Below are positions 1 through 64,000 of a DNA stretch of 64,000 nucleotides, one piece after another. The notes under the pieces were generated by a model, which saw only the letters and a program-made list of their open reading frames with translations, made no database searches and was not told the origin of the DNA. The stretch covers positions 701,659 through 765,658 of the forward strand of contig NZ_CP038033.1 in assembly GCF_004421105.1 (NCBI RefSeq), read 5' to 3'. Within the stretch, counting starts at the first letter, position 1. Each line of letters begins with the position of its first letter. The position numbers and the translations under genes are program-made. This DNA is from Nitrosococcus wardiae (GTDB taxonomy: Bacteria > Pseudomonadota > Gammaproteobacteria > Nitrosococcales > Nitrosococcaceae).

Positions 1-692
1 CATTCACGTATTTGCCTAAGATGATTATCTTCTTCCGCGAGTGCTGTGCGGAAGTCAATTACCATCTCATCAAGCCCCATTTTATCGGCTAGTTGGATGA
101 GAAGCTCCCAGCCAGCATGATCGACCAATTCAGCAGTGAGGATGGCTTCCATGGATTGAGCCACAGAGGTACGTGGATCACTGATCACCTGGAGCACCCC
201 CATGGAAGCTACGGCACTAACATCAGCGCCAGGAGTCTGAGCAGTAGGATCAGCCCCTAAAGACTCTAGCGCTCGTGCCACTATTTTAAAGTGGCGTTCC
301 TCCTCATCTCTAAAACGCCTAAGGGTATCTATAGAAAGTTGGGAATCTGCCTGGACCGCCTGGCACTTGGTTATAAGGTATTCATAAAGACGGGCGCCTG
401 TGCGCTCAAAAGCTAACCGTTCACCTAGCTTATCAATTAGGACTTCGGGATTCTCTCCAGAAAGCTTATCAAGAAGGGCTTGGGCAGCTCCTTTCAAAGT
501 GCCCGGAGGCGGAACGGAACCTACCGGACTAGATTCCTTGATATAGGCGCTTTCCACAGAGGTGAACATAGCTTTATCTCCCGCAGAACTTGGAGGCATC
601 TTCTGCGCGGCATCAATGATAGCTTGGCTATCCATAGGAGACATTGCGATTCCGGTTTTATTTTTTGTCGTCATTTTAACTGAACGTTCCAT
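1..692 (-). CDS. Ferritin-like diiron protein, C-terminus beyond window edge
   Basis: This reading frame starts at ATG 692 and is still open at base 1, so the C-terminus is missing. The start is supported by an AAGGAG ribosome binding site seven bases upstream. The visible ~230 residues contain four helix-like segments with the ferritin-like metal pattern: a Glu in ERTGARLYEY, EEERH in the second helix, a Glu in AELVDHAGWE in the third, and EEDNH in the fourth. That E / ExxH / E / ExxH arrangement is the diiron four-helix signature. The first ~60 residues are Pro/Ser/Gly-rich and look disordered. The gene lies 28 bases downstream of another ferritin-like gene on the same strand, so the two are probably co-transcribed. 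A role in iron, manganese or oxidant handling is inferred from the fold only; the substrate is unknown. Confidence 0.8.
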   Translation of the reverse strand, partial: MERSVKMTTKNKTGIAMSPMDSQAIIDAAQKMPPSSAGDKAMFTSVESAYIKESSPVGSVPPPGTLKGAAQALLDKLSGENPEVLIDKLGERLAFERTGARLYEYLITKCQAVQADSQLSIDTLRRFRDEEERHFKIVARALESLGADPTAQTPGADVSAVASMGVLQVISDPRTSVAQSMEAILTAELVDHAGWELLIQLADKMGLDEMVIDFRTALAEEDNHLRQIRE

Positions 693-720
693 TATTCAAC
701 TCCTTCTTTACTTTCCATGG

Positions 721-1884
721 CTAAGCAATTTTGCGATTCAATTCAGTTCCGGGGGACCATTGGTATCCCGCCGCAGCGGTCTGAGAAGGTGAACCTTCTG
801 AGTTCAGTTGCTGCCGCTGCCCCAGGGATGCCTGCCCTTCTTGAGTATGGTCGACGAATTGAGTACCTAAGGCCCGCAAGTTTACTTCTTGGCTGAGCAC
901 TTCCCGGACGAATTCACGATTACTCTTAAAAGGGATCGGCTCGGGAAGCGTATCTGAAATAACTTCCGTGGGATCCCTCTTTTCATATTTTTTAAACAGC
1001 TCAGCCACATAATTCAACTGTCCAAGCTCATAATCGAGAAACCGTTCCCAAATCGCTTTAATGCGAGGGTTAGTTTCCTGCTCCATACAGCTATAGTAGT
1101 TATAAGCCTCCGTTGCTTCATGTAAAAGCCATTTTTCGAGCCATGTTTCATAAGGGTCAATGATTGACTCATACTGAGTGACATGTTGCTCCTCAATGGA
1201 AGCAATTTCAGCATATAATTGCCGAGCAAGGGGATCAGCGTACATCGGGCCTACATTGGCGTAAAAATCATGTGTCTGGTATTCGGCAGCCATAATGGTT
1301 GTTGCATGTAGCTTGGTAATTGCAGAAGCTTTGGCACGATCATAGTGATCCCGAACATCATCCTCCGGTGCCCGATGTTCGTCCACTGTGGGGCGACCTG
1401 GAAGGATATCGGTATGAGATTGCAGAATATTATTCGCATCCTTACCTTCCAGTCGATCAAGCAGCGCTGCATAACGATAAAGATGATCAAAGTCTTCCAG
1501 TAGCCCGAAACGGTAGACCTGAGCAAGATAAGGATCAGGTTCATTTTGTGCCACTGCGGCCGTGACCTCAATAGCCACCTGCTCATAACCAATGGTCGTT
1601 TCTAAAGGGGAATGATCTGAAGAGATAAGCCAATTAATGGTAGTTTGCTGGTGCTGTTCAACACGCCTGACTTTTGCTAACGGCACCTGAAGCTCTTTAT
1701 TCATCCTCGCACAAAGATGTTGAAAGCGGATTGCTTCTACTTCAAGGCCATTCATGAGGATAATTCTTACTCGCGTGAAGGCATCATCATCGAGTTTACT
1801 TATAGGCTGTTGTACCATATCTTTCCATGTAAACCGCTGCTTATCGAGCGGAGTTCCTTTGGAATCAAATAACTTTACGCCCAT
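721..1884 (-). CDS. Ferritin-like/rubrerythrin-type protein, 387 aa
   Basis: A largely helical protein without signal peptide or membrane segments. Candidate metal ligands are Glu in GYEQ (about residue 101), EDFDH (130-134), Glu in AAEYQ (about 191) and EEQH (231-234), which is the E / ExxxH / E / ExxH style of a ferritin-like bundle. A further Glu-rich helix pair follows (LHEATEAYNYY at about 253, YELGQL at about 285). At 387 residues it is roughly twice the length of a plain ferritin-like domain, so a second degenerate bundle may be present. The C-terminal ~40 residues are Gln/Ser-rich and probably unstructured. It is the promoter-proximal gene of a pair with the ferritin-like gene ending at the left edge. 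A diiron oxidase or storage role is inference; it could equally be a structural, manganese-catalase-like relative. Confidence 0.75.
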   Translation of the reverse strand: MGVKLFDSKGTPLDKQRFTWKDMVQQPISKLDDDAFTRVRIILMNGLEVEAIRFQHLCARMNKELQVPLAKVRRVEQHQQTTINWLISSDHSPLETTIGYEQVAIEVTAAVAQNEPDPYLAQVYRFGLLEDFDHLYRYAALLDRLEGKDANNILQSHTDILPGRPTVDEHRAPEDDVRDHYDRAKASAITKLHATTIMAAEYQTHDFYANVGPMYADPLARQLYAEIASIEEQHVTQYESIIDPYETWLEKWLLHEATEAYNYYSCMEQETNPRIKAIWERFLDYELGQLNYVAELFKKYEKRDPTEVISDTLPEPIPFKSNREFVREVLSQEVNLRALGTQFVDHTQEGQASLGQRQQLNSEGSPSQTAAAGYQWSPGTELNRKIA

Positions 1885-2310
1885 GATTTCTCTTCTCCTT
1901 AAGGTAATAGGTCCGTCAACAAAAATACATTTCGCTCGCCTTGTAAGATAGCCTGCAAGACTCTTGCCCTTTTATGATTTGTCTTATGCATCAGGTGCGT
2001 AAAAATAGCTATCCAGCAGAAATAGGACTGGGTTCTATTTAGCAATGGAAAAAGAGCAGTTTACAGCTATCTATGCTGTAAAAATTACAAATTGGTATAA
2101 GTTAAAAAGTTAAAACAAGAGTAAACTTGTCATAAACACAATAATCAATAGCTTGTTGGTGCTTAGGGAAGGATTCATTAACTTATTGTTAATGAATTAA
2201 TCAAATTAAATTATTGACTTGTTCATATTAAAAAAACCTAAGTTATTGTACAAATTACAATCTTCTTTTCTCTCGCTAAAAATCAGCCCATTGTTATATA
2301 GCGGTTTCCA
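1885..2310. other. AT-rich intergenic region upstream of the ferritin-like pair
   Basis: No reading frame here resembles a protein. The stretch is strongly AT-rich, especially 2080-2280, and separates two divergently transcribed genes. It must contain the promoters for the ferritin-like operon (leftward) and possibly for the alpha/beta hydrolase (rightward), but I cannot assign -35/-10 boxes with confidence. Confidence 0.5.
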
Positions 2311-2522
2311 TTTAGATGGAACTTCATCGGGCTTGGGGTCAGCGTGACCAGACTGTCGGCGGCAAGGGTGAGCCGGGACCGGGGGTTCGGTGGACCTACG
2401 TAGACCGGTGAACGCCCGTCCCAGGCAGGAAAGCCTGGCGTGGTAAGCCGATGTCGAGCTTCCAGGGACGGTTTGACAGCGTGTCTGGTCACGCCTTTCC
2501 CAAGCGCCTTAGGTCTCATTTA
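2311..2522 (+). repeat. Structured dispersed repeat, copy 1 (possible tnpB-type right end)
   Basis: A GC-rich island in AT-rich DNA that shares about 135-170 bases with 42686-42862. It has nested inverted repeats: gcgtgaccagac pairs with gtctggtcacgc near the ends, ccgtccca pairs with the later gggacgg, and ccaggcaggaaagcctgg is a hairpin. On the + strand one frame stays open from about 2323 and ends at TGA 2408-2410 with residues RWTYVDR; copy 2 ends the same way (RWTHADR then TGA), after which only structure is conserved. A coding tail followed by a structured 3' region is how IS200/IS605-family tnpB genes run into their right end and guide RNA. That identification is inference; a MITE with imperfect terminal inverted repeats is the alternative. 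Confidence 0.6.
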
Positions 2523-2668
2523 TAAGCCTTAAATTTACAACTGCGATCCGGGAACGTGATATAGCATTTACTTCTGTAATTGAAAAAATTTATTTTCCAG
2601 AGTGACTAAATGAACTTAAATTAAGGATAAAGCACATACCATGGCTAGAAACTTGATGAGATAATGGT

Positions 2669-3474
2669 GTGAAAAATTTTAACCCACAGTCAGATGAAGA
2701 GGCAGTACAGAACCGCCTAGAGAATCTCAAAAAAAAATTTGTGAGCCGCTGGGTTGAGATTAATAATTTGCTAGTCCATGCCCGAGTTAACACGGAGCGA
2801 GGGCCAGGTGATGCTCTGCCGGTAGTACTTGTTCATGGCTTAGGACTTTCCAGCACTTATCTACTCCCTACTGCGGCCGAACTGGCCCGTAACCACCATG
2901 TTTATGCGCCCGATCTTCCTGGTTTTGGTCTCAGTGCTAAACCACGGCATATTCTTGACGTACAGGAATTGGGAGATGCACTTGCGGCTTGGATAGAGGC
3001 GTTCGGTCTAGAACAGGTAGCATTGCTCGGCAATTCCTTCGGCTGTCAGATCATCATTGAATGCATAGCACGCCACCCAGAGAAAATAGCACGAGCCGTT
3101 TTGCAAGGACCTACCACGCCACCCTCTGAGCGGAGTTGGTTTTGGCAATTTGTGCGCTGGCAGCAAAATTCTAATCCTAAGCCAATGGGTGAAATTGCCA
3201 AGCAGGATTACCGTGCCTGCGGTATTTACCGCCTACTACGGACTTTCCAATATTCTATCCGCCATCGTCCGGAGGATCTTCTCTCCCAGATCCATATACC
3301 AGTGCTCGTGTACGGGGCAGTAACGATCTTATTTGCCGCCCTGAATGGGCTGAAAAGATTGTGTGCCGACTACCGAAGGGGCGAAAAGTCGTCATCCCAA
3401 GCGTACAGCACACTCTTGTATGGACCGCCCCGCGTCAATTGGCAAGAGTATGTCGGCCATTTCTGGCAAAGTAA
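2669..3474 (+). pseudogene. Alpha/beta hydrolase, frameshifted near 3310
   Basis: Residues 50-210 form a typical alpha/beta-hydrolase core: the oxyanion segment VLVHGLG, the strand VYAPDLPGFGLS, and the nucleophile elbow LLGNSFGCQ (GxSxG, nucleophile Ser). After PVLV (about 3310) the frame changes. The uninterrupted frame gives an implausible basic tail to 3580, whereas the +1 frame continues with RGSNDLICRPEWAEKIV and VIPSVQHTLVW, which supply the acidic residue and the catalytic His, and it stops at TAA 3472-3474. One missing base around 3308-3312 explains this; the restored protein would be about 269 residues, normal for the family. The start is GTG 2669. The substrate cannot be told. The lesion may be real inactivation or a sequence error. 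Confidence 0.8.
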
Positions 3475-3659
3475 AAAAAAAGCAAAAATAATATCCTTAA
3501 AATACGATTTAGCATGCGCCAGTGTTCTTTTCTGTTTCACTAAGCTACGCAAACCTTGTTCCTTTCCGAGATTACAATAATTGCAGATGGAATAAAGCAA
3601 ACTACAATTAAAAGTCATGGGTAATGTGTCTTAAACATAGCAATAGGGAGTAAGGAAAC

Positions 3660-4139
3660 ATGGCAAACACTCAGATGCCGCAACAGGAAGGAGTCAAGAG
3701 CACTGCAGCTATTGGCGGGCATCCTGTTCATCCTATGTTGATCCCCTTTCCAATCGCTTTTCTAGTGGGTGCCTTATTGACTGATCTAACCTACTTGGGG
3801 ACAACCGATTTCTTCTGGGCTAGAGCCTCACTCTGGTTAATCGCTGCCGGTTTTATCAGTGGAGCGCTAGCTGCTGTTTTTGGGCTAACCGATTTTATGA
3901 CTATTCCAAGAGTCCGTGAGCACAATATCGCTTGGATCCACTTTCTCGGTAATGCTACCGTGTTGCTGCTAGCGCTGATTAATTGGTTGCTGCGCCTAGG
4001 CGAGCCGGTCGCGAGCATTCTACCTTGGGGGTTACTGCTCTCAGCCCTCACTACAGTTATTTTACTGGTGACGGGTTGGTATGGGGGCGAATTAGCCTAT
4101 CGTCATAAAATTGGCGTGGTCGACCACGAATCTCAGTAA
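3660..4139 (+). CDS. DUF2231 family inner-membrane protein
   Basis: A 159-residue protein with the DUF2231 hallmark GGHPVHPMLIPFP at residues 19-31, followed by four predicted membrane helices (about 29-47, 58-78, 91-110, 118-138). The HPxHPML motif with adjacent helices is the only strongly conserved feature of the family and its histidines might bind metal or heme, but the function is not established. It stands alone, with a good hairpin terminator directly downstream, so it is probably monocistronic. The start ATG 3660 follows a GGGAGTAAGG stretch that can serve as a ribosome binding site. Confidence 0.85.
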   Translation: MANTQMPQQEGVKSTAAIGGHPVHPMLIPFPIAFLVGALLTDLTYLGTTDFFWARASLWLIAAGFISGALAAVFGLTDFMTIPRVREHNIAWIHFLGNATVLLLALINWLLRLGEPVASILPWGLLLSALTTVILLVTGWYGGELAYRHKIGVVDHESQ

Positions 4140-4146
4140 GAAAAAC

Positions 4147-4195
4147 GTGACCCTATCCCAGGGTTGGAATAGGGTCACTATATCTTATTTTTCCT
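4147..4195 (+). terminator. Rho-independent terminator after the DUF2231 gene
   Basis: A perfect 10-bp stem (gtgaccctat at 4147-4156 with atagggtcac at 4169-4178) and a 12-base loop, followed by a T-rich stretch (tatatcttattttt). It begins eight bases after the stop codon of the upstream gene. Confidence 0.8.
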
Positions 4196-4346
4196 ATTTT
4201 ATTCCTAAATAAGAAATTCTTTTGTATGCTAATTTTCGCCCTTGACACTTAAAATTATCCAGACTAGTTTTAAATTTTAAAGTGTATATTTATATGGCTT
4301 TTACCAAAGGTTAGAGTTGAAAACTAATCAATTCGGAGTAACAACA

Positions 4347-4547
4347 ATGTATGGGTGGGCAACAATAATTTTTCTGAGCTTGGCATTAGTGGCAGCTATC
4401 CTCCGTTTTATGGGCATAGCATGGGTCACTTTAGAGATTGTCTGGATTTTATTTATCATTGGATTTATTTTGTTGGTAATATTTTTAATCATGCGCCGAG
4501 CATCTTCTGCTGCTCAAGATCAGGAGTACCGAGACAAACCCCGATAG
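4347..4547 (+). CDS. Small DUF1328-like membrane protein, 66 aa
   Basis: A short protein with two hydrophobic helices (about residues 3-22 and 26-46) and a short charged, Gln/Asp-rich tail. The beginning (MYGWATIIFLSLALVAAILRF) resembles DUF1328/YtjA-type small stress-associated membrane proteins, which likewise have Trp-Ala near the N-terminus and a glycine-containing loop between two helices. I chose ATG 4347 because GGAG lies nine bases upstream; an in-frame TTG at 4317 has no such support. No partner gene is adjacent and the function is unknown. Confidence 0.7.
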   Translation: MYGWATIIFLSLALVAAILRFMGIAWVTLEIVWILFIIGFILLVIFLIMRRASSAAQDQEYRDKPR

Positions 4548-5010
4548 CTTAAAAATTAAGACCCTCATATCATAATTTTTAAAATAGAGGACAGTAATAA
4601 ACTTTAAATTGCAATAAAGTTAGTATGCTTTCGCGCTGCGAAACTATATCTTTGAGAACATCTCTATACGATCTGCAACTAGCTTGCTACTGGCCTCTCT
4701 ATTAATAAGGTGCCAAAATTCCCATTTCTAACCTTTACTTTCACCTATTCCCCACTATAATCCGCGCTATATTAAAATATGACACTTAATTAAGTGCTCA
4801 ACGCATTGCCTCAAAATGAGAAATTAATGGCTACCGATGAGCAGGCAAAAATTTACCGGCTACCTTAGCAAATCTCACTTAATCAAGAATTACTAAACTG
4901 CTAAAGTAAGTACCTATGAATGAGGTGTTTTAGGAGCGAGGGAGTAGGATAGGCTAATTAAGCGCTTGACCAGCGAAAAGAAACAACCCCTTGTCTAAAG
5001 ATAGGAAAGA
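4548..5010. other. Intergenic region without recognisable gene
   Basis: About 460 bases with no supportable reading frame on either strand. The only feature I note is ggtgttttaggagcgag at 4924-4940, an exact 17-base copy of a segment in the structured leader upstream of the DUF389 gene (26592-26608). A short tttcgc/gcgaaa hairpin near 4630 looks incidental. Confidence 0.5.
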
Positions 5011-5048
5011 CCCCCACCCTTTTTTAGGGATAAACACAAGGGTGGGGG
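5011..5048 (-). terminator. Hairpin terminator downstream of hemE
   Basis: An 11-bp perfect stem (cccccaccctt at 5011-5021 with aagggtggggg at 5038-5048) lies 12 bases past the hemE stop codon. Read on the minus strand it is followed by tctttcctatc, a modest T-rich tract. Confidence 0.7.
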
Positions 5049-5060
5049 AATAGCACTGGC

Positions 5061-6134
5061 TTATTCCTCTTCAGTATGATAGGGCCTGCTGAACTTATGG
5101 ACCGTATCCACCAGAACAGCCACTTTTTCAGGATCTACATTGGGATGGATACCATGGCCCAGATTGAAAACATGACCACTGCCGCTTCCGTAGGCTTTAA
5201 GAATCTCATCAACCTCCTGGCGTACCCGGGCAGTTGAAGCATAAAGCACGCAAGGGTCCATATTCCCTTGCAAAGCCACTCGTTTTCCCACCTGCACTCG
5301 AGCTTTGGCAAGATCCACGGTCCAATCGACTCCTAAAGCATCGCAGCCCGTATCGGCCATTGTTTCTAACCAAAGCCCTCCCCCTTTGGTGAATAAAATC
5401 ACCGGTACCTGACGACCTTCATTTTTTCGCACTAGGCCTTCTACGATCCGGGCCATGTAAGAGAGGGAGAAGTCCCGGTAATCTCGGTGACTTAACGCTC
5501 CGCCCCAAGTATCGAAGACCATCACCGCCTGGGCCCCTGCGGCTATTTGGGCATTGAGATAGGCGGTGACAGCGCGGGCAAGAACCTCTAACAAGCGGTG
5601 CATGACCTGAGGCTGATCAAACATCAGTCCCTTGATCAGGGCGAAATCCTTACTTGAGCCCCCTTCCACCATATAGCAGGCCAGGGTCCAGGGGCTTCCA
5701 GAAAAGCCGATCAGAGGCACGCGGCCATCCAACTCCCTGCGGGTTAACCGGAGGGCATCCATGACATAACGCAACTCGGTTTCCGGATCCGGGATCCCCA
5801 GAGCCGCCACCTGGCTTTCAGTTCTAACGGGTCGCTCAAAACAAGGTCCTTCACCCTTGGAGAAATACAAACCCAGCCCCATGGCATCGGGAATGGTGAG
5901 GATATCGGAAAAAATAATGGCAGCATCCAGATCAAAGCGCTGCAGAGGCTGCAGAGTCACTTTACAAGCCAGCTCCGGCGTTGAGCACAAAGTCAAAAAG
6001 TCCCTGGCTTTAGCACGTACCTCCCGATACTCCGGAAGATAACGTCCCGCTTGGCGCATGATCCAAATGGGGGTTCGGTCCACTGGCTGCCGTAACAATG
6101 CCCGCAGTAAACGATCATTTTTTAGTGCAGCCAT
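5061..6134 (-). CDS. hemE: Uroporphyrinogen decarboxylase
   Basis: A 357-residue cytoplasmic enzyme that decarboxylates the four acetate side chains of uroporphyrinogen III to give coproporphyrinogen III in heme synthesis. The N-terminal signature [18 protein letters not shown] (residues 20-37) carries the arginines that bind substrate carboxylates. [14 protein letters not shown] (about 75-88) contains the catalytic Asp, and a conserved [16 protein letters not shown] segment and the C-terminal NLGHGIHP follow. Length and motifs are normal. It appears monocistronic, with its own terminator downstream. The start ATG 6134 matches the family N-terminus, although no strong ribosome binding site is visible. 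Confidence 0.97.
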
Positions 6135-6214
6135 GGGAAAAAATCACCACATAAAAACAACACAATGGGACTCCTTGGGAGGTATCATCAATTGCTAAAA
6201 TTTTAGTCTTCCAA

Positions 6215-6379
6215 TTATACCCCAAGGTCATCCCTCTTGGCGCCCTCTCCAGCTTGGGCAGAACTAATCCGAACTTCAAAGGGCACCCCCAATGCCGTTA
6301 ACCGATCCAAGGTGGCTTGCATGACGGGCAGATCTGAGTCCGATCCCATTAATACGGAGACAAAAGAAGTGTTCGCCAA
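6215..6379 (-). pseudogene. purE: purE 5' fragment (N5-CAIR mutase remnant)
   Basis: A short frame from a possible TTG at 6379 to TAA at 6215-6217 encodes about 54 residues. It begins FVSVLMGSDSDLPVMQ and continues into a region ending FEVRISSAQ. This matches the PurE N-terminus, where the MGSDSD loop binds the ribotide phosphate and SAH(R) follows about 35 residues later. Here the homology stops at SSAQ: the SAHRTP motif is degraded and the remaining ~110 residues are absent. The piece sits between hemE and topA with no start codon of quality, so it is best read as a truncated relic; a complete purE is expected elsewhere in the genome. It is too short to be functional. Confidence 0.7.
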
Positions 6380-6437
6380 GCTTCTTCTGCTATAAAGACA
6401 CTCCTAGGTCTAAGTTAATTCGTAGTTTCTAAAGGCT

Positions 6438-8792
6438 TCACCCCTTAGCCTTTTTTCGGGCTCCGGCTTTACGACGCGCCCGCTTTGCGGGAGCTTCGTT
6501 AATAAGGGTTTGCGCCTGCTCCAAGCTAAGCTTCTCGGGTGCTTGGTCCTTGGGAACCCGGGCATTGCGTTCGCCATCGGTGACATAGGGTCCATAACGC
6601 CCATTGAGAATCTGGATTCCGCTATCAGGAAAGACCTTAATCACCCGATTGGCATCGGCCTGCTTCTTCTCCTGGATAAGCTCTAAGGCCCGCTCCAGAG
6701 CGATGGTATGGGGGTCCTCCCCCCGTAGAGAGACATATTTATTGTCATATTTTACATAAGGACCAAAACGCCCAATATTAACCCTAACCTTCTCGCCCTC
6801 AGGAGTAAAACCCAACTCTCGGGGTAACTCAAACAGAGCCAGCCCTTCTTCCAGGGTAATAGTATCCATTTTTTGTCCTGGCCGCAGACCCGCAAAACGG
6901 GGCTTTTCTTCATCCTCCTTAGAACCGATCTGGACATAGGGCCCATAACGTCCTATGCGCACCGATACCGGGCGGCCGCTTTTGGGATCAATACCCAATT
7001 CTCGGGCTTGGACTGCCTCTTCCCGACTGACGCTTTGTTCCTTTTCTTGTATCCGTCCCGAAAAGGGTTCCCAAAATTCCTCCAACACCGGAACCCAAAC
7101 CTTCTCTCCGCGGGAAATGGCATCAAGCTCATCCTCTAAACGAGCGGTGAAGTCGTAATCCACATAGGGGTTAAAGTGCTCTGTCAGAAAATGATTGACC
7201 ACACGCCCCACATCTGTGGGGTGGAAGCGCTTATTTTCCAATAAAGCATAGTTCCGCTGCTGGAGGGTGGAGATAATCGTCGCGTAAGTAGAAGGTCGGC
7301 CGATACCAAATTCCTCTAAGATCCGCACCAAGCTAGCTTCGGTATAGCGTGGTGGTGGCTCCGTGAAGTGTTGCTCCGGCCGTATCTGCACCAGCTCCAC
7401 CCTATCCCCCTCTTTCATGGGCGGCAATATCCGCTGTTCCTCTTCCGCTTTGGTATCATCCCGTCCTTCCTGATACACGGCCATAAAACCGGGATCAACC
7501 ACGGTTGAGCCTGTGGCTCGGAAAATGTTGCTGCCGACATTGTCCATTCCCTTCTCTGGAACCGATTTCCGAGTATCTAGATCCACCGCCACAGTCTCAA
7601 TGGTGGCATGAATCATCTGACAAGCGATGGTGCGACGCCAAATAAGCTGATAGAGCTTGAACTGTTCAGGCTTGAGGTGGGGTTTTAGCTCCTCTGGAGT
7701 TCGGTACACCGAGGTCGGGCGAATGGCTTCATGGGCCTCTTGGGCGTTCTTGGCCCGAGTTTTGAATGTCTTCGGCTTAGCCGGCAAACTCTTTTCACCA
7801 AAATGGCCTGTAATAAAATCTCGAAGCTCCTTCACCGCTTCATTGGCCAAATTGACCGAATCGGTCCGCATATAGGTAATAAGACCCACGGCACCATCTC
7901 CAATATCAACCCCTTCATAGAGCTGCTGGGCCACGCTCATGGTCCGTTTAGTAGAAAAGCCGAGCTTGCGGGAAGCTTCCTGCTGTAGCGTGGAAGTAAT
8001 AAATGGAGCTGCTGGATTACGGCGACGCTGCTTGCGCTCCACTTTAATCACCAGCAGCTCACCGCACGCCGTTTTAGTTAGTTGCTCCACAAGCGCCTGG
8101 GCCTGATCACCATTATCGATATCGAATTGACCCAGTTTGTTACCGTCCAAGTGGGTCAGTTTGGCAACAAAGGGTTGCTTAGCTGCCGCCACATCGGCCT
8201 CCAGGGTCCAATACTCCTGGATCTTAAAGGCTTCGATCTCTTTTTCCCGCTCGCAGATCAGGCGCAGTGCCGGACTTTGGACTCGCCCTGCAGACAGGCC
8301 GCGGCGGATCTTTTTCCACAGCAGCGGAGAGAGATTAAACCCAACCAGATAATCCAAGGCGCGCCGTGCTTGCTGGGCATTGACTAAATCCGAGGAAATG
8401 TCGCGAGGGTGAGCGATGGCCTCATTGACTGCCTGCTGAGTAATTTCATAGAACACCACTCGCTTAATGGTTTTATCCTCCAATGCTCCCCGCTCCTTAA
8501 GAAGCTCAAGAAGATGCCAGGAAATTGCTTCCCCTTCCCGATCGGGATCAGTCGCGAGAAGAAGGGCATCAGCCTTTTTCAATGACTTCGCAATGGCATC
8601 CACATGGCGGCTATTCTTTTCAATGACCTGGTACTTCATCGCGAACCCGTGCTCAGGGTCCACCGCACCCTCCTTGGGCATCAAATCTCGCACGTGCCCA
8701 TAGGACGCCATTACTTCAAAGTCTTTCCCTAAGTACTTCTTAATAGTCTTGGCCTTGGCTGGCGACTCCACAACAACCAGGTTTTTACTCAT
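6438..8792 (-). CDS. topA: DNA topoisomerase I (type IA)
   Basis: A 784-residue enzyme that relaxes negative supercoils through a transient 5'-phosphotyrosine link. The N-terminal Toprim domain shows LVVVESPAKAKTI and the acidic ATDPDREGEAI motif. The catalytic Tyr is in GLITYMRTDS (about residue 305), and the central domain contains FGIGRPSTYA. Instead of the Cys4 zinc fingers of the E. coli enzyme, the C-terminus has three tandem repeats around GRYGPYVQIG, GRFGPYVKYD and GRYGPYVTDG (residues ~580-760) and a Lys/Arg-rich tail (AKRARRKAGARKKAKG). The tail probably binds DNA nonspecifically. AGGGGA precedes ATG 8792. Confidence 0.97.
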   Translation of the reverse strand: MSKNLVVVESPAKAKTIKKYLGKDFEVMASYGHVRDLMPKEGAVDPEHGFAMKYQVIEKNSRHVDAIAKSLKKADALLLATDPDREGEAISWHLLELLKERGALEDKTIKRVVFYEITQQAVNEAIAHPRDISSDLVNAQQARRALDYLVGFNLSPLLWKKIRRGLSAGRVQSPALRLICEREKEIEAFKIQEYWTLEADVAAAKQPFVAKLTHLDGNKLGQFDIDNGDQAQALVEQLTKTACGELLVIKVERKQRRRNPAAPFITSTLQQEASRKLGFSTKRTMSVAQQLYEGVDIGDGAVGLITYMRTDSVNLANEAVKELRDFITGHFGEKSLPAKPKTFKTRAKNAQEAHEAIRPTSVYRTPEELKPHLKPEQFKLYQLIWRRTIACQMIHATIETVAVDLDTRKSVPEKGMDNVGSNIFRATGSTVVDPGFMAVYQEGRDDTKAEEEQRILPPMKEGDRVELVQIRPEQHFTEPPPRYTEASLVRILEEFGIGRPSTYATIISTLQQRNYALLENKRFHPTDVGRVVNHFLTEHFNPYVDYDFTARLEDELDAISRGEKVWVPVLEEFWEPFSGRIQEKEQSVSREEAVQARELGIDPKSGRPVSVRIGRYGPYVQIGSKEDEEKPRFAGLRPGQKMDTITLEEGLALFELPRELGFTPEGEKVRVNIGRFGPYVKYDNKYVSLRGEDPHTIALERALELIQEKKQADANRVIKVFPDSGIQILNGRYGPYVTDGERNARVPKDQAPEKLSLEQAQTLINEAPAKRARRKAGARKKAKG

Positions 8793-8815
8793 TGACTATC
8801 CCCTGAAAACTCAAA

Positions 8816-8832
8816 GCCCGCGAAACGCGGGC
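8816..8832 (-). terminator. GC-rich hairpin between smg and topA
   Basis: The stem gcccgcg (8816-8822) pairs with cgcgggc (8826-8832) around a three-base loop. Read on the minus strand it is followed by tttgagtttt, so it could weakly terminate the dprA-smg transcript before topA. The T tract is interrupted, so this is tentative. Confidence 0.45.
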
Positions 8833-8904
8833 ATCAAGTAAACTCATAAGGTGAGCAGGTGAAATCCTACCCACGCTCGGCACGGGGCCAAGCAACCCCA
8901 CGCA

Positions 8905-9384
8905 TCAATGTAAAAGGTCGGTTACCTCATCAAAGACTAAATCTTCCATCCAGGCATAGGCAGCTTCCTGGCCTGGCTGGTGAGATAACACCATCAGAAT
9001 AACCCACTTAAGCTGCTCCAAGTCAAAGTCTTCTGCCTCTAACGCCATCACCCGATCAATCACTAATTCCCGCGTCATGGAATCCAGCACGCCGACCTGC
9101 TCCAGAAACAGCAAAAATCCTCGGCATTCAGTATCTAACTTCTCCTTTTCATGGAGAGTAAAGACTCGAATCGAGGAGTTGGTCACCGGGAACGGGCGAG
9201 GCTCACTTTGCTGTAACGCCGCAAGTCCTTCCAACCAATCAAACGCCTTACCTATTTCGCCATGGTGAAAACCCGCCTCTGTCAGTTCTACTTCCAATGA
9301 TTCCTTCGTAGGTTGAGCCTCAGCTTCACTATCCATATAGGTCTGGAACAGATACATCAGTACATCGAGCACATTTTCTTTCAT
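8905..9384 (-). CDS. smg: Smg/DUF494 family protein
   Basis: A 159-residue acidic cytoplasmic protein with the Smg N-terminus (MKENVLDVLMYLFQTYMD) and the family tail LVFDEVTDLLH. Smg is a conserved gammaproteobacterial protein encoded next to dprA and topA, as here; its biochemical role is not established. The start overlaps the dprA stop by four bases (ATGA), which implies translational coupling, and GAGGG lies just upstream. Confidence 0.9.
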   Translation of the reverse strand: MKENVLDVLMYLFQTYMDSEAEAQPTKESLEVELTEAGFHHGEIGKAFDWLEGLAALQQSEPRPFPVTNSSIRVFTLHEKEKLDTECRGFLLFLEQVGVLDSMTRELVIDRVMALEAEDFDLEQLKWVILMVLSHQPGQEAAYAWMEDLVFDEVTDLLH

Positions 9385-10487
9385 GATTGGCCCTCTTTAC
9401 CGCAACGGAGATAGCGCCCTCCAGGCAATGCCGTAATGCGGCCTTGTAACTCTAACATCAAAAGCATGGAGGAAACCGCTTCTGCCGTCAATCCGCAGCG
9501 CTCAACTAGTATATCTATGGGAAGGGGATCATAACCTAGGCAATCCAGCAGAATATGATACTCTGGATCGTTGCTTGAATCTTCTATTTTTTCATGTTTT
9601 TCATCAACTTGAAGGTTGGTCGTTGCACCTACCAAAGGGCCTAATTCCTCCCAAATGTCTTGGGCAATTTCCACCAACTTGGCGCCTTCACGGATAAGGC
9701 GATGGCAACCCCGGGAGAGCGGGTTATGGATAGAACCAGGAATCGCAAATATCTCACGTCCCTGTTCTGCGCCTAAACGGGCGGTAATTAGAGAACCACT
9801 TTGCAAAGCCGCTTCGACCACTAAAATGCCTAGACTAAGACCACTAATGAGCCGATTGCGACGTGGAAAATTCTGGGGTAAAGGGGGGGTACCAATGGGA
9901 AATTCCGACACTAGGGCCCCCCCCTTGGCGATGGCATGGGCCAAAGCCCGATGGCGGGCCGGATAGACTCTATCTAATCCGGTTCCCGCCACGGCGATAG
10001 TGGGCGCCTTCGCTGCCAGCGCTCCTTCATGGGCAGCAGCATCAATACCCAATGCCAGCCCGCTAGTAATCACAAGACCGGAACTGGCCAAATAAGTAGC
10101 AAATTGAGCGGCAGTTTCCGCCCCTGTTGGGGAGGGATTACGACTGCCCACAACGGCCAGCTGGGGTAAGGATAGCAGGGAAGGATCGCCATGGATGAAT
10201 AAGACCGGCGGTGGATCCGGGATCTCCCGCAGGAGTGGCGGATAATCTGGATCGACTAAGGTCAGTAAGCAACGCTCTGGCTGTTCCAGCCACTTAAGAT
10301 CCTGCTCTACTGCCTCCCAATCAGGCTGTCGCAGATAATGCCGGGTTTCATTGCTAAGGTCTGTCGCCTTCTCCGGGGCAGCAAATACCGCAGCCGGCGA
10401 GCCATATTCCTCCAGGAGTCGGCCAAAGCTCACACTGCCAATGCCGGGGGCACGGTGCAGGGCGAGCCAGTAGGCTCGTTCATTCAT
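9381..10487 (-). CDS. dprA: DNA processing protein DprA/Smf
   Basis: DprA binds incoming single-stranded DNA and loads RecA during natural transformation. The central Rossmann-like DNA-binding domain contains VVGSRNPSPTGAE, SGLALGIDAAAHEGAL, GTGLDRVYPARH and the family signature FPRRNRLISGLS. A C-terminal winged-helix-like domain (about residues 305-365) ends the protein. I placed the start at ATG 10487 (MNERAYWLALHRAPGIG); an in-frame TTG six bases upstream is also possible. It overlaps smg by four bases and is preceded by the LysM gene on the same strand 24 bases away, so the three are probably one transcript. No other competence gene is in the window. Confidence 0.95.
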   Translation of the reverse strand: MNERAYWLALHRAPGIGSVSFGRLLEEYGSPAAVFAAPEKATDLSNETRHYLRQPDWEAVEQDLKWLEQPERCLLTLVDPDYPPLLREIPDPPPVLFIHGDPSLLSLPQLAVVGSRNPSPTGAETAAQFATYLASSGLVITSGLALGIDAAAHEGALAAKAPTIAVAGTGLDRVYPARHRALAHAIAKGGALVSEFPIGTPPLPQNFPRRNRLISGLSLGILVVEAALQSGSLITARLGAEQGREIFAIPGSIHNPLSRGCHRLIREGAKLVEIAQDIWEELGPLVGATTNLQVDEKHEKIEDSSNDPEYHILLDCLGYDPLPIDILVERCGLTAEAVSSMLLMLELQGRITALPGGRYLRCGKEGQS

Positions 10488-10511
10488 TGGCAAACCAAAG
10501 GCAGCTACAGT

Positions 10512-11549
10512 TTACGGGTTACGAACGACATCGTCCACATGAATAGCCCGTTCCGCCCCCATCACTAACCCATAGCTGATATGGTTAAAAGCGCGAAAGA
10601 CCATGAGTACCCCCGCTCGTTCATCAGGTAACTGGACTTTGTCATCAGGTAAACGGCTTATGGGATCACGCACCACCCTACCTGCTTGGTATATAGCAAG
10701 CACTGTCCCTTTATCCATGCCATCCTCTGTACCTAAATTCAGCACCACCGCCTGGTGCTGACCAATTTGAGAAACGCCTTCTATCACAGTAATAATTTTA
10801 CCCTCTATGGGGGTCGGTGATACATGGGGAAAAAAGTGCTGTTCAAATGCCTGGTCATTTCTTGGCAAAAGCCGATCTCCCACAAGTATCTCCCGCTTGG
10901 AGTTCTGAATACTCAGAATAGCGGGATCGCCAAACTGGCGCACTTTCGCATCCGCAATAAAAAGAGCTTCATAACCTAGAACTTTAGAAGGGTTATCCGG
11001 ATCCCGGTAGACCTCGCCCCCCCGGTAGATGCCATATCTCGTGGTAGCCGAATTGCCTAGACCACGAACATAAGCCTCATCGCCCGCTCCTAAAATCAAG
11101 CGCTCCTCTGTTCCTGCAACCACATAGGGGGCATTTTCCAAAGTTTCTTTATTCACCACTTGAGGATTTAACAGGAATTGCTGGATAACATCAATGGGAA
11201 TGGTCGGAATGGCTTTTTCCAGCTCAATAACTCGAACCGTCGGTGAAACCTTATAGGTGGAAAGCCCTCGCTGGAGTTCCAATACAGGGTCTCCATTGTC
11301 ACGGTAACTGAGGGCAATAATATCGCCTGGGTAAATTAAGTGGGGGTTCTTAACCTGCTGATTAACCTGCCAAATATCCGGCCACCGCCAAGGATCCCGT
11401 AAAAAGCGGCCGGCAATCTCCCAGAGGGTATCACCACGGACCACCACATGGCGTTGGGGAGCATCCGGACTCAGGGTCACGGGTGCTCCCCAAACCCCCC
11501 AGGCAATGGTATACAAGAGCATGAAAGTTAATAAATTTTTAAGCTTCAT
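10512..11549 (-). CDS. LysM-domain exported protein, TsaP-like
   Basis: ATG 11549 gives MKLKNLL followed by a hydrophobic signal peptide ending near WGAP. A LysM module (about residues 32-80) follows: VVVRGDTLWEIAGRFLRDPWRWPDIWQVN then NPHLIYPGDII. The remaining ~260 residues are beta-rich and unassigned. In Pseudomonas the gene in this position, between def and dprA, is tsaP (PA0020), which anchors the type IV pilus secretin to peptidoglycan; the same location and architecture suggest an orthologue. No pilus gene is in the window, so the role is inferred. An upstream in-frame start at 11600 would put 17 charged residues before the signal peptide, so I reject it; GGGAAG lies upstream of 11549. 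It is divergent from def. Confidence 0.85.
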   Translation of the reverse strand: MKLKNLLTFMLLYTIAWGVWGAPVTLSPDAPQRHVVVRGDTLWEIAGRFLRDPWRWPDIWQVNQQVKNPHLIYPGDIIALSYRDNGDPVLELQRGLSTYKVSPTVRVIELEKAIPTIPIDVIQQFLLNPQVVNKETLENAPYVVAGTEERLILGAGDEAYVRGLGNSATTRYGIYRGGEVYRDPDNPSKVLGYEALFIADAKVRQFGDPAILSIQNSKREILVGDRLLPRNDQAFEQHFFPHVSPTPIEGKIITVIEGVSQIGQHQAVVLNLGTEDGMDKGTVLAIYQAGRVVRDPISRLPDDKVQLPDERAGVLMVFRAFNHISYGLVMGAERAIHVDDVVRNP

Positions 11550-11822
11550 CGGCTTCCCTGAATAAACCTCAGCCAAATCTAACGATGGCTGCAGGACCAA
11601 GGGAGAGTTTTCACCCTTACCAACCCTGTAGCACCATTACCGAAATATCAAGTATTATGGCGACATGGAACCTTTGTACTTTAGCGCTGCCAAAAATTAG
11701 TAGTAGCGCAAAGGTTGCAAGGAGGGGTTTTTCGTTTTATTTATATACAAGGAAGATGCGAAAAGCTGTGATTATTTACTCTATATAATGAAATTACTGG
11801 CATAATCTTTAGTTGAAGTCCC

Positions 11823-12326
11823 ATGGCGATACTCAATATATTGCATTACCCCGATCCCCGACTGCGACGGAAGGCCCAGCCCGTCGCTACGGTAGATGAG
11901 TCCATAAAAAAGCTTGCCGACGACATGTTGGAGACCATGTATCAGGCTCCGGGTATTGGACTTGCGGCAATCCAAGTGAATGTCCCTAAACGAATAGTGG
12001 TGATTGATATCACTGAGGATAAATCCTCCCCGCTGGTGCTCATCAATCCCGAGATTGTGGCGCGACAAGGAAAAGCCGAAAGTGATGAAGGCTGTCTCTC
12101 GGTACCTGAGATTTTTGAGCCGGTCACTCGAGCCGCGGAAATTACTGTTCGCTATCTAGACGGGGAGGGCCAAGAGCAAGAGCTTCAGGCTCAGGAACTG
12201 CTCGCCACTTGCATTCAGCATGAGCTAGACCATCTAGAGGGGAAACTTTTTATCGATTATCTCTCGACCCTCAAACGCCAACGTATCCGGAAAAAAGTGG
12301 AAAAACGGCAGCGCCTCTCCGCCTAG
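11823..12326 (+). CDS. def: Peptide deformylase
   Basis: A 167-residue metalloenzyme that removes the formyl group from the N-terminal Met of new proteins. All three family motifs are present: GIGLAAIQ (residues 43-50), EGCLSVP (about 89-95, Cys metal ligand) and QHELDHLEG (about 131-139, the two His ligands and catalytic Glu). The length is normal. It is the first gene of the run def-fmt-rsmB and its promoter lies in the 270-base divergent region shared with the LysM gene. Confidence 0.97.
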
Positions 12327-12566
12327 GGGAGAGCTTGCCTACCTTGCCACAGGGCCATCCTTCAAGGGGCTGCAGCTAAAGCTTGTAGTCAAGGCCCTTT
12401 TATTGGGTAAAATGAAGGTAGTTTTGCGCCTCAGACTCCAACCCTACTTTAAGATGCAAGCATAAATACGCAGCATATCTACTAATGGTGCACACCCACC
12501 CAAAAAGCCAAACTAATTTCATCCTGTTCGTAACTCTCTAAATTATAGATAATCCCATAACCACGC

Positions 12567-13535
12567 ATGGCTGCACCGCTGCAAATCATTTTCGCTGGAA
12601 CACCTGAGTTTGCCGCAGTCGTCCTGCGCCGACTCCTTGAGACCGAATATCCGATTAAAGCTGTCTATACCCAACCTGACCGTCCCAGCGGCCGAGGCCG
12701 GCAACTCACTCCAAGCCCCGTCAAAGCCATTGCTACCGCCCATCAGCTTCCCGTCTACCAGCCAAATTCCCTTAAAGATAAAGCCTCACAGGCCCAGCTT
12801 GCGGCACTGGCTCCCGATCTGATGGTGGTGGTCGCCTATGGACTCCTTCTCCCTGCCGCAGTACTCAAAATCCCCCCTCTCGGTTGCATCAATATCCATG
12901 CCTCCTTGCTACCTCGCTGGCGAGGTGCCGCCCCTATTCAGCGGGCTCTAATGGCAGGAGATCAGGAAACAGGGGTCAGCATCATGCAGATGGAAGCCGG
13001 TTTAGATACGGGACCAGTGCTCCATACCGTGCCTTATCCGCTACAGCCAGACGATACCGCTGCCACCATTCATGACCGCCTTGCTGAACTAGGGGCCGAA
13101 GCCCTATTGCAGTGTTTACCTGCCATTGCTGAAGGGACGGCCACCCCAACTCCTCAGGAGGAAAGCCAGGCCTGTTACGCGCCCAAGATCCACAAGGAAG
13201 AATCGTGGCTCGATTGGTCTCAACCCGCAATATTTTTAGAACGCCAAGTGCGGGCCTTTAATCCTTGGCCAGTAGCACAAACCCAGATCAATAGTCAGCT
13301 ATTGCGCGTGTGGTCAGCGACGGCCCTTGCCACAGAAACCACAGCCCCGCCGGGCACCCTTTTAGCAGCGGATAAAAAAGGAATCGATGTGGCCACGGGC
13401 AGTGGGGTCTTGCGCCTGTTAAAGGTACAGCCGGCAGGTAAGCGGGCCATGGCAGTCCAAGATTATCTCAATGCCCACCCCCTAACTCCAGGTACTGTAC
13501 TGGCAACAAACCCAGGCAAGCCCCACCTGTCTTAG
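12567..13535 (+). CDS. fmt: Methionyl-tRNA formyltransferase
   Basis: A 322-residue enzyme that formylates initiator Met-tRNA using 10-formyltetrahydrofolate. The N-terminal catalytic domain begins LQIIFAGTPEFAA, has the loop RPSGRGRQLTPSPVK, the formyl-THF-site segment INIHASLLPRWRGAAPIQRA (with catalytic Asn and His) and the later Asp in GLDTGPVL. The C-terminal OB-like domain (about 210-315) binds tRNA. It pairs functionally with def upstream. The gap from def is 240 bases with no gene; only nine bases separate it from rsmB. Confidence 0.97.
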   Translation: MAAPLQIIFAGTPEFAAVVLRRLLETEYPIKAVYTQPDRPSGRGRQLTPSPVKAIATAHQLPVYQPNSLKDKASQAQLAALAPDLMVVVAYGLLLPAAVLKIPPLGCINIHASLLPRWRGAAPIQRALMAGDQETGVSIMQMEAGLDTGPVLHTVPYPLQPDDTAATIHDRLAELGAEALLQCLPAIAEGTATPTPQEESQACYAPKIHKEESWLDWSQPAIFLERQVRAFNPWPVAQTQINSQLLRVWSATALATETTAPPGTLLAADKKGIDVATGSGVLRLLKVQPAGKRAMAVQDYLNAHPLTPGTVLATNPGKPHLS

Positions 13536-13544
13536 TACTTTGGA

Positions 13545-14861
13545 ATGCCGACTACACCTCAATTAGCAAGTACTCGGGTAATAGCAGCTACCGTACTAGC
13601 GCAGGTTCTTGGCCAAGGACGCTCCCTCAACGCGGCTTTACCGCCGGCGGTGGCCTATTTACCAGAGCGGGATCAGGCCTTTACCCAAACCTTATGTTAT
13701 GGCGTTCTGCGGTGGCTGCCCCGGCTTGAATATCTGGCCCAAACACTTTTGCATAAACCCTTACGGGCCCGCGATGTGGACCTTTATAGCTTATTGCTTT
13801 TAGGCTTGTACCAACTGACAGAGCTCGGTATCCCCTCCCATGCGGCCTTGTCCGAAACAGTCGCCGCTGCCGAAAGTCTGGGTAAGCCGTGGGCCAAAAA
13901 ACTGATCAATGCTATCCTCCGTGCCTATTTGCGCAACCAAGTCGCTTTGCAAGCTCAAGTGACCACCCATGAAGTCGCCCATAGCGCCCACCCCCGGTGG
14001 CTATTGGAAGCCATCCGCCGCTCCTGGCCGGATGATTGGTCCCAAATCATCGCGGCCAACAACCATCATCCTCCTCTCAGTCTGCGCATTAATCGTCTCC
14101 AAGGTAGCCGCGCAAGCTACCTGCATGAATTAGAGCGCAATGGCATCGAAGCCCGTGCCATACCCCATACGGAGTGGGGAGTGATGCTGGACCAACCCCG
14201 CCCAATCACTACTTTGCCGGGTTTTCTTGAAGGGCGGGTTTCGGTCCAAGACGGTGCCGGGCAGCGGGTCGCTCCTTTATTGGCCCTAGCCCCCGGGCAG
14301 CGGGTACTGGATGCCTGTGCCGCCCCTGGCGGTAAAACCTGTCACATTCTAGAGCTTGAACCTCAACTTGAGACCCTCATTGCCTTGGATCTGGATGCTG
14401 CCCGCTTAGAACGCCTCGACAGTAATCTAAAACGCCTGCAGCTAAAAGCCCAGGTGGTCCCAGGTGACGCGGCCCAACCCCAAACCTGGTGGGATGGAAT
14501 CCCCTTTGACCGGATCTTGCTAGATGCCCCCTGCTCAAGCAGTGGCGTCATCCGCCGCCACCCTGACATCAAAGTTCTCCGACGGGAGCGTGATATTCCC
14601 CCCTTAGCAGTTTTGCAAAAACGCCTGCTGTCGGCCCTGTGGCCATTGCTTGCACCTGGCGGCTTGCTGCTTTATTGCACTTGCTCCATACTGCCGGTGG
14701 AAAATGAACAGCAGATTCGCGAATTTCTTCTTGCCCACCCCGAGGGGAAAGAACGGCCATTGGAGGTTCCGTGGGGGTTACCCCAAACTGTTGGACGGCA
14801 ACTACTCACCGGTGTAGAAGGACTAGACGGCTTTTATTATGCTTGCCTGGAGAAGCGCTGA
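13545..14861 (+). CDS. rsmB: 16S rRNA m5C967 methyltransferase RsmB
   Basis: A 438-residue SAM-dependent enzyme that methylates C967 of 16S rRNA. The N-terminal NusB-like domain (about 1-140) is followed by the Rossmann methyltransferase domain, with the SAM motif LDACAAPGGKT (about residue 250), the proline-cysteine motif DAPCSSSGVIRRHPDIK (catalytic Cys about 329) and the second Cys in YCTCSILPVENEQQ (about 379). Both cysteines of the two-Cys mechanism are intact. It overlaps the next gene by 23 bases, consistent with a single operon. Confidence 0.96.
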   Translation: MPTTPQLASTRVIAATVLAQVLGQGRSLNAALPPAVAYLPERDQAFTQTLCYGVLRWLPRLEYLAQTLLHKPLRARDVDLYSLLLLGLYQLTELGIPSHAALSETVAAAESLGKPWAKKLINAILRAYLRNQVALQAQVTTHEVAHSAHPRWLLEAIRRSWPDDWSQIIAANNHHPPLSLRINRLQGSRASYLHELERNGIEARAIPHTEWGVMLDQPRPITTLPGFLEGRVSVQDGAGQRVAPLLALAPGQRVLDACAAPGGKTCHILELEPQLETLIALDLDAARLERLDSNLKRLQLKAQVVPGDAAQPQTWWDGIPFDRILLDAPCSSSGVIRRHPDIKVLRRERDIPPLAVLQKRLLSALWPLLAPGGLLLYCTCSILPVENEQQIREFLLAHPEGKERPLEVPWGLPQTVGRQLLTGVEGLDGFYYACLEKR

Positions 14862-15432
14862 AACCGGCCTTCCCTGGCGTCATTTTGGGTTATTATTGCT
14901 CGGCTTGCTGATCAGCAGGAGTGGCATCGCCAGCGAAACTTTTAATGTTCGCATGGCCAGTACCCAATTAGTGGACGGGATCTATCGTCTCCATGCCCAG
15001 ATTGACTACCCTCTCCACGAGGAGGTACGAAAGGCCGTCAAAAGCGGCATTCCCCTGATCGTTAATCAAGAAATTGAAATCCGACGACTTCGACGTTGGC
15101 TCTGGCCTAAGACAATTAAAAAAATTACGCTTCGTTACCAGCTCAGGTATCATGCCCTATCGGAACAATTCGTATTGATCTACCTTAGCCAAGGGAGGCA
15201 ACGAGCCTATCCCAACCTTACTGCAGCCATCAAACGTCTTAGCACCATTAAGGACTATCCCCTGATTACCCAAGAGGAATTGGAACCCCACCAACGTTAT
15301 CGGGTTCGACTGCGGACTCGCTTGAGCATTGAAGATCTACCGGTCCCCATGCGGCCGATAGCTTATTTATCCCCCCAATGGCACCTGGACAGCCCATGGT
15401 TCAGCTGGTTACTCGGATCGCCCGGACTCTAA
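14839..15432 (+). CDS. DUF4390 exported protein
   Basis: A 197-residue protein with an N-terminal hydrophobic segment (FGLLLLGLLISRSGIAS) that looks like a signal peptide, then a beta-rich domain and an amphipathic C-terminus. It matches DUF4390, a family of unknown function encoded between rsmB and ntrY in many beta- and gammaproteobacteria. It overlaps rsmB by 23 bases and ntrY by 55 bases, so translation of all three is probably coupled. That link suggests it assists or modulates the sensor kinase NtrY, but this is inference. Confidence 0.85.
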   Translation: MLAWRSAETGLPWRHFGLLLLGLLISRSGIASETFNVRMASTQLVDGIYRLHAQIDYPLHEEVRKAVKSGIPLIVNQEIEIRRLRRWLWPKTIKKITLRYQLRYHALSEQFVLIYLSQGRQRAYPNLTAAIKRLSTIKDYPLITQEELEPHQRYRVRLRTRLSIEDLPVPMRPIAYLSPQWHLDSPWFSWLLGSPGL

Positions 15433-17597
15433 GCCACGGCTATACCCGCTATCTCGCCCTGGGAGGGCTTCTCCTGCTCTCTTTCTATCTGCTGGCCACC
15501 GCCCTTGAAGATTCGGCCCATTTTGATCGCCTCTATTTTGTAGTGCTGGGAATCAATTTGCTGGCGCTGTTGCTGTTGCTCTTTTTTATCGGTGCCAACC
15601 TGATTCGCCTGGTTCAAGGATACTGGGAACGCCAACCCGGATCACGGCTCACACTACGGGTGGTGGCTATGTTTATCTCCCTAGCTTTCATTCCCCTGGT
15701 CATTGTGTTTTCCTTTTCCTTACAGTTTTTACACCGAGGGATCGAAAGTTGGTTTGATGTACAGGTGGAAAAAGCCCTGGAAGATTCTCTAGAACTCAGC
15801 CGCACGGCCTTTGGAATTCGGATGCGGACCTTACTCAAACAAACTCAATTAATGGCTGCAACCCTGGCTGAACTACCGCTAGAAAAAGCAGCGCACAGCC
15901 TCCAGGAACTCCGTCATATCAGTGGTGCTCACGAATTAACTTTACTGAATACCCGCGGGCATATCATCACCTCGGCTACTCTTGATCCTGAAACCATTGT
16001 CCCGGATCATCCCAATGATGTGATTTTGTTCCAACTCCGCCAGGGCCAAGATTATGTAGGCCTAGATCCTGTCGGCGAATCAGGATTACATCTGCGGGCC
16101 GTAGTCAACCTCCCTGCTACGCGACCTGATACCGAGGCATTAGTTTTGCAAGCCCTATTTCCCATTGCCGACCGATTAAGCACCCTAGCTGATAGTGTTC
16201 AAGACGCCTACACCCAATACCAACAATTAGCTTACCTACGTAAGCCATTAATCTATAGCTTTACCCTGGCACTTTCTCTCATCGTGCTTCTAACTCTATT
16301 GGCAGCCGTGTGGGCAGCATTCTTCTTAGCGCGGCGCTTAGTTTCTCCGGTAACAGACCTAGCCCAAGGCACCCGGGCTGTCGCTAACGGCGACTACGAT
16401 ACTCAATTGCCTCCCCATGGTCACGATGAGCTAGGTTTTCTCGTGGATTCCTTTAATCAAATGACCCGGCGCTTGAGACATGCCCGAGATACCGCCCACG
16501 CTAGCCGCCAGCAACTGGAGAGACAGCGGCGTTATTTAAAAGCCGTGCTGGGCAGTTTATCTTCTGGGGTCGTAACCCTAGACAATGCTTACCGGATTCG
16601 CACTGCCAATATTACGGCGGGGGAAATTTTGAGTGTGGACCTGCGCCGCTATACCGGTCAAGCTTTGGAACAGGTAGCGCGCTATTATCCGGCAGTACAG
16701 GAATTTATTGAGTTGCTCCACCCCCATCTAGAAAGCCCTAATCAAGAGTGGCACAAAGAAATCATCCGACAACAGGAAGATGGCCGCCAGTTTCTCATGT
16801 GCCGGGGCACACCCTTGCCGGGTAATGCTGGCCAAGTGATTGTCTTTGATGATGTCACCCCTTTTGTTCAAGCCCAACGCAACGCTGCCTGGGGCGAAGT
16901 GGCCCGGCGTCTCGCCCATGAGATCAAAAATCCACTCACCCCTATCCAGCTTTCCGCAGAACGGCTACGGCGTAAGTATCTCAATCTTTTACCTGCTAAT
17001 CAGACCCAGCTTTTAGATCGGTTAACCCATACTATTATTGCCCAGGTAGAAGCCATGAAAGAAATGGTGAACGCTTTCTCCGAATATGCCCGTAACCCAG
17101 CCCTGCAGCAACAATCTTTGGATCTCAACTGCTTGATTAATGAGGTGCTGGAACTCTACCGAGGTGACGAAAATAAACTCTGGATCGAGACTCAGTTGGC
17201 CCCTCAACCCCTCTGGCTCCTGGCCGACCCCAGCCGCCTGCGCCAATTGCTCCATAATTTAATCAAAAATGCCCTGGAAGCCATGGCTGATTTTCCACAA
17301 ACGCCGCAGGTGACTATCCGAACTCGTCACCTGCGGGATAAACAACGGGAATTGGTGGAACTGCAAATCATCGATCAAGGCCCCGGTATCCCCCCTGAAT
17401 TATCCCAAAACCTATTTGAGCCCTACGTTTCTACACGGCCTAAAGGGACCGGCCTTGGGTTAGCCATCGTCAAGCGCATTGTGGAAGAACAAGGAGGTCA
17501 CGTCTGGGCTAAAAACCTTCCGGAAGGGGGGGCCTGTCTCATTGTCCAATTACCCTACCAAGCAGCTCCACAACCCCTATTGGAGGTACGCTCATGA
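15378..17597 (+). CDS. ntrY: Sensor histidine kinase NtrY
   Basis: A 739-residue membrane kinase. Three N-terminal helices (about 25-42, 53-75, 90-112) precede a periplasmic sensor region (about 115-295) and a further helix (about 297-320). A HAMP linker (LVSPVTDLAQGTRAVANGDY), a PAS domain (about 385-490) and the kinase core follow. The H-box is RRLAHEIKNPLTPIQLSAER (phospho-His about 514); the N-box NLIKNALEAM and G-box KGTGLGLAIVKRI are intact. NtrY phosphorylates NtrX, encoded next, and such pairs are tied to nitrogen, redox or envelope control. The start is uncertain between ATG 15378 and ATG 15396. It overlaps ntrX by four bases. Confidence 0.93.
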   Translation: MAPGQPMVQLVTRIARTLSHGYTRYLALGGLLLLSFYLLATALEDSAHFDRLYFVVLGINLLALLLLLFFIGANLIRLVQGYWERQPGSRLTLRVVAMFISLAFIPLVIVFSFSLQFLHRGIESWFDVQVEKALEDSLELSRTAFGIRMRTLLKQTQLMAATLAELPLEKAAHSLQELRHISGAHELTLLNTRGHIITSATLDPETIVPDHPNDVILFQLRQGQDYVGLDPVGESGLHLRAVVNLPATRPDTEALVLQALFPIADRLSTLADSVQDAYTQYQQLAYLRKPLIYSFTLALSLIVLLTLLAAVWAAFFLARRLVSPVTDLAQGTRAVANGDYDTQLPPHGHDELGFLVDSFNQMTRRLRHARDTAHASRQQLERQRRYLKAVLGSLSSGVVTLDNAYRIRTANITAGEILSVDLRRYTGQALEQVARYYPAVQEFIELLHPHLESPNQEWHKEIIRQQEDGRQFLMCRGTPLPGNAGQVIVFDDVTPFVQAQRNAAWGEVARRLAHEIKNPLTPIQLSAERLRRKYLNLLPANQTQLLDRLTHTIIAQVEAMKEMVNAFSEYARNPALQQQSLDLNCLINEVLELYRGDENKLWIETQLAPQPLWLLADPSRLRQLLHNLIKNALEAMADFPQTPQVTIRTRHLRDKQRELVELQIIDQGPGIPPELSQNLFEPYVSTRPKGTGLGLAIVKRIVEEQGGHVWAKNLPEGGACLIVQLPYQAAPQPLLEVRS

Positions 17598-18958
17598 CCG
17601 CATCCCATATTTTGGTGGTGGATGATGAGCCCGATATTCGGGTTTTAATTTGTGAAATTCTAGAAGATGAAAACTACCGGGTGACTGTTGCCGAAAATGG
17701 CCACGTCGCCCGCAAAGTATGGCAAACCGATCCGCCAGACCTTCTCTTGCTAGATATCTGGATGCCGGACATTGATGGCATTAGCCTGTTACAGGAATGG
17801 ACCCAGGGTCCTACCAAGGAAGCACCGGTTATTATGATGTCGGGGCACGGTACGGTAGAAACTGCCGTCCAGGCAACCCGCCTGGGGGCTTTTGATTATA
17901 TTGAAAAACCGCTCTCCATGGCCAAACTCTTGCTCACGGTAGAAAAGGCTCTGGCTAACGCTCATCAATCCTCCTCTCCTCCAGGGGGGAGCGAACTCTC
18001 CTTCTCTCCTATCGAACCTGTAGGTAAGAGCACCTTGATGACTCGGCTGCGGGAGCAAGCACGACGCATGGCAGACAATAACGCCCCCATACTGCTCATT
18101 GGAGAGCCGGGAAGCGGCAAGAGCCTGTTCGCCCAATATCTCCATGCCACCTGCACCTCCCGGCGCGAGGGTCCGTTCGTTACGGTCAATATTGCGGGCT
18201 TGGCCCCAGAGTCTCAACAGCTCAAATTGTTTGGTAAGAATTTAAACTGCCAATATCAGCCTGGAATATTAGCGCGGGCCCGGACGGGTACTGTATTTCT
18301 CGATGGGATTGAGGCTTTAAGCCCGAATAGTCAACGCCGATTATATGCACTCATTGACGCCGCCAATTCAACAAGCACGGGGGTGGCAGAGCAGTGCTTT
18401 CCACGTTTGGTAACTGCCACCAGCGTGGACTTGAACCAACTCGTTGAAGCCGGTCGCTTTCGAGAAAATCTCTACTATCAACTTAGCGTATTACCCTTAT
18501 TTATTCCACCGTTGCGAGAACGCTGCGAGGATATCCCTGAGTTGCTCAACTACTTTGTCGATCTCCTGGTGGAACAAGAAGGGCTTCCTTACCGTCACTT
18601 TAGCGTCGCGGCCCAAAACCGCCTACGCAATCATAACTGGCCGGGCAACGTCCTGGAATTACGCAATTTAGTTCGGCGCCTACTGATTGTGGGTAAGGGG
18701 ACAGAGATTGATCTAGCCGAAGTGGAAGCCAGCCTAGAGCCGATTTCAGTCAGCGGCACTCCCCTTTCTATTGATCTGGGACTTCCCTTACGTGAAGCTC
18801 GGGAACAATTCGAGCGGCTTTATCTAGAGCACAAACTGCGAGAGACGGGGGGCAATGTAGGTAAGGCAGCAAAATTGGTTGAAATGGAACGGACCCATCT
18901 TTATCGTAAACTGCGGTCACTAGGAATTGATACTAAGCGGTTGGGAAATCAAGAATAA
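17594..18958 (+). CDS. ntrX: Response regulator NtrX (degenerate AAA+ domain)
   Basis: A 454-residue regulator. The receiver domain begins ILVVDDEPDIR and has the phospho-acceptor Asp in LLLLDIWMPD and Lys in YIEKPL. The AAA+ domain has Walker A GEPGSGKS (about residue 170). The loop that should carry GAFTGA is replaced by GKNLNCQYQPGIL, and Walker B reads VFLDGIE, with Gly instead of the catalytic Glu. A Fis-type helix-turn-helix ends the protein (GGNVGKAAKLVEMERTHLYRKLRSLGI). The missing sigma-54 contact motif suggests it acts as a sigma-54-independent regulator, which I recall being reported for some other NtrX proteins. GGAGGT precedes ATG 17594. It is the cognate partner of ntrY. Confidence 0.93.
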   Translation: MTASHILVVDDEPDIRVLICEILEDENYRVTVAENGHVARKVWQTDPPDLLLLDIWMPDIDGISLLQEWTQGPTKEAPVIMMSGHGTVETAVQATRLGAFDYIEKPLSMAKLLLTVEKALANAHQSSSPPGGSELSFSPIEPVGKSTLMTRLREQARRMADNNAPILLIGEPGSGKSLFAQYLHATCTSRREGPFVTVNIAGLAPESQQLKLFGKNLNCQYQPGILARARTGTVFLDGIEALSPNSQRRLYALIDAANSTSTGVAEQCFPRLVTATSVDLNQLVEAGRFRENLYYQLSVLPLFIPPLRERCEDIPELLNYFVDLLVEQEGLPYRHFSVAAQNRLRNHNWPGNVLELRNLVRRLLIVGKGTEIDLAEVEASLEPISVSGTPLSIDLGLPLREAREQFERLYLEHKLRETGGNVGKAAKLVEMERTHLYRKLRSLGIDTKRLGNQE

Positions 18959-19005
18959 TCGACCTCCCCGTTCTCTAAAAGCAAGACACACAGGCGGCTG
19001 TTCCT

Positions 19006-20379
19006 ATGAAAATCATTATTCTAGGCGCGGGCCAGGTGGGTGCCTCAGTGGCTGCTAACCTGGCCAGCGAATTCAACGATATCACCCTGGTAGACACCAA
19101 TGGCAAGTTGCTGCAAAACCTTCAGGATCATTTAGATATCCGCACCGTACAGGGCTTGGCCTCCCATCCAGATGTCCTCGCCCAAGCAGGAGCGGAAGAC
19201 GCGGATATGATTGTGGCGGTCACTAGTAGTGATGAAACCAATATGATCGCCTGCCAAGTCGCCTATAGCCTTTTTCATACCCCCACTAAGGTGGCCCGGG
19301 TCCGCGCTGCGGGTTATTTAGCCTATCCGGAGTTGTTTTCTACCAAAACTTTGCCCATTGACGTGTTGATCAGCCCGGAGCAACTGGTCACTGATTACAT
19401 TAAACGCCTCATTGATAATCCAGGCACCCTCCAGGTCTTGGATTTTGCCGATGGCAGAGTCCAGCTAGTCGCAGTGAGGGCTTATTACGGGGGGCTGCTG
19501 GTAGGCCATCAACTGCGAGAATTGCCGGAACACCTCCCCGGCGTAGAGACCCGGGTGGCGGCCATTTTCCGTCAAGATAAGCCCATTCTCCCCCAAGGGG
19601 GCACCGTTATTGAAGCTGATGACGAAATCTTTTTCATTGCCTCGCAAAAAGACATTCCCAAAGTTATGGCGGAATTGCGCCGCCTGGACAATCCCTATAA
19701 GCGGATCATACTCGGTGGCGGCGGCAGTATTGGCCAGCGCCTAGCCAAAGCCCTGGAAAATCGTTATCAGGTCAAGATCATTGAAACTGATCCGATGCGG
19801 GCCAAAGCCCTCTCTGAAGAACTTCATAAAAGTATTGTCCTCCAAGGCGATGCGGCTAACGAAGAGCTCCTTGTAGAAGAAAATATCGAAGATACGGATA
19901 TTTTCTGCGCCTTGACCAATGATGATGAAATCAACATCCTTTCCGCCATGCTTGCCAAACGGCTGGGGGCTGGTAAAGTCATGTCTTTAATCAACCGGGC
20001 GGCCTATGTGGATTTAGTTGAGAGTGGGGCTGTGGATATTGCTATTTCCCCTCAACAGGCCACCATTGGCAGCCTGCTTGCTCATATCCGCCGCGGCGAT
20101 GTGGTGGCCGCCCATTCCCTGCGTCGGGGGGCAGCCGAAGCCCTAGAAGCCGTGGCCCATGGAGATTCTTCTTCTTCCAAAGTGGTCGGCCGGGCCATTG
20201 AGGAGATCAAGCTTCCTCCGGGCACCACCATCGGCGCTATTGTACGGGGTGACGAAGTCCTGATGGCCCACCACGATACGGTCATTAAATCCGGCGATCA
20301 TGTCATTTTGTTCTTGGTGGACAAGCGCCGTATCACCGATGTGGAGCGCCTGTTCCAGGTCGGTTTTACTTTCCTGTGA
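19006..20379 (+). CDS. trkA: Trk potassium uptake regulator TrkA
   Basis: A 457-residue peripheral membrane protein that gates TrkH/TrkG potassium uptake. It has the duplicated RCK architecture: a first NAD-binding motif [17 protein letters not shown] at the N-terminus, a first RCK-C domain (about 140-225), a second NAD motif [18 protein letters not shown] (about 235) and a second RCK-C domain (about 370-455). The length matches E. coli TrkA. It follows ntrX by 47 bases, an arrangement common in gammaproteobacteria. No trkH is in the window. It converges with uvrA, with only six bases between the stop codons. Confidence 0.96.
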
Positions 20380-20385
20380 TCCAGA

Positions 20386-23253
20386 TCATAATTTCGCTGC
20401 TGACAAGGGTTGAGGACCATTGGCCTGAGATAGGAGCTGGGCTAAGTAATGTCCGGTATAGGAAGCTTGGCAGGCGGCCACCGCCTCAGGCGTTCCCATA
20501 GCCATAACCCTCCCACCGCCCTCGCCCCCCTCAGGGCCCAAGTCTACAATCCAGTCAGCAGTCTTGATTACATCCAAATTGTGCTCGATGATCACAATGG
20601 TATTCCCCCCTTCTCGCAGCCGTAGTAACACTTGAAGAAGTTGGGCCACATCATGGAAGTGCAATCCGGTGGTGGGTTCGTCCAGAATATATAGGGTCCG
20701 ACCCGTGTCCCGCTTGGACAGTTCTTTCGCCAATTTGACCCGTTGGGCTTCGCCACCAGAGAGAGTCACTGCATTCTGCCCTAGCTTGATATAGGACAGT
20801 CCCACCTCCAGCAAGGTTTGCAGCTTTCGGACCACCGCCGGGACATTGGCAAAAAAATCCCGCGCTTCCTCCACCGTCATCTCCAAGACTTCATAAATAT
20901 TTTTGCCCTTATAGCGGATCTCTAGAGTTTCCCGGTTATAGCGCTTGCCCTGGCAGACATCGCAAGCCACATAGATATCAGGAAGAAAGTGCATTTCTAC
21001 TTTGATCAGGCCGTCCCCCTGGCAGGATTCGCAGCGCCCCCCTTTGACATTAAAGCTGAAACGCCCCGGCCCATAACCCCGGGAGCGGGCCTCAGGGGTT
21101 TCCGCGAATAAATTGCGCACAGGGGCAAAGAAGCCGGTATAGGTGGCTGGGTTAGAGCGAGGGGTACGACCAATAGGGCTTTGGTCAATAGCAACCACTT
21201 TATCCAGGTGCTCCAAACCCTCGATTCCTTCATAGGGGGCAGGATCAACCGAGGCCCGATTGAGGGTCCGGGCGGCAACCCGTAACAAAGTATCGTTGAT
21301 TAAGGTAGACTTACCGGAACCAGAAACCCCCGTGACGCAGGTCATGACCCCCAGGGGAATTTCCAAATCCACCTGACGTAAGTTATTGCCACTGGCCCCC
21401 CGCAAAGAAAGCAGCCGGGAGGCATTGATAGGCCTGCGCTGGCAAGGCACAGCAATCTCTTTCTGCCCCCCCAGATACTGCCCGGTCAGGGAGGCCGGAT
21501 TGGCCATGATCTCCGCCGGCGTACCTTGGGCGATGATCTCTCCCCCATGGGCCCCGGCACCGGGGCCCATATCCACCACATGGTCAGCCGCCCGGATGGC
21601 GTCTTCATCGTGTTCCACCACAATAACGGTATTGCCCAGGTCGCGGAGACGGGTCAAGGTATCCAGCAACCGCTGATGATCCCGCTGGTGCAAACCAATG
21701 GAAGGTTCATCTAGGATATACATGACTCCCACCAAACCGGCCCCGATCTGGCTGGCCAGCCGGATTCGTTGGGCCTCGCCACCGGAAAGGGTCTCGGCAC
21801 TCCGATTCAAAGTCAAGTAATCCAACCCTACATTGACCAGGAACGCTAATCGATCTTGGATTTCCTTGAGTATGGGGCTGGCAATGGCGCCTCGGCGGCC
21901 TGGCAAACATAGTTGGGAAAACAAGCTCAGCGCCCGACCCACGGGCAAGGCAGTAATCTCAGGCAGGCTATAATCCGCCACAAAGACATGGCGCGCCTCT
22001 TGGCACAGTCGGGTACCCTGGCACGACGGGCAAGCCTGCACCGCCAAATAGCGGGCTAATTCTTCCCGTACCGCTGGGGACTCGGTCTCCCGATAACGGC
22101 GCTCCATATTGGGAATCACCCCCTCGAAGGCATGGCGATGGGTGGTCTGCTTATTTTGACTGCTGAGGTAGCGAAAGGTGATTTTTTCCTGACCACTGCC
22201 ATAAAGCACCACCTGACGTACCACTTCGGGAAGATCTTGGAAGGGGGTTTCCACCTCAAAGCCATAATGCCGGGCCAGGGAAAGGATCATCTGGTAGTAA
22301 TAGGTATTGCGCCGATCCCAACCCCGGACCGCGCCCGCGGCCAAACTCAGCTCGGGGTGGAGCACCACCCGGGAAGAATCAAAAAACTGCTTCACCCCCA
22401 AGCCGTCGCAGTGAGGACAAGCGCCCTTGGGGTTATTAAAGGAAAACAACCGGGGTTCCAACTCACTTAAAGAATAGCGGCAAACAGGACAGGCAAAGCG
22501 GGCCGAAAACACCTGCTCTGGCAGGGCCGAATCATCCAGGGACACCACCCGGGCCAGGCCATCGGCTAACTGCAAGGCGGTCTCAAAGGACTCCGCTAGA
22601 CGCAGCTGGAGATCGGGACGAAGCTTGATCTTAAAACGATCCACCACGACCTCGATGGTATGCTTTTTATTAGCCGCAAGCTTGGGGGCCTGCTCCAGTT
22701 CTACCACCTCACCATCAATCCGGGCCCGGATAAACCCCCCTTGCAGCAAATTTTCCAAAACTTGCAGATGCTCTCCCTTGCGCCCTTCCACCACCGGCGC
22801 CAGCAGCATGTATCGCCCTCCTTCAGGAAGGCTCAAAACCTGATCCACCATTTGGCTTATGGTCTGGGCTTCTAGGATAATCCCATGTTCGGGACAACGA
22901 GGTTCACCGGCGCGGGCATAGAGCAGACGTAAATAATCATAGATTTCGGTAATGGTGCCGACGGTGGAGCGGGGATTATGGGAAGTGGATTTTTGCTCAA
23001 TAGCAATGGCCGGGGAGAGCCCTTCAATATGATCCACATCGGGCTTTTCCATGATAGAGAGAAACTGGCGGGCATAGGCCGAGAGGGACTCCACATAGCG
23101 GCGCTGCCCTTCAGCGTAAAGAGTATCAAAAGCCAGAGACGACTTCCCCGAACCCGATAGCCCGGTAATGACGATTAACTGCTCTCGGGGTAAATCCAGA
23201 TCAATATTCTTTAAATTGTGGGTACGCGCACCGCGGATGCAAATCCGATCCAT
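20386..23253 (-). CDS. uvrA: Excinuclease ABC subunit A
   Basis: A 955-residue damage-recognition ATPase of nucleotide excision repair that loads UvrB on DNA lesions. It contains two ABC ATPase modules: Walker [21 protein letters not shown] near the N-terminus and [15 protein letters not shown] in the second half, with ABC signatures [12 protein letters not shown] and [12 protein letters not shown]. Zinc-binding clusters are CPVC..CPHC (about 255-285) and CESC..CDVC (about 735-765). AAAGG lies upstream of ATG 23253. It is divergent from the yajR-ssb pair across 62 bases, the gene order usual in proteobacteria. Confidence 0.97.
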
Positions 23254-23315
23254 AGCCTTTAGCCCATCATCGATAAATCTTGTTAATATACGCGGCTAAA
23301 TCGTAATGAAGCAAA

Positions 23316-24734
23316 ATGAAGCACAGTAAATCAAAACGCCAATTTACCTTGGGGATGACCTCCTTGGAACGTCGCGGCCTCCTTTCCCTGGCCGGCATCT
23401 ATTCCCTGCGCATGCTCGGTCTATTTCTGATCCTGCCGGTCTTTTCTCTTTATGCCCAGGATCTCCAGGGCGCTACTCCCACCCTGATTGGTCTGGCCCT
23501 GGGGGCCTATGGGATTACCCAAGCCCTGCTCCAGATCCCCTTCGGTTTACTCTCCGACCGCATTGGGCGTAAACCAGTCATCACCGCTGGACTGATTCTA
23601 TTCGCCTTAGGGAGCATAATGGCGGCCATGGCGGATACCATCACCGGGGTCATCATCGGCCGGGCCCTGCAAGGCACCGGTGCTATCGCCGCCGCGGTGA
23701 TGGCCCTGGTGGCCGATCTGACCCGGGAAGAGCAACGAACCAAGGCCATGGCCCTCATCGGACTCTCTATTGGGATGTCCTTTGCCATTGCCCTGGCCGT
23801 GGGACCGGTGCTTAGCCAGTGGATTGGGGTTCCGGGCCTGTTCTGGACCACGGCAGTGTTGGCGGTTCTGGGGATTGGGGTGCTCCACCTCGGCGTTCCC
23901 CACGTGACGGCCCCTCGCCACCACCTGGATGTAGAACCCGCCCCGCAACAATTTCTCCGGGTCCTGGGAGATTCTCAACTGATGCGGTTGGCGTTAGGGA
24001 TTTTTATTTTACACCTCCTGCTCACCGCCAACTTTGTGGTCCTGCCCATTAGTTTGCGGGACGAAAGCGGTCTTGCCCCCAACTTTCATGGCTATGTGTA
24101 TCTGCCGGTGCTGATCACCTCCATCCTCGCCATGGTGCCTTTTATCATTTTGGCGGAAAAAAAGCGCCGCATGAAAGAGGTATTCATCGGCGCGGTGGCC
24201 ATTCTAGGCCTGGCGGAACTTGCCTGGCGCTATTTCCACCCTTCCCTAGCCGGCACCATCGCCGCCCTGTGGCTGTTCTTCACCGCGTTCAACCTGTTGG
24301 AAGCCACCTTGCCCTCCCTGGTCTCCAAACAAAGTCCAGCTGGCAGCAAAGGCACCGCCATGGGCGTGTATTCCACTTGCCAATTCCTGGGCGCCTTTGT
24401 GGGAGGCTGGGCTGGCGGGGCCGTCTATGAGCACTTTGGCCTCGAAGGGACCTTTACCTTCTGCGCCGGTGCCGCAGCCCTGTGGCTATTCTTTGCCGCC
24501 ACCATGCGACCGCCCCAATACTTGCGCAGCCAAGTTCTTTCCATCGGGAGAGTGGAACCCGACGAGGCTAAACTCCTGGCTAAACGCCTTACCGAAATCG
24601 CCGGGGTCGCCGATGCAGTGGTGGTGGCCGAGGAGGGGGTCGCTTATCTCAAGGTAGATGATGAGCAGCTAGATAAAGCCGCTCTGAGCGAGATTAACCC
24701 CACTAACCGAGAACAGCCCATAGCGGTAAAATAA
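23316..24734 (+). CDS. YajR-type MFS transporter
   Basis: A 472-residue major facilitator with 12 predicted helices. The MFS motif A between helices 2 and 3 is clear (GLLSDRIGRKPVI), and motif B lies around GRALQGTGAIAAAV. After helix 12 (about residue 395) there is a ~65-residue soluble extension with a beta-alpha-beta pattern, VDAVVVAEEGVAYLKVD, which fits the C-terminal YAM domain of E. coli YajR. The substrate is unknown. Position between uvrA and ssb is conserved in many gammaproteobacteria. An alternative start is ATG 23355. Confidence 0.88.
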   Translation: MKHSKSKRQFTLGMTSLERRGLLSLAGIYSLRMLGLFLILPVFSLYAQDLQGATPTLIGLALGAYGITQALLQIPFGLLSDRIGRKPVITAGLILFALGSIMAAMADTITGVIIGRALQGTGAIAAAVMALVADLTREEQRTKAMALIGLSIGMSFAIALAVGPVLSQWIGVPGLFWTTAVLAVLGIGVLHLGVPHVTAPRHHLDVEPAPQQFLRVLGDSQLMRLALGIFILHLLLTANFVVLPISLRDESGLAPNFHGYVYLPVLITSILAMVPFIILAEKKRRMKEVFIGAVAILGLAELAWRYFHPSLAGTIAALWLFFTAFNLLEATLPSLVSKQSPAGSKGTAMGVYSTCQFLGAFVGGWAGGAVYEHFGLEGTFTFCAGAAALWLFFAATMRPPQYLRSQVLSIGRVEPDEAKLLAKRLTEIAGVADAVVVAEEGVAYLKVDDEQLDKAALSEINPTNREQPIAVK

Positions 24735-24773
24735 ACCAGCATTCAACAGCCATTACGGCAGGAGAATTTCATC

Positions 24774-25247
24774 GTGGCAGCAAGAGGCGTTAACAAAGTC
24801 ATCCTGATAGGTAACCTGGGACGGGACCCGGAAGTCCGCTATACCGCCAGTGGCGGGGCCATCGCCAATATTACCTTGGCCACCTCAGAGACCTGGAAAG
24901 ATAAAACCACCGGCGAGCAACAGGAACGCACCGAATGGCACCGGGTGGTGTTCTTCGGCCGTCTGGGGGAAATTGCCGGTGAATACCTCAAAAAAGGTTC
25001 CAAGATCTACGTGGAAGGCCGCCTCCAAACCCGCAAATGGCAAGGCCAGGACGGTCAGGACCGCTATACCACCGAGATCGTCGCCAACGAAATGCAGATG
25101 CTGGACCGGGCAACCGGCGGCAGCGCCCCCTATAACAATGACATGAGCCAAGGCTCGGCCCCAGGTCCTTCTAGCCCCCCGTCCCGGACTTCACCTCCCC
25201 CACCCCCCTCAAGCGATGATGATTTTGAGGATGATATACCGTTTTGA
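24774..25247 (+). CDS. ssb: Single-stranded DNA-binding protein
   Basis: A 157-residue SSB. The OB-fold (residues 1-110) begins [21 protein letters not shown] and includes [14 protein letters not shown] and [13 protein letters not shown] short Pro/Ser-rich linker then leads to the acidic tail [10 protein letters not shown], which recruits repair and replication partners. The start is GTG 24774, with AGGAGA nine bases upstream. The last 118 bases are also read antisense by the open frame of the DUF389 gene. Confidence 0.97.
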
Positions 25248-26536
25248 ATGATATCGGGTGGTTTGAGGACCGTCACCGAAACCAGTGGCGTTACGTTGAA
25301 ACCGGCATTCAAAAGGTGCTCCTGGATCTGATGGGTAAGGCGCCGACGAAGTTCGGCGTCAGAAAGGGGAATAGTCCTGGCGCGTTGAACATAGACGATA
25401 GCAAGGAGTGAGTTTTGCTCGGGGATACTGGCGCGGGTGAATCGAGCATTCGCCTCGACAAGTTGAGCCAAATTGCTTGCTTCCACTGCGGTGCGAATCT
25501 CAGCGATGGCGCGTTGGGCACGGGTGCTGCGTTGAAGTTCCGGAGAGGAACTAAATTGCCATCCCAGAAGTCCTGCAAGGACTATGATCGAGCTGGCGAG
25601 GGCGGTAGGAAAGGCCCACTTCCGCCCCCGCAGAAATCGCGGCCCTTTCCCTGAGAGTCCATAAAGGCGAAAGACCACGGCACCCGAAAAGTTGATGCCG
25701 ACCAGTTGGAGCAGGAGGACGAATGCTGCTCCTTTGGCCATGGCCCACTCCCCAAGCACTAGACTTATCCCCAGCAAGCCCGTCGGTGGAGCCAGAGAGG
25801 CCGCCACGAGCATGCCGACAGCGGCGCCAGAGACAAGGCTGTCGCGCTCGCTCTGGACAAGGTTAATCGCCCCGGCAGCCCCCGCTGCAAGGGGAAGCAG
25901 AGCGCTCACTACCGAGATTTTGCTTACCTCCACCATCATGCTCGTCGCTATGCTTAGCTGGAAGAGTAAGGTGAGGAGCGCCGTTACTCCCGCCGTTACT
26001 ACCAACCCAAGGACATAACGGCCAATACTGCGTCGGAGCAGATGGAGGTTTCCAGTCGCTGTGCCAATCGCCGCATTCATTGCAGGTCCCGCAAAAGGAG
26101 CGATCAGCATCGCGGCCACCAGAAGATAAACCGTATTAGTGATAAGGCCGATCCAAACCACGATGCCGCCTGCCACTGCATAGCTAATAAATCCGCGCAG
26201 CGACCCGATACTCTGCACCCCAGACAGATAAATCTCAAAAGGGCTTCGCTCGCTTACATCCGCAGTCTGCTCCGGCACCTTATCAGCCGGAGGGCGGAGT
26301 GAGAGGATACCGCGCGGCTCAAGAGTGAAGTGGGCTCCTGCATCGATGTCCTGCACCGCTTGGAGAAACGAACCGACCTGCCGATTCGGAAGGTGTGCCA
26401 GGATGAGTGCTTTTTCTTTTCCTTCAGGCCAACCCCTTAGCGGGAGGTGCCATAAATTCATTCCGGCGAACTCCTGGGCTTGCCGGATAACTTCCGAGGC
26501 CTTCTCTTCAGATACCTCAATATACAGTTGCCGCAT
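25130..26536 (-). CDS. DUF389 membrane protein with 3' end antisense to ssb
   Basis: A membrane protein with an N-terminal soluble domain (about 1-100, [16 protein letters not shown]) and a six-to-eight-helix DUF389 core containing [33 protein letters not shown] and [12 protein letters not shown]. The function of DUF389 is not known; transport has been guessed. I start at ATG 26536 (AAGGA nine bases upstream) rather than the longer frame from 26689, because the extra residues are translated from a structured leader. After KPPDII the frame runs 118 bases into ssb on the opposite strand, which adds a low-complexity Ser/Gly tail. The original stop may have been lost. Confidence 0.85.
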
Positions 26537-26578
26537 GCCAGTTCTGTCCTTTGCAGGGCGCAGATGGGATAGATTTCT

Positions 26579-26700
26579 CCGCCGATTCGGCGGTGTTTTA
26601 GGAGCGAGCCGGTAGTGTTTCGCCAACCCGTTTTTCCTCCCTGCAAAAAGGATTGGCGGGGACTTCCCTGTCCTCTGGCTCCACACCACCGGCTCGCCCC
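26579..26700 (-). promoter_or_regulatory. Highly structured leader upstream of the DUF389 gene
   Basis: Read on the minus strand this folds as a junction. The closing stem is 15 bp (26683-26697 with 26604-26618, one G-U pair). It encloses a 4-bp hairpin (ggac 26660-26663 with gtcc 26670-26673) and a second arm (26650-26657 with 26622-26629) extended by aaaaa/ttttt. A separate palindrome ccgccgattcggcgg (26579-26593) follows, 43 bases before the start codon. The layout resembles a cis-regulatory RNA, but I recognise no known riboswitch class. A mobile palindromic element is the alternative, since 17 bases recur at 4924-4940. Confidence 0.5.
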
Positions 26701-26974
26701 AGGAATATTCAAAATTTTTACTAAGATACTTAGATTAGGATATAGGGTAGGGGGGCGTTTATTGCAAGCAGAAATATCATCTGCATTTCGACAGATAAAA
26801 CGAAATTACCGCTATTGAAACCAATGGTAACCACAACATAAAAAATTGGAAATTATTTTAGATTCCACTATGCTCAAGTAAGCCCCCTTCAAAGCAAATA
26901 AGGCAAAACATAAAACCTGACTGGGTGACTTTTGCACAACCCACTTACTCGTACATTCACCTAATTATTCGACG
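26701..26974. other. Divergent intergenic region
   Basis: AT-rich DNA between the DUF389 leader and the rightward reductase gene. No gene or clear hairpin is seen. Promoters for both flanking genes are expected here but not assignable. Confidence 0.4.
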
Positions 26975-27883
26975 ATGACTCACGGCCTAATCACTGTTTT
27001 CGGAGGCACTGGCTTTCTTGGCCGCGCTATTGTTCGCCATCTTGTGGAATCGGGAGCAACGGTACGAATCGCTGCCCGTCATCCCTATGCTCCGGATCTT
27101 GCCGGAGCCAGTGACCAAATCGAACTCCAGACCGCCGATGTCCGCGATGAAGATTCCGTAGCCGAAGCGGTCAATGGCGCCACAAGTGTCGTCAATGCCG
27201 TCGGACTCTATGTGGAACAGGGGAAGGCCACTTTTGATACCATCCATGTGGAAGGGGCTGGGCGAGTTGCACGTCGGGCCCAGCAGGCCGGTATCCGCAG
27301 ACTTGTCTATATTTCTGGTATTGGAGTAGATCCGGCCTCGCCCTCAAAATTCGTGCGCGCCCGCGCTTACGGTGAACAACGTGTTCACAATGCATTTTCA
27401 GACGCCGTTATCCTCCGGCCCAGCGTAATGTTCGGCCCTAATGATGCATTTCTGGGCGCTTTGAAAACAGTGACTCGTTTGCCAGTGGTGCCCTTATTCG
27501 GCAACGGCGCCACCCGCCTGCAACCAGTGTATGTGGAGGATGTGGCTAAAGCGGTACTCCAGGCGCTGGATACACCTGAAGCAGCTGGAAAAATCTTTGA
27601 ACTAGGCGGAGCCCAGATCTATAGTTACCGGGACATTGTAGAGCGGGTGCTTGCTTATTTTGATCGCCGGCGGCTGCTGCTGCCGGTACCCTTTAGCGTC
27701 TGGAAAATACTCGCCAGGATGGCCTCCCTCCTACCTAATCCCCCATTGACGCGAGATCAGGTCATACTCATGGAAATGGATAATGTGGTCGGCACTGGGA
27801 TCGGGACATTCGCCGATCTGGATATTGACCCACGTTCCCTAGAACAGATGCTGTCCCATTGCTTGGGCGAATCTCTCCATTAA
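26975..27883 (+). CDS. NAD(P)-binding atypical SDR, NDUFA9-like
   Basis: A 302-residue protein with a Rossmann fold. The cofactor motif is VFGGTGFLGRAIVRHL at the N-terminus, followed by RIAARHP and the Asp in ELQTADVRDED. The strand LVYISGIGVD replaces the usual Ser motif, and the YxxxK catalytic pair of classical SDRs is altered to AYGEQRV. This matches the atypical SDR group that includes the complex I accessory subunit NDUFA9 and bacterial quinone-associated epimerase/reductase homologues. The substrate is unknown. It stands alone between unrelated genes. Confidence 0.85.
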   Translation: MTHGLITVFGGTGFLGRAIVRHLVESGATVRIAARHPYAPDLAGASDQIELQTADVRDEDSVAEAVNGATSVVNAVGLYVEQGKATFDTIHVEGAGRVARRAQQAGIRRLVYISGIGVDPASPSKFVRARAYGEQRVHNAFSDAVILRPSVMFGPNDAFLGALKTVTRLPVVPLFGNGATRLQPVYVEDVAKAVLQALDTPEAAGKIFELGGAQIYSYRDIVERVLAYFDRRRLLLPVPFSVWKILARMASLLPNPPLTRDQVILMEMDNVVGTGIGTFADLDIDPRSLEQMLSHCLGESLH

Positions 27884-28005
27884 AGAGTTGCAGCAGATGA
27901 ACCAATTATCGCTTTTCAATACCATCACAACTGGAGTAAATCCAACGAAAAAAGATTGAGTTCAAAGGGTTCTCGGAGGATTAGGTACATGGTTCTTACC
28001 ACTCC

Positions 28006-28989
28006 CTAATTAGGCGGTTGGGATACTGATAAATGCGCACGCCGGAGAGTAAGTAAAGTCACTTCCGGTGGGCAATTGATCCTTATCGGAATGCGACTAA
28101 AACCAATTCCTCGATTAACATAAAGCCGATTTCCCGGCTGCCCAAAATTATCGATCCAACCATCGGCCGTTACTCTATCGTCTTTTAACACGGTCATCCA
28201 GGACCAAGCAGGGAAAAAGGGCAAACGAATCTGGCCGCCATGGGTGTGCGCAGCTAACGCTAAGGGCGCTGCCCCTGAGGTAATTGATGCGAAGGTATCC
28301 GGGTTGTGCATGAAAACTATTCTGGGCGCCTCTTCGGGGACGCCCGCAAGGGCGGTTAAAGGCTTATCGTTGCTCGCATAGCGGCTGCCGATACCCACAA
28401 GATAAAGGGGATAGGAATCCTGTATTGATTGTCCTGCTGATGTAAGCGCTATAGCTTCATTATCAAGCACCACAATGCCTACCTGGCTCAGTGCTCGCTT
28501 CAACAGGTGAGGGACTTGTTCCAATTTCACATCAGTGGGCCACTGCAAGCCGTAATCATGATTACCAAGAACAGCATACGTGGGAATGCCGGATCGCGGC
28601 AGGGAATCCATAAGTCTAGCAACGTCCTGGATTTGCTCCATTGCCTCCCGATAATCTTCCAACTCCATCTCTTCTTGGGCTTCTTCCTTGGTTTTCTCCC
28701 CTGTCGGCTCATAAATAAAATCGCCTGCAATCAGCACCGCAGCGGGTTGTTGCTCAATGAGTTTATTGACGATACGGCGCACGGTTGCTCTATTATCCAG
28801 CCACATGCCAATCTGGATATCAGCGAGCAGCGCTATTTGCTTGCCCTCCCATTCCATAGGCAAATTGGGAATCTCTGCAGTGATTGGTCGATAGTCGATC
28901 ATCAGGCGCGGTTCTAGCAAACCCCATAGGATGAGCACCAAGAACAGCCCTAATAAGACGACCGCAGTATATTTAAGAAATTTTTTCAT
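28006..28989 (-). CDS. Membrane-anchored metallophosphoesterase
   Basis: A 327-residue calcineurin-like phosphoesterase with an N-terminal membrane anchor (VVLLGLFLVLILWGLL). Metal-site motifs in order are LLADIQIG (about 54-61), AGDFIYEP (GD), GNHDYG, and HTHGGQIRLP. The first motif normally reads DxH; here it is DxQ, so one His ligand is missing. The YkuE/YaeI branch acts on membrane-associated phosphoesters such as lipid intermediates, and the anchor fits that, but the substrate is not shown. ATG 28989 is preceded by AGGAGC. Confidence 0.85.
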   Translation of the reverse strand: MKKFLKYTAVVLLGLFLVLILWGLLEPRLMIDYRPITAEIPNLPMEWEGKQIALLADIQIGMWLDNRATVRRIVNKLIEQQPAAVLIAGDFIYEPTGEKTKEEAQEEMELEDYREAMEQIQDVARLMDSLPRSGIPTYAVLGNHDYGLQWPTDVKLEQVPHLLKRALSQVGIVVLDNEAIALTSAGQSIQDSYPLYLVGIGSRYASNDKPLTALAGVPEEAPRIVFMHNPDTFASITSGAAPLALAAHTHGGQIRLPFFPAWSWMTVLKDDRVTADGWIDNFGQPGNRLYVNRGIGFSRIPIRINCPPEVTLLTLRRAHLSVSQPPN

Positions 28990-29254
28990 TTTAGCTCCTG
29001 ATAGTGGTTTTTATTGTTTTAAATATTGTCATACTGAGCACCGTATTCTGATAGCTAATTTTAGCCTATTCACCAATCCAGACCATTAATTACTCATTCA
29101 AATGCTGCTGTAGAAATAATAATTGGACTGATTTCGAAACGCCTTCTATAGTTTATAGAGGGTTACTAAGAAACTTCATAACAATCACTTATATTAGGTT
29201 AAGTGATGGAAAGTAAAACTGCGCCAAATTAATATTTTTAAGGAGGTAAGCACA

Positions 29255-29734
29255 ATGCAATTTATGAATCAGTTAAGCATAAGCACTCTGGCAAAAGCTA
29301 TGATGGCAACCGCCCTATTGATGACTTTTTCCGTAATAACCTCTGCTCAAGCAGCTGGCCAACAAGCAGGTGGCGAGCCTCAAACACTGGAGAATGTAGA
29401 AGAACTTCTGGATGATGTACTTCGCTATGATGGCAAAAAAGTAAGAGTTTCTGGCGAAGTGGAAGAACTGATTGATCAACACTCATTTATTCTTGAAAGT
29501 GGTGGGCTTTTCAACGACGAGATGGTGGTGCTGATTCCTGAAGGCAATATGAAAGCACACGCAAGGGTTACGGAAGATTCTAAGGTCACTGTGACAGGAA
29601 CCGTTCGTGCCGTGGGCCTAGTTGAGGTTGAGCGCGAATACGGCTGGGATCTGGATCCGCATCTTAAGGTCGAACTTGAAAATGTGGAGGCCTTCCTTAT
29701 CTCTGATAACATCGAGCAAAAGGAAGAGGATTAA
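29255..29734 (+). CDS. Exported OB-fold-like protein
   Basis: A 159-residue protein with a signal peptide (hydrophobic stretch, probable cleavage after SAQA, about residue 33). The mature part has a beta-rich pattern typical of small periplasmic OB-folds: YDGKKVRVSGEVEELID, FILESGG, VVLIPEG, KVTVTGTVRAVG, HLKVELENVEAFLI. No catalytic residues or cysteines are visible. A strong AAGGAGGT site precedes ATG 29255, which suggests abundant synthesis. It stands alone, with a 13-bp hairpin about 380 bases downstream. A binding or stress role is a guess. Confidence 0.75.
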   Translation: MQFMNQLSISTLAKAMMATALLMTFSVITSAQAAGQQAGGEPQTLENVEELLDDVLRYDGKKVRVSGEVEELIDQHSFILESGGLFNDEMVVLIPEGNMKAHARVTEDSKVTVTGTVRAVGLVEVEREYGWDLDPHLKVELENVEAFLISDNIEQKEED

Positions 29735-30110
29735 ATTTTTAAATTTACTCCAAAAGTGCATGGCAGTCCTCGCGGCTGCCATGATGCTTTTAATCTGCCA
29801 TTCCCGCCTTAACTGCCGAAAGAGAACTGCTTTTTTAGAAAGGGAGTCTTTCCTGTCGATTCTCTGGTATCCATTATCTTCTTGCAAGTTTATTTTTTAT
29901 TATTACCTAAGATTCTGATGGGACTCCCACTGATGTGTTTGCCGGATAGAGTACCGAAGCGGCGTGGGCATTGTGCTGGTGGCTAGCCGCTCAAGGGTTG
30001 CAACGATGCGGAAAAATGGAAAAGGAAAATGAAGGCGGGTAAAACTTACAGATGGTTGCAGCTCCAACCCCAAGAACGGTAAATCGTTCTATTAGTTAAT
30101 TACCAATGTT
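29735..30110. other. Intergenic region without recognisable gene
   Basis: No supportable reading frame. The sequence just after the exported protein's stop is moderately AT-rich, and 29950-30050 is mixed composition with no repeat or RNA gene that I can identify. Confidence 0.4.
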
Positions 30111-30141
30111 AATATCCTGGGGGACATGCCCCCAGGATATT
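30111..30141. terminator. Perfect 13-bp hairpin between convergent genes
   Basis: aatatcctggggg (30111-30123) and cccccaggatatt (30129-30141) pair perfectly around the five-base loop acatg. It lies between two converging genes and could stop transcription from either side, although no T tract follows on either strand. Confidence 0.5.
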
Positions 30142-30226
30142 GTGTTCGCTAACCTCACAGTAGTGCCAACGTGGAAAATCCAGCACTATGAAAAATTTAA
30201 CTGGAGGTCAATCCCGGGGTAGCAAT

Positions 30227-30424
30227 TTATAGCCCCCGCATCCAATCATCTACCTGCCGATTGGCCTCTTCTTTGGTAACACCGTAGCGCTCCTGGACTT
30301 TGCCAGCCAGCTCATCACGGCGTCCTTCAGCCATATCAAGATCATCATCGGTAAGCTTGCCCCACTGGGTTTTCGCCTTACCACGGAGTTGCTTCCAGTT
30401 TCCTTTAATTTGTTCCCAATTCAT
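30227..30424 (-). CDS. CsbD family stress protein, 65 aa
   Basis: A small hydrophilic protein with the CsbD signature: MNWEQIKGNWKQLRGKAK at the start, then QWGKLTDDDLDMAEGRRDEL and VQERYGVTKEEANRQVDDW. CsbD proteins are induced by general stress in several bacteria; their activity is unknown. I start at ATG 30424, which has AAGGAG seven bases upstream and the family N-terminus; the frame is open to 30547 but the extra 41 residues show no CsbD similarity. Confidence 0.9.
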   Translation of the reverse strand: MNWEQIKGNWKQLRGKAKTQWGKLTDDDLDMAEGRRDELAGKVQERYGVTKEEANRQVDDWMRGL

Positions 30425-30676
30425 AGTCTTTCTCCTTGTAGATCCTTGGTGCCCTCCTAGGGCCCGGTTTTGATCTGCAGCCATAACGTCTACCATTGAG
30501 TAGTCTCTAGCCGCTACTACAGAGCAGATAACCTTATGGTTAGCCAACCCATCTCTGATAGATTTACTATAAATAGTAGATTAAAAATTGAAGAAGACAA
30601 CTATATATTTAAATGCATTTGGTAATATAAAAAGCTATTGCTTGAAATACCAATTTCTCTAATTAAAAGTCCCAAA

Positions 30677-32188
30677 ATGCTCCAAATTGAAGCACTCAGC
30701 AGCGGACTTCTAGAAAGCGCGCCCGATGCCATCCTAGTCGTCAATCAAGAAGGCTGCATCGTCCAGATCAACACCCAGGCGGAGAATATGTTTGGCTATT
30801 CCAGGGAGGAATTGATCGGCCAAGGTCTAGAAACCTTATTACCCGAACGTTTTCGAGATCACCATCGAGAACATTGCCAAAGATTTTTTCAAACACCACA
30901 TTTTCGCCCTATGGGTATAGGCCTTGAGCTTTATGGTTTGAGAAAGGATGGCAGCGAATTTCCGGTCGAGATCAGCCTCAGTGGCTACCAGACCAAGGAG
31001 GGCATGCTTGCCTTAAGTGCGGTTCGTGAAATAACTGAGCGTAAGCAGGCGGAGAAAGCATTGCGAGCGACTGAGCAACGGCTTATCTTGTTGATGGATT
31101 CCTTACCGGTGCTGATTTCCTATGTAGGTGCCGATCAGCGCTATCGCATCGTCAACAAGGCCTATGAAGAATGGTTTGGCTATTCACGGAGTAAGATCCA
31201 AGGAAAGCGCTTGGTTGAAGTGCTAGGCGAAGCTGCTTATCAGGCGATCAAGGAATACGTGGAGAAGGCCCTAGCAGGGCAAATGGCTGTATTTGAACGA
31301 GTAGTCCCCTATAAGGATGGTGGGCCTCGCTATGTAGAGGCCTCCTATATTCCCCATCTAGGAGAACAGGGTGAGGTCGCTGGATTCTTCGTCCTCGTCA
31401 ACGATATCACCGAGCGCAAGCAGGCCGAAGAGAAGATACGGCAGCAGCAACTAGAACTTGCCCATCTGGAACGCTTAAGTACTGCCGGTGAAATGGCTTC
31501 TGAATTGGCCCATGAACTCAAACAGCCTCTGACGGCCGTCAGCACTTATATTGAAACATGTCTGCGCATGCTACAACGGGGGGCAGCTTCCCCGGAACAA
31601 CTCGTAGAAACACTAGAAAACGCCATCAACCAAAATCAACGTGCTGATGAAATTATCCGCCGTTTAAGAAGCTTTATTCGTGGCAGAGAAACCCACCCTA
31701 GCCTAATAGACCTCAACAAGTTGGTTCGGGAAACCCTTCCCCTCGCAGAGATAGAGATCAGGAACAGCCAAGCCAGGCTGCGGTTGGAATTATCCGAGTC
31801 GCTGCCGCCCCTCTCTATCGATCCTGTCCAGATTCAGCAAGTCCTGTTGAATCTGGTGCGAAATAGCTTAGAGGCGATGCAGGCTACCGAGATTGGCAAG
31901 CGAGAGCTCACCATTCAAACCTCATTGACAACGGATAATAATCAGATTGAGATTGCCGTTTCCGATAAAGGAGCGGGCATTAGCTCTGAGGCGTTGAAAC
32001 AATTATTCGAGCCGTTCTTCACAACTAAGGTTTCAGGCATGGGAGTGGGGCTTTCCATCTGCCGCTCAATTATCGAAGCCCATAGAGGCCAAATATGGGC
32101 GACATCTAACGCCGATCAAGGGGCTACATTCCATTTTGCTCTGCCGATAGCGGAAGAAGATGATAGCAGGTGGACTAATGGCGCTTAG
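30677..32188 (+). CDS. PAS-PAS sensor histidine kinase (FixL-like), orphan
   Basis: A soluble kinase of about 503 residues with no membrane segment. Two PAS domains (about 5-125 and 130-250) each end with the linker ITERKQAE. The kinase core follows: H-box [18 protein letters not shown] (phospho-His about 279), N-box [16 protein letters not shown] and [18 protein letters not shown]. This matches the FixL/DctB-like HPK4 class. Neither PAS domain shows an obvious heme-binding motif that I can confirm, so the signal is unknown. No response regulator is adjacent. ATG 30677 is preferred over TTG 30638; neither has a strong ribosome binding site. Confidence 0.88.
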
Positions 32189-32280
32189 TGGAATTTATTT
32201 GGCAGTTTCGTAACCACTTAAAGGTTACTCTTTACCCAGTCCCTTGCCGTAGAATTCCAAAAACAGGACATAAAGAAATT

Positions 32281-32778
32281 ATGAGCATTCATTTATCCCA
32301 TATAAAAAGCGGTCTTACATTAGTCTTAATAAGTCTCATCTTGGGAATTAGCCTTGGATTTTCCTTTGGACTTAGTGAAGATCTATTCAAGGATTTTGTC
32401 GCCCGAGGGATCGCAGTAAACCCAGACCTTGCTGATGCCAAAAGTCAAGATAAAATCTGGCGCTATGCACAACGGGCGCACTTTCACGCTACCGGCATAG
32501 CGGCATTTTCAATCGGCTTATTATTGCTCGTCGCTATCTCCAAGCTGAAACCAGGCCTAAAAAAACTTACTTCCCTGTTTATCGGTCTGGGAAGTTTTTA
32601 CCCCTTCGCATGGCTATCCATGTTTTTACTTGCCCCTTCAATAGGCCGTGGCCCAGCCCATTCACACATGATTACAGAAACATTGACTTATCTTGGCGTT
32701 GGCAGCCTATCATTGGGTTTGTTAATTTTATTGACCAACCTTTTCCTTGGGGGGCTTAGTGAAACTCAAGATACTTAG
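32281..32778 (+). CDS. Four-helix membrane protein of unknown function
   Basis: A 165-residue integral membrane protein with helices at about 10-30, 80-97, 103-127 and 140-162. Between helices 1 and 2 is the polar stretch RYAQRAHFHATGIAAF, with two histidines at the edge of the membrane, and HSHM precedes the last helix; these could bind metal or heme. I do not recognise the family. ATG 32281 is preferred because it starts directly before the first helix; the frame is open back to a GTG at 32188 inside the kinase stop region. It is probably co-transcribed with the kinase, 93 bases upstream. Confidence 0.65.
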   Translation: MSIHLSHIKSGLTLVLISLILGISLGFSFGLSEDLFKDFVARGIAVNPDLADAKSQDKIWRYAQRAHFHATGIAAFSIGLLLLVAISKLKPGLKKLTSLFIGLGSFYPFAWLSMFLLAPSIGRGPAHSHMITETLTYLGVGSLSLGLLILLTNLFLGGLSETQDT

Positions 32779-32940
32779 ACGGATCCCTCAAGATCAATTT
32801 TAAACGTAAAATAGATCCTAAAAAATACTAAAATAATTTGTTTTCATTCAGCTACTTAACATAAAGCTTGCTCCTTTATACCCTATCTCATACAATGATT
32901 TACTGTTAAAGACAAGCAATAAAGATGACTTACGAACAAG

Positions 32941-33807
32941 ATGGGGATGGCCATGAGGGGAGACGGGATTGTTCGCTTTGGCTTGCTTGAGAAAGGACGG
33001 GCTGCAGCGACTGGAAATTTTCGTGATTATGGAATTGCACTGATCGTCTTCGCTTCTATTGCCCTTTGCCTGTATGTGGATGCCGATTCTACTTTGACCT
33101 TCCAGAATCTTCTGGGAGTTTGTGCTTGGGTATCTTTGTTCGCATTGCTGCGCGGAGAAAGCAGTTTAGTCCGCGCCCAGGTGCTGGTGGCCGTGGCCTT
33201 TGCCACGGTTGGGGAGCATTTTGCCTCTCCCTATATGGAAGGCTATATTTACCGCTTCCATAATGTTCCCGCCTATGTCCCGCCAGGCCATGGTATGGTT
33301 TATTTGACCGCCGTAGCCCTGGCCCGCTCAGAACTTTTTAAGCGAAACCTTAAAGCCATTACTGTGATGGTCCTAACTGCCGGCGGTTTGTGGACGATTT
33401 GGGGGTTGACCGGGGCGGCACAGAAAGATGCGGTTGGCGCCCTGTTATTTGTGGTGTTTGTCCTTTTCGTGCTATTTGGCCGCTCGCCAGGGGTTTATCT
33501 TGGCGCCTTTTTTGTGACGACCTGGCTGGAACTCATTGGCGTTTCCTATGGTAATTGGCGGTGGGTACCTATTGATCCGGTTTTAGAATTTCCCCAGGGT
33601 AATCCCCCCAGCGGCGTTGCCGCTTGGTATTGTCTAGTTGATGCGGTCGCTTTGGGAACTGCGCCAGCCGTCGTCAAAGGTTTCACTTGGGTGCAAACGG
33701 CTTTGTGGAGGCGATATCTTTATCCGGAGGTTATTCCCCGCCTGCTTTTTGCCCCCTATCTACAGCAAGACTACATTCCCGCCTTAGCTCCGGCGGTATT
33801 GTCATAA
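32941..33807 (+). CDS. Multi-pass membrane protein of unknown function
   Basis: A 288-residue protein with about seven hydrophobic helices between residues 28 and 245. A polar loop after helix 3 contains FATVGEHFASPYMEGYIYRFHNVPAYVPPGHGM, given here only as the region at about 82-116; its acidic and His residues are the most likely functional site. A second loop holds SYGNWRWVPIDP. I cannot name the family. It is 19 bases upstream of the DUF457-type hydrolase gene on the same strand, so the two are probably one operon. Confidence 0.65.
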   Translation: MGMAMRGDGIVRFGLLEKGRAAATGNFRDYGIALIVFASIALCLYVDADSTLTFQNLLGVCAWVSLFALLRGESSLVRAQVLVAVAFATVGEHFASPYMEGYIYRFHNVPAYVPPGHGMVYLTAVALARSELFKRNLKAITVMVLTAGGLWTIWGLTGAAQKDAVGALLFVVFVLFVLFGRSPGVYLGAFFVTTWLELIGVSYGNWRWVPIDPVLEFPQGNPPSGVAAWYCLVDAVALGTAPAVVKGFTWVQTALWRRYLYPEVIPRLLFAPYLQQDYIPALAPAVLS

Positions 33808-33826
33808 TACTCCCAGGGCCTAGCTG

Positions 33827-34870
33827 ATGGACATTGTGACCCAAGGCTTACTGGGGGCAGTCGTCGCCCAATCGGCTACCCGCTCGTCCCAGGTGCGTTT
33901 GGCTGCCGCAGTGGGGTTTGTGGCCGGGCTGCTGGCCGATGCAGATGTCTTTATCCGCTCTGCGGAGGATCCCCTCCTGACCTTGGAATACCATCGGCAG
34001 TTCACCCATTCCCTACTGTTTGTCCCCATTGGCGGTCTAATTGCTGCGGTGTTGCTCTGGCCATTCCTACGACGTCGCCTCAAATTTGGGCGGCTGTACG
34101 GCCTGGCCATGCTCGGCTACCTGCCAAGTGGCCTTTTGGATGCCTGCACCAGCTATGGGACACAGCTTCTCTGGCCGGTGTTAGAAACTCGGATCGCCTG
34201 GAATTTAATTGCGGTCGTCGACCCCCTGTTTACGGGGGTGCTGGCTATCGCTTTGGGGTGGAGCTTTTTCAAATCTACGCCGGTAGCAGCTCGCCTAGGA
34301 CTGGGTCTTGCCCTCCTCTATCTACCGTTTGGCCTCGTCCAACAGGAGCGAGTAGAAGCCCTGGTAGTTACCCTGGCTGAAAGCCGAGGCCATCAGATTG
34401 AGCGATTGGAAGCTAAACCCACCTTGGGCAATCTCATCCTGTGGCGCACTATCTACGAAAGCAAGGGGCGATTTTATGTGGATGCGGTGCGTGTTGGCAT
34501 CCTTAGTGAGCCGCGTATCTACCTGGGTGGTTCTACCAAGCGCTTCACCCCGAAACAACTACAAAGACTTCAGCCCGGCTCCCTCTTGGCTCAAGATATC
34601 CAGCGGTTTACCCGGTTCTCAGATGGATTTATAGCCCAGCATCCGGAACAGCCCAATATACTTGGTGATATCCGCTATGCCATGCTGCCCACTCAGCTCA
34701 TTCCCCTGTGGGGCATTGAATTGGACCTTGCACAGCAAAATCAACATGTCCGTTTTCGCACCTTCCGCCAATTGGACGAGGCCACCCGGAACGCTTTCCT
34801 GGATATGCTGCTGGGACGCCCCATCGATAGCTCGGCCCCTATCTCGGCAGAGGAGCTTCCCCTGGAGTGA
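33827..34870 (+). CDS. Metal-dependent hydrolase-like membrane protein (DUF457/YdjM type)
   Basis: A 347-residue protein starting MDIVTQGLLGAVVAQS, with the family's early metal-binding pattern: ADADVFIR (two Asp) and YHRQFTHSLLFVP (His/His). Several membrane helices lie within residues 20-165, and a soluble C-terminal half follows (about 180-347). The T-Q-G-L-L-G start and RxFTHSL motif are typical of the 'LexA-binding inner-membrane-associated hydrolase' group, whose substrate is not established. It follows the unknown membrane gene by 19 bases. Confidence 0.8.
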   Translation: MDIVTQGLLGAVVAQSATRSSQVRLAAAVGFVAGLLADADVFIRSAEDPLLTLEYHRQFTHSLLFVPIGGLIAAVLLWPFLRRRLKFGRLYGLAMLGYLPSGLLDACTSYGTQLLWPVLETRIAWNLIAVVDPLFTGVLAIALGWSFFKSTPVAARLGLGLALLYLPFGLVQQERVEALVVTLAESRGHQIERLEAKPTLGNLILWRTIYESKGRFYVDAVRVGILSEPRIYLGGSTKRFTPKQLQRLQPGSLLAQDIQRFTRFSDGFIAQHPEQPNILGDIRYAMLPTQLIPLWGIELDLAQQNQHVRFRTFRQLDEATRNAFLDMLLGRPIDSSAPISAEELPLE

Positions 34871-34932
34871 CAGGAAAAACCACCGACCACAGAACATTCA
34901 AAGACCCGATAAGGTCCTCATTGATATTATTT

Positions 34933-36355
34933 TTATAGACTCTCGATAAAATCCCCTATATGTCCAAGGTCCACCGGGGAAGCGGGCTGGGCTATCCTCA
35001 CCGGAGCAGCCAAATCTTCCCGCAGACGCTTGGCAAGCCCTCCTGCAGCCGCCGCTTCACCGTGCACGAGAACCAGGGGTGGACGCCCTTGGAAATGGGC
35101 ATACCAATTCATGAGGCCCGCCTGGTCCGCATGGGCGGATAATCCCCCCACCGTGTGTACGCTTGCGGCCACCCGGATACTCTCACCCCAAAGCTTAATA
35201 TATTTGGCACCGTCCACGAGGGACCGGCCTAGCGTGCCAGAAGCCTGGTAGCCGGTGATGATGATATGGCAATCCTTGCGCCAGGCATTATGCTTGAGGT
35301 GGTGTTTGATACGCCCGCCATCGCACATGCCACTACCGGCAATAATGATGGCTCCAGAACGAATCTTATTAAGCCGCATGGACTCTTGCGCAGTACGGGT
35401 AAAACGCAGGTTGGGTAAGAGGGAATGTTCCTGGTGACGCCGCCACATTTCACCTGACTCCCGGTCGAAGAGTTGGCTATTGCGGGCATAGGTATCCGTG
35501 GCTTCAGCCGCCATAGGGCTGTCCAAAAAAATATACCAGCGCTCCAATCCCCATTTTTCATAGTATTTGGCAAATAAATACAGGATTTCCTGGGTCCGCC
35601 CGACCGCAAAGGCGGGGATGAGAATATTTCCCTTACCGTTTGTGAGGGTGTCGTTGAATATTCCTTTTAGCTCCGTCAGGGTCTGCCCCCAAGTGCGGTG
35701 CAGGCGGTTGCCGTAAGTACTCTCCATAACCACCAGATCAGCATCTTAGATCGGTGTAGGGTCCGCCAAGATGGGCATGCCAGAACGGCCTAAATCGCCA
35801 CTATAGACCAGCTTCCGCACTTGCCCATTTTTGACTCAGCCATAACTCGGTGACGGCTGATCCTAAGATATGCCCGGCGTCGGACAACCGGATGGACACC
35901 CCCGGTAAGATGGTCTGCTGCTGACCATAATCTAGCCCCTTGAACTGCCCCAAGGCCGCTTCCGCATCTTCTACCGTAAAGAGGAGTTCTACCAATGGCA
36001 AACCCTTGCGCTCGCGCTTACGGTTTTCCCATTCGGCATCTTTCTCACTTAGAAAGCCTGCATCCCTCAACATGGTGCGGCATAAATCTGCTGTTGCCCG
36101 CTGGGTGTATACGGGACCGGAATAACCTGACTTAATAAGCAGCGGAAGCCGGCCTGAGTGATCAATATGGGCATGGCTCAGTACTACAGCATCAATGATT
36201 TTAGGATCGAAAGGAAACGGCTCCCGGTTGCGGGCCTCGTCCTTAGGCCTACCCTGGATCAAGCCACAATCGAGCAATATTTTTTTCTCCCCCACCTGGA
36301 TCAGATGACAAGAGCCGGTCACCTCGCCGGCTGCGCCCAAAAAATGAATTTGCAA
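34933..36355 (-). pseudogene. Beta-CASP metallo-beta-lactamase (RNA-processing type), two lesions
   Basis: The N-terminal part (start ATG 36355) has the MBL fold: MQIHFLGAAGEVTGSCHLI, HAHIDHSGRLPLL, and DAGHILGSA. The C-terminal part (34933-35733) has the beta-CASP signature: MESTYGNR, PAFAVGRTQEIL, ISGxGM-like IAGSGMCDGGRI and SAHADQAGL. Two defects separate them. An extra A in the A5 run at 35828-35832 shifts the frame, and after the shift the linking segment RKLVYSGDLGRSGMPILADPTPI is interrupted by TAA at 35746-35748. The restored product would be about 474 residues, normal for Ysh1/CPSF-like bacterial nucleases. With two independent lesions, genuine inactivation is likely. Confidence 0.88.
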
Positions 36356-36705
36356 TGTTATTTACTCTCCCACTCATTGGAATTTCGGTCTTAAGACCGC
36401 CGGCTTATGCATTTAGCCATCAAGGAATCATCGCCTTTCTAGCAGCAGAACAAAGGACAAAGAGAAAAAATTCTAATCCGGCACCCCTTCCATGGAGACA
36501 GGATTTCTGTGTTATCTTTAGGAAACCGTTTTAAAAATGCCCTTTAGCACCGATACGGCATTGAGGCACGTTTTGTGATACTCATGTATAAGTGCAGACA
36601 CTGCGCTTCTCAAACGTACCTCGCCTGGTCTCAGCACAAAATTGCTATTTTTAAAATGGCCTCTAAAATCCTAAATAACTTCGTGAGAACTGAAAGAGGC
36701 AAAAA
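36356..36705. other. Intergenic region without recognisable gene
   Basis: About 350 bases between the broken MBL gene and a rightward membrane-protein gene. No frame, repeat or RNA gene is supportable. GAGG in gaaagaggcaaaaa just before 36706 is the ribosome binding site of the next gene. Confidence 0.4.
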
Positions 36706-37779
36706 ATGGCTTTTTTTAGTAAATTAGCGGCTAGCGTGAACAAACTAAAACCCTCTCCGGGAAATTCTCCCCTCCTCTATTTTCGTAATTTCCCTGCAAT
36801 TATTTTGCCTTTGTTCTCTATGAGTGCGGCTATTATTGGATTTCTTGTTCTGACTGATAACCCCTTACAAAATTATTTGGCTAGCCCATGGGCGTTTGGA
36901 ATAGGTTGGGGGTGTCTTGTCCTTGCTGCAGCACTCTATTGGTTACCCCAGTTCCATTATAGTTGGAGCTACGATCTCTTTTGTACAGCCACCTTGTTGA
37001 TCTGGTTTTCCTCATGGCAAGAAGTTTACCGTCCTGGCGCACCTATATTCCAAAGCTATCCTTTTTATTTTGTTTTATTGGCCCTGTTGGTCACTTACAC
37101 GCTTGTTCGCAACCGTGATCTTAATCAAGCAGAAAGTGCAAATGCCAGATTATTGCGCCATATTTTTAGCTTTCCCTTATTACACCCATTGATATTTTTT
37201 GCCCTAACCTTGTGGGGAGTACTGCAACCCGAAGATTACCTCACCTATCCTGCTGCTATGGGACTGCTTATCATTCGCTATGGACTTTTCGAGTGTCTTC
37301 ACAACCGACCTATCGCCTATCTTCAGGTAAGCCGGAAACCGATTCTCTCACCATTATTTACCAATTCCATTTACCCCATTATGGGGCAATATGGTCCACT
37401 TATCACCTTGGCGCGGATCTCCGATTCTTCTCCAATGGCCCCAAAAATACTAAGACACAAAAACGCCATGAGTTATTGGGTCACTGAAGAAGAGTGGAGA
37501 CAGTGGTTGCAAAGCGCGGTTCAGCACTGTTTTTTGGTTCTTCTAGATCTCCGCCAGGCTACACAGAATGCTGCTGATGAGCTACAAAATGTTTGCTCAC
37601 AAGTGGCACACCATCGCATCTTAGTGCTCTGTGATGATGCCCAGGAATTGTTTATCCCTGCAGATGTCTCGTATTTTGACGCTACGCAGCTGAAAGATGA
37701 GCAGCACTTTCAGACCGCGCTGGAGCGATGGTTTAAACAAAGCTTGCGACCGGTCTACAGGAAAATCACAATTTTCTAA
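36706..37779 (+). CDS. Membrane protein with soluble C-terminal domain, unknown
   Basis: A 357-residue protein. Helices are predicted at about 30-50, 62-82, 90-106, 117-135 and 150-170 and around 180-195. The C-terminal ~150 residues (from about 205) are soluble with alternating strands and helices: PLITLARISD, CFLVLLDLRQATQN, HHRILVLCDDAQELF. This resembles the tail of a nucleotide- or regulator-type domain, but no motif is decisive. I do not recognise the family. GAGG upstream supports ATG 36706. Neighbours give no functional hint; the next gene converges 15 bases away. Confidence 0.65.
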   Translation: MAFFSKLAASVNKLKPSPGNSPLLYFRNFPAIILPLFSMSAAIIGFLVLTDNPLQNYLASPWAFGIGWGCLVLAAALYWLPQFHYSWSYDLFCTATLLIWFSSWQEVYRPGAPIFQSYPFYFVLLALLVTYTLVRNRDLNQAESANARLLRHIFSFPLLHPLIFFALTLWGVLQPEDYLTYPAAMGLLIIRYGLFECLHNRPIAYLQVSRKPILSPLFTNSIYPIMGQYGPLITLARISDSSPMAPKILRHKNAMSYWVTEEEWRQWLQSAVQHCFLVLLDLRQATQNAADELQNVCSQVAHHRILVLCDDAQELFIPADVSYFDATQLKDEQHFQTALERWFKQSLRPVYRKITIF

Positions 37780-37794
37780 TGGCCCCATAAGCTA

Positions 37795-38469
37795 TTACTT
37801 CGGAGGATCAATAACAGCACCAAAACTATTATTCACTCGAAACCAGCCACTGAGACTATAACGCAATTTATTAGTCGTCACCACTTCGTGGGGAAATTTC
37901 TCACTTAAAAATAACACCATCTTCCCATACTCAGGCGCTATTTTTTCTAACAGGGTATTATTCTCTATTGAGTAGAGGAGCAATTCACCCCCATCATCAG
38001 GCATCCAGTTGGGATTGAGATAAAGCACGGTAGTAATAATCCGGTTCCTGCTATCACTGAACGCATCTAAATGTCTTTTATAGAAAGCCCCTACTGGATA
38101 GCACGCAAAATGACATTCATAGTCGAATAAACCCAGAAATAAACGCCTATTCAACTCAAGGCGAAGCCTTTCAATCCAAGCTAAATAGGCTTTGGTAGCT
38201 GAATGGCGCTGATCGATCCAGCAGATCTGATCGGTGCGGACAAATTGATTAACGTGATAGTTAAATTCTCTACCTATGCCAGCCCTGTAAAAATCTTGTT
38301 CCTTAGTGGATTTTAAATGGATGAAGAGAGAGTTGGTCAACGGCTCTGGCAATACAGATGATAAAACGATGTAGCCCTGTGTTTCGATCGCAGAAGCGAT
38401 TTGGTTGAATATATCGCTTTCACTTACATCAGTGATTGAAGATAAGGTGTTCAAGCATATCCACTCCAA
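37795..38469 (-). CDS. 2OG-Fe(II) dioxygenase
   Basis: A 224-residue protein with the double-stranded beta-helix iron site: HxD in FYKRHLDAFSD (about 112-122), the distal His in KFPHEVVTT (about 195), and the 2-oxoglutarate-binding Arg in RYSLSGWFRVN. TVLYLNPNWMPDDGGEL is the strand typical of the prolyl-4-hydroxylase/SM-20 branch. It probably hydroxylates a protein or small molecule, substrate unknown. The start is uncertain: the only upstream codon in frame is TTG 38469, with no clear ribosome binding site. Confidence 0.85.
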   Translation of the reverse strand: MEWICLNTLSSITDVSESDIFNQIASAIETQGYIVLSSVLPEPLTNSLFIHLKSTKEQDFYRAGIGREFNYHVNQFVRTDQICWIDQRHSATKAYLAWIERLRLELNRRLFLGLFDYECHFACYPVGAFYKRHLDAFSDSRNRIITTVLYLNPNWMPDDGGELLLYSIENNTLLEKIAPEYGKMVLFLSEKFPHEVVTTNKLRYSLSGWFRVNNSFGAVIDPPK

Positions 38470-38524
38470 GAAATTAAACGGATGCTCATCGTCAAAGGCA
38501 AGGCTTTAGGAGGATATCAGCTTA

Positions 38525-38962
38525 CTATTCCCAGCCCACAGGCCTATACCCCCGCTCTTTTAGGCATTGATTTACAAAATTAATGTACGCCTGGCTAGGT
38601 CTTGAAGCACCAAATAGACTACGCAATAGACCGGCCGCGGCACCGCTAGCAGCCCCAATGGCTGCGCCACTACCGGCAGCACCTACCACTGCACCACCAA
38701 CAGCACCAGAGGCCGCACCCACTCCCGCACCCACCGCCGAACTTTCCACTGTTTCTCCAGCCTTACCTTTTCCAGGTGAGACCCCTGCAGCCTCAGCCAT
38801 GGCGCGACATTCGGCAATATCCTGTTCTGCGACTTCTTGACCAACACTCCTAAAATGAGGGTTAGGATACAAGATTGGCCGTGGTCCTGCACAACCTGTC
38901 GCTGTTAAAATTATGGTAAAGAAGAACAAAAACAAAGCGGTTACTCTTACTGGAGCATTCAT
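38525..38962 (-). CDS. Glycine-zipper lipoprotein
   Basis: A 145-residue protein with a signal peptide ending in the lipobox-like LTATGC (Cys 24), so it is probably lipidated. Residues 75-112 are a glycine zipper (VGAGVGAASGAVGGAVVG and AGSGAAIGAASGAAAG), a helix-packing motif that inserts in membranes. The C-terminus FVNQCLKERGYRPVGWE is common in such outer-membrane lipoproteins. It probably contributes to envelope integrity; the exact role is unknown. It is downstream of, but about 250 bases from, the coiled-coil gene on the same strand. Confidence 0.8.
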   Translation of the reverse strand: MNAPVRVTALFLFFFTIILTATGCAGPRPILYPNPHFRSVGQEVAEQDIAECRAMAEAAGVSPGKGKAGETVESSAVGAGVGAASGAVGGAVVGAAGSGAAIGAASGAAAGLLRSLFGASRPSQAYINFVNQCLKERGYRPVGWE

Positions 38963-39134
38963 GACACCTACCCTTTGGTCAAGATTCGCAATCGAATCTC
39001 AGGCAAAGCTTTGTAGCCATTTAAAATCGGACCTTGGAGGGAGTGCGAGGTTCATCATATAAACAGCTCGCCTATTGGCGGTGGCCTCTGTTTCGGCCAC
39101 AGGAGGGGACTATTTTTTAGGTTAGATGTTAGGA

Positions 39135-39187
39135 TCACCACAAAGACACGAAGAACACGTCTCGTGTTCTTCGTGTCTTTGTGGTGA
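39135..39187. repeat. 25-bp perfect inverted repeat with 3-base loop
   Basis: The left arm 39135-39159 and right arm 39163-39187 are exact reverse complements separated by tct. The arm has the cacaaagacacgaag-type composition found as a dispersed repeat in unrelated bacteria. It lies between two leftward genes, just after the stop of the coiled-coil gene. No T tract follows on the minus strand, so termination is possible but not typical. Confidence 0.85.
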
Positions 39188-39215
39188 AAAATCCATATTA
39201 ATTTAATACAGGGTA

Positions 39216-39818
39216 CTATTTATTGCCAGTTCCTTCTTCAGTTTTAAGCTGGGCCACCATCTGCTGTATTTCTTGGCGAAGTTGCTTCATCTCTTGCAAT
39301 AATTGCTCTGTCTCGGAATTGTGCTCACGCATAGCCGCAATAGTGGATTGAGAAAGTTCTTGAGCTGCCTCACGGACTTTCTCATCTTGCATTGCCCTAC
39401 GACTCGCCTGCTGGAGTCCCGCATCTTTTTGCCGATACTCTCTGATAAGCTGTTTGCGTTTCTCTTCAGCCAATTCCTGATCCTGCATCTGTCCTTCGAT
39501 CTCACGCATGCGCGTCAATGCCGGTGCTGGATCGTTCCCTTGCTCTTTCATTGTCTCGAACAACAACGATTGGTACTCATCTTGCTGCTCCTGCAGTTCA
39601 GGTTTCGCCTCCAGCGCTTCTTGCCGAATCTCATTCAACTGTTGACTCACAGTACGCATCTTCTGTTGCAGCTTATGGAGCTCCTGCATCTGCTCAGAGC
39701 TCAACGATAGGTCTCCCCCTGACTGGGCATGAAGGGGTAAAGCAAGGACGGTCAGCGCAGCAAAGGCAACCAATTGTAGCCAACAAAACAAGCGCAAGAA
39801 TTTCTTAGCAATATCCAT
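39216..39818 (-). CDS. Exported coiled-coil protein
   Basis: A 200-residue protein with a signal peptide (FCWLQLVAFAALTVLALPLHAQ, cleaved after HA) and an almost entirely helical mature part rich in Gln, Glu, Met and Arg with heptad repeats (about 40-190), such as LQQKMRTVSQQLNEIRQ and LLQEMKQLRQEIQQMV. Its build resembles periplasmic chaperone-like or Spy/CpxP-like helical proteins, but no LTxxQ motif is visible. Function unknown. Confidence 0.75.
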   Translation of the reverse strand: MDIAKKFLRLFCWLQLVAFAALTVLALPLHAQSGGDLSLSSEQMQELHKLQQKMRTVSQQLNEIRQEALEAKPELQEQQDEYQSLLFETMKEQGNDPAPALTRMREIEGQMQDQELAEEKRKQLIREYRQKDAGLQQASRRAMQDEKVREAAQELSQSTIAAMREHNSETEQLLQEMKQLRQEIQQMVAQLKTEEGTGNK

Positions 39819-40031
39819 AATCTCTTAACCTTTATCTAGGAAATATGGGATCCGGCGGCTCAGGAAGCTTGTGCATCCCTGCCGCTTAGCTCAAAGTACA
39901 CACCATAACAGGTTGTCTAGGTCAAGTGTCAACCATATGGGTTTATGGGTCAAATCTATCAAGGAATAATAGTCAACCTCCTCTATATTTCGCCCTCAAA
40001 TAAAAACGATCGCCCCACAACAGGCCCTTAC

Positions 40032-41360
40032 ATGAATGTAACGACTTTTGCCGTATTCCTATTCCTCATCACGGCTAACGCCCTCTACGTTGCTGCAGAA
40101 TTCGCCGCTGTAGGGGTACGCCGTAGCCAGATTCAAAAGCTTGCCGAAAATGGCCATTGGCTGGCGAAGGGGCTATTGCCCATCATCGAGGATACAGCCC
40201 GCCTCGATCGCTATATTGCCGCCAGTCAGATTGGAATCACCCTCTCAAGCCTGATTTTAGGTGCCTATGGCCAAGCTACCCTAGGCCAGGATCTGGCACT
40301 CCTGTTTGAATTACTCGGGGACATGGAACCCCTTGCAGCCCAGTCAACGGCAGCAATAGTTGTATTGGTGCTGCTCACTGGGCTGCAAGTCGTATTCGGT
40401 GAACTCGTACCCAAATCACTGGCCCTTCAGTATCCGGTCCAGCTTGCCCTCTACACTTACTTGCCCATGCGCTGGTCACTGAGGCTCTACAGCGGCTTTA
40501 TCGCCTTTCTGAACGGCAGTGGTATCGTGTTGCTACGGGCACTAGGAATTCGACATTCGCGGCACCGGCATGTTCACTCTCCAGAAGAAATTGACATGCT
40601 CATCGCTGAGAGCCGGGAAGTGGGACTGCTCAAGCTACATGAGCAACAGCGTTTGCACCAAGCATTATACTTAAGCCGGCGCACCGCCCGGCAACTGATG
40701 GTGCCCCGCCGGTTCGTCGCTATCGTGGATGCAAAGACCCCCCCTCAACAACTCTTTCAGATTGTGGTTGAATCCCCCTTCTCCAGCCTTCCCGTCTACA
40801 AGGGTTCGTTAGACAACATTATTGGCATGATCCACACTAAGGATGTCACCGCCCATTTTGCCGAGCATAGGGCACTACCTACCGTAGGTGAAGCCATGCG
40901 TCCTGCCATCAGCGTGCTTGACAAGGTAACCGGTGACCGTCTACTTGCCATCATGCGGCAACGACACTCACGCAAACTCATTGTTGTGGATGAATATGGC
41001 ACGATGCAGGGCTTGGTCACTCTCGATGATATGCTCATTGCCCTCACCGGGGGGGTAGCAGAAGAGTCTAAGGAAGAACATGCCCAGCCGGAATACCTTC
41101 CAGATGGGCGAGTTCGATTACCTGGCTTACTCCGGGTAGAGGAAACTGTGCTTTGGACAGGCCTGCCTTGGCACAGCCAAGCCAACACGGTAGCAGGTCA
41201 CATCACCTCGGTGCTGGAGCGAATTCCTGAGCCCGGAGAGCGAGTCATGATTGACGGTCTAGAGGTGGAGATCGAAGAGCTAAATGGCCCAGTTATCCGC
41301 TCTGTTCTGGTCAAAGCTAACCCACCTGCCGAACCTTCTGCGCCAGAGAACGAGGACTAG
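40032..41360 (+). CDS. CNNM/CorC-type transporter-associated protein, copy 1
   Basis: A 442-residue membrane protein of the hemolysin-C-like family. The N-terminal DUF21/CNNM domain (about 1-190) has four helices, with VAAEFAAVGVRRSQI after the first and FGELVPKSLALQYP at the end. Two CBS domains (about 205-330) follow, with VPRRFVAIVD and DEYGTMQGLVTLDDMLIALTGG. The C-terminal CorC_HlyC domain (about 345-430) begins LPDGRVRLPGLLRVEE. Such proteins affect magnesium or cobalt transport. ATG 40032 starts right before helix 1; the frame is open back to 39945. It is followed after three bases by a paralogue. Confidence 0.9.
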   Translation: MNVTTFAVFLFLITANALYVAAEFAAVGVRRSQIQKLAENGHWLAKGLLPIIEDTARLDRYIAASQIGITLSSLILGAYGQATLGQDLALLFELLGDMEPLAAQSTAAIVVLVLLTGLQVVFGELVPKSLALQYPVQLALYTYLPMRWSLRLYSGFIAFLNGSGIVLLRALGIRHSRHRHVHSPEEIDMLIAESREVGLLKLHEQQRLHQALYLSRRTARQLMVPRRFVAIVDAKTPPQQLFQIVVESPFSSLPVYKGSLDNIIGMIHTKDVTAHFAEHRALPTVGEAMRPAISVLDKVTGDRLLAIMRQRHSRKLIVVDEYGTMQGLVTLDDMLIALTGGVAEESKEEHAQPEYLPDGRVRLPGLLRVEETVLWTGLPWHSQANTVAGHITSVLERIPEPGERVMIDGLEVEIEELNGPVIRSVLVKANPPAEPSAPENED

Positions 41361-41363
41361 CTT

Positions 41364-42683
41364 ATGGAGTGGTGGATACCGGTGATGATCATTATCTTGC
41401 TAATTCTCTTGAATGGCATCTTTGTGGCAGCGGAATTTGCCATCATCGGGGTACCTCGGGCGGCCATCGAACGCCGCGCGGTTGCTGGAGAGCCTAGTGC
41501 AGCCCTAGTACAAGCCATCCTCCGGAACCCGCTACAGCAAGACCGCTACATTGCTACCGCCCAACTTGGGATCACCCTCGCCAGCTTAGGGCTAGGCATG
41601 TACGGCGAGCCCATCCTAGCCCATTGGCTTGCTGAAGGATTGGCAGAGCTGGGCACCTCCCGTTGGATTGCCGCCCATACCGTAGCCAGCGTACTGGCCA
41701 TCGGTATCCTGACCTACTTCCATATTGTCCTAGGTGAGATGGTGCCCAAATCCCTTGCCCTGATGCATGCCGAAGGCACCGCACTCTGGATTACCCGCCC
41801 CATGCGCTGGGCCAAGTTCGCCACTTATCCCTTGGTCATCACCCTAAACAGCTTGGGCACTGCCATTCTGCGGGCTATGGGCATTGAACGCCGGCTCACC
41901 AGCGGCCATTACCATACCGCAGAAGAATTGCAGCTGATTGTAGAGGAAAGTGAGGAAAGCGGCGTTCTTAACCCTGAGGCAGGACAGATGCTACGCGAGT
42001 TACTGGAACTCCGGGATCGGACAGCCGAGGAGGTGATGGTACCGCGGGTCCATATCACAGGGATCCCTCTTGGTGCCTCTCCCGAAGAATTAACTGCTAC
42101 CATTACCACTACCCATCACACCCGCTATCCAGTGTTCGAAGGGACCCTAGACCAGATCGTCGGGCTGATCCATATCAAAGATGTGCTGCGCCTGCTTGTC
42201 GCCAACCGCTCCTTACAGCAAGAGGACCTCCGGCCTCTTTCCTTCGTCCCTGAAACTGCCCTTGTGGACACCGTGCTAGCCGCGATGCGCCGGGGCCACA
42301 CCCACATGGTAGTGGTCATCGACGAGTATGGCGGCACCTCGGGGATCGTCTCGATCGAGGATCTCTGCGAAGAAGTGGTGGGTGAAATCGAAGAAGAACC
42401 TGGCACCTCGGTGGCCGCCTTTGTCGATGCTCAAGGTAGCTTGCATGTACCCGGTATCTGGCGTCTGGACGAAGTTGGTGAGCAATTAGGCGTGGAACTC
42501 TCCCATGAGGAAGTGGACACCCTAGGGGGGCTGGTACTTCACTTGCTTGGCCGCGAACCCGCCGTGGGCGATACTGTCATTTACGAGGACATTCATATTA
42601 CTGTGACGGCTTTGGAGGGCCATGGAATAAAATGGTGTGTATTAGCCCCGCCCTATCCCGAGAGGACTCCTGATGATTCCTAA
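41364..42683 (+). CDS. CNNM/CorC-type transporter-associated protein, copy 2
   Basis: A 439-residue paralogue of the preceding gene with the same three-part layout: four-helix DUF21/CNNM domain (VAAEFAIIGVPRAAI, LGEMVPKSLALMHAEG), two CBS domains (VPRVHITGIP, IDEYGGTSGIVSIEDLCEEVVGEI) and a CorC_HlyC C-terminus (HVPGIWRLDEV). GAGGA precedes ATG 41364. Three bases from copy 1 implies co-translation and perhaps a heterodimer, since CNNM proteins dimerise; that is inference. The repeat element begins directly after the stop codon. Confidence 0.92.
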   Translation: MEWWIPVMIIILLILLNGIFVAAEFAIIGVPRAAIERRAVAGEPSAALVQAILRNPLQQDRYIATAQLGITLASLGLGMYGEPILAHWLAEGLAELGTSRWIAAHTVASVLAIGILTYFHIVLGEMVPKSLALMHAEGTALWITRPMRWAKFATYPLVITLNSLGTAILRAMGIERRLTSGHYHTAEELQLIVEESEESGVLNPEAGQMLRELLELRDRTAEEVMVPRVHITGIPLGASPEELTATITTTHHTRYPVFEGTLDQIVGLIHIKDVLRLLVANRSLQQEDLRPLSFVPETALVDTVLAAMRRGHTHMVVVIDEYGGTSGIVSIEDLCEEVVGEIEEEPGTSVAAFVDAQGSLHVPGIWRLDEVGEQLGVELSHEEVDTLGGLVLHLLGREPAVGDTVIYEDIHITVTALEGHGIKWCVLAPPYPERTPDDS

Positions 42684-42685
42684 CT

Positions 42686-42862
42686 GTAGATCCGGTGGAC
42701 TCACGCAGACCGGTGAACGCCCGTCCCAGAAGGGACCGGCTGGACTTGCTTGCCAGGCATAGGAAAGCCTAGTGTGGCAAACCAACGTCGAGCTTCCAGG
42801 GACGGATTGACAGCGTGTTTGGTCACGCCTGTCCCAAGCGCCTAAGATCTCATTTAAACGAG
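42686..42862 (+). repeat. Structured dispersed repeat, copy 2
   Basis: This shares the right-hand part of the 2311-2522 repeat: gaccggtgaacgcccgtccca, the central hairpin region, cgagcttccagggacgg, and the end running cccaagcgcctaagatctcattta. It lacks the left arm, so the long terminal pairing of copy 1 cannot form. The + strand frame ends RWTHADR then TGA 42710-42712, parallel to copy 1. It starts three bases after a stop codon and ends about 40 bases before the next gene, so it may influence both transcripts. Confidence 0.7.
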
Positions 42863-42900
42863 AAATGCTATAACACTTAAATTTGGCTATAAATTGTGGC

Positions 42901-43506
42901 ATGAAGCGCACCGATAATTTACATTTCATCCTTGAAGAAGCCTGGCGGCTCCTGCAAAGAGGATATCAGAATCCTTCATCACGGCTACGCACCCCGGTGC
43001 TTGCTACCTCGGGTCTAGATGGGCAAGCTAACGCTAGAACGGTGGTATTGCGCCGGGTGGAACCTGAAAAAAGAAAACTTTTCATCAATACTGATTGCCG
43101 CTCGCCCAAGTACTGCGAACTTCTCGCTGATCCAAGGGGAACTTTCGTCTTTTTTGATCCGGAGACGAAAACACAACTCCGAATTTATACCGAAATACAA
43201 ATTCATCAGCATAACGAGCTCACGCATCGAGCCTGGCAAGAGCTGCCGGCCAGTGGCCGGAAAATTTATAAAACCGCGGCACCTCCAGGCGAAACAGCGC
43301 CTCAGCCCACCTCAGGTTTCCCAATGCCAGAAAGAACCCATGGATCTGTGGATGAAAGTATTCACACAGGCTACGAAAACTTCGTAGTGCTGGAAGCGAT
43401 AGCAAAGCATTTGGATTGGCTTTATTTCTCCAAGCAGGGGCACCGCCGTGCTGGCTTTACCTGGGACAAGGAGGGCCTGCTGCACGCCTCGTGGCGATAT
43501 CCCTAA
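42901..43506 (+). CDS. Pyridoxamine 5'-phosphate oxidase-like flavoprotein
   Basis: A 201-residue protein with the FMN-binding split-barrel fold. ARTVVLRRVEPEKRKLFINTD matches the first strands of PNPOx-type proteins, DCRSPKYCELLADPRGTFVFFDP the next, and the C-terminus LEAIAKHLDWLYFSKQGHRRAGF resembles the family tail with its Arg. It belongs to the broader family rather than to confirmed PdxH, whose C-terminal R-L-x-P motif is missing. ATG 42901 is preferred over TTG 42883. It converges with lpd, one base between stops. Confidence 0.8.
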   Translation: MKRTDNLHFILEEAWRLLQRGYQNPSSRLRTPVLATSGLDGQANARTVVLRRVEPEKRKLFINTDCRSPKYCELLADPRGTFVFFDPETKTQLRIYTEIQIHQHNELTHRAWQELPASGRKIYKTAAPPGETAPQPTSGFPMPERTHGSVDESIHTGYENFVVLEAIAKHLDWLYFSKQGHRRAGFTWDKEGLLHASWRYP

Positions 43507-43507
43507 C

Positions 43508-44953
43508 TCAAGTCCTTTTCCTTTGCCTCACCACATGGAGAGCACGGTTGTCTACATCCAGGGCCGCTTCGTGTAACGCTTCTGCTAAACTGGGATAGGC
43601 ATGAATAGTCCGTGCCAAATCTTCACTGCTGGCCGCAAATTCCATGGCCAGCACCGCTTCGGCAATCAACTCTGAGGCCCAAGGCCCAATAATGTGGACA
43701 CCCAAGAGCTGATCAGTGTTGGCATCCGCCACCACTTTGACCAAACCCGCCGTGCCATCCATTGCATTCGCGCGGGCAGAGGCTGCAAAGGGGAAGGTCC
43801 CCACCCGGACTTTAATACCCGCATCCCGTAAGGCCTCCTCAGTGCGCCCGGTCCAGGCAATTTCCGGTTCCGTGTAGATCACCCAAGGAATGTTATCCCG
43901 CTTCACTGCCGTTTCCTTGCCCTGGGCTATCGCCTCTGCCACGGCGATTCCTTCCTGGGATCCTTTATGGGCTAGCATGGGACCCCGCACCACATCTCCT
44001 ATGGCATAGACCCCAGGCAAATTAGTGACGCCATATTCATCCACATGGATGAATCCCCTTTCGTCTAACAGCAAACCCGTTTCTAAGGCAAAAAGGTGTT
44101 CCGAATAGGGTTGACGCCCTACGGCCACAATCAGTTTATCTACCTTAAGCTCGTGCTCCTCTTCCCCGCTTTGATAATGCACCGTCACCTGTTTAGAGGT
44201 CACCCGGGTAGAAATAACCCGGGCCCCTAAACGAACCTCTAGCCCTTGCTGTTGGAATCGCTTATGGGCCTCCTGGGAAATGGTCTTGTCCACCATGGGC
44301 AAAAACTCATCCCGGGCCTCAAGCAGAGTCACCTTTGCCCCTAACCGGGACCAAATACTGCCCAGCTCTACCCCAATAACTCCAGCACCGATAATGCCTA
44401 AACGCCGCGGAACCTCCTGGAATGACAAAGCCCCCGTGGAGTCAACGATCCGCTCTCCATCAATGGGGGCGGCTTCCAACTCCATGGGCCGAGAACCGCT
44501 GGCTAGAATGACATTCTTCGCCTCTAATATCTGCGAACCATCAGCTTCATGGGACGTAAACTCCACTCGATTATTTTCCAATAGCCGGCCATGCCCCGGG
44601 AGCCATTTAATCTGATAATCCTCAAAGAGGGTGGCGATATTGGCCGTAAGGCGGTGGACTAAGCGGCTCTTGCGGGCCTGCATTGCTGCAAGGTCTACAC
44701 TGACTTGGGCAACTTGGATGCCATGTTCAGTAAGTTCCGTTTGGGCCCGTTGGTAGAGCTCCGAAGAATCCAACAAGGCCTTGGAGGAAACACAGCCCGC
44801 ATTAAGACAGGTACCACCTAAAGACGGTTTTCCCTCCGGGGAGAGCCACTTGTCGATACAAGCAGTCCGCAGGCCAAGTTGGGCACACCGGATAGCCGCC
44901 ACATAACCTGCCGGCCCGGCACCAATGATTACAACATCGTAGCGTTCAGACAT
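43508..44953 (-). CDS. lpd: Dihydrolipoamide dehydrogenase (E3)
   Basis: A 481-residue FAD enzyme that reoxidises dihydrolipoamide and reduces NAD+. It has the FAD motif VVIIGAGPAGYVAAI, the redox disulfide GGTCLNAGCVSSKA (CxxxxC, about Cys 49 and 54), an NAD motif GIIGAGVIGVELGSIWSRLG, and the C-terminal His-Glu pair in HAYPSLAEALHEA. It is the last gene of sucA-sucB-lpd, 21 bases after sucB, so it is the E3 of the 2-oxoglutarate complex and may also serve other dehydrogenases. Confidence 0.97.
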   Translation of the reverse strand: MSERYDVVIIGAGPAGYVAAIRCAQLGLRTACIDKWLSPEGKPSLGGTCLNAGCVSSKALLDSSELYQRAQTELTEHGIQVAQVSVDLAAMQARKSRLVHRLTANIATLFEDYQIKWLPGHGRLLENNRVEFTSHEADGSQILEAKNVILASGSRPMELEAAPIDGERIVDSTGALSFQEVPRRLGIIGAGVIGVELGSIWSRLGAKVTLLEARDEFLPMVDKTISQEAHKRFQQQGLEVRLGARVISTRVTSKQVTVHYQSGEEEHELKVDKLIVAVGRQPYSEHLFALETGLLLDERGFIHVDEYGVTNLPGVYAIGDVVRGPMLAHKGSQEGIAVAEAIAQGKETAVKRDNIPWVIYTEPEIAWTGRTEEALRDAGIKVRVGTFPFAASARANAMDGTAGLVKVVADANTDQLLGVHIIGPWASELIAEAVLAMEFAASSEDLARTIHAYPSLAEALHEAALDVDNRALHVVRQRKRT

Positions 44954-44974
44954 AAGATAAGCATTCTATACCGA

Positions 44975-46270
44975 TCACACTTCAAGCAATAACCGTACGG
45001 GATCTTCTAGGGCTTCTTTGACTGCCACCAAAAATTGGACTGCCTCCTTACCATCGATAAGGCGGTGATCATAGGAAAGCGCTACATACATCATTGGCCG
45101 AATCTTAACTTCGCCATTTTCCGCCACAGGCCGATCTTCAACCTTATGCATCCCCAGAATGGCGCTCTGGGGCGGATTCAGTATGGGGGTCGATAACAGG
45201 GAACCGAACACCCCACCATTAGTGATGGTAAAAGTTCCCCCGGTCAATTCTTCAATGGTCAACTGGCCATTGCGGGCCCGCTGGGCAAAGTCTGTAATTT
45301 GGGTTTCAATATCGGCAAAATTAAGATGATCCGCATCCCGAAGTACGGGAACCACTAAGCCGCGAGGCGTTGCTACAGCAATACCAATATGATAATACTG
45401 ATAATACAAAATATCGTTGCCATGGATAGTGGCATTAACGATGGGGTAGCGCTTTAAAGCTTCGATACAAGCTTTAATAAAAAAAGACATCAGACCAAGC
45501 CGTACCCTATAACGTTTTTCAAAGACGTCCTGGTAGCGGTGGCGCAGTTTCATCACCTCTTGCATGTTCACTTCATTAAAGGTGGTCAAGGTCGCTGTGG
45601 CCTGCTGGGATTCAAGCATCCGTTCAGCAATCCGTTGCCGTAACCGGCTCATAGCCTCCCGCCGAACACCATAGTCCTCTCCTTTTGGAACCGCCGCAGG
45701 CTTAGCTTCAGGTGGCGGGGCTTGCTCCGGTGCGGTGGGGGCAGCCACCAGCTCTTCTGATTGGAGAAACCGGACCACATCGGTTTTAGTCAAACGGCCA
45801 TCCTTGCCTGTAGCCGGGATTTCCCGCGGATCTAATTGATACTCTCTAATCAAACGGCGAACGGCTGGACTGAGGGGCGGCATTTCCTCCCCTTCTGTCT
45901 CTCTAGGACGGACCGGAGGTGCACCCACTTCCAAGGAAGGGGCCGGGGCCCTAGCTTCAGCCTCTGCTTTTTCTTCGCCGGCAGCTTTAGTATCACCTGC
46001 CGGGGCTTCTGGGGTTTCTTTCTCAGCTACCTCGGCAGGTTCAATGATTCCGAGCACTTCTTCACTGCCTACCGTAGCACCTTTTTCTTTTGTCACCTCC
46101 TGCAAAATCCCATCGCTGGGAGCAGGCACATCTAGCACCACCTTCTCAGTTTCAAGATCCAACAACGTTTCATCCCGCTGTACACGGTCGCCGGGTTTTT
46201 TATGCCAATCCCCGACGATAGCCTCTGTCACCGATTCAGGCAATCTCGGTACCCGCACCTCTATCCCCAT
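44975..46270 (-). CDS. sucB: 2-oxoglutarate dehydrogenase E2 (dihydrolipoyl succinyltransferase)
   Basis: A 431-residue core subunit that transfers the succinyl group to CoA. It has one lipoyl domain with the lipoylated Lys in [13 protein letters not shown] (about 43), an Ala/Pro/Glu-rich linker, a peripheral-subunit-binding domain ([19 protein letters not shown], about 130-165), a second linker and the catalytic domain (about 205-431) with [15 protein letters not shown], which includes the active-site His and Asp. AAGGAG precedes ATG 46270. It is 15 bases downstream of sucA. Confidence 0.97.
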
Positions 46271-46285
46271 GAATATTTTCTCCTT

Positions 46286-49117
46286 TTATTCATTTTTTTC
46301 CCACGGACTGAGCGCTTCTTTAACCAAGGCACGCTGCTGTTTAAGATGCAAGTTGAAGTAGCCGACTGCAGGTGCTGCCGACGAAGCCCGACCCGCGTAG
46401 CGCAAGGTTTGGTTGCGACGCAGACATTCTTGCAAGCGGCGCCGAATCTGATCCCAAGCCCCCTGGTTTTGAGGTTCTTCCTGGCACCAGATGATCTCCT
46501 TCGCCCTACGGTAGCGCTTTAGTTCTTCTTCCAATTGTTGCCGCGGAAACGGATAGAGCTGCTCTAGGCGGAGAATAGCCACATCATGCTGTTCCTGATC
46601 CCGCCGCGCCTGAAGCAAATCGTAGTACACTTTTCCAGAACATAGGATTACCCGCTCCACCATAGCAGGCTTAATATCATCTATTTCGCCAATCACTAGC
46701 TGGAAAGCTCCGCTGCAAAATTCATCCAGGGAGGACACCGAGAGCCGATGGCGCAGCAAACTCTTAGGGGACATCACGATAAGGGGTTTACGATAAGGTC
46801 GCAGTATTTGCCGCCGCAGCATATGAAACATCTGAGCCGGTGTGGTCGGCACACAGACTTGGATATTATCTTCCGCACATAGCTGTAGAAAACGCTCCAG
46901 CCGGGCGGAGGAATGCTCTGGCCCTTGACCTTCGTAACCATGAGGCAAAAATAATACCAGCCCACACAGTCGTGACCATTTTGCTTCTCCAGAACTAATA
47001 AATTGATCAACCACCACCTGGGCGCCATTAACAAAATCTCCAAACTGAGCTTCCCAGATCACTAGAGCATTGGGCTCGGTGGCGGCATAGCCATATTCAA
47101 ACGCCACTACCGCCTCTTCCGACAGGAGGGAATCAATAATACTAAAATCAACTTGCTCTGGATTCACCTGCTCCAGAGGAACATAGGCGCAGCCGTCTTT
47201 TTGATTATAAATGACGGCATGGCGATGGAAGAAAGTGCCGCGGCCACTGTCTTGACCCGTTAGCCGAACCGAGTACCCTTCATCCAGCAACGTGGCATAG
47301 GCCAAAGTCTCGGCAAATCCCCAATCAATAGGCAAGGCCCCAGCCGCCATTTTGCGACGGTCAGCCAAAATATTGCTCACACGGGAGTGGAGTTCAAATC
47401 CTTTAGGGAGCTGTTCGATACGGGCCGCAAGCTCTTGCAGCCGCTGCAAAGGCACTCCAGTCTCCACCGGCTGATCCCATGGAGTCCCCAGGAAAGGCTT
47501 CCAGTCTACTTTAAAAGGATGGGCGCTCTCCGTCGCATAGGGCGCTACATTGGTCCCTTGTTCCAGGGCTTGCCGGTAGTTTTCCATGATCCGATCTGGC
47601 TCTTCGGGAGCAACAATATTTTGTGCTGTTAAGCGCTCAGCATAAAGGCGGCGAATCGTAGGATGGGAGCGGATCTTTCGATACATCAGCGGCTGGGTCA
47701 CCGCCGGCTCATCCGCCTCGTTATGCCCTTGGCGCCGGTAGCATATCAGATCGATCACCACATCCTTTTTAAACGTCATGCGGTAATCAAAGGCTAAGTG
47801 AGTCGCGAAGATAACGGCTTCCGGATCATCGCCGTTGACATGGAAAATCGGCGCTTGCACCATCTTAGCCACATCCGTGCAGTAAACCGTAGACCGGGTA
47901 TCCAGGGGGTTACTGGTGGTAAAACCGATCTGGTTGTTAACTACGATATGGAGAGTGCCACCGGTGAAAAACCCCCGTGATTGGGACATGTTGAAGTTTT
48001 CCATGACCACACCCTGACCGGCAAAGGCAGAATCCCCATGGATCAGCACGGGTATTACCTCATCCCCTAACCAATCCTTGCGTCGCTGCTGACGCGCCCG
48101 CACTGAACCCTCCACCACCGGGTCAATGATCTCTAAATGGGAGGGGTTAAAGGCCAGGGCAATATGAACCGGGCCTCCTGGAGTATCAGCGTCTGCCGAG
48201 AAGCCTAAGTGATATTTGACATCTCCCGAGCGCCGGTCATCCACCTCGTGACGGCCTTCAAATTCCATAAATAAATCCCGGGGCAATTTACCTAGGGTAT
48301 TCACCAGTACATTCAACCGCCCCCGGTGAGCCATGCCAATAACAATTTCCTCCATTCCTTTACTGCCTGCATGGAGAATAAGGCTATCCAAGAGGGGAAT
48401 CAAACTATCCCCTCCCTCCAGGGAAAAGCGTTTCTGACCCACATACTTGGTATGCAAATAACGCTCTAGCCCTTCGGCTGCTGTAAGCCGCTCCAGAATA
48501 TGGCGCCGCAATTCTGCCGACGGGCTCAGATTACCCTGTGCTCCTTCCACGTAATTTTGGATCCAGCGTTTCTCGGCGGTTTCAGTGATGTGCATATATT
48601 CAGCGCCGAGGGTATGGCAATAGATTTGCTTTACTAGAGCAAGGATCTGCCGCAGAGGGGCTTGAGCAAGTCCAATAAGGGATCCGGTACTAAAGACCTT
48701 ATCCAGGTCCTCTTCTGTCAGGCCATGGAAAGCAGGATCGAGCTCTGGAACCAAGGGGCGTTCATGGAGGCGCAAGGGATCGATATTGGCTTTTTGATGA
48801 CCACGGAAGCGGTAAGCATTGATCAGCTGAAGCACGGCAGTTTGTTTTTCAGCCGCTTCAGCCGTTAATCCTCCGGCTACGGCTTCTGCTGATACGGGGG
48901 GCACCGATGGCCGTACTCCTGGCCCGAGGGGGCGGGAAGGAGGCTCGGGAATAGGCTGTTCCGGAACACCCGCCTGGAGGCGCTCGAACCATTTCCGCCA
49001 ATGGATCGGTACGCTGTTAGGATCCTTTAGATAATTTTCATATAACTCTTCCAGATAAGGGGCGTTGGCCGCATATAGGGGGGAAGTGCTGTCTCGTTTC
49101 TCGACAATAGCATTCAT
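46286..49117 (-). CDS. sucA: 2-oxoglutarate dehydrogenase E1
   Basis: A 943-residue thiamine-diphosphate enzyme that decarboxylates 2-oxoglutarate in the TCA cycle. The N-terminus (YLEELYENYLKDPNSVP) binds E2. The core shows GMAHRGRLNVLVNTLGK, HGDSAFAGQGVV and the ThDP-binding Asp in FHVNGDDPEAV. The C-terminal half contains FHRHAVIYNQ and LPHGYEGQGPEHSSARLERFLQL. Length and motifs are normal. It heads the sucA-sucB-lpd operon; succinate dehydrogenase genes are not adjacent. Confidence 0.97.
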   Translation of the reverse strand: MNAIVEKRDSTSPLYAANAPYLEELYENYLKDPNSVPIHWRKWFERLQAGVPEQPIPEPPSRPLGPGVRPSVPPVSAEAVAGGLTAEAAEKQTAVLQLINAYRFRGHQKANIDPLRLHERPLVPELDPAFHGLTEEDLDKVFSTGSLIGLAQAPLRQILALVKQIYCHTLGAEYMHITETAEKRWIQNYVEGAQGNLSPSAELRRHILERLTAAEGLERYLHTKYVGQKRFSLEGGDSLIPLLDSLILHAGSKGMEEIVIGMAHRGRLNVLVNTLGKLPRDLFMEFEGRHEVDDRRSGDVKYHLGFSADADTPGGPVHIALAFNPSHLEIIDPVVEGSVRARQQRRKDWLGDEVIPVLIHGDSAFAGQGVVMENFNMSQSRGFFTGGTLHIVVNNQIGFTTSNPLDTRSTVYCTDVAKMVQAPIFHVNGDDPEAVIFATHLAFDYRMTFKKDVVIDLICYRRQGHNEADEPAVTQPLMYRKIRSHPTIRRLYAERLTAQNIVAPEEPDRIMENYRQALEQGTNVAPYATESAHPFKVDWKPFLGTPWDQPVETGVPLQRLQELAARIEQLPKGFELHSRVSNILADRRKMAAGALPIDWGFAETLAYATLLDEGYSVRLTGQDSGRGTFFHRHAVIYNQKDGCAYVPLEQVNPEQVDFSIIDSLLSEEAVVAFEYGYAATEPNALVIWEAQFGDFVNGAQVVVDQFISSGEAKWSRLCGLVLFLPHGYEGQGPEHSSARLERFLQLCAEDNIQVCVPTTPAQMFHMLRRQILRPYRKPLIVMSPKSLLRHRLSVSSLDEFCSGAFQLVIGEIDDIKPAMVERVILCSGKVYYDLLQARRDQEQHDVAILRLEQLYPFPRQQLEEELKRYRRAKEIIWCQEEPQNQGAWDQIRRRLQECLRRNQTLRYAGRASSAAPAVGYFNLHLKQQRALVKEALSPWEKNE

Positions 49118-49535
49118 TGCTTAAAGTTACTCAGCTCCTCATTTTTCGATGACAAGCGGCCTAGTCGACACTACTGAGAGTTGCTCTCTAAGATAAGTAG
49201 GCCCTTTCTTATAGACAATTTGTTGCACACTATTTCTGACATTATTCTTATATTTCTATAGCCGATTTTCATTGGCGGTGCGTGTTGTATTGCTTAACTT
49301 GATGGCAGCGATGACTGGCTAACTAGCCCAAGTATTACACCCGAGCGGTCGACCATCAACTCAGCGCTCGTCCGTAACCCAATCATATTGAAGCCGAAAA
49401 AATGCAATGATATAAATCTCTTGTATACTAAAAATATGAGCCAATGCAAAGTTACCTACCGACGGTATCCCTCCAAAGGGCAACTTGCCGCTTTGGAACC
49501 TCAATCTTGGATTCATCGTCTGCTGTGGAAGAACT
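49118..49535. other. Divergent promoter region between sucA and the polyglucan cluster
   Basis: About 420 bases with no supportable gene. AT-rich around 49200-49260. It must carry the promoters of the sucA operon (leftward) and the DUF4912-GH57-glgA cluster (rightward), but I cannot place boxes with confidence. Confidence 0.4.
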
Positions 49536-50198
49536 ATGAATAAAGAAAATAGACCTTTTTCCCAGCAAGGACTGCTCCAAATCAGCCAAGAAACAAGGGA
49601 TCGATTTTTTCTGCCCCCTCCCGCAGATAGGACCAAAGTGGTATTAATGGTGGTAAACCCCTATTGTATTTATGCCCATTGGTCAGTGCTGAAGCAAGAT
49701 CTAGTTCGCGCTCGAAAGAAGCTCAGGATAAAGAAACATACTCAACTTGTGCTGCGGTTTTATGACTTAACAGCCGGGAATCTTGCCGCTCCCGCTAGCT
49801 TTGATGTGACTGTCCCTAGGAAAGCCGATCACCGGTATGTGGATCTTTGGGCAGACGATAAACGTTATCGGGTAGAACTTGGGCTAGCGAATGCTAAGAG
49901 CGAATTTGTCCCCCTGGCAGGCTCTAATATCATCGAAACCCCCCGCGCTAGTCCTGCCGATCCTATCGCTCCGGTAGTTTTTGTGCGCCACAATACCCAA
50001 CCTCCTCTCCCGGTTAAAACCTTTCCTCTAGAATTTTCTATTTCTCTTGAGGAGCGGGCTACCCGGACTCAAGAATTTATCACCCACCATTTTCCCTGCC
50101 TGCTAGAATCGCCCCAAACACAGCCCCAGGAGAATCTGACTTCAACGTCAGTCCCTTTCTCCACATGGTCTGCAAGCCTCCCCAAGAGATCACCCTAA
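49536..50198 (+). CDS. DUF4912 protein
   Basis: A 220-residue soluble protein. The core (about 25-130) matches DUF4912, with VLMVVNPYCIYAHWSV, LVLRFYDLTAG, FDVTVPRKADHRYVDL and YRVELGL. The C-terminal ~80 residues are Pro/Thr-rich and disordered. DUF4912 proteins of unknown function are often encoded beside GH57 and glycogen synthase genes, as here, which hints at a role in polyglucan metabolism, perhaps carbohydrate binding. ATG 49536 has GGAAG upstream; the longer frame from 49485 lacks it. Confidence 0.8.
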   Translation: MNKENRPFSQQGLLQISQETRDRFFLPPPADRTKVVLMVVNPYCIYAHWSVLKQDLVRARKKLRIKKHTQLVLRFYDLTAGNLAAPASFDVTVPRKADHRYVDLWADDKRYRVELGLANAKSEFVPLAGSNIIETPRASPADPIAPVVFVRHNTQPPLPVKTFPLEFSISLEERATRTQEFITHHFPCLLESPQTQPQENLTSTSVPFSTWSASLPKRSP

Positions 50199-50203
50199 CC
50201 TCC

Positions 50204-51838
50204 ATGGCTTGTGGTTATCTAAGCTTCATTTTGCACGCTCATTTGCCTTACGTGCGTCATCCCGAACAGGAAGAAGCGCTTGAGGAACGGTGGCTGTTTG
50301 AAGCCATGACCGAATGTTATCTTCCTCTACTGAATGCTTTTGAACGGCTAGCCCATGAGGGGACTCGGTTTCATTTAACCTTATCCTTATCACCGACCTT
50401 GCTCACCATGCTTCAGGACCCCTTGTTGCTACAACGCTATGTTTTCCATATGGAGAAGCTGATTGCTTTGGCTGAGAAGGAGGTCCAACGAACCCAAGGT
50501 CAGCCCCCCTTAATCGATTAGCACGCCTTTATCGGCGTTGGTTTCTGCAAACACTTTCTGATTTTGAGGAACGTTATCAACGCCATTTGGTGCCTGCTTT
50601 TGCTCGGCTACAACAAGCAAGGTCTGCTTGAAATCATTACCTGTGCCGCCACCCATGGCTTCTTACCCTTACTGCAACCGGAACCCACCGCCGTCTATGT
50701 CCAACTCCAAATCGCCGCTGATTACTACCGGCAATGTTTCGGCATCGCTCCTAAAGGCATTTGGCTTCCCGAATGCGCCTATTACCCTGGCCTAGAAAAA
50801 GCATTAAAAGCGGTCGGCTTTAGTTACTTCTTCGTCGAAACCGAGGCCCTTCTTTACGCCAACAGGCGACCTCGTTATGGCCACCTGGCACCTATTGCCT
50901 GCCCTAATGGGGTGGCGGCCTTTGGACGTGATCCGGCGGTTTCACGGCAAGTTTGGAGCGCCGAGGAAGGCTACCCTGGAGACAGGGATTACCGAGAATT
51001 CTACCGAGATGTAGGTTTCGAGCGGGAACTGAGCTATCTCCAACCTTATCTTCCTGGCGGCCAGATCCGCGTCGATACGGGGATTAAATATTACCGGGTG
51101 ACGGATAAAACCGAGCACAAAGCCCCTTATCCACCGGCCAAAGCCCGGGCAAGGGTAGCTTGCCATGCGGATCATTTTTACCGTCATTGCCTACAGCAGG
51201 TAGCAGACCATGCCAAAAGGATGGACCGTCCACCGCTCCTCCTTGCTCCCTATGATGCTGAACTGTTTGGTCATTGGTGGTTTGAAGGGCCCCAATGGCT
51301 CGAGAGTTTATTGCGCCACTTTGGCTCCACAAAAGGACCGATTGAGCTTATCACCCCTTCCCAGTATTTGACCCAGCACCCGGTGCTGCAAAAAGCAACC
51401 CCAAATCTATCCAGCTGGGGTGATCGGGGCTACAGTGATTTTTGGCTCAATAAAAAAACTGATTGGATATACCCCCTGCTGCACCGAGCTGCCCAGCGCA
51501 TGAGGGAATTGGCGCTCGCCTATTGCCACGAACCTAAAGGGACACTTGCCGACCGTGCCTTGCGGCAGGCTGCCCGCTCACTGCTGTTAGCGCAAGCCTC
51601 GGATTGGCCCTTTATTATTCAAAATGGAATCACAGTGGAGTACGCTACTCGCCGTCTACGGGATCATTTGTCCCGTTTCCATTACTTGGAAATGTCTTTG
51701 GAAAAGGGAATCTTTGATGAACGCCGGTTACAGGCCTTAGAAATCCTTGATAACATCTTCCCGGACCTTGATTATCGCATCTACTATAGGTATCCCCCAG
51801 GGAACAACGGAGAAGCTGCGCGATGTATATCGTTATGA
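50204..51838 (+). pseudogene. GH57 branching-enzyme-like gene with two compensating indels
   Basis: The N-terminal part has GYLSFILHAHLPYVRHPE and the C-terminal part has KGIWLPECAYYPG (likely nucleophile Glu) and LLAPYDAELFGHWWFEG (likely catalytic Asp); these are GH57 regions of the DUF1957/AmyC branch, which includes 1,4-alpha-glucan branching enzymes. A missing A near 50511-50514 puts TAG at 50519-50521 in frame. The middle frame then continues the family sequence (RLARLYRRW, FEERYQRHLVPAF). An extra A at 50619/50620 restores the original frame before GLLEIITCAATHGFLPL. The restored protein would be about 544 residues. Indels or sequence errors are equally possible. An alternative start is ATG 50165. 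Confidence 0.85.
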
Positions 51839-53286
51839 TCACACCCGAGTGTGCTCCAATAGCCAAGGTAGGGGGTCTGGGAGATGTTGTTCCAGGATTG
51901 TCTAACGAACTTTCGATACGGGGTAATGCCGTTGAGATCATCCTCCCTAAATATGATTGTATGCGCTATGACCGTATCCGGGGTTTGGTGAAAACCTACA
52001 GTGGTTTGTGGGTACCTTACCACAACCAATGGATTCACTGTGACGTTTATTTTGGTTTTGCGGATGGACTGAAATGCTTTTTCATTGAAGCCCATAATGG
52101 CTTTTTTGACCGGGGCACCTACTACGGTCAGCACGATGATCCCCAACGTTTCGCCTTTTTTTGCAAGGCAGCACTGGAGTTCATGCTCAAAAGCAATAAA
52201 CACCCGGAGATCATTCACTGCCACGACTGGCAAACGGGTCTGGTGCCGGTATTGCTCTTCGAACAATATAAATATCTGGGGATGACCCACCCCCGTGTCT
52301 GCTATACCCTGCATAACATGCAGCACCAGGGGGTTACTGGTGGACATATCATCCAGCAGGTAGGATTAGATCCTGCAGCTTATATGACCCCTGAACGGTT
52401 GCTCGACCATACCCACCCCCATGCGGTCAATCTGATGAAAGGTGGAATCGTTTTTTCCAACTTTGTCACCACCGTTTCTTCTCACTACCTGGATGAAATT
52501 CGCTATACAGACCAGGGCTATGGCTTACAACACACCCTTTACGTTCATGAGCAAAAGCTAGGCGGAATCCTCAATGGCGTGGATTATAATGTATGGAATC
52601 CTGAATTTGACCCCCATATTCCGACCCGTTATAACCTGGAAACCCTGGACAAAAAATACGAGAACAAAACTGCCCTACGCCATCGTTTATGGCTGCGAGA
52701 GGAATATAAACCCATTATTGGCGTCATCAGCCGACTAGATGCCCAAAAGGGAGTCGGGCTTATTCGCCATGCGATCTTCTATTGTCTCGCCAACGGTTGC
52801 CAATTTGTTTTACTGGGTGCAAGTGCCAACGACAGCATCAATGCTGATTTCTGGCACCTCAGGCACCATCTTAACGACCATCCGGATTGCCACCTGGAAA
52901 TTGGCTATGATGAAGACTTGGCCCACCAGATCTATGCAGGCGCCGATATGCTCCTCATTCCTAGTGCCTATGAGCCTTGTGGCCTCACCCAAATGATTGC
53001 CATGAAATACGGTACGGTCCCCGTAGTGCGCAATACTGGAGGATTGGCGGATACGGTATTCGACGCCAACTACGCCCATAAACCTTACCATGAGCGCAAC
53101 GGTTTCGTTTTCAACAATTTTAATCATGAGGGGCTGGAATCAGCCCTCCATCGGGCTATTGGCCTGTGGTACCAATACCCCCAATATTTCCGGGAATTAA
53201 TGGAAAACGGGATGCATTATGACTTTTCTTGGAATCATCCAGGGCAGCATTACCTGAATATCTACCACCATATCCAAGAAGAATGA
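51823..53286 (+). CDS. glgA: Glycogen synthase (GT5)
   Basis: A 487-residue glucosyltransferase that extends alpha-1,4-glucan from a nucleotide sugar. The N-terminal domain begins MYIVMITPECAPIAKVGGLGDVV, with the KxGGLGDV sugar-nucleotide motif, and has EIIHCHDWQTGLVPVLL. The C-terminal GT-B domain contains GVISRLDAQKGVGL and EPCGLTQMIAMKYGTVPVV with TGGLADTV, including the conserved Glu. It overlaps the end of the GH57 gene by 16 bases, so both are translated from one message. Whether it uses ADP- or UDP-glucose cannot be said from sequence alone. Confidence 0.94.
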   Translation: MYIVMITPECAPIAKVGGLGDVVPGLSNELSIRGNAVEIILPKYDCMRYDRIRGLVKTYSGLWVPYHNQWIHCDVYFGFADGLKCFFIEAHNGFFDRGTYYGQHDDPQRFAFFCKAALEFMLKSNKHPEIIHCHDWQTGLVPVLLFEQYKYLGMTHPRVCYTLHNMQHQGVTGGHIIQQVGLDPAAYMTPERLLDHTHPHAVNLMKGGIVFSNFVTTVSSHYLDEIRYTDQGYGLQHTLYVHEQKLGGILNGVDYNVWNPEFDPHIPTRYNLETLDKKYENKTALRHRLWLREEYKPIIGVISRLDAQKGVGLIRHAIFYCLANGCQFVLLGASANDSINADFWHLRHHLNDHPDCHLEIGYDEDLAHQIYAGADMLLIPSAYEPCGLTQMIAMKYGTVPVVRNTGGLADTVFDANYAHKPYHERNGFVFNNFNHEGLESALHRAIGLWYQYPQYFRELMENGMHYDFSWNHPGQHYLNIYHHIQEE

Positions 53287-53508
53287 AAGATAATCCCAGA
53301 GTGGATAGCGAGCAGGGCAAGATGGGGCTCTCCCGTTCTACCCGCCCCGCCCATTATCCCGACTATTTAACCGGTTGGCATAGAATCAGGAGCTAAATAC
53401 CCCCAGCGTACCTCTATTTACTGGGCGGGGGGAAATAGCCCCTGCGCTTAAAATTTGCAAATACAGATGAAAAATCAGTTAAACAGGGAACTTAAGTTCT
53501 CCTGGATC

Positions 53509-54981
53509 TCAAGCCGCAGCGTCCTTGAAATCGTGGTTTAGAATGGCCTCGAGGCGCCGACATAACTCCCGCGCATAATCGGTCCAGACCCCCTGGCCCC
53601 AGTAGCGGTAACAACTGGTCTGGATCATCAACAGGTAATAGAGGGCATTTCGATAGCGGTATTCCGAGGTAGAAATTCCTGGCTTGTCCAACACTTTTTC
53701 TGAAAATAAAGCACTGACCTTTTCAATGGGACCGATCACGTTTTCATAGCCCTGGACCCAGGAAATGTTATTGGTCCAACTGCCCCCTTCCATGTGAAAT
53801 TGATGGTCGCTGTGTTGAAGTTCCTCAATGAGTTCTTCCAGCTTCTCGGGGCCGCCTCCCGCTTCAAAATTATCCCAAATCTTTTTCTGCTGTACCGGCT
53901 GAATAGCCGGAAAATCGGCTTCCTTAAAACCCAAAGTTTCTAGATATTCCAGGTATTCGCTGACATTGACAGGAGGGGTATGGGAGCCGGTGGCTTCCCC
54001 CATCACCTCCATAAATTTACCTGGAAACTCATTCATCATCACGCCACCATTTTCACCGTCGCCGATCTGGGTGACCAGGGGTGGAATAGACTGGCCTTTT
54101 AGCTCTTGGCGGGAGAGACCCTCAGCCTCGTAATAAGGCTGCATCTGGGCCACCAATTTGGTATCCGAGCCCTGAGTCTTGATAATGGCAATGATACTTG
54201 CGCTTTCCCCCTTGGAGTTTTTCGCCACCAGCCGGTGGGGAATATGGGGCCGTTGAGGATGCCCGCCATCTTCGGGCTGCTCCACCGAATGCTCTTGAAC
54301 TAGCACCCATTGATAGCCATTATCCTTAAGGGTTTTGACGAATTCGTAACATACATCAGGATGATTGGGCAGGGCCATCTCCGCCGGGGAAAACCCTTTT
54401 ACCCGACTCAAGGCCTCTAAGCCAAAAATAGCAGCAAAATGGTGGCGCCAGGCCTGGACATGCAAACGGTAGTCTTGGACAGGGGTAGAAGGGGCAACCG
54501 CATGACTCCAAGTACATCCTAGCCACTCCACGCAATGCCGATAATGGGGGTCGCAGGTGACGCGTTTAAGGGCGTCGAAGACATCATCTAACCCCATATC
54601 CCGCAGGCCATGCAATAAACACCCCGAATAATCCAGCATAACCCGGGGGCTCTTACCCTCATCCACCAGCTTGGGCACAAATTCACCAATTCGCTTATAG
54701 CACCAATGGAATACGGGGGCATTGTGATTATCGCCCACATCCTGATGATCCATCATATGTTTAAGATTACTGATAATCTTAGCCGTGTGTAAATCCTCCC
54801 CACCGGCGGGAATTAAAGGCTGCTGCATGTGCAGAGCAATGGCAAAGGCACTGTTGATACTACCAAAATCAATTCCGCTCTCGGACAAATAAACGGGACC
54901 TTGGGCACGGGCATTTGCAATTAACTCTTCAGAACCACAAAGATTAGGTAGATCGTCGACATATTCCGGTAAATCGTTCAT
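53509..54981 (-). CDS. Glycoside hydrolase family 57-like protein
   Basis: A 490-residue soluble protein with GH57-like segments: FAIALHMQQPLIPAGG near the N-terminus, RVMLDYSGCLLHGL, CVEWLGCTWSHAVAPSTP, GFSPAEMALPNHPDVCYEF (possible nucleophile Glu), and VTQIGDGENGGVMMNEFP. It belongs to the large alpha-glucan-processing family, but whether it is amylase, transferase or branching enzyme is unclear. ATG 54981 has AAGAGGT eight bases upstream; the frame continues upstream to GTG 55011 without support. It converges on the glgA cluster, so both are probably parts of one polyglucan pathway. Confidence 0.82.
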   Translation of the reverse strand: MNDLPEYVDDLPNLCGSEELIANARAQGPVYLSESGIDFGSINSAFAIALHMQQPLIPAGGEDLHTAKIISNLKHMMDHQDVGDNHNAPVFHWCYKRIGEFVPKLVDEGKSPRVMLDYSGCLLHGLRDMGLDDVFDALKRVTCDPHYRHCVEWLGCTWSHAVAPSTPVQDYRLHVQAWRHHFAAIFGLEALSRVKGFSPAEMALPNHPDVCYEFVKTLKDNGYQWVLVQEHSVEQPEDGGHPQRPHIPHRLVAKNSKGESASIIAIIKTQGSDTKLVAQMQPYYEAEGLSRQELKGQSIPPLVTQIGDGENGGVMMNEFPGKFMEVMGEATGSHTPPVNVSEYLEYLETLGFKEADFPAIQPVQQKKIWDNFEAGGGPEKLEELIEELQHSDHQFHMEGGSWTNNISWVQGYENVIGPIEKVSALFSEKVLDKPGISTSEYRYRNALYYLLMIQTSCYRYWGQGVWTDYARELCRRLEAILNHDFKDAAA

Positions 54982-55092
54982 ATTTACTAACCTCTTCGGC
55001 ACAGTATTCACGGAACAGTATTAGAAACATTCCGCTCCCAAGTCTAGCAACCTTGGCTAGGGATATTGTGCCGTTTTTGCAAAGCCTTAGAG

Positions 55093-58000
55093 CTAAGTAA
55101 GTTCTCTAGAGTCAATCGGGGTTTCTTGCTCCATGATTTTTTCGGTTTCTTCCTCTTTCTTTTCTTCACTGCGCTTGCGAGCAAGCAGCAAATACACCGC
55201 CGGAACCACAAATAGAGTAAATAAAGTCCCAATCCCCAATCCACTGGCAATCACCAGCCCAATATGAAAACGGCTCACCGCGCCAGGACCGCTAGCCATG
55301 AGCAATGGCACCATCGCCACTATCATAGAAATCGTGGTCATCAGGATGGGACGTAACCGAATACTGGCCGCCTTCTCTACGGCTTCCCGTTTGCTAAGCC
55401 CTTCTTGGATCTGCAATTGATTGGCAAACTCCACAATGAGAATGCCGTTTTTGGCAATCAGACCAATCAACGTAATCAGCCCTACCTGCGTGTAAATATT
55501 GACTGTTGCAAAACCCAGGGTAAGAAATACCAACGCCCCAGCGATAGACATGGGAACCGACATCATAATAATGACCGGGTCACGCCAACTCTCAAACTGT
55601 GCCGCCAAAACCAGGTAGATCACTAACAATGAAAAGAAGAAGGTCACCACCAGCGCACTACCCTGCTGGGTGTACTGGCGCGATTCCCCAGCATAATCCC
55701 AGCTAAAGCCCCGGGGGAAAATCTCCTGGGCTTGTTCTTCTAGGTAAGCTAGCGCCTCTCCTAGCGTTACGCCCTCAGCCATCGTTCCCTGAACAGTCAC
55801 TGAATTAAGCTGTTGAAACTGAACTCGCTTACTCGGCTCCACCGTATCCTCGAAGGACACCAGTGCCGCTAGGGGGATGAGTTCCCCAGCACCCGTGCGA
55901 ATATAATAATTCTCCAGCATTTCCTGATCCAGGCGGTAGCGGCGGGCGACTTGCGGGATCACCTTATAGCTGCGCCCTTCTAAATTGAACCAGTTGATAT
56001 AACCCCCGCCCAGCATGGTTGACAAATCTTGTCCAATATCTTCCATACGAATACCAAGATCACCGGCCAGATCTCGGTTAATCTTAAGCGTAGTCTTAGG
56101 TCGGCTAAATTTGACGGATTTTTGCAGAAAAACGAATTTGCCACTGGCCATTGCCTGTTGAATCAACTCTTCAGCAACCTGATCCAGACGCAAGAAATCC
56201 GCATCCGTAGTGATCACGAATTGGAGCGGCAAGCCGCGGCCCGCGGCCGGCAAGCTAGGCCGGGGAAAAGTGGCGATCTCAAAGCCGGCGATTCCTTGAA
56301 GTTGCTGCTGGAGCTCAGGGTGGATTTCCATTTGGGAGCGTTCCCGCTCAGAAGGCACGGGCATCTTGAAGCCGCCGAAGACGGTACTGGGATCGCCCCC
56401 TCGACCTAGCAGCAGGAAACTTTCATGATATTCGGGGAAAGTCTCGAAGACATCGATAATCTGGCGAGAGTAAGCCTCGTCGTAATCAATGGTGGCCGTC
56501 TGGGGAGCCGTGGCCTGAAAAAATAAAATACTTTGATCTTCGGTAGGGGCTAATTCATTTTGGCTGGTCACATACATAAAATAGATGCTGCACAGTATGA
56601 CGACAGCAAAAACCATGATCACTGGTAGGCTATCTAGGGAGTGGTGCAGGAGCCTTTGATAACGTTCGGCAAGCCGGGTAAAAAAGTGTTCTACCCATTG
56701 CTCAAAGCGGCCCGTCTCACCTGCCGGTCGCAAAACTTTAGAGGAGAGCATGGGAGAGAGCGTCAGAGCCACAACCCCTGATACCAACACTGCGCCAGCC
56801 AGCGTAAAGGCAAATTCGGTAAATAGCGTTCCCACCAGGCCACCCATAAAACCAATGGGCGCATAAACGGCCACCAGGGTGGTGGTCATAGCGATAATCG
56901 GCAGTCCCAATTCCCTGGCCCCCTGGATCGCAGCCTGAAAACGGCTCTCCCCCTTCTCCAGATGCCGATGGATATTTTCCACCACAATAATGGCGTCATC
57001 GACTACCAGCCCAATGGCCAACACTAGGGCCAGCAGGGTGAGCAAGTTAAGGGAAAAACCTAAAAGCAGCATCAGAAAAGCCCCGCCGATTAAGGACAGG
57101 GGAACCACGATGGCGGGAACCAAGGCTGCCCGCAAAGAACCGAGGAATAAAAAGATCACCGCAAGCACGATGAGTACCGCTTCCGCAAGGGTGCGAAATA
57201 CTTCATCAATGGCATCATCGATATAGGCGCTGGCATCATAAACAATGTAGCCATCAAGCCCAGAAGGGAGCTGGCGACGGATCTCTGGCACCAATTCATG
57301 GATGCGCTCGGCAACATCCAGGGGATTGGCCCCCGGGGCCTGCTCGATGCCAATAAAGATGGCCGCTTTTCCGTTATACCAGTTGCTGGAATCGTAGTCT
57401 TCGGCACCCAGCTTGGGCTCGGCAATATCTCTAAGGCGTACCAGGGCTCCATCCGCCTCATGCACTACCAGATTAAGGAAATCCTCCTCCCCGCTAATAT
57501 CGGTAGTAGCGCTGAGATCCACGGAGACATAAGCCCCCTTGGTCTGCCCCACCCCGGTCAGATAATTATTCTCGAGCAGGACTTCTCTGACATCATCAGC
57601 GGTCACCCCCAGGGCCGCCATACGGCGGGGATTAAGCCAGATGCGCATGGCAAAAGTTTTGTTACCAATGAGCTCCGCCTTGGCCACCCCCGGTACCGCC
57701 TGAATCTTGGGCCGTACCACCCGCAGCAGATAGTCCGTGATCTGAGACGGTAACATTCCCTTGCTGTAGAAGGCCATGTACATCAACGCGGTAGGATCGC
57801 CCGTGGTGGAGTCGATCACCGGGTCCTCAGATTCCTCGGGCAATACGTTGCGCTGGCTAGCCACTTTAGCCTGAATCTCAGCAACCGCGGCGTTGGGATC
57901 GTAATTAAGCTCCATGTAGGCCTCGATGACAGAGCGACCCTGGGTGCTGGTAGCCACCATATAATCAATGCCCTTCGCTTCGGCAATGGCCTGCTGCAAG

Positions 58001-58197
58001 GGAGTGGTGATAAAGCCTTTAACCAATTCGCTGCTGGCTCCCGGATAAAGGGTGGTCACCGTCACCACCGTGTCCTGGGTCTCGGGATACTGGCGCACCT
58101 CTAGCAGTGTCAGCGCACGCAATCCAACTAGCAGAATTAACAGACTAACGACGCTGGCCAATACCGGGCGGCGAATGAAAAGATCGGTGAACTTCAT
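55093..58197 (-). CDS. RND efflux pump inner-membrane transporter
   Basis: A 1034-residue RND (HAE1) pump with 12 predicted helices. The N-terminus MKFTDLFIRRPVLASVVSLL is typical. The TM4 proton-relay Asp pair is in IGLVVDDAIIVVEN (about 405), and the second half has GLIAKNGILIVEFAN. Two large periplasmic domains lie between helices 1-2 and 7-8. It expels drugs, solvents or bile-like compounds with a periplasmic adaptor and an outer-membrane channel; no channel gene is in the window. GGAGGAGCT precedes ATG 58197. The adaptor gene lies 71 bases upstream. Confidence 0.95.
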   Translation of the reverse strand: MKFTDLFIRRPVLASVVSLLILLVGLRALTLLEVRQYPETQDTVVTVTTLYPGASSELVKGFITTPLQQAIAEAKGIDYMVATSTQGRSVIEAYMELNYDPNAAVAEIQAKVASQRNVLPEESEDPVIDSTTGDPTALMYMAFYSKGMLPSQITDYLLRVVRPKIQAVPGVAKAELIGNKTFAMRIWLNPRRMAALGVTADDVREVLLENNYLTGVGQTKGAYVSVDLSATTDISGEEDFLNLVVHEADGALVRLRDIAEPKLGAEDYDSSNWYNGKAAIFIGIEQAPGANPLDVAERIHELVPEIRRQLPSGLDGYIVYDASAYIDDAIDEVFRTLAEAVLIVLAVIFLFLGSLRAALVPAIVVPLSLIGGAFLMLLLGFSLNLLTLLALVLAIGLVVDDAIIVVENIHRHLEKGESRFQAAIQGARELGLPIIAMTTTLVAVYAPIGFMGGLVGTLFTEFAFTLAGAVLVSGVVALTLSPMLSSKVLRPAGETGRFEQWVEHFFTRLAERYQRLLHHSLDSLPVIMVFAVVILCSIYFMYVTSQNELAPTEDQSILFFQATAPQTATIDYDEAYSRQIIDVFETFPEYHESFLLLGRGGDPSTVFGGFKMPVPSERERSQMEIHPELQQQLQGIAGFEIATFPRPSLPAAGRGLPLQFVITTDADFLRLDQVAEELIQQAMASGKFVFLQKSVKFSRPKTTLKINRDLAGDLGIRMEDIGQDLSTMLGGGYINWFNLEGRSYKVIPQVARRYRLDQEMLENYYIRTGAGELIPLAALVSFEDTVEPSKRVQFQQLNSVTVQGTMAEGVTLGEALAYLEEQAQEIFPRGFSWDYAGESRQYTQQGSALVVTFFFSLLVIYLVLAAQFESWRDPVIIMMSVPMSIAGALVFLTLGFATVNIYTQVGLITLIGLIAKNGILIVEFANQLQIQEGLSKREAVEKAASIRLRPILMTTISMIVAMVPLLMASGPGAVSRFHIGLVIASGLGIGTLFTLFVVPAVYLLLARKRSEEKKEEETEKIMEQETPIDSRELT

Positions 58198-58268
58198 AGC
58201 TCCTCCGCAAGGAAACCCGCAACTTCAGTCGAGGGAGAAATTGCACTATAATTTTTTTGTCCAGTCGT

Positions 58269-59366
58269 TTACGCGTCTCCTACTTCCCCGTCTAGGACCT
58301 CTTGATCGCTGATCTGGACCTGTTGGCCATTATGTAATTTCATCTGACCCGCGCTGACCACCCGCTCACCAGCCTGCAATCCTTTGATAATCTCAACCTG
58401 ACCCTCACGCACCTTCCCCGTCTGTACCAGTTGCTGCTGGACCACCAGGCTGCCATTCTTTTCTTGGATGACAAACACCATATTGCCATAGGGATTGTAG
58501 GTAATAGCCGTCTGGGGCACCGTTAAAACGTGTTTCTGCTCCGGCAGCAGGGTTTTCACCTCGGCAAACATCCCTGGCCGCAGACGAAGGTTGGGGTTAG
58601 GAAAGATGGCCCGCACGCGGACATTGCGGCTTGCCGGATCAACCCCTGGATTAATCGCAATAATACGACCTTCAAAATTCTGAGCAGGATAAGCCTGTAC
58701 CGTGATAAAAACGGTTTGCCCTCGGGAAAGAGATGAAAAATAGCGTTCGGGCAAGGAATAATCCACATAGATGGGATCAAGTGCTTGTAACAGCACAATG
58801 CGGGAACCTGGTGCTAAATACTCGCCAAGATTAACCTGGCGGATCCCTAATAACCCGGAAAAAGGGGCCCGGATCTGCTTTTTTCGGATCAGGGCTCGCT
58901 TAGCCGCAACTTTGGCCTGGGCGTTTTCTAGCTGAGCTTCACTTTCATCATAAGTGGAACGGGATATTGACTTTTCCTTGACCAACCGGGCAGCACGCTG
59001 GAATTGCAACTCTCCTAACTTCTGTTCGGCAAGCAACCCTTTGAGATCCGCTTGATCAACACTATCCTCAAGTTGCAGTAAGAGCTTGCCCTTTTCAACC
59101 TGTTGCCCGGAGTCAAAGTTAATGGCTTCAATGAGGCCTGCCACCTCGTTGGTCACATAAATGCCTTGGGTCGCCACCAGACTACCCACCGCCTGCAGGG
59201 AAGACTGCCAAGTTTCTGGGTGGACTTCAGCGGCCGCTACAGTAGCTGGTGGAGGCGGCATGGCGGCCTGGGCAGCCTGCTGCTGCTGCTGATAATACTT
59301 CCAACCGAAAATACCACCGAAAAACAAACCCAGGGCTAAAAGAACAACAATAAGACGTTTTATCAT
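58269..59366 (-). CDS. RND efflux periplasmic adaptor (membrane fusion protein)
   Basis: A 365-residue adaptor with an N-terminal hydrophobic signal/anchor (LIVVLLALGLFFGGIFGW), followed by a helix-rich hairpin (about 100-170), a lipoyl-like domain split around it (TNEVAGLIEAINF and IRAPFSGLLGIRQVNLGEYL) and beta-barrel domains. It connects the RND pump to an outer-membrane channel. AAGGAG precedes ATG 59366. It is the middle gene of the tetR-MFP-RND operon. Confidence 0.94.
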   Translation of the reverse strand: MIKRLIVVLLALGLFFGGIFGWKYYQQQQQAAQAAMPPPPATVAAAEVHPETWQSSLQAVGSLVATQGIYVTNEVAGLIEAINFDSGQQVEKGKLLLQLEDSVDQADLKGLLAEQKLGELQFQRAARLVKEKSISRSTYDESEAQLENAQAKVAAKRALIRKKQIRAPFSGLLGIRQVNLGEYLAPGSRIVLLQALDPIYVDYSLPERYFSSLSRGQTVFITVQAYPAQNFEGRIIAINPGVDPASRNVRVRAIFPNPNLRLRPGMFAEVKTLLPEQKHVLTVPQTAITYNPYGNMVFVIQEKNGSLVVQQQLVQTGKVREGQVEIIKGLQAGERVVSAGQMKLHNGQQVQISDQEVLDGEVGDA

Positions 59367-59444
59367 TGCTGCTCCTTAAGCTTGAAAACTTTTAGATGGA
59401 ATAAGTTTGCTTTAGTCATATTACTTATTTATTTCCGCTGCGTT

Positions 59445-60089
59445 TTAATCCCGTTTAGCTAAACATCCCCTTAACAAGATCTCACTTAACGCTTCGCTAT
59501 AGTCTCCCGGCGAAGCAGCAAAATGAACGTCCCGGAAATGCTGGAATACATCCCGCGCCATGAAGAAAAAAACATCTGCCCCCAGCAACATCACCGCCAG
59601 GATTGCCGGATCAATGTCAGGGCGAATTTCCCCTGCTTCCTGCCCCTCACGGACCATTTGCACCAAGCTGGAAAAATTGTCCTCGAGCACCCCTTTGGCA
59701 AGAATTTCCTTGCGCAGGGAGTCCTTAGCCAGTAACTCACGGAGAAAAAGTTGTACGGCACTTTGCTCATTGAGCATGTTCTCAAGATGAACCTGGGCAA
59801 ACTGCCGTAGCTGCTCTCGACAAGTCGGTGCTGAAATCGGCCTGCTCCCCCGGAGAGGGCTCAGCTGCTCGCAATAATCCTTAAGGACAGCCAGATAAAG
59901 ACCTTCTTTCGATCCAAAATGATGAAAAATATTGGCTTTGCATACCTTAGCGCGGGTCGCAATCTTGCTAAGAGTCGCCCCATGATAGCCATATTCTGCA
60001 AACTGCTTTTTCGCCACAGCCAGGATGGCTTCCCGCCCCTGGGCGGGTGCCGAAGCTTCAGTATCCCGGCCTGCCAACCTCTTAGTCAT
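59445..60089 (-). CDS. TetR family repressor of the efflux operon
   Basis: A 214-residue regulator. The N-terminal helix-turn-helix is ILAVAKKQFAEYGYHGATLSKIATRAKVCKANIFHHFGSKEGL, spanning about residues 22-63. The C-terminal ligand domain (about 80-214) is helical. GGGAGGT precedes ATG 60089. A palindromic site 48-61 bases upstream of the start is a likely operator, so it probably represses itself together with the MFP and RND genes downstream. The inducer is unknown. Confidence 0.92.
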   Translation of the reverse strand: MTKRLAGRDTEASAPAQGREAILAVAKKQFAEYGYHGATLSKIATRAKVCKANIFHHFGSKEGLYLAVLKDYCEQLSPLRGSRPISAPTCREQLRQFAQVHLENMLNEQSAVQLFLRELLAKDSLRKEILAKGVLEDNFSSLVQMVREGQEAGEIRPDIDPAILAVMLLGADVFFFMARDVFQHFRDVHFAASPGDYSEALSEILLRGCLAKRD

Positions 60090-60136
60090 TGCACCTCCCT
60101 GCTGCTGGAATCAGCTTTCATAGAAATTACCTACCA

Positions 60137-60150
60137 ACCGACCGGTCAGT
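60137..60150. promoter_or_regulatory. Palindromic operator upstream of tetR
   Basis: accgaccggtcagt is a near-perfect palindrome (one mismatched pair) with the 'TGACCGGTCxGT' look of sites bound by CmeR/AcrR-like TetR repressors. It lies 48 bases upstream of the repressor start codon, and AT-rich flanks fit a promoter position. Confidence 0.7.
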
Positions 60151-60478
60151 AATTTAGGGACACTAATGCCTTTATAAAGTTCTAAACCTGTATCTTATCA
60201 TCGCCATATTCGCCGCCACAAGGAAGTACAGAACAAACGCCGTCGCGAAGTGCTTTGAAGAACCCACCCCTCCAGGCCCGAGAATTCGATGGGGGCTCGT
60301 GAAGCGTACGGAAACCACTGGAGCCAATGCTATTTTTGCTTTGAGAGGCTGCTTATATTAGAGGGCTGCTGGTACTTACGGCCCTCAAATCCACATGGAG
60401 CGTCTCACATTACAAAAGATGAATAGCTGCTAGCATGACTCGCCCCTGTTCTGGTCAGCAAAATTAAGGAGAAGATAA
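60151..60478. other. Intergenic region
   Basis: About 330 bases between the tetR operator and the secreted-protein gene. No supportable gene. AAGGAG at 60468-60473 is the ribosome binding site of the next gene. Confidence 0.4.
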
Positions 60479-61375
60479 ATGGGCCTTCGTTTAATGTCTT
60501 GCGGCTTCGTATTGGCAACCATCATGCTTGTAACTAGTGCCCAGGCGGTGATGGTGACCGGTGCATTTACGGGTGCTTGGTTTGATAAGGACGCCCCCGG
60601 ACAAGGATTCCTATTACAGGTCGTCGATAGGAAGGGCACCGACACCGCTATTGTTTATTGGTTCACCTTCAATGCCTTCGGTAACCAGAATTGGCTCCTA
60701 GGACAAGCACCTGTCAAAGGGGCTCAAGTCGACTTCACCATGCACTCGGTAGAAGGCGGAATCTTAGATCTCAACGGTTTTGATCCGGCTCGGATCACAT
60801 TGCAACCTTGGGGACATCTGGTCCTCCAATTCGAAGATTGCAATCACGGCACGGCCCGCTATGAAGCCCTTGACCCCCAGATCAGCGATGGCCAATTTAA
60901 AATCACTCGATTGACCAAAAGCTTGGGGGATGAATGTAGCGGTGGTCTATCCGATAATACACCACCCAGCACAGATGCCAAAATCATTCGGGTGGATTTT
61001 GACAATACCGGCGTCATTCCTCAGGCCACAGCCCGGATGAAATTTGAGCAGAACCGCAACCACGCCAAGTTTAAGATCTGGGTTAAAGATCTACCAGCGG
61101 ACCAATATGAGCTTTTAGTGGGAAATGAAATAGTCGGCGTTATCAACGCGCGCGGGCAAGGCCAGAACACACTCTTTTTCCGAAGCCCAGAAACCTGCAA
61201 TTGGGAATTACTCGATTTTGATCCTCTCAATCAGATTATCAAAATCGCCCAGGGTGACAAGGTATTCATGACCGCCTTTCTCAGTAATGATCTTGCCTCA
61301 TTTGATGATGGCGATGACAGAGACGAGGATGGTGATGGCGACAGAGATGATGGCTCCTGTGACGAGGATGGTTGA
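60479..61375 (+). CDS. Secreted protein with Asp-rich C-terminus
   Basis: A 298-residue protein with a signal peptide ending SAQA (about residue 23). The first domain (about 25-150) has the repeat-like pattern GAFTGAWFDKDAPGQGFLLQV and YWFTFNAFGNQNWLLGQ, seen in secreted proteins of unknown function. A second domain (about 165-270) follows. The last ~25 residues are mostly Asp with interspersed Gly/Arg (DDGDDRDEDGDGDRDDG), which probably binds calcium or other cations. Start ATG 60479 has AAGGAG upstream. Function unknown; a cell-surface or mineral-binding role is a guess. Confidence 0.7.
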   Translation: MGLRLMSCGFVLATIMLVTSAQAVMVTGAFTGAWFDKDAPGQGFLLQVVDRKGTDTAIVYWFTFNAFGNQNWLLGQAPVKGAQVDFTMHSVEGGILDLNGFDPARITLQPWGHLVLQFEDCNHGTARYEALDPQISDGQFKITRLTKSLGDECSGGLSDNTPPSTDAKIIRVDFDNTGVIPQATARMKFEQNRNHAKFKIWVKDLPADQYELLVGNEIVGVINARGQGQNTLFFRSPETCNWELLDFDPLNQIIKIAQGDKVFMTAFLSNDLASFDDGDDRDEDGDGDRDDGSCDEDG

Positions 61376-61492
61376 TCAAGGGGTAACAAAGCCCACTGGG
61401 GTTGAAATTACACCAAGAAAATAATTTATCGCTGAGTGATAAGAAAGGGAAGTTTGGATTCAATAACAAGGCGAAGGAATGCCTGATGATAT

Positions 61493-61527
61493 TTTAGGTG
61501 GGAGACCGGGCAGGTCTCCCACCTAAA
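61493..61527. terminator. 15-bp hairpin terminator between convergent genes
   Basis: tttaggtgggagacc (61493-61507) and ggtctcccacctaaa (61513-61527) pair perfectly around gggca. It lies between two converging genes and is followed on the + strand by taaatttat, so it is a good terminator for the secreted-protein gene and may act in both directions. Confidence 0.75.
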
Positions 61528-61554
61528 TAAATTTATAGCAGTCACCTTTTTTAT

Positions 61555-61914
61555 CTATTCTAGAGATAAAAATGCTTCCATTGGCATAACCCGCGGAAGG
61601 AGCTTTCCAGACTTACCTAAAACCATCCAGACGATCTGCTTGCTATTGTCAGGCCCAAAGCTCACATGGATGGGCTTGTCATCACCGTAGAAGTACAACC
61701 GATCAAAGGGTGTATTGGCAACTACCCATTGAGCCACTTCGAGCATACTTTCATCATCGACTATAAAATCCACGGCAGCGCCTAGTCGATTGCAAATGGG
61801 TTTCCCTCGCCGATTCAATTCGCAAGCCGCATGTTGGTCTCGCTGAGGGGAAATGCGCCCGGGGATCTTTTTCGCCAGAGCCGGTGAACAAAACCCATAG
61901 GTTAGGCGAATCAT
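61555..61914 (-). CDS. M15-peptidase-like fragment, probably N-terminally truncated
   Basis: A 119-residue frame whose similarity seems to extend upstream of its ATG (ILDPGIDYFG, 61915-61944) to an in-frame TAG at 61945-61947, so the N-terminus is probably missing. The segment CNRLGAAVDFIV resembles the HxxGxAVDF zinc motif of M15 peptidases but with Asn in place of the His, and IHVSFGP near the end is where the second metal His would be. The line DQHAACELNRRGKPI is also conserved-looking. It may be a degraded or non-catalytic domain. It lies 58 bases downstream of the HNH gene. I cannot name its family with confidence. Confidence 0.5.
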   Translation of the reverse strand: MIRLTYGFCSPALAKKIPGRISPQRDQHAACELNRRGKPICNRLGAAVDFIVDDESMLEVAQWVVANTPFDRLYFYGDDKPIHVSFGPDNSKQIVWMVLGKSGKLLPRVMPMEAFLSLE

Positions 61915-61972
61915 GCCAAAGTAATCGATGCCAGGATCCAGAATCTAAATTGTTAAGCCACAGAGTGTGAAC

Positions 61973-63067
61973 TTATGCTCTCCATCCTCTTGGGAAGCCA
62001 ATACTCTCTGCAAGCAGCATGAGGGGTGGAACAGTCGTTTCATAAGCTTGGCGTAAAATACCCAAATCCAGCACACCCTCAATGTCACTAATCCTAAGAT
62101 CCGAGATATATCCTTCCGCGAAAGCAGTCCAACTTCGCTTGGTCAGCAGAACATGCGTAGTGACTAATCCTTGGTGTTGGATATGGATCAATCGATCCAG
62201 ATACTCATCAGAGGGGATGCGATCACCTTTTGTCGAGTTCACTTCTGGAGTAACCGGCACCAAGTTCCAGAGTTGATTGTGGGCTACAAAGGACCACGGT
62301 AAAAAATGGTCTAGAGCAAAACCCCGAGAATTAAGAGGCTTGTCAGTGTAGATACAATTCAAATGCTTTGTTTCTATCACAACCCGCCAGAACTCTCTTT
62401 GTTTTCGCATATCCTGCCGCGCCGGAGGTGGTGATAGCTTGCTGGATATGGCTGGTACGTTTGGATTACGTCGCTGAAGATAGCAAAGCCACTCCCAATG
62501 CATCCAGCCCTGGATGACGCCAATGTTTGTCTTCAAGTAAGCCAACCAATCAGGATGAAATTCTATTGTCTCCTCATCACGAAAACGATACAGCGGCCGG
62601 ATTTCATCAAAATATTCTTCCGCAAGCTGTTCTATCAAGGCATTCTTTTTCGTATCTGAAACCCCCTTCAACTCCCTCTCAAAGAAAGGGGCAAGCAATC
62701 GGTAAGGTACATAGCGCAAAAGCATCCAATCAGAACCGGCGGGATTTTCCTCGCTGATGCGAGTTCGCAACTGTTCCGCGTTCTTACCCTCTTCTCTAGG
62801 GATGCGGAGTGCATCAAGAAAGCAAGAAATACGATCCTGAGAGCCGAACGAGAGCCTGAAGAAGGCGTGTGGATACCATGCGATGCGGAGCATTTCCACT
62901 CCAACTTCATTGAGCTGAATAGATGCCCTTTCGAAATTGGAAGCAATGAGAGAATGAATAGCGCCTTGGAAGAATAGGAACTTGTATGAATTGGTCGCAT
63001 CCCTGAACAGCCTACATAATGCTGAAATATCGAGATCACGTTCCGATGGTAGTAGGTGGGCACTCAT
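61973..63067 (-). CDS. HNH endonuclease-domain protein
   Basis: A 364-residue soluble protein. The C-terminal HNH nuclease motif (about 240-300) includes NCIYTDKPL, FALDHFLPWSFV (metal His), QLWNLVPV (Asn) and NSTKGDRIPS. The first ~230 residues are helical with no known motif and could be a recognition or regulatory domain. ATG 63067 overlaps the HIT gene's TGA in the sequence ATGA, which indicates coupled translation; the frame is open from 63076. Such a small-molecule/nucleotide enzyme plus nuclease pair could serve defence or nucleic-acid repair; this is inference. Confidence 0.8.
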   Translation of the reverse strand: MSAHLLPSERDLDISALCRLFRDATNSYKFLFFQGAIHSLIASNFERASIQLNEVGVEMLRIAWYPHAFFRLSFGSQDRISCFLDALRIPREEGKNAEQLRTRISEENPAGSDWMLLRYVPYRLLAPFFERELKGVSDTKKNALIEQLAEEYFDEIRPLYRFRDEETIEFHPDWLAYLKTNIGVIQGWMHWEWLCYLQRRNPNVPAISSKLSPPPARQDMRKQREFWRVVIETKHLNCIYTDKPLNSRGFALDHFLPWSFVAHNQLWNLVPVTPEVNSTKGDRIPSDEYLDRLIHIQHQGLVTTHVLLTKRSWTAFAEGYISDLRISDIEGVLDLGILRQAYETTVPPLMLLAESIGFPRGWRA

Positions 63068-63465
63068 TTCGACCAATAATCTGCTTTACCGGGAAAGATC
63101 CAACGGACCCCCCCTCGTGGATCTTTCTGGTCACCCTTATAGCGGGGAATCAGGTGCATGTGCAGATGTAGCACAGTCTGCCCCGCTGCTGCTCCATCAT
63201 TGATGCCAAGGTTGTAACCATCTGGGGCTAATTCAGTATCGAGCTTTATCTTAGCAAGCTGTAACGCCCGTTGCATATCGGCCCATTCTGACTCTGAGAG
63301 TTCAGCCAGATAAGATAGATGACGACGCGGAATAATCAGGGTATGGCCTGGTGAAACCGGATAGAGATCCCGGATGACAAGCACGTGCGTGATCTCATGG
63401 ACGATACGGATCGCCGGCAAGCTACAGAATGGACAACCTGTCTCTATTCCTTTTATTTCCACCAA
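63064..63465 (-). CDS. HIT family protein
   Basis: A 133-residue histidine-triad protein with the catalytic motif LHLHMHLIPR (HxHxHxx, about residues 99-108). The N-terminus has CPFCSLP, a possible zinc-binding CxxC. HIT proteins hydrolyse or transfer nucleotidyl groups from nucleotides such as ADP-linked compounds or dinucleoside polyphosphates. The start is TTG 63465 or GTG 63462, with no strong ribosome binding site. It overlaps the HNH gene downstream by four bases. Confidence 0.88.
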   Translation of the reverse strand: MVEIKGIETGCPFCSLPAIRIVHEITHVLVIRDLYPVSPGHTLIIPRRHLSYLAELSESEWADMQRALQLAKIKLDTELAPDGYNLGINDGAAAGQTVLHLHMHLIPRYKGDQKDPRGGVRWIFPGKADYWSK

Positions 63466-64000
63466 AGTCTACTTTAATCCAGCCATTTCTGAAAATTTCT
63501 TCAGAGTAGACATGAATTTTTTCATACTTATTTAAGAAGTCGATAAATTTTTTAAATTGTATTTATCCGATGGCCCTAATATCAATCGAGATCCAGTCTA
63601 TTTCTTACTATCCGCAGCTTTCGGAAATTCATAACTTATTTTAAGAGTCGGTGACGATATCTAGAATTAATTTGTATCTAAAAGTATTATTACGTACATA
63701 ATTTGCGACTCTTTAGTGACTAATCCACTAGGCAACCCCTCTAAGAGAGCTGCATACCCCCGCTGTTATTTTTTTAAGAAATTACCCAATCAATCTCATT
63801 GCAGTGGACTTACCTGATGCATGAACACATAGATATCAATATGCCTCCAAAAGCATACACACCTGTAAAAGACCCAAAACAAGACCTTATTTTTTGCAAG
63901 AGCCGTCGCTCATTGCCCGTAAAGTAGTCTGCAGGTGGCGAAACAACCTACCAAGTATACTAGGAATAAGATTTTATCCAGACAATAGGCAAAAAGGTTG
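63466..64000. other. AT-rich region with no recognisable gene
   Basis: About 535 bases to the window edge with no supportable reading frame or RNA gene on either strand. AT-rich around 63510-63570 and 63640-63710. It may hold the promoter of the HIT-HNH pair. Confidence 0.45.

What the first reader, a model, noticed from the sequence alone, without database searches (positions are those of the whole stretch)
61555..63465. HIT-HNH coupled pair with a truncated M15-like fragment
A HIT nucleotide hydrolase/transferase and an HNH nuclease-domain protein overlap by ATGA, so they are translated together. Behind them lies a fragment of a domain that resembles a metallopeptidase with a missing His. 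The 230-residue N-terminal part of the HNH protein has no motif I recognise. A nucleotide-processing enzyme fused in an operon with a nuclease is a plausible defence or DNA-modification module, and the flanking AT-rich DNA and truncated partner fit a mobile accessory island.
Basis: partly seen in the sequence, partly recalled or inferred. Interest (0 to 1): 0.55.

Follow-up and report, generated by a model that had tools for sequence, protein, structure and literature searches.

The report
Sulfur-DNA-linked nuclease with HIT partner
Two overlapping bacterial genes, a DNA-cutting enzyme and a small nucleotide-processing enzyme, form a recurring pair linked to defence systems that mark DNA with sulfur, and the cutter's unexplained front half looks like a possible reader of that sulfur mark.

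Summary
The HIT-HNH pair is real: the genes overlap by ATGA and both active sites are intact. The "M15-like fragment" is the last 129 codons of a DNA phosphorothioation (PT)-associated methyltransferase (TIGR04096). An intact copy (94-95% identical over the fragment) lies at the same chromosomal site in a same-genus genome, inside an SspABCD-SspE PT defence island. Here HIT-HNH occupies that site; SspC, SspD and DndC were not found in this genome.

The pairing is not chance. HIT lies directly beside this HNH in 14 of 43 loci examined, in both gene orders, with at least six changes on the HNH tree. In 8 loci HIT is fused to a TIGR04096-like methyltransferase domain. Another 12 of 43 loci carry Ssp-type genes without HIT; one has both.

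The HNH N-terminus models as a winged-helix domain that aligns end to end with the PT-reading sulfur-binding domain of Hga (Z 7.1, tied with Cdc6/ORC winged helices). It carries a Y-K...Y-P pattern resembling the known sulfur pocket. I propose a PT-sensing or PT-restricting nuclease. HIT may process its nucleotide products: human HINT1 desulfurises dGMPS. PT reading and the HIT role are inferences. I found no description of this pair in the papers searched.

The parts
63064..63465 (-). HIT family protein, 133 aa (TTG start; the next codon is GTG)
   Evidence: Pfam PF01230 5.3e-24; one of two HIT genes of this genome, while same-genus genomes G274, G275 and G276 have one each
63154..63168 (-). 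HIT active-site motif H100-L-H102-M-H104
   Evidence: A3 alignment: H104 invariant, H100 and H102 nearly invariant in 15 rows
63064..63067 (-). ATGA overlap of HIT stop and HNH start (translational coupling inferred)
   Evidence: sequence
61973..63067 (-). HNH nuclease, 364 aa
   Evidence: Pfam HNH_4 1.2e-10; AF2 model mean pLDDT 88
62420..63067 (-). N-terminal winged-helix domain, residues 1-216, sulfur-binding-domain-like
   Evidence: model mean pLDDT 90, pTM 0.88; VIA-align to 8h0l_B (SBD of Hga with PT-DNA) Z 7.1, rmsd 3.2, 116 of 146 residues; Cdc6/ORC winged helices tie (Z up to 7.8)
62981..62986 (-). Y28-K29, first candidate sulfur-pocket pair
   Evidence: invariant in 35 of 35 aligned HNH proteins
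62870..62875 (-). Y65-P66, second candidate sulfur-pocket pair
   Evidence: P66 kept in 25 of 31 rows of the main family, 0 of 4 outlying rows
62237..62311 (-). HNH catalytic core D253-H254...N277 (Cas9 D839/H840/N863 equivalents; Cas9 roles recalled)
   Evidence: alignment to the Cas9 HNH; conservation
61555..61944 (-). C-terminal remnant (129 codons) of a TIGR04096 DNA phosphorothioation-associated methyltransferase; keeps the H...D...H core of its C-terminal domain, lacks the methyltransferase domain
   Evidence: 94-95% identical to the end of L026:14188-16746; TIGR04096 7.1e-185 for the intact copy
61966..63663 (.). Segment with no match at G274's site, where G274 has a 15.7 kb Ssp island
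   Evidence: blastn: homology ends at 61965 and resumes at 63664
63466..64000 (.). AT-rich intergenic DNA upstream of HIT; 63664-63744 and 63898-63989 match G274
   Evidence: 35.9% G+C; one sigma70-like match at 63585-63556, but 6 found in the region against 5.3 in shuffles

Best explanation
The pair is a small restriction-type defence module belonging to the world of DNA phosphorothioation (PT) islands. The HNH protein uses an N-terminal winged-helix domain, resembling the DNA sulfur-binding domain, to sense PT-DNA, and a Cas9-like HNH domain to nick or cut DNA. In Ssp-bearing relatives it would be an alternative effector that reads the self mark, as SspE does. In this genome, where SspC, SspD and DndC were not found, it would restrict incoming PT-marked DNA, as ScoMcrA-type type IV enzymes do, or it is a leftover. 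The translationally coupled HIT enzyme would process nucleotide products of the cleavage or modification chemistry, most simply the nucleoside phosphorothioates left after PT-DNA breakdown. Shown: gene overlap, intact active-site residues, recurring pairing, PT-island context, remnant of a PT-associated methyltransferase. Inferred: PT sensing, direction of action, HIT substrate.
For: HIT directly adjacent in 14 of 43 HNH loci, in both gene orders; at least 6 label changes on starred branches. Ssp-type genes within the fetched flank in 13 of 43. HIT fused to a TIGR04096-like methyltransferase domain in 8 loci; TIGR04096 is the best methyltransferase model in 6 of 6 scanned, though below its cut-off. 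The same site in G274 holds SspA, B, C, D, E and TIGR04096. L084 has SspB-SspC-HNH-HIT in one run. Fold match to 8h0l_B over the whole SBD chain and, with the whole-protein model, to 7ccd_A, also an SBD. Y28-K29 and Y65-P66 resemble the pockets Y31-Q32/Y78-P79 of SprMcrA (PMC7470945, passages) and H116-R117 (lysine in most homologs)/Y164-P165 of ScoMcrA (PMC6224610, passages). HINT1 converts dGMPS to dGMP and H2S (PMC8775712, abstract and passages). SspC, SspD and DndC not found in this genome.
Against: The SBD fold match is moderate and tied with Cdc6/ORC winged helices; 7ccd_A is not among the rows, nor 8h0l_B among those, and Foldseek's listed rows (50 of 163) hold no SBD. No sequence-level match of the N-terminal profile to any SBD chain. 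Y28-K29 is also invariant in four outlying HNH proteins that lack P66, so it may be structural. P66 is lost in 6 of 31 main-family rows, five of them Bacteroidota, three of these beside a HIT-methyltransferase fusion. HIT and Ssp-type genes are almost exclusive in the sample (1 of 43 has both; Fisher p = 0.03, not corrected for kinship), so HIT is not simply a PT-island partner. On the tree the HIT label is clustered (9 changes against 13 in shuffles), so part of the recurrence is descent. L085's HIT has lost the middle His of its motif and L084's the first. 17 of 43 loci show neither HIT nor Ssp-type genes, some because contigs end.
Confidence: 0.45

Rival explanations
1. Orphan remnant: the ancestral Ssp island decayed or was replaced at this site, and HIT-HNH is cargo or leftover with no present function.
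For: Only a methyltransferase 3' end remains next to it; no SspC, SspD or DndC match in the genome; rare, the only full-length match among 274 sampled Gammaproteobacteria is this genome itself.
Against: Both ORFs are intact with conserved active-site residues and a preserved ATGA overlap. G274 lacks HNH and its one HIT gene lies about 24 kb from the island, so the pair was not simply what remained of G274's island.
Confidence: 0.25
2. Signal-controlled suicide nuclease: HIT makes or degrades a nucleotide signal that controls the HNH nuclease, as proposed for ThsC in Thoeris type II.
For: HIT matches PADLOC ThsC at 2.5e-11; the PADLOC paper proposes that ThsC makes or degrades the messenger (PMC8565338, passages); a NUDIX protein is also near HNH in L011, L012 (1.9 kb away) and L111.
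Against: No signal synthase gene (TIR, CD-NTase) was recognised beside the pair in this genome, by eye on ORF starts only; the N-terminal domain of HNH looks DNA-binding, not nucleotide-binding.
Confidence: 0.15
3. HIT is an aprataxin-like DNA deadenylase that removes AMP from DNA 5' ends or from adenylated intermediates, keeping HNH breaks from being resealed.
For: HIT-superfamily chemistry (recalled); coupling to a DNA endonuclease.
Against: The best matches in the PDB are stand-alone HIT/Hint-type proteins; none of the 43 distinct sequences matched at E <= 1e-5 is named aprataxin.
Confidence: 0.1

Closest known systems
ScoMcrA / SprMcrA / Hga sulfur-binding-domain HNH enzymes (PT-dependent type IV restriction; that Hga is such an enzyme is recalled)
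   Same: N-terminal winged-helix domain followed by HNH; Y/H-K/R...Y-P pattern; small stand-alone nuclease
   Different: No detectable sequence homology of the N-terminal domain; Cas9-like HNH_4 domain rather than the four-cysteine HNH of ScoMcrA; partner HIT gene; relatives often inside PT-modifying islands
SspABCD-SspE phosphorothioation defence system
   Same: Present at the same chromosomal site in G274; 13 of 43 HNH loci carry Ssp-type genes
   Different: SspE and DndI have DUF262 + DUF1524 (PMC11662687, passages); this HNH has neither, and SspC and SspD were not found in this genome
TIGR04096 DNA phosphorothioation-associated putative methyltransferase
   Same: The fragment is its C-terminus; its methyltransferase domain is the best match for the part fused to HIT in Bacteroidota
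   Different: Only the C-terminal 129 codons remain here
ThsC (HIT protein of Thoeris type II)
   Same: HIT domain, defence context
   Different: No ThsA/ThsB recognised beside it (by eye); partner is an HNH nuclease
Human HINT1
   Same: HIT family and histidine triad; HINT1 hydrolyses nucleoside 5'-phosphorothioates (PMC8775712)
   Different: Only distant sequence similarity (E about 1e-10); substrate here unknown

Membership tests
HIT superfamily (PF01230) | Profile match above gathering score | tested here: met
   85.1 bits against 21.5
HIT superfamily (PF01230) | H-x-H-x-H motif | tested here: met
   HLHMH at residues 100-104
HNH endonuclease (HNH_4) | Profile match and D/E-H...N catalytic residues | tested here: met
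   41.6 bits against 22; D253, H254, N277
ScoMcrA-type sulfur-binding domain (SBD) | SBD fold | tested here: inconclusive
   8h0l_B Z 7.1, 116 of 146 residues, tied with Cdc6 Z 7.8; 7ccd_A Z 5.2 with the whole-protein model only
ScoMcrA-type sulfur-binding domain (SBD) | Sequence homology to solved SBDs | tested here: not met
   No SBD chain at E <= 10 with the N-terminal profile
ScoMcrA-type sulfur-binding domain (SBD) | Sulfur pocket (H/Y, K/R/Q, Y, P at equivalent places) | tested here: inconclusive
   Y28-K29 and Y65-P66 present, but no residue-level superposition was available
ScoMcrA-type sulfur-binding domain (SBD) | HNH with zinc finger of four Cys (PMC6224610) | tested here: not met
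   The HNH domain of the window protein holds one Cys (C238), the only nearly invariant Cys of the alignment
ScoMcrA-type sulfur-binding domain (SBD) | PT-dependent binding and cleavage | not testable with these tools
   needs protein and PT-DNA
SspABCD-SspE system | SspA-D modification genes present | tested here: not met
   SspC and SspD gave no match in this genome; SspA and SspB were not searched for; all are present in G274
SspE/DndI effectors | DUF262 + DUF1524 | tested here: not met
   Only HNH_4 found in Pfam
Cas9/IscB | RuvC domain beside HNH | tested here: not met
   364 aa; the Cas9 matches cover only the HNH domain
Thoeris type II | ThsA and ThsB neighbours | tested here: inconclusive
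   ORFs beside the pair were inspected by eye, not scanned with Thoeris models
Peptidase M15 (fragment) | Family profile match | tested here: not met
   No M15 model in Pfam for the fragment or five relatives
Peptidase M15 (fragment) | Three metal ligands H, D, H | tested here: inconclusive
   H102, D123, H157 (numbers of the first row) invariant in 6 of 6 rows, with longer spacing than I recall for M15
TIGR04096 methyltransferase (fragment) | Descent from an intact member | tested here: met
   94-95% identical to the C-terminus of G274's 852-aa member

The most novel reading that the evidence does not exclude
HIT and HNH together form a self-contained 'sulfur-DNA disposal' restriction system. 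A divergent SBD-HNH nuclease finds and cuts phosphorothioated invader DNA, and the coupled HIT enzyme desulfurises the resulting nucleoside phosphorothioates (dNMPS to dNMP + H2S). The host would then both destroy and recycle DNA carrying another bacterium's self mark. It spreads in strains that lack PT modification and can occupy the very site of a PT island.
Probability: 0.13. Interest if true: 0.8.

Novelty: new variant of a known kind. Interest (0 to 1): 0.55.

Why it matters
It offers a candidate reader-nuclease family for DNA phosphorothioation that shows no detectable sequence homology to the known sulfur-binding domains. It gives a testable reason why a histidine-triad enzyme is coupled to a DNA nuclease. 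It also explains an otherwise puzzling fragment and shows two genomes of one genus using one chromosomal site for different PT-linked defence genes. If HIT enzymes act on thio-nucleotides in bacteria, this would link a very common enzyme family to sulfur-modified DNA.

Tried and rejected
M15 metallopeptidase remnant: rejected as the identity of the gene, since the intact homologue is a methyltransferase. The C-terminal domain also exists as a stand-alone protein of 201 and 186 aa in two cyanobacterial plasmids, and its H-D-H triad keeps an M15-like fold possible. Pfam and the PDB gave nothing, and PHROGs one weak endolysin match for one of the two stand-alone relatives (5.5e-4) and none for the fragment.

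Phage origin: no relative in viral contigs (34 candidate stretches, none confirmed); 1 of 50,697 phage records, a 9.7 kb unverified scaffold with a type IV restriction helicase, NUDIX, a methyltransferase and HNH. CRISPR origin: rejected, only the HNH domain resembles Cas9. SBD homology by sequence: tried with profiles A1, A4 and A5; A1 and A5 (49 matches; 60 of 78 shown) gave Cas9-type and other HNH proteins, A4 two unrelated chance hits. A protein from L110 tried as a bridge to solved SBDs matched none. A Pfam accession I recalled for the SBD is not in the library. Foldseek listed no SBD for the N-terminal model among the 50 rows shown of 163, nor for the whole protein among 50 of 246. The shuffled control for the methyltransferase match gave at most 9.9 bits (2000 shuffles, 901 reported) against 46.6 and 53.8.

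Literature: searches (listings only, 20 or fewer rows each) and passages of PMC10853773 (also abstract and outline), PMC12839542, PMC8565338, PMC6224610, PMC7470945, PMC11662687 and PMC8569181; I saw no description of this HIT-HNH pair. Most subscription papers are not in that library, and supplementary files were not searched.

Counting rules: the 43 loci are the 13, 15 of 18 plasmid records (three Synechocystis plasmids with the same place and scores as H8 left out), the one phage record, 13 of the 15 stretches (two were places already held) and the window's own. Five hold only part of the HNH gene (L009, L014, L035, L088, L094) and several end at contig or record edges (for example L013, L105, L107), so absences are uncertain. 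Of the 13 'Ssp' loci, L009 and L108 show only a cysteine desulfurase (SspA-like) and L003 only SspC among Ssp genes. Weak SspE-like matches in L087 (3e-5) and L094 (2e-12) were not counted, nor the HIT gene 1.7 kb away on the other strand in L004. The five partial genes were left out of the tree. In a narrower set of 15 HNH genomes that I chose for the HIT scan, 12 have HIT beside HNH; that set leaves out nine genomes without HIT beside HNH (G310-G315, G317, G318 and others), so I use 14 of 43 instead. L099, L101, L103 and L104 (HIT beside other HNH subfamilies) are not in the 43. They came from the six best of 82 plasmid records matched by HIT; 4 of these 6 have an HNH neighbour, L100 and L102 do not.
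Full report
OBSERVATION. On the minus strand HIT (63465..63064) ends in TGA inside the ATGA that starts HNH (63067..61973), giving 133 and 364 residues. HIT scores 85 bits against Pfam HIT (cut-off 21.5) and HNH 41.6 bits against HNH_4 (cut-off 22). The HIT motif is HLHMH. The HNH core D253-H254...N277 aligns to the Cas9 HNH; H and N are kept in 35 of 35 aligned proteins and D in 33, with E in the other two. G+C is 47% in HNH, 50% in HIT, 36% upstream of HIT and 51% in the window.

THE FRAGMENT. The 119-residue ORF matched a second genome of the same genus (G274) at 95% identity inside an 862-codon open frame. That frame encodes an 852-aa protein matching TIGR04096, DNA phosphorothioation-associated putative methyltransferase, at 7.1e-185, best stretch residues 181-672. 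The fragment is its last 129 codons, beyond that stretch. In two cyanobacterial plasmids the same C-terminal domain stands alone (201 and 186 aa), near a cysteine desulfurase in one and a TIGR04096-named gene in the other. No profile confirmed M15.

THE SITE. In G274 the genes on one flank are the same (the 298-aa gene, the TetR-type regulator and an efflux gene; the last two names by eye). Beside them lies a 15.7 kb stretch with SspA (6.6e-130), SspB (2e-108), SspC (E 0), SspD (1.7e-137), SspE (8.5e-301), a RadD-like helicase, a MzaB-like ATPase and the methyltransferase. DNA homology to G274 stops at window 61965, seven bases short of the HNH stop codon, and resumes at 63664. So 1.7 kb carrying HNH and HIT sits where G274 has the island. 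G274 has no HNH match and one HIT gene, about 24 kb away, where this genome has two. SspC, SspD and DndC gave no match in this genome at E <= 0.001. The two Ssp queries come from G274, so they match there by origin; the DndC model rang below its cut-off in 5 of 14 control genomes. SspA and SspB were not searched for.

DISTRIBUTION. The HNH family is rare and patchy. Six of 274 sampled gammaproteobacterial genomes matched, but only this genome in full; one other (G083) has a partial match (residues 62-155) and four match only the HNH domain. Among 39 relatives, this genome and one HNH-domain-only match were found. The family matched 11 of 395 genomes in the phylum of G319, 2 of 399 in the order of G320, 18 plasmid records, 1 phage record and no confirmed viral contig. 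The two larger samples contain the genome they were centred on.

NEIGHBOURS. I compared 43 loci including the window (make-up under Tried and rejected). HIT is the immediate same-strand neighbour in 14 of 43 (gaps -42 to +107 bp). HIT precedes HNH in the window, L008 and L012, and follows it in the other 11. Ssp-type genes lie in the fetched flank in 13 of 43, three of these on a single gene (L003, L009, L108). Only L084 has both, as SspB-SspC-HNH-HIT (PADLOC SspB 1.4e-104, SspC 1.2e-225 over the first 663 of 1039 positions). In eight Bacteroidota loci HIT is fused behind a methyltransferase domain. Of six scanned, all six have TIGR04096 as the best methyltransferase model (1.5e-10 to 5.8e-20), below its cut-off of 150 bits. 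L011 and L111 add a type IV restriction helicase (PADLOC mREase_IV; SauUSI-like from recall) and a NUDIX protein. On a 42-row HNH tree, with four outlying HNH proteins in and the five partial genes out, the label 'HIT beside it' needs 9 changes, at least 6 forced by starred branches. So the pairing arose or was lost several times, though the label is also clustered (13 changes in shuffles, 6-7 of 500 as low). Some rows have long branches and their places are unsure. From the HIT side, four of the six best plasmid HIT matches also have an HNH neighbour, but from other HNH subfamilies.

CHANCE. HIT genes number 1-4 per genome in 18 genomes. With at most 0.0028 chance per genome that one lies beside a given gene (0.9 genes per kb assumed), 43 loci would give about 0.1; 14 were seen. 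HIT and Ssp-type genes tend to exclude each other (1 with both, 13 HIT only, 12 Ssp only, 17 neither; Fisher p = 0.03, kinship not corrected).

STRUCTURE. AlphaFold2 on 12 own-locus sequences gave mean pLDDT 88 for the whole HNH protein and 90 for residues 1-216 alone. The C-terminal part matches Cas9 HNH domains (Z up to 6.8). The N-terminal part alone matches Cdc6 of Pyrobaculum (Z 7.8, 112 aligned), the sulfur-binding domain of Hga with PT-DNA (8h0l_B, Z 7.1, rmsd 3.2, 116 of 146 residues, chain 1-146) and ORC winged helices (Z about 6). The whole-protein model picked another SBD, 7ccd_A of SprMcrA (Z 5.2, rmsd 4.4, 129 of 169); each SBD appears in only one of the two lists. These Z values are in the range the tool calls common. 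A winged helix is well supported; SBD identity is not proven. No SBD was among Foldseek's listed rows for the N-terminal model, and none appeared by sequence.

POCKET. In SprMcrA the sulfur pocket is Y31, Q32, Y78, P79 and A82 (PMC7470945, passages). In ScoMcrA it is H116, R117 (lysine in most homologs), Y164, P165 and A168 (PMC6224610, passages). Here Y28-K29 begins one helix and Y65-P66 lies in the next long helix. Y28-K29 is invariant in 35 of 35 rows. P66 holds in 25 of 31 main-family rows and in 0 of 4 outlying rows. The spacing is 37 residues against 47. This is a pattern match, not a superposition.

MECHANISM. The best reading is a PT-sensing nuclease. In Ssp hosts it may act like SspE or DndI, which read PT through a hydrophobic cavity and attack DNA (PMC11662687, passages). 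In hosts without Ssp, as this one appears to be, it may act like ScoMcrA on incoming PT-DNA. HIT most plausibly handles thio-nucleotides or adenylated products: HINT1 turns dGMPS into dGMP and H2S (PMC8775712, abstract and passages), and breakdown of PT-DNA could feed such substrates to it. That last step is my inference and nothing here tests it.

VERDICT. It is a new variant of PT-linked restriction modules, with an unproven reader domain and an unproven role for HIT.

Noticed in passing
window 66655-66731 (L015:13314-13390, beyond the window end): A tRNA-Pro gene lies about 3 kb from the HIT-HNH pair, beyond DUF2235-like and EVE-like genes (names by eye); the site may be a tRNA-linked hotspot.
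   Followed up: no
window 60479-61375: A 298-aa secreted-looking protein with an acidic D/E-rich tail, conserved in G274; no Pfam or NCBIfam match.
   Followed up: partly
L015:12243-12510 and L015:13072-13249 (window 65584-65851 and 66413-66590, beyond the window end): These two stretches match many places in G274 (47 matches in all for the 6.7 kb query, most to these two), so dispersed repeats lie near this island.
   Followed up: no
L113:2454-3059 and L114:243-803: The C-terminal domain of TIGR04096 proteins occurs as a stand-alone small protein with an invariant H...D...H triad on two cyanobacterial plasmids; no Pfam family names it.
   Followed up: partly
L002, L003, L005, L031, L105: The cyanobacterial HNH ORFs extend about 80-95 residues upstream into an HTH-like segment (by eye), while L027 has a separate helix-turn-helix gene just before HNH; autoregulation is possible.
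   Followed up: no
L111:1876-7116: An unverified faecal phage scaffold carries a type IV restriction helicase, NUDIX, a Mad2-like methyltransferase and this HNH in a row.
   Followed up: partly
L110:3221-6519: An Acinetobacter plasmid carries a protein with a DGGHR motif and HNH (by eye), a methyltransferase and a divergent HNH of this wider group, the last two overlapping.
   Followed up: partly
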